From a virus: a stretch of DNA of 29,318 nucleotides. Below the pieces are notes generated by a model, which saw only the letters and a program-made list of their open reading frames with translations, made no database searches and had not been told where the DNA came from. The DNA is taken from IMG/VR virus record IMGVR_UViG_3300044858_001358, positions 1-29,318 of that record; one strand, given 5' to 3'. Both the position numbers and the translations under genes were made by a program. Of the stretch, positions 1-29,318 are shown piece by piece. Positions within the stretch are counted from its first letter, which is position 1, and every line of letters starts with the position of its first letter.

Positions 1-2
1 CA

Positions 3-317
3 CCAACAGTAGGAGTGAAGAGTCAAATAAAGTCTGTTCTTGTAGATGAGATGGGTAAAACTATCAAGTCTTTAAGAAACGGTCACTTTACTGATGAAAC
101 ATTTGAATTGTTGGAACTTAAACTTAAACAATTACAACAATATCTTGCTGAGATGGAAGATGAAGAGTCAGTCGACCTTGAAGAACAACCGCAAAAACCT
201 ATGGATGAAGATTTCGTATCTCCTGAAGTAGAAGCATTGGTAGAAGAGGAAGACCCGATGATTTCCATGCAAATCGAGATGAACAATTATTTACAATCAT
301 TTAAAATTTTTAACTAA
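3..317 (+). CDS. C-terminal part of a head-gene protein (5' end outside window)
   Basis: The frame is open to the left edge, so this is the tail of a longer protein. A GTG at 15 could start a 100-residue protein but has no special support. The visible part is strongly acidic and helical: a leucine/glutamine-rich helix (LELKLKQLQQYLAEME) followed by a Glu/Asp-rich segment. It ends in TAATG, overlapping the capsid gene start by one base, so the two are probably translationally coupled. The gene just before the capsid gene in HK97-type phages is usually the prohead protease or a scaffold, and an acidic helical C-terminus would suit a scaffold-like tail. No catalytic motif is in view, so the identity is inferred from position only. 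Confidence 0.6.
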   Translation, partial: PTVGVKSQIKSVLVDEMGKTIKSLRNGHFTDETFELLELKLKQLQQYLAEMEDEESVDLEEQPQKPMDEDFVSPEVEALVEEEDPMISMQIEMNNYLQSFKIFN

Positions 318-1483
318 TGGTAGAAGAAATCAAAAGTGCTTTCGAAGGCGTTAAAACCGAAGTAAACGGTGCTATCGAAACATTAAAAGCTGATAACGCA
401 GTAGCGGTAGACAGCTTAAAATCAGAATTAGAAGAATTAAAATCTCAAGTTGCTGTAGTAAAAGATGCTGCTGACAAATTAGAGGCAAAAAACAATCGTA
501 AGACAATGAGTGAAAATCAAGTAAAAGGGTTCAATGCAACTCTTGCTGAAGCAATCGAAAAGAATGCTGACAGTATCGCAAAATTAGGTCGTGGTGAGCA
601 GAAGCGTTCTGGCTTTATCTTAGACACTAAGGCAGTAGGTAACATGACTGAAGCAGTTAACTTAACTGGTGACATCCCAAGACAATATGCTCCACAAGTA
701 TATGCTCTTCCTAATCGTAAAGTACACGTTAGAAGCTTGTTACCAGTAGGTACAATCTCTACAGGTTTATTTACTTTCCCTAAGGAAACAGGTGGTGAAG
801 GTGATGTAGCTCCTCAAACTCAAGGTTCTGCAAAATCTCAAATCGATTTCGATATCACAATGACTGATGCTCCTGCTCAGTACATCGCTGGTTTCGTAAG
901 AATCTCTCGTCAAATGTTGGATGATGTTCCTGCAATGACTTCTTTCTTACAAGCTCGTTTGTTAGAGAAATATTTATTAGCTGAAGATGCTCAGTTATTA
1001 AATGGTAATGGTACAGCTCCTAACTTGACTGGTTTGACTGTAAATGCTTCTGCTCCAACTGGTGCTGCAACTGTAGACGTTGAGCAATTAGTACAAGCTA
1101 TTGCACAAGTTTCTGCTACTAACTATTCTGCAAATGGTATCTTGATTAACCCAAGTGATTGGGCTAATATCATGAACACTAAGAATACTAACGCTGCTTA
1201 TAGCCTTCCAGGTTCTACAGTTGTTACAACTGATGGTAGTGTTACTATCGCTGGTATTCCAGTATTCCAATCTACAGCAATCGCTGCTGATAAGTTCTTA
1301 GTAGGTGACTGGTCAATGGGTGCTCAAATCATGCAAAATCAAGGTATTTCTGTTCAGTTCTCTGAAATGGATAGCGATAACTTCCAAAAGAACTTGATTA
1401 CTGTAAGAGTTGAAGCTCGTATTGCATTCCCTATCTATTACAACAATGCGTTTGTATATGGTGATTTCGGTAACGTAGCTTAA
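317..1483 (+). CDS. Major capsid protein, HK97 fold
   Basis: This 388-residue protein has the layout of the HK97-type Phage_capsid family. Residues 1-60 are a charged coiled coil (alternating Lys/Glu with Leu/Val heptads), like the delta/scaffold domain removed during maturation. From about residue 100 the body is Ala/Gly/Thr-rich with typical segments: VHVRSLLPVGTISTG, ETGGEGDVAPQTQGSA, ISRQMLDDVPAMTSFLQARL, and an LLNGNGTAPNLTGL loop. It ends with a predicted beta-rich A-domain (VRVEARIAFPIYYNNAFVYG). The protein assembles the icosahedral head. A strong terminator directly follows, which suits a very highly expressed gene insulated from the next one. Confidence 0.93.
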   Translation: MVEEIKSAFEGVKTEVNGAIETLKADNAVAVDSLKSELEELKSQVAVVKDAADKLEAKNNRKTMSENQVKGFNATLAEAIEKNADSIAKLGRGEQKRSGFILDTKAVGNMTEAVNLTGDIPRQYAPQVYALPNRKVHVRSLLPVGTISTGLFTFPKETGGEGDVAPQTQGSAKSQIDFDITMTDAPAQYIAGFVRISRQMLDDVPAMTSFLQARLLEKYLLAEDAQLLNGNGTAPNLTGLTVNASAPTGAATVDVEQLVQAIAQVSATNYSANGILINPSDWANIMNTKNTNAAYSLPGSTVVTTDGSVTIAGIPVFQSTAIAADKFLVGDWSMGAQIMQNQGISVQFSEMDSDNFQKNLITVRVEARIAFPIYYNNAFVYGDFGNVA

Positions 1484-1504
1484 TCCTAGATTAAACTAAA
1501 ATAC

Positions 1505-1535
1505 AAGGGGGCAGCCGCAAACTGCCTCCTTTTTT
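1505..1535 (+). terminator. Rho-independent terminator after capsid gene
   Basis: GGGGGCAG (1507-1514) pairs with CTGCCTCC (522-529 of the same kilobase, i.e. 1522-1529) across a 7-nt loop, giving an 8-bp stem with one G-U pair, followed by six T. It sits 24 bp after the capsid stop codon and before the promoter for the connector genes. Confidence 0.9.
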
Positions 1536-1562
1536 ATGTCCGCTATATTTTAGTTATTTTTG
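1533..1562 (+). promoter_or_regulatory. Bacteroidota-type promoter for head-tail connector genes
   Basis: TATTTTTG at 1555-1562 matches the -7 consensus TAnnTTTG. A TTTA at 1533-1536 lies 18 bp upstream and is a weak -33 candidate. It is placed between the capsid terminator and the ATG at 1579, which leaves a leader of about 10 nt. The motif is seen directly; activity is inferred. Confidence 0.55.
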
Positions 1563-1578
1563 TAAAAACAATGGCATA

Positions 1579-2124
1579 ATGCAAATAGTAAGAGATATAA
1601 CGACCACAGTAGCACCTACAGCCACAGTCGTAACTTTAGCGGAAGCTAAGAATTACCTTAGAGTAGATTACAGCGAAGATGATAGTTTGATTACATCTTT
1701 AATCAATACAGCTCAAACAAGACTTGAGCAATATGCAGGAGTTGCAATGACTCCTAGAACATTAAGAGTTGTAGCTTATGTAGATAGCTTTATAGAGTTA
1801 CCTTATGTTCCTACAAACACAATATCAGCAGTAGAATACTGGGATAGCACAAATTGGGTAGCAATGTCTGTTGGTGATTACCAGGTGCTTGGTGAAACCA
1901 CCAAAAAGGTCTACATGACTAGCATTTTCGATAACGAATTTAGGTTCACTTATACTTGCGGTTATACTACAACTCCTCAGACAATGAAGACTGCCCTTTT
2001 AAAGATGGTTTCAGACCTATATGAGTACAGAGAGTCTTCAGTTGAGGCAACTAAGCCTTCTGCTAATTTGATGACCGCATACGAGCTTATGAAGCCATTT
2101 AAACGCATAAACGTTATTATCTAA
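1579..2124 (+). CDS. Head-tail connector protein, gp6-like
   Basis: This 181-residue protein carries the N-terminal signature of the phage gp6-like head-tail connector family: VTLAEAKNYLRVDYSEDDSLITSLINTAQTRLEQY at about residues 18-52, which forms the helical bundle docking on the portal, followed by a beta-rich part with Tyr/Trp-rich strands. These proteins form a ring beneath the portal and join it to the head-closure protein. It begins a transcription unit of its own after the capsid terminator and ends in TAATG, overlapping the next gene. The length is normal for the family. Confidence 0.85.
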   Translation: MQIVRDITTTVAPTATVVTLAEAKNYLRVDYSEDDSLITSLINTAQTRLEQYAGVAMTPRTLRVVAYVDSFIELPYVPTNTISAVEYWDSTNWVAMSVGDYQVLGETTKKVYMTSIFDNEFRFTYTCGYTTTPQTMKTALLKMVSDLYEYRESSVEATKPSANLMTAYELMKPFKRINVII

Positions 2125-2444
2125 TGATAGGAAGATTAATGAATAGGATTACTTTTAAAAGTAAGACTAGCGTATCAGATAGTGCAGGTGGTTTTGTAAA
2201 CACACTTGTAGATTATTATACTTGTTGGGCTGAAATAGCTAGAGATAGCGAAAGCAAGACTAATTTGGTAGAAAAAGATTCTATTAATAATGATATTACA
2301 TTTAGAATAAGATACACTACTTCAAAAGTATTTGATAATAAATTAGTTATATCATTTAAAAATAACTTATACTTAATCAATTCAGTTATAAACGAATATG
2401 ATCGTAATAAGTATTTTATGATTAGCTGCTCAACAATGAAATAA
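2124..2444 (+). CDS. Head closure (head-tail joining) protein, SPP1 gp16-like
   Basis: This 106-residue beta-rich protein starts MIGRLMNRITFKSKTSVSDSAGG and contains YYTCWAEIARDSESK, DITFRIRYTT and a terminal NLYLINSVINEYDRNKYFMIS segment. This is the usual pattern of the Phage_H_T_join family (rhIT.....D..GG......w..wA.i). The protein plugs the connector ring and provides the docking face for the tail. Its position after the gp6-like gene and before a gp10-like gene supports the call. It is coupled to both neighbours by TAATG overlaps. Confidence 0.8.
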   Translation: MIGRLMNRITFKSKTSVSDSAGGFVNTLVDYYTCWAEIARDSESKTNLVEKDSINNDITFRIRYTTSKVFDNKLVISFKNNLYLINSVINEYDRNKYFMISCSTMK

Positions 2445-2896
2445 TGGCTGCATTTTCAATGGGTATTACTGGCTTAGATACTCTAAGAGCAAAGTTTTCT
2501 AATGCTTCAGAAAGACTAGAAAAGCATATTGCAGAGGCTATAAATCAAACTGTTGTTAATATACAACAAGATGCTAAAGCTGAGGTAAAGGTAAAAACAG
2601 GTGCATTACAAAGAAGTATAACACATAGAAAGACAGATAAAACAGGCACAGCTTATGTTAGTGCTGGTAATAAATCTGTTAAATATGCTCCTTATGTTGA
2701 ATTTGGTACTAGGCATAACATAAATTTACCTTCACTTATTAACATAACTCCTAGTGAGCAAAGTAAATTTGCAAGACAATATATAGTACAAAGCCCTAAA
2801 AAGTTTACTAATCAGGCAACTAGACCATTTTTGATGACCTCTTTCGATAAGAGGTATAGTCAACTTATATTCAAGATTAAAGAATTTAAGATATAA
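2444..2896 (+). CDS. HK97 gp10-like neck/tail protein
   Basis: This 150-residue protein matches the HK97-gp10_like pattern. It has an N-terminal amphipathic helix (LDTLRAKFSNASERLEKHIAEAINQ), then AEVKVKTGALQRSITHR, then YAPYVEFGTRH, and a C-terminal PFLMTSFDKR. The phrases 'TGAL..SI' and 'YA.yVEfGT' are characteristic. Family members act at the head-tail interface or in tail completion. No promoter separates it from the head-closure gene; an internal promoter follows it. Confidence 0.85.
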   Translation: MAAFSMGITGLDTLRAKFSNASERLEKHIAEAINQTVVNIQQDAKAEVKVKTGALQRSITHRKTDKTGTAYVSAGNKSVKYAPYVEFGTRHNINLPSLINITPSEQSKFARQYIVQSPKKFTNQATRPFLMTSFDKRYSQLIFKIKEFKI

Positions 2897-2915
2897 ATAT
2901 ATTTCGTTAAATTTG
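2885..2915 (+). promoter_or_regulatory. Internal Bacteroidota-type promoter for tail genes
   Basis: TAAATTTG (2908-2915) is an exact TAnnTTTG -7 element. TTTA at 2885-2888 lies 19 bp upstream, a suitable distance for a -33 element, and overlaps the end of the preceding gene. The first downstream ATG is at 2931. The motif is the same octamer seen before 18848. Confidence 0.6.
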
Positions 2916-2930
2916 TACAAAATCAATACC

Positions 2931-3083
2931 ATGACAATTACACTAAACGAAGAGCAGGTAAAACAATTAGACGCATTCATCCAAGAATTGCCAACTAAGT
3001 ATGGTTTACCTTTAACTCAGTTCTTATCAAAACTTGCTCAAGAACAAAATCCTGAGGAAGTAAAAGAGGAAACAGAAGCTTAA
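2931..3083 (+). CDS. Small acidic helical protein, unknown
   Basis: This 50-residue reading frame was found by eye between the gp10-like and tail-terminator genes. It starts MTITLNEEQVKQLDAFIQEL and ends in an acidic tail (NPEEVKEETEA). It is probably all-helical. The stop overlaps the next start as TAATG, the same coupling used by its neighbours, which supports it being real. An exact TAAATTTG promoter element lies 16 bp before the ATG. I do not recognise the family; its position suggests a small neck or tail-assembly factor. Confidence 0.75.
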   Translation: MTITLNEEQVKQLDAFIQELPTKYGLPLTQFLSKLAQEQNPEEVKEETEA

Positions 3084-3511
3084 TGAAAGATTGCGGATAT
3101 GCTATACGAAAGGCTTATGTAGATAAGTTAGCATCACAAAGTTTTTCTTTGGGTGTTTACGATACTATTGCACCTGACGAAGTGCAGCCTCCGTTTTTAA
3201 TCATTAGTAGTCAAACATCAGTTGAAAATAGTGATAAGCAGAGTTATAACTTTGATGTCACTCTTCAATTTGATATTGTCTATAGAACATTTAAGTCAGG
3301 TGAAGTAGGGCAAAAATCGGTAGACCAGTGGGCTAATGAATTATTAGTGATCATAGGCGTTAATGTGCCAGATTACCCAAGTGCTTCTCCTGACTTTAAA
3401 ATAGTTACTCGTAGGATGTCATCTAATGAAGCTACCTTTGATTATGTTGACGAAGCTTATGTGTTTAAAAGAGTCATTGTATTCGAACATTTTGTAACTC
3501 AAATATTATAA
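3083..3511 (+). CDS. Tail terminator/completion-like protein
   Basis: This 142-residue alpha/beta protein has an N-terminal helix (YAIRKAYVDKLAS), then DTIAPDEVQPPFLIISSQTSVENSDK, a beta strand with VTLQFDIVYR, a helix QWANELLVIIG, and a terminal beta strand with VFKRVIVFEHFV. This is the layout of DUF3168/tail-terminator proteins, which cap the tail tube and connect it to the head. It lies immediately before the major tail protein, the standard place for this function. The call rests on layout and synteny. Confidence 0.65.
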   Translation: MKDCGYAIRKAYVDKLASQSFSLGVYDTIAPDEVQPPFLIISSQTSVENSDKQSYNFDVTLQFDIVYRTFKSGEVGQKSVDQWANELLVIIGVNVPDYPSASPDFKIVTRRMSSNEATFDYVDEAYVFKRVIVFEHFVTQIL

Positions 3512-3530
3512 AAAATTAAAATAAAATAAA

Positions 3531-3968
3531 ATGCCAACAACAGGAATTTTTAACGGTACAAATCTAGTAGTTCTAGTAGGAAGTGAAGTAGTAGCTCATT
3601 CTACATCATGTTCTTTATCAGTAAGCGTTGACTTACCAGATTCAACAACTAAATCAAGCAATGGATGGGCTGATCAAATTGGTGGTTTAAAGTCTTGGTC
3701 TTTGACTACAGATGGTCTTGCAACAGTTGAGCCAACTGGAGCTAACTTTGTTGTAGGGGATATTTTTACACAATTAGCTAGTAGAACAGCAGTTACAGTT
3801 AAGTTTACAACTGTTTCAACAGGTAGTACTGTTGTTCCAGGTGACTTAGTTTGGTCTGGTCTTGCTTTTATCGAAAGTTTAGATGTTACTGCTGATATGG
3901 AATCTCCAGCAACATATTCAGTTTCATTTACAGGAACAGGAGCATTGACTCAAGCTCCTAACCCATAA
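3531..3968 (+). CDS. Major tail tube protein
   Basis: This 145-residue beta-rich, Ser/Thr-rich protein has the tail-tube pattern of TP901-1-type major tail proteins: an N-terminal strand GTNLVVLVG, CSLSVSVDLPDSTTK, a W-containing hairpin (GGLKSWSLTTDGLATV), a helix-like GDIFTQLASRTAVTVKF, and C-terminal ESLDVTADMESPATYSVSFTGTGAL. Hexamers would stack to form the tail tube. It precedes the tail-assembly chaperone and tape measure, as expected. The protein at 8657 carries the same fold with an insertion. Confidence 0.88.
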   Translation: MPTTGIFNGTNLVVLVGSEVVAHSTSCSLSVSVDLPDSTTKSSNGWADQIGGLKSWSLTTDGLATVEPTGANFVVGDIFTQLASRTAVTVKFTTVSTGSTVVPGDLVWSGLAFIESLDVTADMESPATYSVSFTGTGALTQAPNP

Positions 3969-3989
3969 TAACACCAAAAACACCAAAAT

Positions 3990-4361
3990 ATGAGAGGACA
4001 TTACGAACTATCCCTAAGCGATGGGACTAAGATACCTATGAGGTTTTGTACATGGTCTTTAAAAAGATTCTGTCAAATTCAAGGTATATCACCTGCTGAA
4101 ATAGGAGATGCTTTATCTGGAGAATCAACTATTGACGCTATTGTAAACTTGCTTAGATCAGCAGCAGAGTATCCTTTATATAAAGAAGGTATTACTCCTA
4201 ACTTTACTGACTTAGAGGTTTGCGATTGGATTGATGATATTGGTGGTATTGCAAGTGCTAAACTACAAGACATATTCAAAGTATTGTCTGATAGTATGGT
4301 AAGCGGTATAGATAATACCCCATCTAAGAAAGGCAAGAGTTCAGATGTAAAAAAAAATTAG
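3990..4361 (+). CDS. Tail assembly chaperone, zero-frame product (gpG-like)
   Basis: This 123-residue protein lies between the major tail protein and the tape measure, where lambda G lies. It has the look of Phage_TAC proteins: LSDGTKIPMRFCTWSLKRF, then helices QGISPAEIGDAL, IDAIVNLLRSAAEYPLY and ICDWIDD-like VCDWIDDIGGI. The last sense codons run gta aaa aaa aat before TAG at 4359-4361. The nine-A run there contains a classical A_AAA_AAA slippery heptamer in the correct phase for a -1 shift into the frame ending at 4675. The protein should coat or chaperone the tape measure during tail assembly. Confidence 0.85.
   Translation: MRGHYELSLSDGTKIPMRFCTWSLKRFCQIQGISPAEIGDALSGESTIDAIVNLLRSAAEYPLYKEGITPNFTDLEVCDWIDDIGGIASAKLQDIFKVLSDSMVSGIDNTPSKKGKSSDVKKN
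4349..4355 (+). promoter_or_regulatory. Programmed -1 ribosomal frameshift site A_AAA_AAA
   Basis: The heptamer 4349-4355 is in phase: zero-frame codons are 4350-4352 AAA and 4353-4355 AAA, with the preceding A ending a GTA codon. A -1 slip reads on as K-L-E-W-I-D-I-E-R-Y-T-M from 4355 and stays open to 4675. The -1 frame is closed upstream by TAA at 4325-4327, so the overlap of the two open frames is only 4328-4358. Confidence 0.85.
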
Positions 4362-4675
4362 AGTGGATTGATATTGAAAGATATACAATGGGGGAGTGCC
4401 AAGTGCTTCCCCATTTGTTTTGGGATATGACGATGGCTGAGTTAGATTTTGTTTGGTATGGTTACCGTCATAAAGAAGAACAAGAATGGTTAAGAGTAAG
4501 ATGGCAGACTACACTTTTAATCAATATTCAACTACCAAAGGGTAAAAAAGTTATGCCAGAAGAGCTTTTAAAGCTTGACTGCGATAATCGTAACTTTGTG
4601 AAACAAAGAGTAATGAGTAATGATGAATTACAAGAGGTACTAAAGAAATATAATAATGTTAAACCTATAGGATAA
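4355..4675 (+). CDS. Tail assembly chaperone, frameshifted extension (gpT-like part of gpGT)
   Basis: This is the -1-frame continuation of the gene at 3990; the full fusion would be 228 residues (122 zero-frame plus 106). An ATG at 4388 could start a separate 95-residue protein, but the coding sense continues upstream of it (LEWIDIERYT) right to the slippery run, favouring a fusion. The segment contains CQVLPHLFWDMTMAELDFV; 'FW.MT..E' is typical of the second tail-chaperone domain in siphophages. In lambda the T part recruits the major tail protein while G binds the tape measure. It ends in TAATG, coupling it to the tape-measure gene. Confidence 0.85.
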   Translation, partial: KLEWIDIERYTMGECQVLPHLFWDMTMAELDFVWYGYRHKEEQEWLRVRWQTTLLINIQLPKGKKVMPEELLKLDCDNRNFVKQRVMSNDELQEVLKKYNNVKPIG

Positions 4676-6651
4676 TGGCAGTAGAAGAATCAATTAAAAT
4701 TAAGATACAGGCAAACGCTGAAGAGTTCAAGATTGTATCTAATATTATTAATACAGAACTAGGAAAACTAGGTAAGAATTTTGAAATATTAGAAGGTAAT
4801 ATTAAGCAGACTTCTAATGCCATGAAAGGTTTTGATGGCTCATCTAAGAAGTTTAACAAAGGTATAATGAGTATCTCATTGATACTACAAGATTTACCTT
4901 ATGGTTTTAGAGGTATTCAAAATAACATCCCTGCATTAGCTCAGGGATTTGGTGTTTTATATTTAGCTGTATCTGCTGTTACAGCAGCAATGACATATTT
5001 TTTAATGCAGGGTGATAATATGTCTAAAGACACAAAGAAGATATATGAAACATTTAAAGAGTTTATTAATGGTGTGGTTAATCAGGTATATAATACATTA
5101 AAACCAGCGTTTGATTCAATAGTAAAATCAATCATGTTTTTATGGGATATGTTTGGAAACAATCTTATAAATCAGTTTAAATATATATGGGAAAATTTAT
5201 TAGCTTTTACTAAAATAGCTGGAAATATTTTAGCGGAAGCATTTAATTTGGTTACAAGTGTTATAAAGGGTGACTGGAGTAAATTTGGAGAATCTTTATT
5301 AAATATTTTTAAATATGCATGGAACGCTATAGTTCAATTTTTATCATTCAGTTTAAAAATGGTAGGAAATACTATAGGTGCTTTTACTCGAATATTTGAT
5401 AAAGATTTAGGTGACACAATAACCAAATCAACTGAATATACTGCTAATAAGTTTGCAGATAGTTTTAAGTTTGCATTTAAAGAAGTAGAAAAAGAAAGTA
5501 AGAAATTTGATATATTTTCTATTTTTGGTGGCAAAAAGAAAGGAGGGGATACAACTAAGGAATCATTTAAGGCTGATACTTCTAATTTAGATTTACTAAA
5601 AGCTCAAGAAAACTATTATAAAGATGATTTATTTATGCGTAGATATTACGCATTAGAGGTGCTTAAAGAAGAAGAGAAGTTAGCTTTAATGGAAGCTATT
5701 TTCAATAAATCAAGTATTGATACATTATCTAATATTGCAGAGCAGTTTAAAATTAAAAGACTTGCTATTGAAAAGTCTACTCTTGATGGTATTCAAGCTA
5801 TAAGAAATGATAATGCAAAAAGAAATGAAAAGTTTGAAAAAGATGAATTAGAGAGAGCTGAAAAGATACAAAAGGAACTACTAGATAGATCAGTATATTT
5901 TACTGAACAAAGAATAAAAGCTGTAAATACAGAAGCAGATGCTTCAATAAAAGCTAATAGAGGAAATTACCAAGCTCAAAAACAAGCGTTAGAAGAGGCT
6001 ATAGTAAAACTAGGTGTGTTTAGAATGGCAGGTATAGGTGGTGCAGAGGCTATGTTAAAATTAGACGAAGCTATTGGTAATAACAAAGCTAAGATTGAAG
6101 GTCTAATTGACCCTTTGGAAACTTTAAATCAGTCATTGCAAACTACATTTAATCAATTAAATATTGATTTATTAACAAACTTTGCTGATCAGATGGGAGC
6201 AATATTTGCTGGAGGTAAGTTTGATTTTAAACAATTAGGTAATATATTAGCAGATGGCTTATCTTCAATAGGTAAAGCCCTTATTGCTTTTGCAATTACT
6301 AATGGTGCTGCTATGAATTTGTTTAAAGACCCTAAAACCTGGCCTTTAGCTCTTGCTGCTGGTATTGCGGCAGTTGCAGCAGGTTCATTTTTAAGAAATT
6401 CAATGAATGAAAATAAAGCTACTGCATTTGCTAATGGTGGTATAGTTTCTGGACCAACTATGGGTCTTGTAGGTGAATATCCTGGTGCTCAAAATAACCC
6501 TGAGGTTATTGCACCTTTAGATAAATTAAAATCTATGATTGGTGGTGGAGGAGGTGGTACATTTGTACTTAGAGGTCAAGACCTTTTAGTATCAATCAAT
6601 AGAACTCAAAAATCATCTTTCCTTAAAGGTCAAAATATAAGTTTAGCATAA
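4675..6651 (+). CDS. Tape measure protein
   Basis: This 658-residue protein follows the chaperone, as tape measures do. It is helical with long charged coiled coils (about residues 300-440), Ala/Gly-rich hydrophobic stretches near residues 78-105 (NIPALAQGFGVLYLAVSAV) and 535-570 (LIAFAITNGAAMNLF, LALAAGIAAVAAGSFL), and a C-terminal region with a Gly run and the motif ANGGIVSGPTMGLVGEYPG, which is frequent in siphophage tape measures. It sets tail length and is ejected into the host envelope. At about 1.5 angstrom per residue it would give a tail near 100 nm (family rule of thumb). TAATG coupling exists at both ends. Confidence 0.88.
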   Translation: MAVEESIKIKIQANAEEFKIVSNIINTELGKLGKNFEILEGNIKQTSNAMKGFDGSSKKFNKGIMSISLILQDLPYGFRGIQNNIPALAQGFGVLYLAVSAVTAAMTYFLMQGDNMSKDTKKIYETFKEFINGVVNQVYNTLKPAFDSIVKSIMFLWDMFGNNLINQFKYIWENLLAFTKIAGNILAEAFNLVTSVIKGDWSKFGESLLNIFKYAWNAIVQFLSFSLKMVGNTIGAFTRIFDKDLGDTITKSTEYTANKFADSFKFAFKEVEKESKKFDIFSIFGGKKKGGDTTKESFKADTSNLDLLKAQENYYKDDLFMRRYYALEVLKEEEKLALMEAIFNKSSIDTLSNIAEQFKIKRLAIEKSTLDGIQAIRNDNAKRNEKFEKDELERAEKIQKELLDRSVYFTEQRIKAVNTEADASIKANRGNYQAQKQALEEAIVKLGVFRMAGIGGAEAMLKLDEAIGNNKAKIEGLIDPLETLNQSLQTTFNQLNIDLLTNFADQMGAIFAGGKFDFKQLGNILADGLSSIGKALIAFAITNGAAMNLFKDPKTWPLALAAGIAAVAAGSFLRNSMNENKATAFANGGIVSGPTMGLVGEYPGAQNNPEVIAPLDKLKSMIGGGGGGTFVLRGQDLLVSINRTQKSSFLKGQNISLA

Positions 6652-8633
6652 TGGCATACGGACTAAGATATACAATAACTCAAGCTCTAAGAGATGACAC
6701 TATTTTACAAGCTAGAATTTACGAAAAGGATTATACTCTTGCAGTAAAAAATTATGAAGCTATAAATATTAGTTTAGATTCTAACGCTAGTAATGATGAG
6801 CCTTTAGCTGGTATTATTTCCTCTCAATTAAATATATCTTTTTTAACAACAGAGGAAGATGGAGAAGAATTTCCTAGTCTATTGAGTTTTGATATTCGTA
6901 AATATTTTGTTAAACTATATAATGGAGAAAACCTATTATGGTGTGGGTTTTTATTTAACGATTATGTTTCAGTCCCTTTTACAACTGGTAATCTACAAGT
7001 TGATATACTAGCTATAGATGGATTGTCATTCTTAGAATATACTGATTTTATTTATGAAGAATCTTTAAGCATAAACTCAACTAATAGACTTATAGACGTT
7101 ATCGCTGAAACTTTAAACGTTATCAATTACCCAGACCCTATAGAATTACTTACTTCTTGTTCTTATTATGCAGAAGGTATGTTTGATAGAGGGGATGCTT
7201 CTGGGGATGAACCGTTTTCACAAACATATCAATATAGAAGAGATTTTGTAGGCTTAAATTATTATGATGTTTTAAATAATATTGTTAAATCTTTTGGGTG
7301 CAGATTATTTCAAAGCGATGGTAAATGGCAAATAATAGCTATTAATCAAATGGCTTTAAGTACAAGATATTTTACTAATTATGTTATTTATCCAACAGTA
7401 AGTAATGCAGGTAGTGGAACAATAGATAAAAATATAAGCATTGAACCATATCAAGAAGGTAACGTTCACTTTGTTAATAATTCTCAAAATAAAATAGTTA
7501 GAAAAGGCTATCCTAAAGTAATTGTAAAAGGTAACTTTAACTATGCAAATAACTATGTTCATAATGGTAATTTTAAAGGTTATTATAATATAGTAACTAC
7601 TCCACCATCAGTTTATCCTTTTCCTTATGGTTGGGATTATTTTACAAGTAGTACTCCAAATCAGATTTATGTAAATTTAACAATAGAAGATGATCTATCA
7701 TCTAATACATTAAGTATTCGGAAACCTATTGGAACAGGTACATATTCTCAAGTAGAAATGGGAGTACCTGTTTCTCCTTCTTTCCCACTATATTCATATT
7801 TGCCTTATATGAATGGTCCAGGTTTTAATATAAATTTTTCATATAGAATTGGTATTGGTGGCAGAAAAGCTAAAATGATTGTAATGATTACTAATCCTGC
7901 TACATCTATTACTTATTATTATAATAGTTCAAATGCATGGCAAACTGCTTATACTTTTATTGATATTAATAAAGTAGATGAAGAAAATTATTCTGATTAT
8001 TCCTTAAATGTTTTAATAAATACTCAAAACAGTCCAAGTGGAGCATCAGTTAAAGGATATGTTAAATTAAGGTTTTTAGTAGATGGTGGTACTCCGTTTC
8101 CTCAATATGAAGAAATAAGTTTAAGAAGTGTTTCTATAACACAAAACTATACAACAATAAGGTCAGTAGATGTAACTAGACAAGTAGGAACAGAAAATAC
8201 CACAATAAGAGAGATAGAGCAACCTTACGGAAGCTTTTTAAATAGTTTTGCAGTTAATAATAACGTAGGAAATCTAGTAAATTCTGCTGGTATTTCTTAT
8301 GAAAATTGGTATCGTTATCCTGATACTACTAATGTTTTTGAGTTATTGCCTATGCTTATAGCTAGACAATATTCTAACTTATTAAGTAAAAACTTTGGTA
8401 CACTAGAGGCGGATTTAGGATCGTTTAAAACTGCTAAAGGGTTAAACTATTTAGATAAAGTTTATACTATACAAGACTCACCGAATAATCCACTTTCTTA
8501 TAATGATAAAACGTTTTTGTTAAATAGAGGTAGCATACTCCCACAAGTTGACGAGGTAACCTCTTTTCAGCTAATAGAAATAACAAACCAGGATAATGAT
8601 TCTGTAGAAACCATAAAATATAACATACAGTAA
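6651..8633 (+). CDS. Tail tip/baseplate hub-like protein
   Basis: This 660-residue protein is coupled by TAATG to the tape measure. In siphophages this position holds the distal tail or tail-hub protein. The N-terminal 130 residues are beta-rich (LQARIYEKDYTLAVKNYE, QLNISFLTTEEDGEEFPSLL, NLLWCGFLFNDY), followed by LQVDILAIDGLSFLEY and a helical segment GLNYYDVLNNIVKSFGCRLFQSDGKWQIIAINQ (about 200-232) resembling the hub-type 'adhesin-like' domain common in Bacteroidota phages. The C-terminal half is a carbohydrate-binding-like beta domain with many aromatic residues, then a helix-strand end rich in polar residues. Exact assignment is from position and composition. Confidence 0.65.
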   Translation: MAYGLRYTITQALRDDTILQARIYEKDYTLAVKNYEAINISLDSNASNDEPLAGIISSQLNISFLTTEEDGEEFPSLLSFDIRKYFVKLYNGENLLWCGFLFNDYVSVPFTTGNLQVDILAIDGLSFLEYTDFIYEESLSINSTNRLIDVIAETLNVINYPDPIELLTSCSYYAEGMFDRGDASGDEPFSQTYQYRRDFVGLNYYDVLNNIVKSFGCRLFQSDGKWQIIAINQMALSTRYFTNYVIYPTVSNAGSGTIDKNISIEPYQEGNVHFVNNSQNKIVRKGYPKVIVKGNFNYANNYVHNGNFKGYYNIVTTPPSVYPFPYGWDYFTSSTPNQIYVNLTIEDDLSSNTLSIRKPIGTGTYSQVEMGVPVSPSFPLYSYLPYMNGPGFNINFSYRIGIGGRKAKMIVMITNPATSITYYYNSSNAWQTAYTFIDINKVDEENYSDYSLNVLINTQNSPSGASVKGYVKLRFLVDGGTPFPQYEEISLRSVSITQNYTTIRSVDVTRQVGTENTTIREIEQPYGSFLNSFAVNNNVGNLVNSAGISYENWYRYPDTTNVFELLPMLIARQYSNLLSKNFGTLEADLGSFKTAKGLNYLDKVYTIQDSPNNPLSYNDKTFLLNRGSILPQVDEVTSFQLIEITNQDNDSVETIKYNIQ

Positions 8634-8656
8634 AATAAAAGAATAAATTTATAATA

Positions 8657-9826
8657 ATGGCATCAGTAATAAACGGAACAAACATAGTACTATACTATAC
8701 AAACCCAAACCCAACCTTTTATTTTAATGGTTCTACTTCGGTAACCACCATTAGTGGTTTAAGCTATAAGCAATTTGGTTTACTTGATAGTAACGGAGTA
8801 GCTACAAACTTTACTAAAACCTCAGATGGTATAGTTGCAGGATTTATTACAGATGTACCAACATTATCAATACCTGCTGGTACTTGGACTTTTAATGCTT
8901 TTGCTTCAATAAGTGATGATTTGGTATCAGCACCTAGATTCTACTACCATATATACAAATACAATGGTACAACATTGACATCTATAGGAACTACAAACTC
9001 TATATTTTTTACACAACTAGCTGTTAAACAATACACACAAACATTTGCGTTTCCAGGTGCAACATTATTGTCAAATGAAAGAATAGTTATACAAGTGGTA
9101 GCAAGTCAGATTACTACAAAAACAATGACTTTCTATACACAAGGTTCAAATGATGCTTCGGCTATTACAACTATACCTACAACAATCCCATTTGGGGCAG
9201 CTACAAACTGCTCTTTTGAGGTTTCAGTAGATCAGAAGGAAGTAACATCTCAAAGTTCTGCTTGGTTTAAAGAGTTTAAGAATGACGTAGCTTCATGGTC
9301 TATCAATGCTGATGGCTTTGTTGCTTTAAGCGACTATTCTTATTTATTCTTAGCTAATCTTCAGTTGACAAGACAACCTATCTTAATTAAGTTCCAAGTG
9401 GATAATGACAATGGGGATGGTAGTGGTACTCTAGGATACTCAGTATTTACAGGATCAGCCAATTTAAGCTCACTTAGTTTAAGTGCAGGGGTAGAGGCAG
9501 CCTCAACATATAGCGTGTCACTACAAGGCTCTGGTGCGTATAATATAACAGGTACACAAGTTACTCCTGGTGGTGCAGTAGTAATAGAAACTTCAAATGT
9601 GATAATGTATCAATATACTGCTATTGGCGGTGAGACAACAGTAACCTTTGCAGGTGCAATAGGTGGAGTTTGCTTGTCAGTTACAAGAGGTGGTATGGAA
9701 GTTAGAACAATATTAACAACAGGTACTGCTACAGGTGATAATGTATTATTTAATGCTTCGACAGGAGTTGTTACCTTTGCTAGAGCTTTAGAGGCTGATG
9801 AGTTTGTTAGAATAATTGCTAAATAA
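8657..9826 (+). CDS. Chimeric tail protein: split tail-tube domain with inserted fibre domain
   Basis: In this 389-residue protein three blocks can be read. Residues 1-15 (INGTNIVLYY) and about 180-298 (SSAWFKEFKNDVASWSINAD... SLSAGVEAASTYSVSLQGSGAY) match the start and the remainder of the major tail protein at 3531 (FNGTNLVVLV; SWSLTTDGL; ESPATYSVSFTGTGAL). About 160 residues are inserted between them (20-178: IPAGTWTFNAF, FYYHIYKYNGTTLTSIG), and a related segment occurs at residues 55-215 of the 1301-residue fibre at 9847 (IPGGNFNCEF, FYAELYKYDGTTFTLLG). The C-terminal 85 residues are a separate beta domain (GGETTVTFAGAIGG). It is probably a tube- or tip-associated decoration protein. Confidence 0.7.
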   Translation: MASVINGTNIVLYYTNPNPTFYFNGSTSVTTISGLSYKQFGLLDSNGVATNFTKTSDGIVAGFITDVPTLSIPAGTWTFNAFASISDDLVSAPRFYYHIYKYNGTTLTSIGTTNSIFFTQLAVKQYTQTFAFPGATLLSNERIVIQVVASQITTKTMTFYTQGSNDASAITTIPTTIPFGAATNCSFEVSVDQKEVTSQSSAWFKEFKNDVASWSINADGFVALSDYSYLFLANLQLTRQPILIKFQVDNDNGDGSGTLGYSVFTGSANLSSLSLSAGVEAASTYSVSLQGSGAYNITGTQVTPGGAVVIETSNVIMYQYTAIGGETTVTFAGAIGGVCLSVTRGGMEVRTILTTGTATGDNVLFNASTGVVTFARALEADEFVRIIAK

Positions 9827-9846
9827 TAGTTAAAATTTATATATAA

Positions 9847-12800
9847 ATGAGTGCACAGTTACAGGTAACAGGGGAAGCAAAGATAAGGGACATACAAGGT
9901 CCAGTAGTGGCTAATAGTGGTGTAATAACTGCTTTGGATGGTGCTGCTTCTCAATATGTACGAGGGGATGGTACGTTAGCTGACTTTCCAACATCATCAG
10001 GTGGAGGAAGTTCGGTTTCTTATTATCTTAACTCAAGTGTTTCACAAGGTACAATAGGAGGTGTTGCATATAGAGAGTTAAATAAAGAACCAATCATAGG
10101 TGCTGGAACTGATATTGCTATTTCAACAACAGGATATGTAGCGAGTTATTTAACTGATGCTAACGACCCTGATGTATTATCAATTCCTGGCGGTAACTTT
10201 AATTGTGAGTTCTATTTTAGTGTTAGTAACGATACAGGTAATCCTTTTTTCTATGCAGAACTTTATAAGTACGATGGCACAACTTTTACCTTATTAGGTA
10301 GTAGCGTTGGAGTTCCTGAGTATATTAATCAAGGAACTATAATAGCACCTTACTATTTTGCTATTCCTGTCGCTACTGCTGCTTTAGCTTTAACGGATAG
10401 ATTGGCAATTAGAATCTATGTAAACGTAGATGGTAGAACAGTTACTTTACATACCGAGAATGGACATTTGTGTCAAGTAGTAACTACCCTATCTAAGGGG
10501 ATGGTTTCTTTAAATAACTTAACAGACCAATCACAGTTCTTAACCACAGGAACAAGCGGTACTGACTTTACTATCGCTTCAACTGGTGATACTCATACTT
10601 TTAACCTACCTATTGCTTCGGCTACAAATACAGGTAAGTTGAGTTCAACAGATTGGAGTACTTTTAATGCTAAACAAGCTGCATTATCATTTACTGCTCC
10701 TTTAGTTAACACAAGCAATACAATTTCAATACCTGTCGCTACAAATTTAGTAGATGGTTATTTAGACAATACTGATTGGACAACATTTAATAATAAGCAA
10801 AACGCTATTACTTTAACTACAACAGGTACAAGCGGAGCAGCTACATTAGTTGGTGCTACTTTAAACATACCACAATATCAAGGGGTTTTAACTAACCCTG
10901 TAACAGGTACAGGTACAACAAACACTTTACCTAAGTTTACAGGTGCTTCTACAATAGGTAATAGTAATATTACAGATAGTGGTTCTTTGATTACTTTAGG
11001 TTCTAATACAAGACTTAATGGAAGTCTATGGTTAAATACTACTCAAACCAATATGGGACTTGCCAATTATGTAAATATGACAGGTTCAACATCTGTATAT
11101 GGACAAATGAATGCAGGTATAATCCAAAGTGATGCAACAGTAAATGGCTTTTATTATGATACTTTTGCTCAAACTGCTGCTGCATCTTTTACATTAGGCA
11201 ATTTAGTATATTATAGAGCATATCAAGGTACTTTTGGTGCAGGTTCAACAGTTACTTTACAAACAGGTTTTGAGGTTAATAGTACTTTAATAGGAGCAAC
11301 AACAAATTATGGATTTAGAGGCAGGATAGCAAGTGGTACAAATCGTTGGAATCTATATATGGATGGTACTGCTAATAATCATATCGCAGGTTCATTAGGT
11401 ATTGGTACTACAAGTTTTGTTTTTGGTGGTGGAACTTACAACTTAAACTTAACTAAAAATATAACAGGTACAGTTGTAGCAGGTGCAATGAATATAGGTA
11501 GTATAGTTAATTCGGATGTTACAAGTGCAGCTATTGGATTAAATGTTCAAGTTACAACTGCTGCTGCTGCATTCACTTTAAATCAGTTAAGACATATAAG
11601 TGTAAACCAAACTACTTTAGGTGCAGGTTCATCAGTTTCAAATCAATATGGTGTTTATGTAGACCAAATAACTAATGGTTCAAGTAACTTTGGATTCTTT
11701 GGTAATATACCTGCAGGAACAAATAGATGGAACATCTATATGGATGGTTCAGCTAATAACTATATGGCAGGTTCATTGGGAATAGGTAGTACTTTATTAA
11801 CAGGATATAATTTAAGAATTACTAAAAACTTAACAGGTGCTACAAGTACACATTCTGTAATGGTTGATGGTGCAATTCAAACAGATTCTACAAACTATGG
11901 TGCAGGATTTCGTTCATCTGTATCTTTAGCTGCAAGTGCTACAACAACAAGTTTGATTCATTATCTTGTTATTCAAGGTTCATTTGGAGCAAGTAGTTCT
12001 GCAACAAATCAAATGGGATATTGGGTTGAAAACCTTACAGGTGCTACTAACAATTACGGATTTTATGGTAATATAGTTGCAGGTGCTAATAGATGGAATT
12101 TGTATATGAATGGTACTGCTAATAACCATTTAGGAGGCTCATTAGGCATAGGTACTACAAGTTTGACAGGAATTAATTTAAGAATAAGCAAAACAATTAC
12201 AGGTGCTACAACTGCTTATGGTATATTACAACAAGGTATAGTTCAAAGTGATGTAACTACAACTGCTTTTGGTTATTATAACGAAATAGGCACACAAGCC
12301 GCTGCTTTTACTTTAACTAATTATAGACACTTTTTTGCTACTGCAAGTACAATTGGTGCAGGTTCAGCGGTAACGAATCAAGTTGGTTTCTTTGCATCTG
12401 CAACATTAACAGGTGGAACTAATAACTATGGCTTTCAAGGTTCAATACCTGCAGGTACTAATAGATGGAATATCTATATGGATGGAACTGCTGCTAATTA
12501 TTTAGCAGGAGTATTAAACATAGGAACAACTACATTATCGGGATTCACTTTAGATGTAAATGGTACTGCAAGGGTTACAGGTAATGTGGGAATTGGAACA
12601 ACTTCTATTAATGCAAGATTAGAATCTGCATTATCAACATCAAATGGAGTGTCAGTAAGTTTAAGAATAACAAATTCATCTGCTGCTTCTGCAAGTCCAG
12701 GTCAAGGCGTACAAATGGATTTTGTAAATGATAATGGATTTAATGCATCAGTTTCTTCAAGTGCGATTAGGAGTATAACTACAAGCACTGCTAATGGTGG

Positions 12801-13752
12801 TGCAGATTTATTATTTTTAAATTATAATGGTTCTGCTCTTACTGAGTATATGAGAATTTCAAGACTTGGTAGTGTGGGTATTGGTACAACATCTTTAACA
12901 GGATTTAATTTATCTGTAGCAAAAAATATTACAGGTGGTTCAACCTCTTATGGTATTTCTTCTAGTGGTGCAGTACAATCAGATGTAACAGGACAAGCTA
13001 ATTATTTTATATCATCTGCATCAACTGCTGCAACAACATTTACGCTTCCAAATTTATATCATTATAGAACATTTCAAGGTACGTTTGGTGCAGGTTCAAC
13101 AGTTACTAATCAATTTGGATATTTGGCAGATAGTTCATTAACAGGAGCAACCAATAACTATGGATTCTACGGCAATATCCCAAGTGGCACTAACAGATGG
13201 AACTTGTATATGGCAGGAACGGCTGCTAACTTTTTATCGGGAGTATTAAACATAGGTACGACAACTTTATCAGGATATAAACTTGATGTTAATGGTACTG
13301 CAAGATTTGCAGGTAATAGTGTTTTTTTTCAAAATACAGCAGGAGCAGCAGGCACAGGATATGCAATGGAATTTGCAACAAATTCTTTAATACCTAGAGT
13401 TGATTTTGTTGTAAATGGCGCATACGTTGGGCAATTTTCAGCATTAGGTACTGATATGCGTTTTGTAAATACTACAACAGGGAATTTATTATTTATTACA
13501 AGTGCCAATCAAGAAAGAGCAAGAATAACAAGTGGAGGTTCTTTTGGTATTGGTACAGGTTCATCAATAAACGCTTCTGCTAAAGTACAAGTAGATTCAA
13601 CTACTCAAGGCTTCTTACCACCAAGAATGACTGCTGCTCAAAGGGCTGCAATAGCATCACCAGCAACAGGCTTAATAGTATATCAAACTGATGGTACTGA
13701 AGGTGTGTATGTGTATAGTGGTGGTACTTGGAAATCTCTAACAATGGTATAA
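9847..13752 (+). CDS. Long repetitive tail fibre
   Basis: This 1301-residue protein is the largest in the window. It begins with a short attachment-like stretch, then the approximately 160-residue beta domain shared with the protein at 8657, then a Gly/Thr/Asn-rich shaft containing TGTSGTDF, STDWSTFNAKQ and DNTDWTTFNNKQ repeats. From about residue 380 it is built of a roughly 125-residue repeat, each ending in G-NR-NRWN-YM-G-N--GSLGIGTTS. The C-terminus (QGFLPPRMTAAQRAAI... GLIVYQTDGTEGVYVYSGG.W) is a module often found at the end of Bacteroidota phage fibres and host adhesins. It is likely to form a trimeric fibre contacting the host surface. No S74 chaperone domain is seen. Confidence 0.85.
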   Translation: MSAQLQVTGEAKIRDIQGPVVANSGVITALDGAASQYVRGDGTLADFPTSSGGGSSVSYYLNSSVSQGTIGGVAYRELNKEPIIGAGTDIAISTTGYVASYLTDANDPDVLSIPGGNFNCEFYFSVSNDTGNPFFYAELYKYDGTTFTLLGSSVGVPEYINQGTIIAPYYFAIPVATAALALTDRLAIRIYVNVDGRTVTLHTENGHLCQVVTTLSKGMVSLNNLTDQSQFLTTGTSGTDFTIASTGDTHTFNLPIASATNTGKLSSTDWSTFNAKQAALSFTAPLVNTSNTISIPVATNLVDGYLDNTDWTTFNNKQNAITLTTTGTSGAATLVGATLNIPQYQGVLTNPVTGTGTTNTLPKFTGASTIGNSNITDSGSLITLGSNTRLNGSLWLNTTQTNMGLANYVNMTGSTSVYGQMNAGIIQSDATVNGFYYDTFAQTAAASFTLGNLVYYRAYQGTFGAGSTVTLQTGFEVNSTLIGATTNYGFRGRIASGTNRWNLYMDGTANNHIAGSLGIGTTSFVFGGGTYNLNLTKNITGTVVAGAMNIGSIVNSDVTSAAIGLNVQVTTAAAAFTLNQLRHISVNQTTLGAGSSVSNQYGVYVDQITNGSSNFGFFGNIPAGTNRWNIYMDGSANNYMAGSLGIGSTLLTGYNLRITKNLTGATSTHSVMVDGAIQTDSTNYGAGFRSSVSLAASATTTSLIHYLVIQGSFGASSSATNQMGYWVENLTGATNNYGFYGNIVAGANRWNLYMNGTANNHLGGSLGIGTTSLTGINLRISKTITGATTAYGILQQGIVQSDVTTTAFGYYNEIGTQAAAFTLTNYRHFFATASTIGAGSAVTNQVGFFASATLTGGTNNYGFQGSIPAGTNRWNIYMDGTAANYLAGVLNIGTTTLSGFTLDVNGTARVTGNVGIGTTSINARLESALSTSNGVSVSLRITNSSAASASPGQGVQMDFVNDNGFNASVSSSAIRSITTSTANGGADLLFLNYNGSALTEYMRISRLGSVGIGTTSLTGFNLSVAKNITGGSTSYGISSSGAVQSDVTGQANYFISSASTAATTFTLPNLYHYRTFQGTFGAGSTVTNQFGYLADSSLTGATNNYGFYGNIPSGTNRWNLYMAGTAANFLSGVLNIGTTTLSGYKLDVNGTARFAGNSVFFQNTAGAAGTGYAMEFATNSLIPRVDFVVNGAYVGQFSALGTDMRFVNTTTGNLLFITSANQERARITSGGSFGIGTGSSINASAKVQVDSTTQGFLPPRMTAAQRAAIASPATGLIVYQTDGTEGVYVYSGGTWKSLTMV
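11335..13260 (+). repeat. Approximately 366-381 bp coding tandem repeats in fibre gene
   Basis: The phrase beginning G-(T/A)-N-R-W-N starts at 11335, 11716, 12082, 12454 and 13186. Spacings are 381, 366, 372 and 732 (twice 366) bp. Each unit reads roughly: LxITKxITGAT, QSDVT, AAxFTLxNxxHY, GTFGAGSxVTNQxG, LTGATNNYGFxGNIPAGTNRWN. The double spacing between the fourth and fifth copies is filled partly by a different block (residues about 915-1010, GVQMDFVNDNG and GGADLLFLNYNG) inserted within the repeat array. Confidence 0.9.
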
Positions 13753-13766
13753 TAAAACAATATAAT

Positions 13767-14081
13767 ATGGCAACTTTTCAATGGGTAATCCCACAAGATT
13801 CAATGGTAACAGCTAAGGCGATAGACAATTTAACAGATGTTGTTATTCAAGTAAACGCTTATAGAATGATTACAGATGGTAATACATCTACTCAAATCCC
13901 TGTATGCGTAGGCTTAACACCTCCAACAGAAGGATTTATTCCTTATGAAGACCTTACGCAAGAAATTGTAGAAGGTTGGTTAGATGCAGGAACAGATGTA
14001 CAAGCTTTGGATGCTGAACTAGATATTCAATTGGATAACATAATCAATCCAAAAACAGTAATTTTGCCTAACCCTTTTTAA
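13767..14081 (+). CDS. Small tail-fibre-associated protein, unknown
   Basis: The ATG at 13767 gives a 104-residue protein beginning MATFQWVIPQDSMVTAKAID. An upstream in-frame start at 13728 would overlap the fibre gene by 25 bp and adds only non-conserved-looking residues, and the A/T-rich leader AATATAAT directly before 13767 favours the shorter form. It is beta-rich at the start and then acidic (DAGTDVQALDAELDIQLD). It lies between two fibre genes, so it may be a fibre chaperone or an attachment subunit. No family is recognised with certainty. Confidence 0.75.
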   Translation: MATFQWVIPQDSMVTAKAIDNLTDVVIQVNAYRMITDGNTSTQIPVCVGLTPPTEGFIPYEDLTQEIVEGWLDAGTDVQALDAELDIQLDNIINPKTVILPNPF

Positions 14082-14091
14082 ATAATAAATA

Positions 14092-15345
14092 ATGGCAATA
14101 GCTAATATAACAGGTAATATTTTAACAGATAGTGGTATATCTACAAGTAGCTTATTGCCTCTTAGTGGTGGTACTATTACAGGATTTTTAACTTCATCAA
14201 AATCAATTACAACTGGTGAAAATGGGCAAATAAGTATTATACCTTCTACAAATACAAGTGCTGCTTTTTTACAAGTAACAAATTCTGATGGAACTACATA
14301 TTTTGGTAAAAACAACAATAGTGGTTCTTATTTAGGTAGTTCACCAAATGCTACATTAGTTTATAGTACAGGTTCTTCACCAATAATGTTATACACTAAT
14401 GGCAATATGATTATGACACTAACAGGTGGTACTCCAAGTGTTGGTGGTAATGTATTAATAAATACTACATCAGATAATGGTGCAAAACTACAAGTAAGTG
14501 GTACTGCTACATTCTCAAGTAGTGTAAATACAGGTGGGAATATTATTTCAACAGTAAGTAATACAAATACTAAACTTTCTTTAATAAGAACAGGCACGAT
14601 TCCAAATAACTTTGATTTTGAAGTTCAAGATAATCAATCAAGAATAAGATGGTATAATTCAGCTAATGATAGAGATTTATTTTTTGATTCAGATATTGCA
14701 GGTACTACAAGAATGATTATTAAAGGTTCAAATGGCAACGTTGGAATCGGAACGAGTAGTCCAACGGCTTTATTACATTTAGGGGTTGCAAATGCAGCAG
14801 TAGATGGAACGAAAGGTGTAAAAATAACAAATCCTGCTGGTACAACAGTGATGCTTGAGTGTGGAGTTAGTAGTGATTCTTTTGTAGGAACAACAAGTGC
14901 AAGTGATTTTAGTATAAGAACAAGCAATTCCGAACGAATGAGAATCACATCGGCTGGTATTATAAATACAACATCAAGATTAAATGTTAATGGTGCAGGT
15001 GATAATTCATTATTTAGTCTTATTAATAATGGAACAACATATACTCTTGGATTTAGTCCTAATGCAAGTGCAAGTACAAGTACAACATTAACAATAACAA
15101 CTGCTACAACTACTTGGATTTACAATGGTACAGGTACGGCAAGTTGGACATTACCTAATCCAAGTGGAACAAATCAAATGTTTTGGATTAAAAATGCAGG
15201 TACAGGTGTACTTACTTTAAATGCTTTTAGTGGTACTAATATTATAAATAATTCCGCAACAGCTGTATCAAGCATAACAATAGCAGTAGGCGCAACTGCA
15301 TTAATACAACAAGATGGAAACGTTAGGTCTTATCAATTACAATAA
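14092..15345 (+). CDS. Tail fibre/receptor-binding protein
   Basis: This 417-residue Ser/Thr/Asn/Gly-rich beta protein contains typical shaft phrases: LPLSGGTITGFLTSSKSI near residues 23-40, NVLINTTSDNGAKLQVSGTATF, NVGIGTSSPTALLHLG (about 216-231), and SERMRITSAGIINTTSRLNVNG. These NVGIGT.SP and LxVxGTA phrases are shared with the long fibre and with Bacteroidota surface adhesins. The C-terminus (WIYNGTGTASWTLPNPSGTNQMFWIKNAG) looks like a globular tip. It is likely to be a second fibre or a side fibre with its own receptor-binding end. Confidence 0.8.
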   Translation: MAIANITGNILTDSGISTSSLLPLSGGTITGFLTSSKSITTGENGQISIIPSTNTSAAFLQVTNSDGTTYFGKNNNSGSYLGSSPNATLVYSTGSSPIMLYTNGNMIMTLTGGTPSVGGNVLINTTSDNGAKLQVSGTATFSSSVNTGGNIISTVSNTNTKLSLIRTGTIPNNFDFEVQDNQSRIRWYNSANDRDLFFDSDIAGTTRMIIKGSNGNVGIGTSSPTALLHLGVANAAVDGTKGVKITNPAGTTVMLECGVSSDSFVGTTSASDFSIRTSNSERMRITSAGIINTTSRLNVNGAGDNSLFSLINNGTTYTLGFSPNASASTSTTLTITTATTTWIYNGTGTASWTLPNPSGTNQMFWIKNAGTGVLTLNAFSGTNIINNSATAVSSITIAVGATALIQQDGNVRSYQLQ

Positions 15346-15357
15346 AAAAAATATAAA

Positions 15358-15687
15358 ATGAAAACAATTAATCCACTAACCATATGGATAAATGGAGAGT
15401 CAAAACAAGCAACTGTGTTATATTCTCAAGTTAATTCAGACAATCTTGTAGACAATGCAACTTTTTACTATCAATTATTTGAACAAGTAGACATTAATAT
15501 ATCTCCTTTAGTAAATGGAACTGTTGATATGAATGGTGCTGATTATGTTAGTTACAATAGTGCTACTGATGCTAATGTTTATGCTTGGGATTGGTTAGCT
15601 GCTAAACTTAACTTAACAATCACAGGTGATTATGTGCCTCCTGTACCAGAGCCAATTGTTGAAGAAGCTATTGAAACTGCTGAATAA
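15358..15687 (+). CDS. Hypothetical tail-associated protein
   Basis: This 109-residue acidic protein begins MKTINPLTIWINGESKQATVLYSQVNSDNL. It has alternating beta stretches and a C-terminal Pro/Glu tail (VPPVPEPIVEEAIETAE). It follows the fibre gene by 12 bp and overlaps the next gene by one base (TAATG). I do not recognise a family; its position between the fibre and lysis genes suggests a fibre-associated or structural role. Confidence 0.7.
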   Translation: MKTINPLTIWINGESKQATVLYSQVNSDNLVDNATFYYQLFEQVDINISPLVNGTVDMNGADYVSYNSATDANVYAWDWLAAKLNLTITGDYVPPVPEPIVEEAIETAE

Positions 15688-16271
15688 TGAAGCATATTAA
15701 GGACTATTTAATCATTATCCTTTGTTTCTTTGCTATGGTGTGGCTATATGAGTCATGCCATAGCTCAAGTGCTGTTATAGAGTCTGTAAAGACCGATACT
15801 GTGTATCAAACAAAAGTGTCCACCAGGTGGAAACAAGGAAAAGATATTCCTTATGTTATAATAGCTACAGATACCGTACATGATTCTGTACGTTATTTGG
15901 TACATGATACTGTACGCATAGTAAACGATTACATGCGTATATATGCGTATTCTGACACCATTAAGGTAGATTCTAATACCTTTGTCATCAACGACACTAT
16001 AAGCCAAAATAAGATCCAATCAAGGGGATTTGAGGCTAAAATAACCGAAAAAACCATACTTACCACCATTACTAAGGCAGCTAAAGCTAAGAATACCCTT
16101 TATTTGGGCTTTAGAGGCGATTTAAGCGAGTCTAATGGCTTAGAAGTACTAAGTCCTGGAATCATGCTTAATGCCAAAAATAAGGCTCTAATAGGTCTTA
16201 ATGTAAATATTAATAAAAACTTTAATATAGGCTACTCAGGTAGTGTATATTTTAAAATAGGTAAAAAGTAA
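15687..16271 (+). CDS. Membrane-anchored envelope protein, spanin-like candidate
   Basis: This 194-residue protein has a hydrophobic N-terminal segment (residues 7-21, LIIILCFFAMVWLYE) ending at Cys24, too irregular for a confident lipobox. The middle carries repeated Asp-Thr-Val/His-Asp motifs (VKTDTVYQT, IATDTVHDSVRYLVHDTVRIV, SDTIKVDS, INDTIS), coded in part by two near-identical 17-nt blocks at 15876 and 15900. Beta strands follow (LYLGFRGDLS, IGLNVNINKNFNIGYSG). Secreted or membrane-tethered proteins with repeated D-T-V phrases are common before the lysis genes of Bacteroidota phages. A spanin or envelope-contact role is an inference from topology and position. Confidence 0.6.
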   Translation: MKHIKDYLIIILCFFAMVWLYESCHSSSAVIESVKTDTVYQTKVSTRWKQGKDIPYVIIATDTVHDSVRYLVHDTVRIVNDYMRIYAYSDTIKVDSNTFVINDTISQNKIQSRGFEAKITEKTILTTITKAAKAKNTLYLGFRGDLSESNGLEVLSPGIMLNAKNKALIGLNVNINKNFNIGYSGSVYFKIGKK

Positions 16272-16275
16272 GTAA

Positions 16276-16581
16276 ATGGCAGCTAAAAAAGACGTTAATG
16301 TAAGTGCTAATCCTCTACCGATTAGCTTTTCTCAGTTTAGTAAAGACCCAATCAAAGGAACTATGTTCCTAGTTATAATCGGTATAACTGTTCTTTATGT
16401 AGACATTAGAGGCAACTTCAACAATCAAATTAACTCTCAGGACGCTAGGATTACTAATCTTGAGTATAAGGATAGCCTAAAGACTCAGGCTTTAATTGAG
16501 TGTAAAACAGCATTAAGTTCTACTACAACTAAGCTTGAAACCTTAGATGCTATGGGAGCTATTAAATCAACAGTTAAATAA
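16276..16581 (+). CDS. Small membrane protein with coiled coil (i-spanin/holin-like candidate)
   Basis: This 101-residue protein has one hydrophobic helix at about residues 28-43 (GTMFLVIIGITVLYVD), preceded by a polar basic N-terminus and followed by a helical, Gln/Thr/Glu-rich segment predicted to form a coiled coil (QINSQDARITNLEYKDSLKTQ). One N-terminal membrane anchor plus a periplasmic coiled coil is the layout of inner-membrane spanins. It begins the cluster of small membrane or secreted proteins before the endolysin. Confidence 0.6.
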   Translation: MAAKKDVNVSANPLPISFSQFSKDPIKGTMFLVIIGITVLYVDIRGNFNNQINSQDARITNLEYKDSLKTQALIECKTALSSTTTKLETLDAMGAIKSTVK

Positions 16582-16587
16582 AAGGCA

Positions 16588-16932
16588 ATGAAATCTATTC
16601 TTTTGATATTTGGTTTTCTAACAGTTACAGCAACTACTATAAATGTTACAGCTAAAAAAGAAGATAAGGCAGTAACTGAAGATAAAGAGTTCGAGCAATT
16701 TATGACTGAGTTTAATAGCACAATGACTAAGAACAAAGCTGTTCAAGTTAAAGCTGATCAGGCTAAAGAAGCTATAGTAACTTCTACCGTAAGCAAGTTT
16801 GCTGAAATTAAGCAAGAGATAACAACACTAAAAACCGAACTAAATGAAGTTAAAGCAACTTTGGATAGTGTTAGCAATGATACTGCTGTCAGTTTCAAGC
16901 TACTCCCAATATCCCACTACAAAAAAGATTAA
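16588..16932 (+). CDS. Secreted coiled-coil protein, lysis-cassette candidate
   Basis: This 114-residue protein has a signal peptide (residues 1-22, MKSILLIFGFLTVTATTINV) and then charged helices with coiled-coil character (FAEIKQEITTLKTELNEVKATLDSVS). Its last 89 bp overlap, in another frame, the start of the next gene, which has its own signal peptide. Overlapping secreted or membrane genes next to an endolysin recall Rz/Rz1 spanin pairs, though no lipobox cysteine is seen here. No family is recognised. Confidence 0.6.
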   Translation: MKSILLIFGFLTVTATTINVTAKKEDKAVTEDKEFEQFMTEFNSTMTKNKAVQVKADQAKEAIVTSTVSKFAEIKQEITTLKTELNEVKATLDSVSNDTAVSFKLLPISHYKKD

Positions 16933-17242
16933 GGGTGATTCTGTTGTTATAATGACCATTGGTCAAGCAGATACCATCAACAAATTATATAAGTCCTATA
17001 ACGATACAATAATCGCTTATAAGGACTCGTTATCACTTAAAAACAATTTATATGTTACAACAAATAGTAAACTACGCAGTAAAGAAGATTCAGTCAATAT
17101 TTACAGATTTCATATCCAAAATATTAAATCTAGCTCAACAATTGATCCAGAGTTTAAAGAAAAGTTTGAACAAGAACAAGGTATAAATAGATTATGGACT
17201 TTGCTTTTGTTTGTAGCATTAGCATTAATAAAAATTAAATAA
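16844..17242 (+). CDS. Secreted protein with C-terminal membrane helix (u-spanin-like topology)
   Basis: This 132-residue protein begins with a clear signal peptide (MKLKQLWIVLAMILLSVSS, cleavage near residue 21) encoded inside the upstream gene in the +1 frame. A helical, Asp/Ser/Lys-rich middle (DTINKLYKSYNDTIIAYKDSL) leads to a C-terminal hydrophobic helix (WTLLLFVALALIKIK) at 116-130. An N-terminal export signal and a C-terminal membrane anchor is the topology of unimolecular spanins. However, the expected lipobox Cys is missing, so this is a topology-based guess. An internal ATG at 16952 would remove the overlap but also the signal peptide. Confidence 0.65.
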   Translation: MKLKQLWIVLAMILLSVSSYSQYPTTKKIKGDSVVIMTIGQADTINKLYKSYNDTIIAYKDSLSLKNNLYVTTNSKLRSKEDSVNIYRFHIQNIKSSSTIDPEFKEKFEQEQGINRLWTLLLFVALALIKIK

Positions 17243-17243
17243 T

Positions 17244-17459
17244 ATGAAACAGTTTTTCCAAGAAGATAGCGGTAGATTCAGCATGAAGCGTTTATGTGGA
17301 TTGTTATGTGTAATTACATTGTGTGTTACTATGTATCACAATAGTTTTAGTGAAGAGCATATAGCTCCAAGTACGATTCTTGTAGAATCAGTAGCTTTGT
17401 TAGCGTTCGGTTGCTTAGGTTTAACCTCAGTAGAGAAAATATTTAAGAAAGATGCCTAA
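17244..17459 (+). CDS. Holin-like small membrane protein
   Basis: This 71-residue protein has two hydrophobic helices (about residues 17-32 and 44-61) separated by a short polar turn (SFSEEHIAP), a charged N-terminus (QEDSGRFSMKR) and a basic C-terminus (KIFKKDA). Two transmembrane helices, small size and a position two genes before an endolysin fit a class II holin, which would time release of the endolysin by permeabilising the inner membrane. Sequence alone cannot prove holin function. Its last 8 bases overlap the next small gene. Confidence 0.6.
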   Translation: MKQFFQEDSGRFSMKRLCGLLCVITLCVTMYHNSFSEEHIAPSTILVESVALLAFGCLGLTSVEKIFKKDA

Positions 17460-17538
17460 AAGCGAAAAAATAATATTAACGATTGGCTTCCTATTATGGT
17501 TGTCGGGATTAGCATATTTTGTAAATCAAATTATTTAA
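17452..17538 (+). CDS. 28-residue single-helix membrane peptide
   Basis: Found by eye: ATG at 17452 to TAA at 17536-17538. It overlaps the holin-like gene by 8 bp (ATGCCTAA) and ends one base before the endolysin start. The peptide has a basic N-terminus (MPKSEK) followed by a hydrophobic helix (IILTIGFLLWLSGLAYFV). Its compact fit between two genes and clean membrane-helix composition support translation. It could be a lysis regulator such as an antiholin, or part of the holin system. Confidence 0.6.
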   Translation: MPKSEKIILTIGFLLWLSGLAYFVNQII

Positions 17539-17539
17539 G

Positions 17540-18025
17540 ATGAAATTAACAGCACATTTTTCACTTATAGAGTTTACTCGTAGTGAATCAGCAAAAAGAC
17601 ATGGAGTATCTAACGAGCCAACTCCTGAACACATTGAAAACATTAAAGTACTATGTGAAAAAGTATTAGAACCAATCAGAATGAAGTTTGGTCCTATTAC
17701 GTTATCTAGTGGTTACAGGTCAAAGATGCTTAATCACTTCATAGGTGGTGCGTTAAAATCAGATCATAGTTTTGGTTGTGCGGCAGATATAGACCAAGAT
17801 GGTTCAGGTAGTACATATACAAACAATGATATATTTCACTATATCAAAGACAATCTTAAATTTAAGCAGTTAATAGCAGAGTTTCCAAAGGATGGTAAAT
17901 TAGGATGGGTTCATGTAGCTTATGATGCTAATAATCTAAAGCAAGAAATATTGATTGCTAAAGATAAAACAGGCGGAAGAACTAACTATGTTACTTATAA
18001 GGGTAACGAGAAGTTAGTAAAATAG
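17540..18025 (+). CDS. Endolysin, peptidase M15 family (D,D- or L,D-carboxypeptidase-like)
   Basis: This 161-residue protein matches the Peptidase_M15_3 pattern. It has an N-terminal LIEFTRSESAKRHG, the strand ITLSSGYRS (54-61), the zinc motif SDHSFGCAADID with ligands His76 and Asp83, and a late WVHVAY giving the third ligand His125. Such single-domain enzymes cut peptide stems of peptidoglycan and are common as endolysins in phages of Gram-negative bacteria. It lacks a signal peptide, so it would depend on the nearby holin-like proteins. Length and residues are complete for the family. Confidence 0.9.
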   Translation: MKLTAHFSLIEFTRSESAKRHGVSNEPTPEHIENIKVLCEKVLEPIRMKFGPITLSSGYRSKMLNHFIGGALKSDHSFGCAADIDQDGSGSTYTNNDIFHYIKDNLKFKQLIAEFPKDGKLGWVHVAYDANNLKQEILIAKDKTGGRTNYVTYKGNEKLVK

Positions 18026-18047
18026 ACCAAAACCAAAACCACATATA

Positions 18048-18752
18048 ATGAGCAAGAAAAATGTCCTAGTAATAGGCGACACTCATGAACCATTCTGTCA
18101 TCCTGGATATAAAGCTTTTTGCTATGAAGTAGCGAATAAGTTTCAATGTTCTGAGGTTGTACACATTGGAGATGAAGTTGACAATCATGCCATCAGTTAT
18201 CACGAATCTAAACCTGACGGACATGGAGCAGGTAGAGAAGCAGACTTAGCACAAGCTGCTATGTATAAATGGTACAAACAATTCCCTAACGTAAAAGTAT
18301 GTATTGGTAACCACTCAGCCCTTCATAAAAGAAAGGCTCAAACAAGCGGTTTACCAGAACGTTTTATCAAGTCCTATGAACAAGCTTGGGATGCTCCTAA
18401 AGGCTGGAAATGGGCTTTAGAATGGGAAATAGACGGTGTTCTATACACTCATGGTACAGGATCATCAGGACAAGCAGGTGCAATCAATAGAGCAAGAGAT
18501 GCTCGACAATCAACAGTAATAGGTCATATACATAGCTTTGGAGGTGTTCTTTATAGTTCATCTGATAAGGATATGATATTCGGTATGAATGTAGGCTGTG
18601 GTATCGATATTGATGCCTATGCTATGGAGTATTCACGACCTTTCCCCAAAAGACCCACATTAGGTTGTGGAGTTGTTCTAGATGGCGGAAGAGTTGCTAT
18701 ATTTGTTCCGATGCCTCTAGGCAGTAAGATTATTAGGTTACCTAGAAAGTAA
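18048..18752 (+). CDS. Calcineurin-like metallophosphoesterase
   Basis: This 234-residue protein carries all metal-binding motifs of the family in order: GDTH (Asp11, His13), GDEVD (Asp42), GNH (Asn88, His89), HG (His135) and GHIH (His160, His162). It therefore should be an active dinuclear metal phosphoesterase. Substrate cannot be read from the sequence; related phage enzymes may act on nucleic acids, nucleotides or protein phosphates. It is the last gene of the structural/lysis transcript and is followed by a strong terminator. The location outside the replication block is of interest. Confidence 0.88.
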   Translation: MSKKNVLVIGDTHEPFCHPGYKAFCYEVANKFQCSEVVHIGDEVDNHAISYHESKPDGHGAGREADLAQAAMYKWYKQFPNVKVCIGNHSALHKRKAQTSGLPERFIKSYEQAWDAPKGWKWALEWEIDGVLYTHGTGSSGQAGAINRARDARQSTVIGHIHSFGGVLYSSSDKDMIFGMNVGCGIDIDAYAMEYSRPFPKRPTLGCGVVLDGGRVAIFVPMPLGSKIIRLPRK

Positions 18753-18776
18753 CTATAGTCTAGTAAATATAAAGAA

Positions 18777-18820
18777 AGTGTGTATTGCATTGGTTGTCAA
18801 TGGGGTATGCACTTTTTATT
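18777..18820 (+). terminator. Long rho-independent terminator ending the late operon
   Basis: Arms 18777-18792 and 18798-18813 form a 16-position stem with several G-U pairs and one G-G mismatch around a 5-nt loop, followed by TTTTT and ATTT. It lies 24 bp after the phosphoesterase stop. Confidence 0.8.
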
Positions 18821-18846
18821 TCCATTAGAATTAAATCGTAAATTTG
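18815..18846 (+). promoter_or_regulatory. Bacteroidota-type promoter for the 18848-19241 unit
   Basis: TAAATTTG (18839-18846) matches the -7 consensus exactly. TTTA at 18815-18818, inside the tail of the terminator, lies 20 bp upstream. Transcription would start near or within the first codons of the frame at 18848, so either that message is leaderless or translation starts at the internal ATG 18884. Confidence 0.6.
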
Positions 18847-18847
18847 T

Positions 18848-19009
18848 ATGAACAGAGAAGTAGACGTTAAGATTAACCAATTAATGAAAGAAAAGACTCA
18901 TTTAGAAGCTAGGCTTGAGTTGATTGTAAAGGAATTACGACTTACTGTACTTAAAAATAGTATCACAAATGTTAATGCACATCATACAACTGACCGAAGA
19001 GGAAGATGA
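18848..19009 (+). CDS. Small basic helical protein, unknown
   Basis: The ATG at 18848 gives 53 residues; ATG 18884 gives 41. It is a Lys/Glu/Leu-rich amphipathic helix (MKEKTHLEARLELIVKELRL) with a His/Arg-rich end (NAHHTTDRRGR). It overlaps the next gene by 41 bp in another frame. The TAAATTTG promoter just upstream argues for the shorter form. Composition is plausible for a real protein, but the C-terminal part is shaped by the overlapping frame, so confidence is limited. Confidence 0.45.
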   Translation: MNREVDVKINQLMKEKTHLEARLELIVKELRLTVLKNSITNVNAHHTTDRRGR

Positions 19010-19241
19010 AAGCTATGATTTCCAGGATAATTCTGAGGAATCGGATGCTTATATCAACATCTATCAGGTGGCGAGTGTAACGGCTGATGAAGAAAATAGT
19101 GATAGGTGTTTTGTATATATGTCCAATGAGGATTACTTCTATGTAAACGAATCTATGGATAGTTTTACTACAAGGTATCAAGCAGTCCTTTACGGATCAG
19201 TATTGACAAAGTTTTATGACACTAGAAATAGTCATAATTAA
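18969..19241 (+). CDS. Small acidic protein, unknown
   Basis: This protein is 90 residues (88 if the ATG at 18975 is used). It has an acidic start (MHIIQLTEEEDESYDFQDNSEESD), then alternating strands (INIYQVASVTADE, CFVYMSNEDYFYVNESMDSF) and a terminal helix. The strand order, with a '...VNESMD.F..RY' end, resembles small FlbD-like or transcription-linked beta proteins, but the match is weak. It is the last + strand gene and is followed by a terminator. Confidence 0.65.
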   Translation: MLMHIIQLTEEEDESYDFQDNSEESDAYINIYQVASVTADEENSDRCFVYMSNEDYFYVNESMDSFTTRYQAVLYGSVLTKFYDTRNSHN

Positions 19242-19284
19242 AATAGCTCTCATGTGTGGTGTGTGATTGTGTGTAGTTTTGGTT

Positions 19285-19313
19285 AACCCTCAGGTAAAAT
19301 CTGGGGGTTTTTT
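19285..19313 (+). terminator. Rho-independent terminator, + strand
   Basis: AACCCTCAG (19285-19293) pairs with CTGGGGGTT (19301-19309) over a 7-nt loop, a 9-bp stem with one G-U pair, ending in six T. It stops + strand transcription at the junction of the converging halves. Confidence 0.88.
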
Positions 19314-19349
19314 ATCGCTCATATAAAGTTCATTTATCGATCATAAAAG

Positions 19350-19397
19350 GTAGTAAAACTACTACTTTTTGACTTATGTTTTATTGATATAAGTCAA
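19350..19397. repeat. Two inverted repeats between convergent terminators
   Basis: GTAGT-AAA-ACTAC (19350-19362) is followed by TACTTTTT. Then TTGACTTAT (19369-19377) and ATAAGTCAA (19389-19397) form a 9-bp dyad with an 11-nt spacer. The first could be a back-up terminator; the second is symmetric enough for a protein-binding site. No gene lies here. Confidence 0.5.
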
Positions 19398-19407
19398 TTT
19401 GATACAT

Positions 19408-19438
19408 AAAAAAGACGCTACTAAGAATAGCAGCGTCT
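19408..19438 (-). terminator. Rho-independent terminator, - strand
   Basis: On the - strand AGACGCTGCTA (19438-19428) pairs with TAGTAGCGTCT (19423-19413) with one mismatch over a 4-nt loop, then six T (19413-19408). It ends the early operon 27 bp after the last - strand gene. Confidence 0.88.
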
Positions 19439-19464
19439 AACTATTAAACTACAAACAAAACATA

Positions 19465-19647
19465 CTACTTTTTGTTATACTGATTAGCTCCGTAACCGAT
19501 AGTTACTGCTACAGCTATAACGTATAATGCTCTTTCATACCAAGCCCACATTGTTGGGTTATACTTATTGATAATGAAAGCAAACGGTAGATACAAACCT
19601 ACTAATAAAAGTGATAAGTTGATTAAAATATCTTTATATATTTTCAT
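19465..19647 (-). CDS. Small two-helix membrane protein
   Basis: This 60-residue protein has two hydrophobic segments (ILINLSLLLVGLYLPFAFII and YVIAVAVTIGYGAN) and a basic C-terminus (QYNKK). It is the last gene of the long - strand operon, just before the terminator. No family is recognised. It could be a superinfection-related or holin-like membrane protein, but there is no direct evidence for either. Confidence 0.65.
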   Translation of the reverse strand: MKIYKDILINLSLLLVGLYLPFAFIINKYNPTMWAWYERALYVIAVAVTIGYGANQYNKK

Positions 19648-19656
19648 GTCGATAGA

Positions 19657-19911
19657 TTAAAATGGCAAACTTTTGCCACTTGGTTTATAATCACCTGCTT
19701 TAAATGTATCCATTTCGCAATAGAAATCACTTTGTTCAGGTCCTGCGTTCTTTTTGTCTTTGATAAGGATAGAACACCATCCTTTGTTAGATGCTGCGAA
19801 CTCGTTTAGTTTCTTTAAGTCCTCTGGACCGAATGATACTTTTCTGAATGATCCGTAAGCTGATCTAAGTGTGAAACATCTTCCTAAGAAGTTCTCTTTT
19901 TGTGTTGCCAT
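19657..19911 (-). CDS. Hypothetical early protein
   Basis: This 84-residue protein begins MATQKENFLGRCFTLRSAYG. It has mixed strands and helices, including FGPEDLKKLNEFAASNKGW followed by the strand CSILIKDKK, and ends GDYKPSGKSLPF. The Leu-Pro-Phe end resembles the last residues of single-strand DNA-binding protein tails, but the acidic run that normally precedes them is missing. It may bind a host or phage replication partner; function is unknown. A long A/T-rich leader separates it from its upstream neighbour by 21 bp. Confidence 0.7.
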   Translation of the reverse strand: MATQKENFLGRCFTLRSAYGSFRKVSFGPEDLKKLNEFAASNKGWCSILIKDKKNAGPEQSDFYCEMDTFKAGDYKPSGKSLPF

Positions 19912-19932
19912 GTTATTTTTGTTTTGATTATT

Positions 19933-20265
19933 TTATTTGTTATTTGTGCCTTCTACTAGTCTTTTTTGTCTATCTTTTGTACGAGCATCTTGCCAATGTA
20001 TTGCTTCTTCAATTTTTGTTATTGTTAAAGCATTTTCTCTGCAAGGAAATGATTCATTTAAACTTTCAAATAAGTATTTTGTGTACTTTAATAAATCTAA
20101 GGCTTGTACACCATTAACACCTACTTCTCCAATTGGGTCTGATTGAATTGTAAAACTAACTATTGGTGCTATACCTTTAATATCTTCTTCATTTTGTATA
20201 GTAATAAAAGAATTTACTTCTTCATTTACTTGATACTTAGCTAGTGCTTTTGAAACGTGTCGCAT
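19933..20265 (-). CDS. Acb2/Tad1-like cyclic-nucleotide sponge (anti-CBASS/anti-Thoeris candidate)
   Basis: This is a 110-residue protein. Its C-terminal helical hairpin carries the signature recalled for the Acb2/Tad1 hairpin family: FPCRENALTITKIEEAIHWQ (residues 73-92) followed by ART-DRQKR-VEGT (94-107). Known Acb2 proteins are small hexameric sponges that sequester the cyclic di- and trinucleotides used by CBASS and the signals used by some Thoeris systems, blocking abortive infection. The N-terminal half is a separate alpha/beta region (SFITIQNEEDIKGIAPIVSF) that may be an oligomerisation part or a fusion. It lies among small early accessory genes, as anti-defence genes often do. The call rests on recalled motif resemblance, with no search done. 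Confidence 0.72.
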   Translation of the reverse strand: MRHVSKALAKYQVNEEVNSFITIQNEEDIKGIAPIVSFTIQSDPIGEVGVNGVQALDLLKYTKYLFESLNESFPCRENALTITKIEEAIHWQDARTKDRQKRLVEGTNNK

Positions 20266-20281
20266 ATTTTGATGTTTTGGT

Positions 20282-20485
20282 TTATAAACTATTTTTAATT
20301 CCTTCTTTGAATTTCTCTAAGTATAATACAGCGTCCATAAGTTCTTGCTGTAAATGCTCAGCCCATTCTTTAGTGTTTAAGTCAGTTCTGTCTAGATTAG
20401 TTCCGTATTTAGTAAAGCCAATGTTAGCTCTATCTTTATACTTCGTAATAACAGACTCGACTATAGTGTCATACTTATTCTCCAT
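20282..20485 (-). CDS. MazG-like/nucleotide pyrophosphohydrolase-related small protein
   Basis: This 67-residue helical protein contains KYGTNLDRTDLNTKEWAEHL, then QQELMDAVLYLEKF. The 'W..HL.qELmDa..YLek' segment resembles one helix pair of all-alpha NTP pyrophosphatases (MazG/dUTPase-like), where Glu and Asp bind metal. At 67 residues it holds only part of the four-helix active site, so it may need to oligomerise or may be a non-catalytic relative. It overlaps the upstream gene by 11 bp. Confidence 0.6.
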   Translation of the reverse strand: MENKYDTIVESVITKYKDRANIGFTKYGTNLDRTDLNTKEWAEHLQQELMDAVLYLEKFKEGIKNSL

Positions 20486-20687
20486 GCCCTTTGTATTTTC
20501 TTACTTGTTCTTTAAGTTGTGCTCTCCATTTGATATCTACTGTGCCATCATTTAAGATGTCTTCTACTAACTTAATAGTTTCAGCAGTTACAAACTTGCT
20601 TTCCTTAGGAACTACAGTAACCTTAACTTCTTTTGTAGTCGTCTTAGATACTTTTTCTGCCTTGTTTTCTAACTCTAAATTTTCCAT
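20475..20687 (-). CDS. Small charged protein, unknown
   Basis: This 70-residue protein has a Lys/Glu/Thr-rich, probably disordered first half (ENKAEKVSKTTTKEVKVTVV) and a helical second half (AETIKLVEDILNDGTVDIKW) ending KEQVRKYKGHGE. It overlaps the pyrophosphohydrolase-like gene by 11 bp and follows the tiny basic gene at 20699. No family is recognised. Confidence 0.7.
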   Translation of the reverse strand: MENLELENKAEKVSKTTTKEVKVTVVPKESKFVTAETIKLVEDILNDGTVDIKWRAQLKEQVRKYKGHGE

Positions 20688-20698
20688 AATTGTTGTTT

Positions 20699-20803
20699 TT
20701 ATCTACCTTGTCTTCGGTATTGTTTTACATTTTTGTCTTTAGGTCCGTTTCTTTTCTTTGCCTTACCCAACCTTCTCTTCCCAAAATTGACCTTTTTGGT
20801 CAT
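20699..20803 (-). CDS. 34-residue basic peptide, phage small-protein family
   Basis: Found by eye. The ATG at 20803-20801 lies inside the VRR-NUC gene in another frame (41 bp overlap), and TAA is at 20701-20699. The peptide begins MTKKVNFGKRRLGKAKKRNG, continues with GPKDKNVKQYRRQGR and is almost entirely basic. Very similar short Gly-Pro-Lys-Asp-Lys-type basic peptides recur in Bacteroidota phages as far as I recall, which supports coding. The charge suggests nucleic-acid or ribosome binding; function is unknown. Confidence 0.7.
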   Translation of the reverse strand: MTKKVNFGKRRLGKAKKRNGPKDKNVKQYRRQGR

Positions 20804-21143
20804 CCCAGATGCTGATTTTGCTTTCGCCATTGTCTAAAAATATTGTTAAATTAATTGTTCCGTCTGATACTTGTTGACATACAATAGATGTGCCACCGCA
20901 CATACCTAAGTGAGTTAAGAACTCTATCTGTGATACACTTAATCTATCACCTATAGCTTTTATCTCACAAGCAATGAACTGACCATAGTTCTTATGGTAA
21001 CCAATGATGTCAGGTAAACCTTTCTTACCAATGAAAGACCTTCCCTTAACTGCTAGGTTATTATTCCTCCATACTTCATAACCTAAACTATCTAAATATT
21101 CTAGCATCATCTTGGTTAAGTCACTTGCTGTTTTGTATGTCAT
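20763..21143 (-). CDS. VRR-NUC-type nuclease
   Basis: This 126-residue protein shows the PD-(D/E)xK core of the VRR-NUC family. It has an N-terminal helix (ASDLTKMMLEYLDSLGYEVWR), then GKKGLPDIIGYHKNYGQFIACEIK with Asp45, Glu60 and Lys62, then a Gln72-containing helix (SVSQIEFLTHL). Small phage VRR-NUC proteins act as endonucleases, possibly Holliday-junction resolving, and are encoded near replication genes. All key residues are present. Confidence 0.85.
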   Translation of the reverse strand: MTYKTASDLTKMMLEYLDSLGYEVWRNNNLAVKGRSFIGKKGLPDIIGYHKNYGQFIACEIKAIGDRLSVSQIEFLTHLGMCGGTSIVCQQVSDGTINLTIFLDNGESKISIWDDQKGQFWEEKVG

Positions 21144-21162
21144 ATAAACGAAATTACATCAA

Positions 21163-21534
21163 TTAATCGAAACGTATCATCTCCACAGTTGGAACTTTTA
21201 CATATCTTATGCCCTCGACTATCTTAGTTTTACCCCATTTAAAGTGTCTTCTTGCCTTTATTCTAAGCATCTCAGCTCTTATAAAGTAGATTCTATCTTT
21301 AAGGTCAAAGTTAATAGCAAAGAACTCTACTCTTGTGTCTGCTATGCCACTAGGCTTACCATTATTCTCATATTCAAGCCACATGAATTTTTGCTTGAGT
21401 GCTTTTGGTTGTTGTATAACGAGGATTTTTGTGTTCCTAGCGAACAATAACAATGCCTGGTAAGTGCCATCTTTAGCCTTAGCTTGTTCTATGTCGAACT
21501 TACGAGTATTCTTATAGTTCCTATTTAAGTCCAC
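21163..21534 (-). CDS. Hypothetical early protein
   Basis: This 123-residue basic protein has alternating strands and helices (ALLLFARNTKILVIQQPK, FMWLEYENNGKPSGIADTRVEFFAINF, IYFIRAEMLRIKARRHFK). Its position beside the VRR-NUC gene and overlap by 14 bp with the HTH gene upstream suggest a DNA-metabolism role. No motif identifies it. Confidence 0.7.
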   Translation of the reverse strand: MDLNRNYKNTRKFDIEQAKAKDGTYQALLLFARNTKILVIQQPKALKQKFMWLEYENNGKPSGIADTRVEFFAINFDLKDRIYFIRAEMLRIKARRHFKWGKTKIVEGIRYVKVPTVEMIRFD

Positions 21535-21730
21535 TTCTCTTAGGTAGTTTTAGTTTCTTAGCGTAAAAGTAAAGTGTTTTAGTTCCTACGCCTATACCAA
21601 CTGCTATATCTTTTAAGTCATGAAATCTAGCAGTATCATACCATGCTCTAGTTATGATGCGTTGCTTCATGTTCTCAATGTTAAGGTCTTCACCTTCTAT
21701 TACTTCTACCTCGATAAATTTTTGCTTCAT
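21521..21730 (-). CDS. Small HTH protein
   Basis: In this 69-residue protein residues 20-65 form a helix-turn-helix pattern (MKQRIITRAWYDTARFHDLK, then AVGIGVGTKTLYFYAKKLK), similar to homeodomain-like or resolvase-type HTHs. The acidic N-terminus (IEVEVIEGEDLNIE) could be a regulatory extension. It lies 3 bp from the DnaB gene, so it may regulate replication genes. DNA target is unknown. Confidence 0.65.
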   Translation of the reverse strand: MKQKFIEVEVIEGEDLNIENMKQRIITRAWYDTARFHDLKDIAVGIGVGTKTLYFYAKKLKLPKRSGLK

Positions 21731-21733
21731 AGT

Positions 21734-23071
21734 TTATAGTTTATAGTCTTCAAATGTGGTTGTTTCTCCAATAAATCTAACTGCTAAGTTTCCTGTCTTG
21801 CCATGACGATTCTTCTCTACCTTAACAATCACTAGGTCATCTGGATTGTACTCTTTACCACCAATCTCTACAGGCTCTTTCATTTCGTAATAAGATGGTC
21901 TCATTAACATAATTACTATGTCGCTATCTTGTTCAATACTACCTGACTCTCTAAGATCAGACAACATTGGTAGCTTATCAGCCCTTTCTTCAACCTTTCT
22001 AGATAACTGCGATAAAGCAATAATAGGTACTTCCAACTCTTTGGCTAAGGCCTTAAGGCTTCTGCTTATAAAACTTACTTCCTGCTCTCGGTTTTGGTTT
22101 TGTTTGCCTTGTCCACTCATAAGCTGAAGATAGTCTAGGAATATTACCTTAATACCATACTTCTGCTTTAGAATAGTAGCCTTAGCTCTGAGTTGTGAGA
22201 TACTGATTCCTCCAGTATCTTCTATGTAGATGGGTGCTGTGATTATCTTATCATCTGTCTTTAAAAGTAGCTTACGTTCATAGTCATTCAAATTATTCGT
22301 TCTAAGGCGTTTTAAGGGCACTTGACTCGTTATTGACTCTAACCTTTCAACAAGCTGCTCGGAGCTCATTTCAAGGCTAAAAATAGCCGTAGGAACGTTA
22401 TTTAGGATAGCTAAGTGGTAAACACTTGAAAGCATCATTGCTGTCTTACCTGCTCCTGGTCTTGCAGCTATAATACATAGGTCAGGCTTACACCATCCTG
22501 CTATCGTTTGGTTTAACTCTTGGAATCCTGTATTAAATCCTAAAAGTTCACCATTACTTGCTAAATCTCTAGCAAAGTTGATCGCCATAACTACGTCAGT
22601 TATGCTTTTTTCGTATAAATTACCATATTCAAGTAAACCTATAAGTTGACTATTTAGGTCAGAAAGTAAATCTATAGATTGACTATCGTTGTCTAAACAA
22701 CTATTCTCAGCTATTTTAAGTGCTTTATAGGCTTCACGCTTCTTATACATCTCAATAACAATCTCAATATGGGTATTAATATGTAAAGTAGAAGTTACAT
22801 TATCAGTTAACTTTGATAAGTAGTAAGCACCACCTTCTCTTATTATGTCCTCATCTTGGGAGAGTTTTTGAGCTACAGTAGTAAGGTCTATAGATATGTT
22901 ACTATCATACATTTCCTTAATAGCGTTAAAGATTTTTTGGTGCTTTAGATCGTAGAATATGTCAGTTTTTAGATGACCTATAACCAATGGGATAGTCCTT
23001 TTGTCTAAAAGCAATGCCCCAAGTATGTTAGATTCAATATCTAAGGCTTTTGGTAGGTTTATAGCTATCAT
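21734..23071 (-). CDS. dnaB: Replicative DNA helicase DnaB
   Basis: This 445-residue full-length DnaB-family protein has an N-terminal helical domain (LPKALDIESNILGALLLDK, residues 6-24) and a RecA-like core with Walker A ARPGAGKT (203-210), Walker B VIFLDYLQLM with Asp313, an SQLSR segment (354-358) and DLRESGSIEQDSD (372-384). A basic KNRHG (420-424) lies near the arginine-finger region. It unwinds DNA at the phage fork as a hexamer. It overlaps the upstream gene by 4 bp and sits in the same operon as the initiator-like protein at 23354, which may load it. Confidence 0.95.
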   Translation of the reverse strand: MIAINLPKALDIESNILGALLLDKRTIPLVIGHLKTDIFYDLKHQKIFNAIKEMYDSNISIDLTTVAQKLSQDEDIIREGGAYYLSKLTDNVTSTLHINTHIEIVIEMYKKREAYKALKIAENSCLDNDSQSIDLLSDLNSQLIGLLEYGNLYEKSITDVVMAINFARDLASNGELLGFNTGFQELNQTIAGWCKPDLCIIAARPGAGKTAMMLSSVYHLAILNNVPTAIFSLEMSSEQLVERLESITSQVPLKRLRTNNLNDYERKLLLKTDDKIITAPIYIEDTGGISISQLRAKATILKQKYGIKVIFLDYLQLMSGQGKQNQNREQEVSFISRSLKALAKELEVPIIALSQLSRKVEERADKLPMLSDLRESGSIEQDSDIVIMLMRPSYYEMKEPVEIGGKEYNPDDLVIVKVEKNRHGKTGNLAVRFIGETTTFEDYKL

Positions 23072-23352
23072 AAAACTAATTTTTTCATTACTCTCTTAAT
23101 AAATTTAATCTCCGCTTCAATCTTTTTTTGTACTCTTAAAATATCTTTATCTAGATGAGTATATCCCATAGAAAATAATTCTTCTCTAACTCTTTGTAAG
23201 TCAGTATATTTAAATTCAAGTTTAAATTGTCTATCTTCTAATTGAAATAGTTTTATCATTAAATCACTTCTATATGAATTATCTAAATTCACATTGGCAA
23301 TCATGCCATTTTCTGTAATTTTAATTTTGCCAAGTGTTCCAATTGGTGTCAT
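23068..23352 (-). CDS. Hypothetical protein next to dnaB
   Basis: In this 94-residue protein the first third is beta-like (GTLGKIKITENGMIANVNL) and the remainder is helical and charged, probably a coiled coil (KYTDLQRVREELFSMGYTHLD, ILRVQKKIEAEIKFIKRVMKK). It lies between the initiator-like protein and DnaB, with ATGA overlap to dnaB. A helicase-loading or accessory role is possible from position only. Confidence 0.7.
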   Translation of the reverse strand: MTPIGTLGKIKITENGMIANVNLDNSYRSDLMIKLFQLEDRQFKLEFKYTDLQRVREELFSMGYTHLDKDILRVQKKIEAEIKFIKRVMKKLVL

Positions 23353-23353
23353 G

Positions 23354-23995
23354 TTATTTAAGTTTTATTTGTGTAGTTATTTTGTTTGTAGGTACGTTAG
23401 TAGTATTAAATTTGGAACTATTCCTTTTCCAAGTTCTTACAGTAGCCTTCCAATCTTTCATAGGGTTTTTACCTATTAACCAACCATTAGATTCATAATG
23501 GTCTATAAAATAAGAAGGATCAAGAGTTAAAAAACCTATTTCTTTAGCATATAAGTCTATCTCATTAGCTGTTGGTCTTATAAACTTAGTCTTCTTATAA
23601 TTTAATTTACTATTAATTGTATTAGTATTACTTATAGGGGCACTTTCACCGACTTCGGCATTTATTGAACTCGGTGATTTCTCATCTCGGATTGCTGGTG
23701 TATCATATACTACATGATTCCATCCAGTAAACCTTCCAAGCTCGTTTATCACCTTTACTGACAAAATATAGTTCTTGGTTTGTAATCCCTTAAAAACTCT
23801 GTCTAATTGCCCCTTACTGCATCCTAATCGTTCATGTAAGTTAGTTTTATAAACTACCCAATCATGCCTCATGCTTAGTAAGTAAATTAATAATCCTCTC
23901 TCCTCTAATGTTAATTCGACATTCCTAATAATCTCGTTGTCGATGGCAGTAAACTTTTCAGCAGATCTGCTCTTAACAATCATTCCTGTATTCAT
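23354..23995 (-). CDS. Replication initiator/replisome organiser-like protein
   Basis: In this 213-residue protein residues 15-90 form a winged-HTH region (ERGLLIYLLSMRHDWVVYKT, then CSKGQLDRVFKGLQTKNYIL) like phage replication organisers and DnaD-like proteins. A Ser/Asn-rich linker follows (about 105-135), then a C-terminal helical domain with YESNGWLIGKNPMKDWKATV, typical of phage replication proteins that contact the helicase. It is the first gene after the structured leader at 24001-24083 and the operator-like palindrome, so its transcription appears specially controlled. It would bind origin DNA and recruit DnaB. Confidence 0.78.
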   Translation of the reverse strand: MNTGMIVKSRSAEKFTAIDNEIIRNVELTLEERGLLIYLLSMRHDWVVYKTNLHERLGCSKGQLDRVFKGLQTKNYILSVKVINELGRFTGWNHVVYDTPAIRDEKSPSSINAEVGESAPISNTNTINSKLNYKKTKFIRPTANEIDLYAKEIGFLTLDPSYFIDHYESNGWLIGKNPMKDWKATVRTWKRNSSKFNTTNVPTNKITTQIKLK

Positions 23996-24000
23996 AAAAT

Positions 24001-24083
24001 AAAAAAGCCCTCAGATTTGCGGGAGTCCGTACACCCCCACGCCTCTTCGGGCAATAAGTTTTAACTGCAAAGTACGGTTTGCA
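24001..24083 (-). ncRNA. Structured leader RNA with kissing-loop-like hairpins and terminator
   Basis: Read on the - strand. Hairpin 1 is TGCAAA-CCGTAC-TTTGCA (24083-24066): 6-bp stem, 6-nt loop. Hairpin 2 is GGGGGT-GTACGG-ACTCCC (24038-24021): 6-bp stem with one G-U, 6-nt loop. The loops CCGUAC and GUACGG are exact reverse complements. Hairpin 2 is enclosed by GCCC/GGGC (24052-24049 with 24010-24007), tandem G-A mismatches and AGA/UCU, and is followed by six T (24006-24001). The helix therefore also works as a rho-independent terminator, 11 nt before the ATG at 23995. Confidence 0.72.
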
Positions 24084-24085
24084 TT

Positions 24086-24119
24086 GACAAATATACTAAT
24101 TTGTCTTAACTATCCTAAA
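24086..24119 (-). promoter_or_regulatory. Replication-operon promoter with overlapping operator palindrome
   Basis: On the - strand TATATTTG (24095-24088) matches the TAnnTTTG -7 element, and TTTA (24119-24116) lies 20 bp upstream. A perfect dyad, GACAAAT-6-ATTTGTC (24086-24105), covers the -7 element, so a repressor bound here should block transcription. The start would be close to 24083-24080, at the foot of hairpin 1. Confidence 0.65.
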
Positions 24120-24308
24120 TATCACATCTCTTTCATTGTGCTTAAATCTACGCTTCAGTAACGGATTAAGTGACTTCTTTATTGCGTCTTGTGTGATCCT
24201 TGTATTCCTTGCTGCATGAGCTAAAGATTTAAACAATACTTCACTTTTGTCGTCAACATAAATCATCCTCACTGGTACTGAGTTCTCTAATCCTGCAATC
24301 TCCATCAT
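24096..24308 (-). CDS. NUMOD1-like/HTH DNA-binding protein
   Basis: In this 70-residue protein the core FKSLAHAARNTRITQDAIKK (residues 26-45) followed by LNPLLKRRFKHNERDVIFRI resembles a NUMOD1-type DNA-binding repeat ('F.S..eAa..t.is...I.k'), normally attached to homing endonucleases but here standing alone. It has no nuclease domain. Its stop lies inside the operator-like palindrome of the next unit, which makes it a candidate regulator. It overlaps the tiny upstream gene by ATGA. Confidence 0.6.
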   Translation of the reverse strand: MMEIAGLENSVPVRMIYVDDKSEVLFKSLAHAARNTRITQDAIKKSLNPLLKRRFKHNERDVIFRIVKTN

Positions 24309-24421
24309 ATCTTCTTGAATTTACTAATTATGCTTAATGTTACAAATAAAAATATTGCTAGTGGTATTGATATTACTATAAACTTTACCAACTCGTATAA
24401 AAATATTATCGTTTGTTTCAT
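24305..24421 (-). CDS. 38-residue membrane peptide
   Basis: Found by eye: ATG at 24421-24419, TGA at 24307-24305, sharing ATGA with the NUMOD1-like gene. The peptide has a short basic start (MKQT), then a long hydrophobic stretch (FIVISIPLAIFLFVTLSIIS) and a basic end (KFKKI), so it is a single-helix membrane peptide. Coupling by ATGA and clean composition support it. Function is unknown. Confidence 0.6.
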   Translation of the reverse strand: MKQTIIFLYELVKFIVISIPLAIFLFVTLSIISKFKKI

Positions 24422-24437
24422 GTTTGTAGTTTAAAAT

Positions 24438-24498
24438 AACCACCCCAAGTTCCCTAATTACTATCTTGGTTAAAAATATTTAATATCTTGAGGTGGTC
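24438..24498 (-). ncRNA. Conserved-looking 12-bp intergenic hairpin
   Basis: On the - strand GACCACCTCAAG (24498-24487) pairs with CTTGGGGTGGTT (24449-24438) over all 12 positions, two of them G-U, across a 37-nt A/T-rich loop. On the + strand these two positions would be mismatches, so an RNA read from the - strand is favoured. There is no T-run, so it is not a simple terminator. It lies between the gene at 24506 and the peptide at 24305. Confidence 0.6.
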
Positions 24499-24505
24499 AA
24501 AGTTT

Positions 24506-24970
24506 TTATTTCTTTAAGTTAATCTTAAAGGTTGTAGTGCTAATTCTAGGAGCTGGATGTACCATTTCGCCTGATTCAGGATCAACCATAGAGGTTGGTA
24601 GTGTTCTAAGCATCTTTTCCCTTTCCTTGATAGCAAACTTCATAGACTCTAATTGGTCATTCATCTTGCTCCAAGTATAGTCTTGGTCATAGATATACTT
24701 AACACCTGATTCAAACTTAGCCATCTCGCTTCCTAAGACCTCAGCCTTGCCTCCAGGATACTTACTAAGCTCATCTAATACTAACTCCTTTAAATCAGCT
24801 CTAATGCCTTCTAAAAGCTGTACAACAGCCTCTGACTTAACCAGTAGTTCTAATGGTGACTCACCTGTTTGTGTAAAGTGATCTACTATCTGCGACTTGA
24901 TTAACTCAATAGCAAATTTGTTAGGCTCAATAGAAGCAAGTTCTACTTTGGGTAATAATGTTAGGTTCAT
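24506..24970 (-). CDS. Recombination-associated phage protein, unknown
   Basis: This 154-residue helical acidic protein contains FHQ-type and coiled-coil helices (EAVVQLLEGIRADLKELVLD, DQLESMKFAIKEREKMLRTL) and a C-terminus with DPESGEMVHPAP before a basic TTFKINLKK end. In Bacteroidota phages, proteins ending '..ETGE....P...st.t.Kv.l' commonly sit directly beside the annealing protein. It follows that gene by 1 bp. It may assist the annealing protein; function is unproven. Confidence 0.7.
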   Translation of the reverse strand: MNLTLLPKVELASIEPNKFAIELIKSQIVDHFTQTGESPLELLVKSEAVVQLLEGIRADLKELVLDELSKYPGGKAEVLGSEMAKFESGVKYIYDQDYTWSKMNDQLESMKFAIKEREKMLRTLPTSMVDPESGEMVHPAPRISTTTFKINLKK

Positions 24971-24971
24971 A

Positions 24972-25649
24972 TTATTTTAAGTTTTCTTTTTTCAATTTTA
25001 ATACCTTCATCAATGTTTCATCAGAATCAAATGATTGCTTGTAAGTAAAGTATGTGTCAGTCAATTGCTTAACCTTAGTACACTTAGCTACTTCCATCAT
25101 GATCTCTTCTCTTGTAGGCTCGTCTTGTAAGATTTCAGCTACAACCTCTTGTACTGGCTTAGAGGTTTTTTTCGGCTCTTCATGTACGAAATCCATCTCT
25201 TCAGCAGGTGTAGCCTCGAATCCAGCAGCTTTCATCAACCATGCTAACTGATTACGGAATGCTTTACCAACAGCTCTAGTTTGTGCCATAGATAAGATTG
25301 CATACTCATCAAAGAATTTTTTGCTACCCTCTTTGTTAGAGCATATTGCGATACCTACTGATACCAACTTATTGTCTTGGTACGATCTAACTTCGCAAGT
25401 AGCCATGTACTTAATTTCTCCTTCCTTAGATAAGTCTTGTACGCTTGTAATGATAGGGAATAACCCTAATGAAGCTCCAGCCATCTGCCATGCTTCTACA
25501 TTACAATAATCCTTACCCTTGATGTTAGATACTAAGTGTGCTTCTTTAACGAATCTTTTAAGCTCGTTAGATAAAGAAAGCATAGAGTCCTTGTTTACCA
25601 TGTGGTAACTGGGTGCTTGAATTTCGTTGTTAGTTGTTTGCAGTTCCAT
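24972..25649 (-). CDS. Putative single-strand DNA annealing protein (RecT/ERF-like)
   Basis: This 225-residue protein has the core CNVEAWQMAGASLGLFPIIT (about residues 49-68), the strand ATCEVRSYQDNKLVSVGIAICS, and the hallmark AILSMAQTRAVGKAFRNQLA with WLMKAAGFEATPAEEMDFV. The 'S.AqTRA..rA.R....wl...aG...tPaeEM' phrase is shared by phage annealing-type proteins of the ERF/Rad52-like groups. The C-terminal third is charged and helical (EEIMMEVAKCTKVKQLTDTY). It would anneal single strands during phage recombination and replication. The exact SSAP group is uncertain. Confidence 0.65.
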   Translation of the reverse strand: MELQTTNNEIQAPSYHMVNKDSMLSLSNELKRFVKEAHLVSNIKGKDYCNVEAWQMAGASLGLFPIITSVQDLSKEGEIKYMATCEVRSYQDNKLVSVGIAICSNKEGSKKFFDEYAILSMAQTRAVGKAFRNQLAWLMKAAGFEATPAEEMDFVHEEPKKTSKPVQEVVAEILQDEPTREEIMMEVAKCTKVKQLTDTYFTYKQSFDSDETLMKVLKLKKENLK

Positions 25650-25827
25650 GTGTTAATTGATTTTGTTGTGTAAAAAAAGTTGCTTTTTTGATTGGATATT
25701 GTTCCCACATTCTGACCATAGCTTCCATAGTTTCAAAACTTGATTGGCTGTAGTTCATGTTGTGGATAATCTTAGCGACAAAGATTTTTTTGTCTACTTC
25801 GTTCATGTGTGCGAATGTTGATAGCAT
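25630..25827 (-). CDS. Small helical protein, unknown
   Basis: The ATG at 25827 gives 65 residues (MLSTFAHMNEVDKKIFVAKI, then NYSQSSFETMEAMVRMWEQY). A longer frame from 25917 would overlap the DnaA-like gene by 80 bp and adds an unlikely N-terminus, so I prefer the shorter one, which leaves a 10-bp gap. It overlaps the annealing-protein gene by 20 bp. A perfect DnaA box (TTATCCACA, 25769-25761 on the - strand) lies inside it. Function is unknown. Confidence 0.65.
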   Translation of the reverse strand: MLSTFAHMNEVDKKIFVAKIIHNMNYSQSSFETMEAMVRMWEQYPIKKATFFTQQNQLTHGTANN

Positions 25828-25837
25828 AGTGTTTGTT

Positions 25838-26212
25838 TTAATAGTTTTCTGAATATAGTTTTGGTATCTTAATCTTACTTCTAACTTGTGTGTATTGCTC
25901 CATATAGTATGGCACAACTTCTACGTCATTTACAAAGGTGTTTATGCCATGTAGCACTGTAGTCCTATCTCTATGGAAATAAGGAGCTATTTGGGCGGCT
26001 TTTTGCTTGTAGTGTACATGAAGGATATAGAAGCACATATTACGAGCAAGTACTTGAGGTCTATATCTACCTTTCTTAGTGATTATCTTAGCATCTAAAT
26101 TACAAGCTTTAGCTACCTTGTTGACTAAGTTGTTTACGATGTCCTGATCTACAAACAAAGGTTTTTTCTTTAGTAAGTTTTGTCTTGGTGTTCTAAATTT
26201 CGCTGTAATCAT
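25838..26212 (-). CDS. DnaA domain IV-like DNA-binding protein
   Basis: In this 124-residue protein residues 51-91 read like the DnaA C-terminal DNA-binding domain: LARNMCFYILHVHYKQKAAQ, then IAPYFHRDRTTVLHGIN; DnaA has 'aRqiamYL.r......IG..FggRDHTTVLHA'. The AAA+ motor of DnaA is missing, so it cannot open an origin by itself. It may bind DnaA-type boxes to regulate replication or act as an origin-binding adaptor. It overlaps the HTH gene upstream by 20 bp. Confidence 0.75.
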   Translation of the reverse strand: MITAKFRTPRQNLLKKKPLFVDQDIVNNLVNKVAKACNLDAKIITKKGRYRPQVLARNMCFYILHVHYKQKAAQIAPYFHRDRTTVLHGINTFVNDVEVVPYYMEQYTQVRSKIKIPKLYSENY

Positions 26213-26393
26213 TGATTTGGTTTTTAAGTAGTTCTAGTTTTTTGTTATAGAAGGTTTTTATTAGCTCGGTCATTTCATAATCATTGTTCTTAAGTCTTGT
26301 TTCAATAACATAACGACTATAGCCTGTAATCTCCATAATCTTTTTCATGTCGCCATACTTAAATAGGCTTTTGTAGTCTGTGATTTCTTGCAT
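26193..26393 (-). CDS. Small HTH-like protein
   Basis: In this 66-residue protein residues 14-35 look like a helix-turn-helix (GDMKKIMEITGYSRYVIETR), and the remainder is a charged helix (TELIKTFYNKKLELLKNQIN) suited to dimerisation. It overlaps the DnaA-like gene, so the two may be co-regulated or cooperate. Target unknown. Confidence 0.65.
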   Translation of the reverse strand: MQEITDYKSLFKYGDMKKIMEITGYSRYVIETRLKNNDYEMTELIKTFYNKKLELLKNQINDYSEI

Positions 26394-26397
26394 TTGT

Positions 26398-26628
26398 TTA
26401 TTTAGTTTTAAAGTGATTGATATGTCTGTCTACTCCTTGAACTGCTGCATCTAAAGAAGCGTAATAACTTGCTCTCCAGTAATACCATTTGCCATGTAGG
26501 ATTTGATTATCCCATGTTATATACATCCCTTTGTAGGTGTATTGTTTTGACATTCTTCCATTACTGTTTACATAGGTAAACTCTTCTTTGATACCTTTTT
26601 TCTTTTGTTCTAGGGTTAGTTTCAACAT
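26398..26628 (-). CDS. Small aromatic-rich protein, unknown
   Basis: This 76-residue basic protein has beta-like, Tyr/Trp-rich strands (YTYKGMYITWDNQILHGKWY) and a C-terminal helix (SLDAAVQGVDRHINHF). The order of strands then helix recalls small phage proteins that carry a 'G..I.....Y....Y.S...A..gI' pattern, but I cannot name it. Confidence 0.65.
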   Translation of the reverse strand: MLKLTLEQKKKGIKEEFTYVNSNGRMSKQYTYKGMYITWDNQILHGKWYYWRASYYASLDAAVQGVDRHINHFKTK

Positions 26629-26639
26629 TGGTTTTGGTT

Positions 26640-26849
26640 TTATTCCTCTTCTGAGGGTTTTGGATAGATTTTTGTTTCTAGGACTTCTGATGTTCTGAGT
26701 GGTAGACCTTGACTAAGCTTCTCAAAGATGGCATAAGCTACCTCTTTTTTAGTGCTAATCGTTCCACTGATAAATACACCATCTTGCTTTGTAAAATAGA
26801 TAGTGTCGTTAAGTAATTGGTCGGTTTCGGCTACGAATTCGAATTTCAT
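26640..26849 (-). CDS. Hypothetical early protein
   Basis: This 69-residue protein has a beta-rich first half (MKFEFVAETDQLLNDTIYFT, GVFISGTISTKKEVA), a short helix (YAIFEKLSQGLP) and a Glu-rich tail (PKPSEEE). It follows its upstream gene by 12 bp within the early operon. No motif or family is recognised. Confidence 0.65.
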   Translation of the reverse strand: MKFEFVAETDQLLNDTIYFTKQDGVFISGTISTKKEVAYAIFEKLSQGLPLRTSEVLETKIYPKPSEEE

Positions 26850-26861
26850 GTGTTGTATGTT

Positions 26862-27059
26862 TTATTTGTTAAGTTTTTGGTGTCTAGTAAAATAGGTTTT
26901 TGGATCACCTATCTTGACTTGGCTCATATTCTTCTCATATTCTAATGGATGAATACAGGTTTTTGTCTGATGGTTGTAATAGGCTTGTTCGCCTTTGTCG
27001 ATGATTGTGCCAGTAATACCGCACTTCATCTGATAACTGAGTGTGATTAATTCGTGCAT
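26862..27059 (-). CDS. Hypothetical early protein
   Basis: This protein is 65 residues, or 55 if translation begins at the second Met (27029). It contains KCGITGTIIDKGEQAYYNHQ and then CIHPLEYEKN; the two Cys and one His are too few and poorly spaced for a standard zinc ribbon. It is the first gene after the repeat-rich non-coding region at 27060-27399, so its promoter may lie there. Confidence 0.6.
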   Translation of the reverse strand: MHELITLSYQMKCGITGTIIDKGEQAYYNHQTKTCIHPLEYEKNMSQVKIGDPKTYFTRHQKLNK

Positions 27060-27094
27060 GGGTTTTTTGTTTTGGTTGTAGAATGTAAAATTAG

Positions 27095-27237
27095 GAAGTT
27101 TTTGTAAATATTTGAAAGTTTTTTGTTAAAATATTGTTAAAGGTTTGCAAAAGTTTTTGTCCATACAAAAGATTTTTGCCCCAGATTTTTGTGGGTTTTT
27201 TGGGGAGTTTTTGCATAGGGTTTTTGGCAGATTTTTG
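27095..27237 (+). repeat. Phased TTTTTG tracts
   Basis: TTTTTG ends at 27104, 27125, 27159, 27178, 27191, 27202, 27213, 27226 and 27237. The last six have spacings of 13, 11, 11, 13 and 11 bp, close to one helical turn, so the T-tracts lie on the same DNA face and should bend the helix. On the - strand the unit reads roughly gCAAAAAyC. Confidence 0.8.
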
Positions 27238-27292
27238 TCTGCAACTGAAAAGTAGTTGCACATTTAACTAGCTTTTGCCGATATGTAAGGGC

Positions 27293-27331
27293 AAGGCATA
27301 GCTAAAAGGCATTTTAAGGCACTTTTAAGGC
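27293..27331 (+). repeat. AAGGC iteron-like direct repeats
   Basis: AAGGC begins at 27293, 27306, 27316 and 27327 (spacings 13, 10, 11 bp), each followed by A or T and separated by T-rich spacers. Helical phasing again suggests cooperative binding of one protein. An AT-rich stretch follows. Confidence 0.65.
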
Positions 27332-27399
27332 TTAAATTTAGCTTATCTTATTTGGATAATATAAAGATATCAACCGCAAAGAAAGTGGCTAAAAACGGC

Positions 27400-27627
27400 T
27401 TATTTTGCCAAATATTCCGCCTCTTTTATTTTTGCTATCCTTTGGGCTAATTGGTCGGTATTGTAAGATTGAAACGCAATACCTCCCCCATATTGCTTAT
27501 TGTGAAACTTACGCCCTCCTAATTGACGAGATAAAAAAAGAGCTCTTGCGTAAGTGTCAGCTAATTGCAAATAATGAACAACAAAACGAGGGTTACCGTT
27601 TGTGTCGTTGTTAATATGTGTAAACAT
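27400..27627 (-). CDS. Hypothetical early protein
   Basis: In this 75-residue protein the first part contains NGNPRFVVHYLQLADTYARA and the middle GGRKFHNKQYGGGIAFQSYN, ending in a helix (DQLAQRIAKIKEAEYLA). The 'nG.pr.v.hy' beginning and 'Gg.k.h.k.ygg..v' middle look like small phage proteins of unknown function that I have seen in several phage groups. It is transcribed after a hairpin-containing leader (27649-27689). Confidence 0.65.
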   Translation of the reverse strand: MFTHINNDTNGNPRFVVHYLQLADTYARALFLSRQLGGRKFHNKQYGGGIAFQSYNTDQLAQRIAKIKEAEYLAK

Positions 27628-27648
27628 TATCTTTTGTTTTGGTTAATA

Positions 27649-27689
27649 TAGCCCCTAAAAAGAGGCTATTTCGGCTAATATCAAGCCTC
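27649..27689 (-). terminator. Terminator with competing hairpin (possible attenuator)
   Basis: On the - strand GAGGCT (27689-27684) can pair with AGCCTC (27667-27662) followed by five T (27661-27657), a terminator-like hairpin. The same TAGCCTCT (27668-27661) can instead pair perfectly over 8 bp (one G-U) with AGGGGCTA (27656-27649) across TTTT. The two structures exclude each other. It lies between the 27695 stop and the 27627 start. Confidence 0.6.
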
Positions 27690-27694
27690 GTCAG

Positions 27695-28588
27695 TTAACC
27701 TAATTCAGGGATCAAATTTTCAACCTCGTCAATACTAATTTTATGGCAACCAACCGATAAAAAGCCGTCTTTAAAGCCGTTATAAGTAAAGTCGCCAACG
27801 TGTTGACCAATTTGCAAAGTGTTATCTTTTAGACGTTGATAAGCCAATAAAAAAACATTTTTAGACATTTTAACGCCTCCGCTTGTTTCTACTTTGTCCG
27901 TTTCTTTGTTATATCTTAAAAAATACTGACCTAAGTTATAAATTGACGAAACTTTAAACGCCCTAAATTCTAAAATGTCGTCTTTTGCCTTTTCTAGTCG
28001 CTTTTGCTCGGCTTTTCTTTGGTTCTCGTCTTTTCTTATTTGCCATGTTTTGAACTCCTCCGAGTTTTGGTATTCAAATATCCAATTGGTTAGCTCGTTG
28101 TATCTATTTTGTAGGGTTTTATACTCCCATAAAAACGCACTTAAATCAAAAAAAGATACATACTTTTCAAAAATGTCAATTGCAATTTTTGCCTGTTCTA
28201 TGTATCCGTTTTTTAATTTAGTGGCTTTTATTGCCTTTTGTTGAGCCTCTTTTGCATATTCTAAATAGCTTTTTAAATTTTCTAGATGTGCTGTCGTTGA
28301 CGTTTCGATATCATTAAAAAAACTTTGTACCTTGAAAAATTCAACGTTTGCGGGTATTGATCGCCAAACAAGTGTTTGCTGTTTACTTGTTGAGTTTGAA
28401 TAGTGCCTATCATTAAAAAATACGCACTTTTTGCCGTCTTTGTTTGTTACGTGTTGAGCTAGTTTAAAATGATAGCCATACGAATAAATACTATCGTACT
28501 CAAAAAACATATTTGAGCCTTTACCATGTGTTTGAGTTTGATTTGCCCAAACGTGTGTCAATTCGCTGTTGTTAAATTTTGTTCTCAT
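27695..28588 (-). CDS. Large early phage protein, unknown function
   Basis: This is a 297-residue protein. The N-terminus (NSELTHVWANQTQTHGKGSN, then MFFEYDSIYSYGYHFKLAQH) has the 'HvWa.Q.q..g....ff....iySYg.hf.ia' pattern of a widespread phage protein domain of unknown function (of the DUF8033 kind, as far as I recall). A long charged coiled-coil-rich middle follows (EEFKTWQIRKDENQRKAEQK), then a beta-rich C-terminus (YNGFKDGFLSVGCHKIS). It is the largest early gene upstream of the origin candidate. Confidence 0.7.
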   Translation of the reverse strand: MRTKFNNSELTHVWANQTQTHGKGSNMFFEYDSIYSYGYHFKLAQHVTNKDGKKCVFFNDRHYSNSTSKQQTLVWRSIPANVEFFKVQSFFNDIETSTTAHLENLKSYLEYAKEAQQKAIKATKLKNGYIEQAKIAIDIFEKYVSFFDLSAFLWEYKTLQNRYNELTNWIFEYQNSEEFKTWQIRKDENQRKAEQKRLEKAKDDILEFRAFKVSSIYNLGQYFLRYNKETDKVETSGGVKMSKNVFLLAYQRLKDNTLQIGQHVGDFTYNGFKDGFLSVGCHKISIDEVENLIPELG

Positions 28589-28613
28589 TGTGTTTTGTTT
28601 GTAGTGTTATAGA

Positions 28614-28721
28614 TTATTTTTTATAATTGGTTAACTCTTGCCAAATAGTTAAAGCAAGGGTATAAACTAAGATACCGCCAATAAATAAGGCGATAAATTC
28701 AAATAGGCTAATTGTTTGCAT
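28614..28721 (-). CDS. 35-residue membrane peptide
   Basis: Found by eye: ATG 28721-28719, TAA 28616-28614. The peptide (MQTISLFEFIALFIGGILVY, then TLALTIWQEL) is one long hydrophobic helix with a polar basic end (TNYKK). It overlaps the next small gene by 14 bp. It starts with the same ATGCAAACA as the genes at 28824 and 29088. Function is unknown. Confidence 0.55.
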   Translation of the reverse strand: MQTISLFEFIALFIGGILVYTLALTIWQELTNYKK

Positions 28722-28824
28722 TGTTATCGATTAAAAGGTGAATTAAAAGTTTACCAACGTTTGCCATGAATAAGCTAAATAAAACTAATTCAGCTATTAA
28801 AAGCATGTTTGAAAGTGTTTGCAT
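28708..28824 (-). CDS. 38-residue membrane peptide
   Basis: Found by eye: ATG 28824-28822, TAG 28710-28708. The peptide begins MQTLSNMLLIAELVLFSLFM and continues ANVGKLLIHLLID, a hydrophobic helix plus an amphipathic one. It lies 18 bp downstream of the gene at 28843 and overlaps the following peptide gene by 14 bp. The pair could act together in the membrane. Confidence 0.5.
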   Translation of the reverse strand: MQTLSNMLLIAELVLFSLFMANVGKLLIHLLIDNNANN

Positions 28825-28842
28825 TGTGTTTAGGTTTAAAGG

Positions 28843-29088
28843 TTAAATATCTTGTTCAATAGTGTTAGAATAATAAACGTCAAGAAAAAGACTTTTAATA
28901 CTTGTTTCTTGATAAGCATTAACGCCTGTTTGCTTTTCAATATTAATAGCCAAATCTAAAAGGTCTTTTAATATCATTGCTTTCGCTTTTGACTCACCTG
29001 TATTGGCTTTCCAATCTATAATATTGGACGCAATAGATTGTAGTAATTGAGTTACCTGATAATCATTTTTAAGTGTGATTGTTTGCAT
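28843..29088 (-). CDS. Small early protein, unknown
   Basis: This 81-residue protein is probably helical (YQVTQLLQSIASNIIDWKAN, then KAKAMILKDLLDLAINIEKQ) with an acidic C-terminus (NTIEQDI). It is the first gene after the promoter at 29145-29176, so likely one of the earliest expressed. No family is recognised. Confidence 0.65.
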   Translation of the reverse strand: MQTITLKNDYQVTQLLQSIASNIIDWKANTGESKAKAMILKDLLDLAINIEKQTGVNAYQETSIKSLFLDVYYSNTIEQDI

Positions 29089-29138
29089 AACTGATTGATT
29101 TTTAATTGTTTAAGTGTTTTTGTTATTGTTTTGTGTCT

Positions 29139-29176
29139 CATTGACAAAACGAATATAGTATTTATATCAATACAAA
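29139..29176 (-). promoter_or_regulatory. Probable early promoter, - strand
   Basis: On the - strand TTTG (29176-29173) and TCGTTTTG (29152-29145) are separated by 20 bp, matching the Bacteroidota -33/-7 layout with one mismatch at the -7 (C for A). The TTTGTCAATG just there (29148-29139) is shared exactly with the replication promoter near 24082-24091. It should drive the genes from 29088 leftward. Confidence 0.6.
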
Positions 29177-29227
29177 ATGCAAATAAATATAAATAATTGT
29201 AAAAATATTTAAAATAGTTTATTTGGT

Positions 29228-29283
29228 ATTAGTTGAATGGATATACAATTAGTAAGTATTATAGTATCCATTGTTCAATTAAT
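29228..29283. repeat. Long imperfect inverted repeat near the right edge
   Basis: ATTAGTTGAATGGATA (29228-29243) and TATCCATTGTTCAATTAAT (29265-29283) are inverted with one mismatch and a 3-nt bulge around a 21-nt spacer. The flanking DNA (29089-29318) is otherwise A/T-rich with no credible gene. It may be an operator or part of a divergent control region. Confidence 0.55.
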
Positions 29284-29318
29284 AATTTAATATTATATTA
29301 ATAATATAAGAGTATTAT

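Follow-up and report, generated by a model that had tools for sequence, protein, structure and literature searches.

A conserved RNA hairpin followed by a U-rich tail (4387–4421) lies inside the −1 reading frame of a phage tail assembly chaperone gene, downstream of an A run at which a G/GT fusion protein is very likely produced. The original prediction for this DNA proposed the frameshift and missed the hairpin, which is the main feature of the locus; the A-run frameshift is a known trick, and the conserved hairpin that accompanies it is the new part. The sequence analysed, called the window here, is the whole 29,318-base virus record, which perhaps represents its genome only in part. Should transcription end or slow at the hairpin, the choice of frame and the length of the transcript would be coupled at one point, namely where the many-copy tail parts give way to the few-copy parts.

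The two chaperone frames and their shift site

Two small open reading frames (ORFs) lie on the plus strand between the gene of the major tail (tube) protein (3531..3968; phrog_1407, E 9.1e-24; Pfam Phage_tail_2, E 1.1e-8) and the gene of the tape measure protein (4675..6651, also plus strand; phrog_1272, E 2.5e-9), which is the lambda-type G/GT arrangement and bears out the position that had been assigned to them. The first, G-like ORF (3990..4361, 123 amino acids) ends with GTA AAA AAA AAT TAG, and its A9 run (4349..4357) contains an in-phase A_AAA_AAA heptamer (4349–4355) that a single codon (AAT) separates from the 0-frame UAG stop (4359..4361). The T-like domain is read after the slip in the −1 frame (4355..4675; phrog_16333, E 1.7e-10), which is free of stops up to 4675, so that the fusion product would have 228 residues. 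The coordinates proposed earlier for the A run, the heptamer, the −1 frame and the fusion thus hold, and the proposed G/GT layout with slippage on the A run is supported, with the heptamer in phase, the −1 frame open and the site kept in relatives. The −1 frame has its first ATG at 4388, where default gene calling would indeed place the start of the second part. The Bacteroidota setting also agrees with the major capsid protein, whose best matches among those listed are Flavobacterium phage 11b and Cellulophaga phage phi10:1, with 35% identity.

In the case of T, the claim of a recognisable chaperone domain needs correction, because the Pfam match to Phage_TAC_6 is below threshold (E 0.05) and ranks under DUF6922 (E 0.0056, likewise below the cut-off), and phrog_16333 is a family without a named function. 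The first ORF has no match of weight in Pfam, PHROG or NCBIfam, and it is by predicted fold alone that it appears chaperone-like: in the BFVD fold search the best named tail assembly chaperone came at E 0.014, just behind a match named as a tail tube protein (E 0.010). Neither sequence nor fold searches of the PDB yielded a credible match for G (model pLDDT 70) or T (model pLDDT 77). The G protein had no tblastn hit among cultured phages at E 0.01, and two tblastn scans of genome contigs with the G and T alignments found no relative. The G protein of L251, a distant relative described below, matches the tail assembly chaperone family phrog_4888 weakly (E 0.016).

The searches of the viral collection covered the best 80 of 112, 80 of 426, 80 of 431 and 80 of 351 relatives. 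The one made with the first ORF, with patterns that exclude the shift site, gave as its best 80 of 112 relatives sequences that are 66–100% identical; GTAAAAAAAAATTAG is kept in 80/80 of them, and the −1 frame is open in 80/80, with 3 of them cut off by the end of the contig and the rest open as far as the frame usually extends. Over all readable window-clade loci the first ORF ends with A9 or A10 in 307/307 (301 A9 and 6 A10, the latter by substitution of GTA to GAA), in 142 distinct contexts, a count that includes many fragments of shared contigs and some loci from a T-pattern search whose pattern touches the site; 7 further loci lack a readable first ORF. We also compared synonymous change in 81 sequences, of which 3 without a complete T were dropped and the remaining 78 reduced to 66 distinct fusions. 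The reference codons of these 66 fusions change normally (863 synonymous changes observed vs. 876.4 expected), and the four slip codons do not change at all (0 vs. 44.2 expected). A first-order model expects about 1.3 runs of A9 or longer in 29 kb, and the one at 4349–4357 is the only one in the window; away from the site, the first 80 window-clade loci hold 8 A runs of at least eight in 412,653 bases. An A9 run per se is therefore not rare in this AT-rich sequence, but neither where it lies nor how well it is kept is due to chance. Inspection of the relatives by eye gave no conserved Shine-Dalgarno-like stimulator upstream of the run.

More distantly, a T-profile search reached L251, whose T is 30% identical to that of the window (E 5e-12) and whose G is 29% identical (E 0.003). 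A further search with the T of L251 gave 73 loci, and after leaving out 3 truncated ones, an in-phase A_AAA_AAA was present in 70/70 loci covering the site (A9 in 64, A8 in 3, namely L386–L388, and A10 in 3), with the phase established by script for 67 and by reading for 3. In this L251 clade long A runs are also found elsewhere, with 58 off-site runs of at least eight in 351,277 bases, far above the figure for the window clade, so that such runs are not rare everywhere.

Among cultured phages, the first ORF of phi10:1 ends with CAA AAA AAA GAT TGA, an A8 run with T in −1 (E 2e-6 against the window T), and Flavobacterium phage 11b reads GAT AAA AAA AAA GTG ... GCG AAA AAG TAG, an A9 run with T in −1, in which the slip point could be either the A9 or the later G_AAA_AAG. 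Two other relatives, L242 and L250, also have T in −1, with G_AAA_AAG and five A only. Cellulophaga phage phi39:1 (L082, NC_021804.1) has an A8 run at 2942–2949, at the end of gp19, and the frame of its gp20 needs a +1 or −2 shift. An A-rich −1 site is thus usual among the T-family members seen, with exceptions. The frame oddity of phi39:1 may be a real difference or a one-base error of the record.

We consider it very likely that a G/GT fusion is produced at the A run, because the homology of T reaches upstream of ATG 4388. A W.D.E motif 5′ of this ATG is common to the window, L242, phi39:1 and L251 in alignment, and in 30 distinct elements the substitutions between the 0-frame stop and the ATG are synonymous or conservative when read in −1 (D/E, R/K, Y/F, T/S). 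The −1 frameshift is supported by every comparative sequence test that bears on the site itself. The alternative is an independent T gene of the usual kind, with its start at 4388, an incidental upstream −1 frame and a hairpin that controls initiation; it has in its favour that ATG 4388 is the default call and that the records of phi39:1 and 11b list separate genes, and the phi10:1 sequence, with ATG ATG just 5′ of its A run, also counts against the fusion reading. We judge this alternative very improbable in view of the protein-type conservation and homology 5′ of ATG 4388, the placement of this ATG inside a strong stem, and a shift site fixed in all readable relatives. Translation starting at 4388 is unlikely since the ATG sits in the foot of the 13-bp stem described below and since the homology of T extends upstream of it. 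The spanning peptide VKKKLEWIDIER would be cut by trypsin and would be yielded by ribosomal and transcriptional slippage alike, and the LEWIDIER peptide would by itself be sufficient to rule out a start at 4388. In annotations, the two genes should be merged into one.

The hairpin and its U-rich tail

The hairpin AAUGGGGGAGUGC-CAA-GUGCUUCCCCAUU (4387..4415, plus strand) has 13 pairs and a folding energy of about −18 kcal/mol, includes ATG 4388 in its foot, and is followed by the terminator-like U-rich tail UUUGUUUU (4414..4421). None of 2000 synonymous codings of the segment is equally stable (z about −6.8), and in a control of 195 windows of the same length from other late genes the minimum z was −4.1. 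The 66 distinct fusions reveal selection at the RNA level over this segment: synonymous change is 0 vs. 100.7 expected in the hairpin codons, 0 vs. 26.5 in the tail codons TTG TTT, and 13 vs. 39.0 in the six codons after them, and the ten codons that span hairpin and tail, GGG through TTT, have a joint usage of 4e-8. The −1-frame codons that precede the hairpin, between the 0-frame stop and the stem (4362..4386, plus strand; LEWIDIERYT), are likewise constrained (12 vs. 103.6), and this stretch folded alone has no structure, since 585/1000 synonymous codings are as stable. When the viral collection was scanned for T motifs whose Gly codon is not GGG, five contigs came up, none of which encodes T on translation.

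The sole paired change seen in the window clade is that of L145 and L159, which lie outside the 66 fusions; there TGC has become TGT, half of a pair-keeping double change by which a CG and a UG pair of the stem have both turned into UA. The covariation score of the window clade is reached by 18/500 shuffles. Compensatory synonymous changes are found in the L251 clade, where a hairpin of different letters occupies the homologous coding position. The Gly and Arg third bases of this clade pair in 23/23 (GC 9, UA 9, CG 3, GU 2), and in its main register (12 distinct sequences) the cells that pair amount to 98.4% and the covariation score is 0.205, a value reached in 0/500 shuffles; 244 of 500 shuffles reach the count of pairs changed on both sides, and 173 of 500 that of further pair types, so that two of five measures do not exceed the shuffles in this first register. 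In the second register (9 distinct sequences) all cells pair, with no two-sided change. Against synonymous codings the L251-clade hairpins have a median z of −3.2, with the weakest at −1.8; at most 3/300 codings are as stable in 34/46 distinct sequences, and one sub-lineage has a weaker hairpin (14/300 as stable in L381).

The rates of change in the L251 clade, analysed in 65 loci (50 distinct), repeat the invariance of the tail, with 0 changes vs. about 22.8 expected in tail codons 120–122, and Thr codon 126, four codons past the tail, is as invariant (0 vs. 8.7). The codons that separate stop and hairpin are free to change in this clade, and two of them show 21 vs. 6.4 and 16 vs. 5.2 changes. 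The stem of phage 11b is longer, differs in sequence and runs into UUUUU (0/1000 synonymous codings as stable, z −6.5; minimum z −2.5 in 51 control windows), and phi10:1 has a modest GGGG...CCCC stem at the same place, matched by 5/1000 codings of a short segment and 26/1000 of a longer one. The relatives without a −1 A run, L242, L250 and phi39:1, have no hairpin beyond what coding predicts (129/500, 88/500 and 317/500 codings as stable), L242 being able to form a 7-bp stem at the hairpin position. The hairpins of the different lineages mostly carry a U-rich tail, and by hand count the spacing from A run to stem is 29 nt in the window, 40 in L251, 36 in phi10:1 and 52 in 11b, whereas that from 0-frame stop to stem is 25, 17, 30 and 31 nt in the same order.

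The form of the element, a G+C-rich stem and then a U-rich tract in the window, and a stem and then UUUUU in 11b, is that of an intrinsic terminator. A terminator consensus scan of both strands over 19 kb found 22 candidates vs. 7.2 in shuffles, with the 4387 hairpin in the top row. The U-tail score of the window is only near the 95th percentile of its genome, and its T content does not exceed what the encoded amino acids would give (0.48 of synonymous codings as good in the window, and 0.14–0.23 in the L251 clade). The same scan marked a terminator-like hairpin and U tract after the major capsid gene (1505..1531, plus strand), which serves as a comparison; AAGGGG-like hairpins with changed stems follow that gene in 12 of the 24 printed rows of relatives, and the other 12 have a different, weaker hairpin or none. 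The sole Rfam match, to the L20 leader (E 0.17, below the gathering score), was taken as chance.

Slippage mechanism and hairpin function

The original prediction allowed that the nine-A run might also permit transcriptional slippage, and the A8–A10 runs of the A-run lineages do reach the homopolymer length (8–9 or more A or T) associated with it. Slippage by the ribosome on A_AAA_AAA and slippage by RNA polymerase on A9, in which messages with A10 would encode GT in frame, lead to the same protein and are inseparable from sequence, and a fixed run of 8–10 A speaks for either. In one study, A-run cassettes shift more with length, 10% with 7 A, 40% with 9 A and 63% with 11 A (PMC3711429), and therefore either mechanism could be efficient. 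We consider ribosomal slippage probable, since L242 and L250 use G_AAA_AAG with five A only, which points to the ribosome, and since the A8 is retained in L386–L388. Slippage of the polymerase would explain why the run has 8–10 A in all A-run lineages seen, why the A8 of phi39:1 needs a different shift, and why the −1 Lys codon never has G at its third position in the window clade, although G is silent there in the −1 frame, but the last A's of the run also belong to a 0-frame codon; we regard polymerase slippage as possible and rather unlikely.

Regarding the hairpin, its most likely role is that of a leaky intragenic terminator or attenuator, a reading that we hold with about as much belief as doubt. 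Most translation of the first ORF would stop at 4361 and give G (123 amino acids), and a minority of −1 shifts on A9 would give GT (228 amino acids), with the second domain fused to G. Ribosomes stopping at 4361 would leave the hairpin free to fold and cut transcription, while full-length messages would carry T, the tape measure gene and later genes, and such attenuation would hold T and the tape measure protein scarce relative to the tail tube and G. We tentatively suggest a translation-coupled attenuator, in which stopping or shifting at the A run would decide whether the terminator folds and so would set both the G:GT ratio and the amount of tape measure and later tail RNA. The constraint between stop and hairpin, which is present in the window clade and absent in the L251 clade, is not explained by a terminator alone.

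Classical −1 programmed frameshifting has a stimulatory structure 5–9 nt past the heptamer, and a stimulator is one alternative role of the hairpin: the window folds as a long irregular stem (4362–4438), much of which RNAalifold keeps, and its weaker lower part, 6 nt past the heptamer, would stall the ribosome, while the strong stem begins 31 nt past it. We at first favoured this long lower stem, and gave it less weight after finding that its pairs are broken in up to 9/30 sequences and that the L251-clade codons between stop and hairpin are free to vary. The constraint of the same stretch in the window clade still argues for a stimulator, and downstream hairpins accompany many A-rich sites in bacteria (PMC4066793); the distance from A run to stem, however, differs across the four lineages (29–52 nt), and the constraint runs beyond the stem into the U tail, so that we consider a stimulator unlikely. 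Clearance of the region by terminating ribosomes fits better, because the distance from stop to stem keeps within 17–31 nt. In both clades the stem also encloses the T-frame ATG that comes first downstream of the slip site, and the hairpin might instead serve to keep T from being started there on its own, with GT as its only form; this leaves the invariant U tail of both clades unexplained, and the 5′ arm of the 11b stem has no T-frame ATG, and we find the idea doubtful. An intragenic attenuator, as a hypothesis, is the reading that we prefer.

Relation to known systems

Tail chaperone frameshifts are widespread, and none is known to us in which the shifted frame contains a conserved hairpin of terminator-like form. 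In lambda the slippery heptamer is GGGAAAG, and the window differs from it by a pure-A run (8–10 A in the A-run lineages) in place of a mixed heptamer; to our knowledge, no conserved hairpin with a U-rich tail has been reported inside the T coding region of lambda. The T7 case concerns gene 10, the capsid gene. Among open-licence papers, titles and abstract openings described no hairpin or terminator in tail chaperone frameshift genes.

For lambda G/GT and its relatives in long-tailed phages, reviewed in PMC5009743, the layout is the same as in the window: tail tube and tape measure genes flank two ORFs, an in-phase heptamer comes just before the stop, and the second domain is in −1. The same review reports that the T7 gene 10 frameshift involves a CCCC within a terminator more than 200 nt 3′ of the site (PMC5009743). 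Like the window, T7 gene 10 thus has a frameshift site followed by a terminator-type hairpin that contains CCCC, but in the window and its relatives the hairpin lies within the −1 frame, 17–31 nt past the 0-frame stop. The A-run genes collected with GeneTack (PMC3711429) resemble the window in their long A runs, in an efficiency that rises with length and in including clusters of tail assembly chaperones; the chaperone genes tested there shifted at 6–7% and are similar to an HK97 protein, unlike those of the window.

Of the cultured phages, phi10:1, 11b and phi39:1 share with the window a homologous T domain and an A run that ends the first ORF, with −1 as the shift in phi10:1 and 11b; their stems differ from that of the window, and phi39:1 would need its +1 or −2 shift. 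Both 11b and, more weakly, phi10:1 carry versions of the hairpin, so that its function can be tested now. The annotation of 11b and phi39:1 gives separate hypothetical genes, and in phi10:1 (L402, NC_021802.1) the first chaperone ORF with its A8 site, at 36528–36902, is missing from the listed annotation (gp085, between gp084 and gp086).

Synonymous change in the window clade is also low in two regions away from the hairpin. Fusion codons 1–29 (3990–4076) change at 0.37–0.48 of the expected rate, which could reflect an initiation signal, and fusion codons 196–203 (4574–4597, LDCDNRNF) show 24 synonymous changes vs. 88.2 expected (z −8.0).

Follow-up and report, generated by a model that had tools for sequence, protein, structure and literature searches.

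The viral record IMGVR_UViG_3300044858_001358 raises the question of how one tail protein can resemble both a tube subunit and a fibre, and of what such a protein would do. The window, by which we mean the whole stretch of DNA analysed (29,318 nucleotides, positions 1 to 29,318 of the record), carries the gene concerned between those of a hub and a long fibre. The features needed to follow the argument are:

3531..3968, plus strand: major tail (tube) protein of 145 residues, the paralogue (PF06199, E 1.1e-8; phrog_1407, E 9.1e-24)
4675..6651, plus strand: tape measure protein (phrog_1272 and phrog_167)
6651..8633, plus strand: Tal/gp27-like hub of 660 residues (model pTM 0.85; matches to Mu gp44, the MuSo2 43-kDa tail protein and a monocin tip entry chain, and also to CBM folds)
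8657..9826, plus strand: tube-paralogue open reading frame of 389 residues with an ATG start, between the hub and the fibre
8657..8695, plus strand: residues 1-13, first tube strand and 5' half of the interrupted tube fold (resembles the N-terminus of the major tail protein; insert-free homologues start in the same way and continue directly into the core)
8705..9190, plus strand: residues 17-178, inserted jelly-roll domain, allele A (homology to fibre residues 55-220; missing from homologues of 234-236 residues; pLDDT about 90; jelly-roll matches)
9191..9550, plus strand: residues 179-298, rest of the tube fold, including the region aligned with the inter-ring loop of the major tail protein (PF06199, phrog_1407, 8qhs and the major tail protein family)
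9551..9826, plus strand: residues 299-389 and stop, C-terminal domain, which the major tail protein does not have (conserved in complete relatives with and without the insert; pLDDT mostly 70-90)
9847..13752, plus strand: long tail fibre of 1301 residues (phrog_5454, tail fibre; cyanophage fibre repeats)
10009..10506, plus strand: fibre residues 55-220, a domain of the same family as the insert (own-genome match, HMM cross-matches, invariant positions)

Used as a query against the genome of the window itself, the 389-residue protein finds three places only: its own gene, the fibre (10015-10494; 31% identity over residues 19-174, E 9.5e-17) and the major tail protein, MTP (3591-3947; 33% identity over residues 179-295, E 3.6e-11). 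The first tube strand, MASVINGTNIVLY, has the counterpart GIFNGTNLVVLVG in the MTP. The Pfam family PF06199 (Phage_tail_2, the TP901-1-type tube protein) matches residues 183-295 with 24.7 bits (curated cut-off 23.8), a match confined to the part behind the insert, and the match to phrog_1407 (major tail protein) begins just before the insert ends. Moreover, an HMM of the MTP family scores 50.3 bits with the 8657 protein, shuffled copies of which reach at most 6.9, and the tube-paralogue cores and the MTPs align profile to profile over 117 columns (E 1e-15). Two solved tube proteins match the core, and a profile built from the 8657 family only finds one of monocin, 8qhs (E 3.8e-5). The initial annotation had held that the protein begins and ends like the MTP, and sequence comparison confirms residues 1-13 and 179-298 as a paralogue of the MTP at 3531; the tube part ends near residue 298, and residues 299-389 form a further domain that had been missed. 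The resemblance of about 160 middle residues to the fibre, also proposed there, stands as well, with bounds corrected to 17-178 for the insert and 55-220 for the fibre. An HMM built solely from tube-side inserts scores 90.3 bits with the window fibre, against 9.4 for the best of 2000 shuffled window proteins, and the reverse comparison, from the fibre side to the insert, gives 86.6 bits against 10.8 for shuffles.

The domain is a true insertion because relatives carry the same protein without it. A survey of related phages had been suggested at the outset, and it was made in two scans of viral contigs, the first giving 80 relatives and the second, with the core alone as query, more than 500, of which the best 80 were kept. 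Homologues with and without the insert at one and the same site were recovered. In the insert-free copies (L058, L066-L069, L071, L072, L078 and L079), the same gene codes for 234-236 residues, and a short turn (about 10 residues) joins the first strand to the core (PFGAATNCSF...), which is followed by the same C-terminal domain. These junctions were read directly from the sequences, the MAFFT alignment having misplaced the N-terminus of the insert-free forms. Among the best 80 of the more than 500 relatives from the core scan, complete copies come in two sizes, the core starting either at about residue 24 or, behind one copy of the domain, at residue 178-183. Both scans together give about 100 distinct sequences, among which the insert is present in 74 and missing in about 26, numbers that favour near relatives and are not a frequency; other insertion positions or other inserted domains were not seen among them. 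The comparison thus confirms that the domain of about 160 residues (17-178) sits between what correspond to tube strands β1 and β2.

Core and insert have followed separate histories in these relatives. The core of the insert-free L066 is 99% identical to that of the window in amino acids and 96% in DNA, and L023 combines a core 97% identical with an insert only 36% identical (51% in DNA). The opposite combination is found in L047, with 55% identity in the core and 77% in the insert. In all, 52 pairs have cores at least 95% and inserts at most 50% identical, and 56 pairs have cores at most 60% and inserts at least 70% identical. Alleles were assigned by identity to reference alleles, short motifs having left 13 sequences unassigned. 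Insert-free, allele A, allele B and allele C forms make up a natural series, in which several forms sit on almost the same scaffold. At least four changes in insert presence are required on the core tree, an approximate count given the weak support of the shallow branches. The insert therefore behaves, as judged from its presence or absence and from the swap of divergent alleles, as an exchangeable cassette. As for how it is exchanged, the DNA sequences of the window and L023 converge sharply where the insert ends, being almost the same from there on, and they share 87% identity over the first 39 bases of the gene, which fits homologous recombination in the conserved flanking tube sequence as the probable mechanism.

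In the sampled loci, the domain occurs mainly in two proteins, the tube paralogue and long downstream fibre-like proteins, where it lies near the N-terminus and starts mostly at residue 54-55, 142 or 226. Identity between the tube-side and the fibre-side copies is 24-43%, a branch with 99% support separates the two kinds, and an insert is no closer to the fibre copy of its own genome (28-36% identity) than to the fibres of other genomes. Insert and fibre copies are therefore old paralogues by their sequences, forming two old branches. A recent copy of the domain from the phage's own fibre is ruled out by the low within-genome identity and by the tube/fibre split. The initial annotation, which saw a fibre or adhesion domain inserted into a duplicated tube protein, was thus right as to the paralogue, the shared domain and, from the insert-free homologues, the insertion; a recent origin of the domain in the phage's own fibre finds no support.

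An AlphaFold2 model of the whole protein gives a pLDDT of about 90 for the insert, mostly 70-90 for the C-terminal domain and below 50 for the tube core, the last probably a consequence of how little the core varies in most of the relatives used for the model. With such a core model, the tube fold and the ring geometry are matters that we infer, and the tube assignment of the core draws on the sequence profiles. The confident model of the insert has the jelly-roll or β-sandwich fold characteristic of CBMs. Its Foldseek matches include jelly-rolls of CBM4, CBM16, CBM22, TNF and CocE/NonD hydrolases, so that the fold is not specific to CBMs, and no Pfam family, including those of recognised CBMs, matches the insert at E 0.1 or better. 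In a library of viral structures, the best match, at 46% identity, is a "major tail protein TP901-1" of an uncultured phage; next come uncharacterised or fibre-like proteins, several of which are named S74, collagen or C1q. Jelly-rolls serve also as structural or trimerisation domains, so the fold alone leaves glycan binding by the insert a prediction. In a review of tube structures (PMC8718954), the β1-β2 loop lies on the outside, in contact with the outer Ig domain of lambda or with the T6SS sheath, and a domain inserted there would consequently face outward.

The neighbourhood of the gene is largely stable. Where the flanking DNA suffices, most relatives keep the order hub, tube paralogue, fibre, with one or two genes separating the paralogue from the fibre in some, and the window has no separate Dit gene between tape measure and hub. 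The hub at 6651-8633 also matches CBM4/CBM16/CBM61 folds and may carry a CBM-like domain of its own. Hub alleles of the relatives diverge strongly (24-98% identity), and one hub type occurs with different insert alleles. The window fibre (9847-13752) has several similar repeats, for example GFxGNIPAGTNRWNLYMDGTANN, and its residues from about 400 to 1150 match cyanophage fibre proteins such as those of S-TIM5. Variants of the arrangement were also encountered. Two tandem tube-paralogue genes without insert (132 and 205 residues) follow the hub in L082 (4470-5496) and L083 (5679-6705), with no long fibre gene directly behind them. Extra genes for about 575 and 123 residues lie between tube paralogue and fibre in L066 (8659-10386) and L015 (9184-10914), and in these two the fibre domain is found at residues 142-307 instead of 55-220. 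Finally, L019 has a tube paralogue shortened to 302 residues by loss of the C-terminal domain (7393-8301) and a fibre split across several frames (8357-10959), both possibly due to sequencing-error frameshifts.

The host is likely a member of the Bacteroidota, given the capsid, hub and MAG-contig matches and the leaders of the genes. The capsid is matched best by Flavobacterium phage 11b and Cellulophaga phage phi10:1 (35%), and the hub is distantly related to that of Cellulophaga phage phi39:1. Among 84,980 prokaryote genomes, an alignment of the domain finds only three Bacteroidota MAG contigs (Flavobacteriales/Chitinophaga), possibly phage-derived, and one of the whole protein finds no relative. 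The window genes have A/T-rich leaders with no clear Shine-Dalgarno motif. The 8657 protein has no match among 50,697 isolated-phage records, and no named isolate with the gene was found. In phage phi39:1, the tail genes that were compared include none for a paralogue of this kind, and a tip ring of this kind would hence not be a universal part of the tip.

The reading that we prefer is that of a specialised ring at the tail tip, which fits the position of the gene next to that of the Tal-like hub, and the whole model, in which such a ring presents a host-binding domain that can be exchanged, seems to us fairly probable. According to this model, the old tube-protein paralogue would form a ring, probably hexameric, at the far end of a tail of siphophage type, beside the Tal-like hub and the fibre. 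Its outward-facing β1-β2 loop would bear a jelly-roll of the family used also near the fibre N-terminus. The ring would thereby present domains around the tail tip, probably for weak, many-copy binding of host surface glycans that would help the fibre, and recombination in the conserved flanking tube sequence would allow the domain to be gained, lost or exchanged with the ring unchanged.

Three other explanations have to be weighed against this model. That the similarities arose by chance among low-complexity, threonine- and serine-rich tail proteins might be suspected from the richness of the compared proteins in T, S, G and N. However, shuffles of equal composition score at most 6.9-10.8 bits as against 50-90 for the real matches, and invariant positions persist in both tube and fibre copies. 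With these controls and the near-identical cores of insert-free and insert-bearing homologues, chance is refuted and keeps a practically negligible probability. The 8657 protein could instead be a minor tube subunit, a paralogue mixed into the MTP or alternating with it, whose inserts would decorate the whole shaft like the MTP extensions of 936 phages. Its core can indeed be aligned with the MTP over the full length, the region of the inter-ring loop is kept, and MTP decorations of such a kind exist (PMC6669499). We nevertheless hold this to be unlikely: the gene adjoins those of the hub and the fibre and is distant from the MTP gene, identity to the MTP is only about 29%, and the loop region is conserved in a different way, suggesting another neighbour in the assembled tail.

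A structural adaptor would also place the ring at the tip, linking hub and fibre. The jelly-roll would then dock or stiffen without binding the host, and the shared domain would be the contact between ring and fibre. The occurrence of one domain family in both the ring and the region near the fibre N-terminus agrees with such a role, as do the trimers that TNF-like jelly-rolls can form, TNF folds being among the Foldseek matches. Yet the two copies have no obligatory link: some fibres bear the domain although the ring gene has no insert, and some genes with the insert are followed by long proteins without the domain. Allele divergence on rings that are nearly identical is, in addition, more typical of a surface-exposed part that interacts with the host than of an internal contact, and the adaptor seems to us rather improbable. 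If the preferred tip ring is extended beyond the window, the tube paralogue would serve as tip ring in a large group of uncultured siphophages, probably infecting Bacteroidota, with its β1-β2 loop as a dedicated socket. There, jelly-roll adhesins from a single family, to which the fibre domain also belongs, would be swapped, replaced or removed by recombination, tuning adsorption independently of hub and fibre. On this wider claim we see the chances for and against as evenly balanced.

Among known systems, the closest in function is the evolved Dit of 936 lactococcal, Lactobacillus and streptococcal siphophages, in which CBM insertions are optional (PMC7291167). Host binding is known both for such insertions in Dit and for CBM extensions of the MTP (PMC6669499, PMC10688798), and when recombinant skunaviruses were given an evolved Dit, their infectivity on an EPS-bearing host was fully restored (PMC10688798). 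Dit is a ring protein of the tip with a tube-like ring domain, as the 8657 protein would be on the preferred reading; the genes of both adjoin a Tal-like hub gene, and in both proteins a CBM-type insert is present or absent among close relatives (PMC7291167, PMC10688798), as seen here in the 99% identical core of L066 without the insert and in a jelly-roll with CBM matches. On the tip-ring reading, the 8657 protein would work like an evolved Dit. It is not classed as one because it differs in both gene position and insertion site: the Dit gene lies between tape measure and Tal, whereas the 8657 gene comes after that of the hub in the window and its relatives, and the insertion in an evolved Dit is carried by a second domain of galectin or OB type, the CBMs being in loops of the galectin domain, whereas this insert is within a tube-type domain, between β1 and β2 as read from the insert-free homologues. 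Moreover, the scaffold is here a paralogue of the tube protein, and the inserted domain belongs to another sequence family, common to the fibre.

Extra surface domains on tube-fold proteins are likewise known from the MTP/TpeX extensions of 936 phages, where the MTP extensions bear CBMs and those of TpeX bind host cells (PMC6669499), and from the Ig/FN3 domains of the lambda, SPP1 and T5 tube proteins. Those additions are C-terminal, partly frameshifted and on the main tube protein, whereas the present one is internal and in a separate paralogue. The closest internal insertion is domain2 of the YSD1 tube protein (YSD1_22), a β-sandwich inserted inside the tube fold (PMC8718954), which is placed between helix α1 and strand β4 and packs against a neighbouring subunit, unlike the variable and optional domain in the β1-β2 loop described here. 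The monocin (LmaA/antigen A, PDB 8qhs) and TP901-1-type tube proteins (PF06199) match residues 179-298; their matches to the 8657 protein begin only after the insert, and the latter has an added C-terminal domain. No description of this arrangement was found in the literature searched, which covered few subscription journals. The principle of CBM decoration is already known, and what appears new is the scaffold, a tube paralogue with a different insertion site, in probable Bacteroidota phages. The phages in which CBM decorations of Dit and MTP were reported infect Gram-positive dairy bacteria, and the principle would be extended to a large uncultured group. With the series of insert-free, A, B and C forms one could test directly whether decorations of this kind determine host range, and the series marks a site in a tube-fold protein where nature tolerates insertion.
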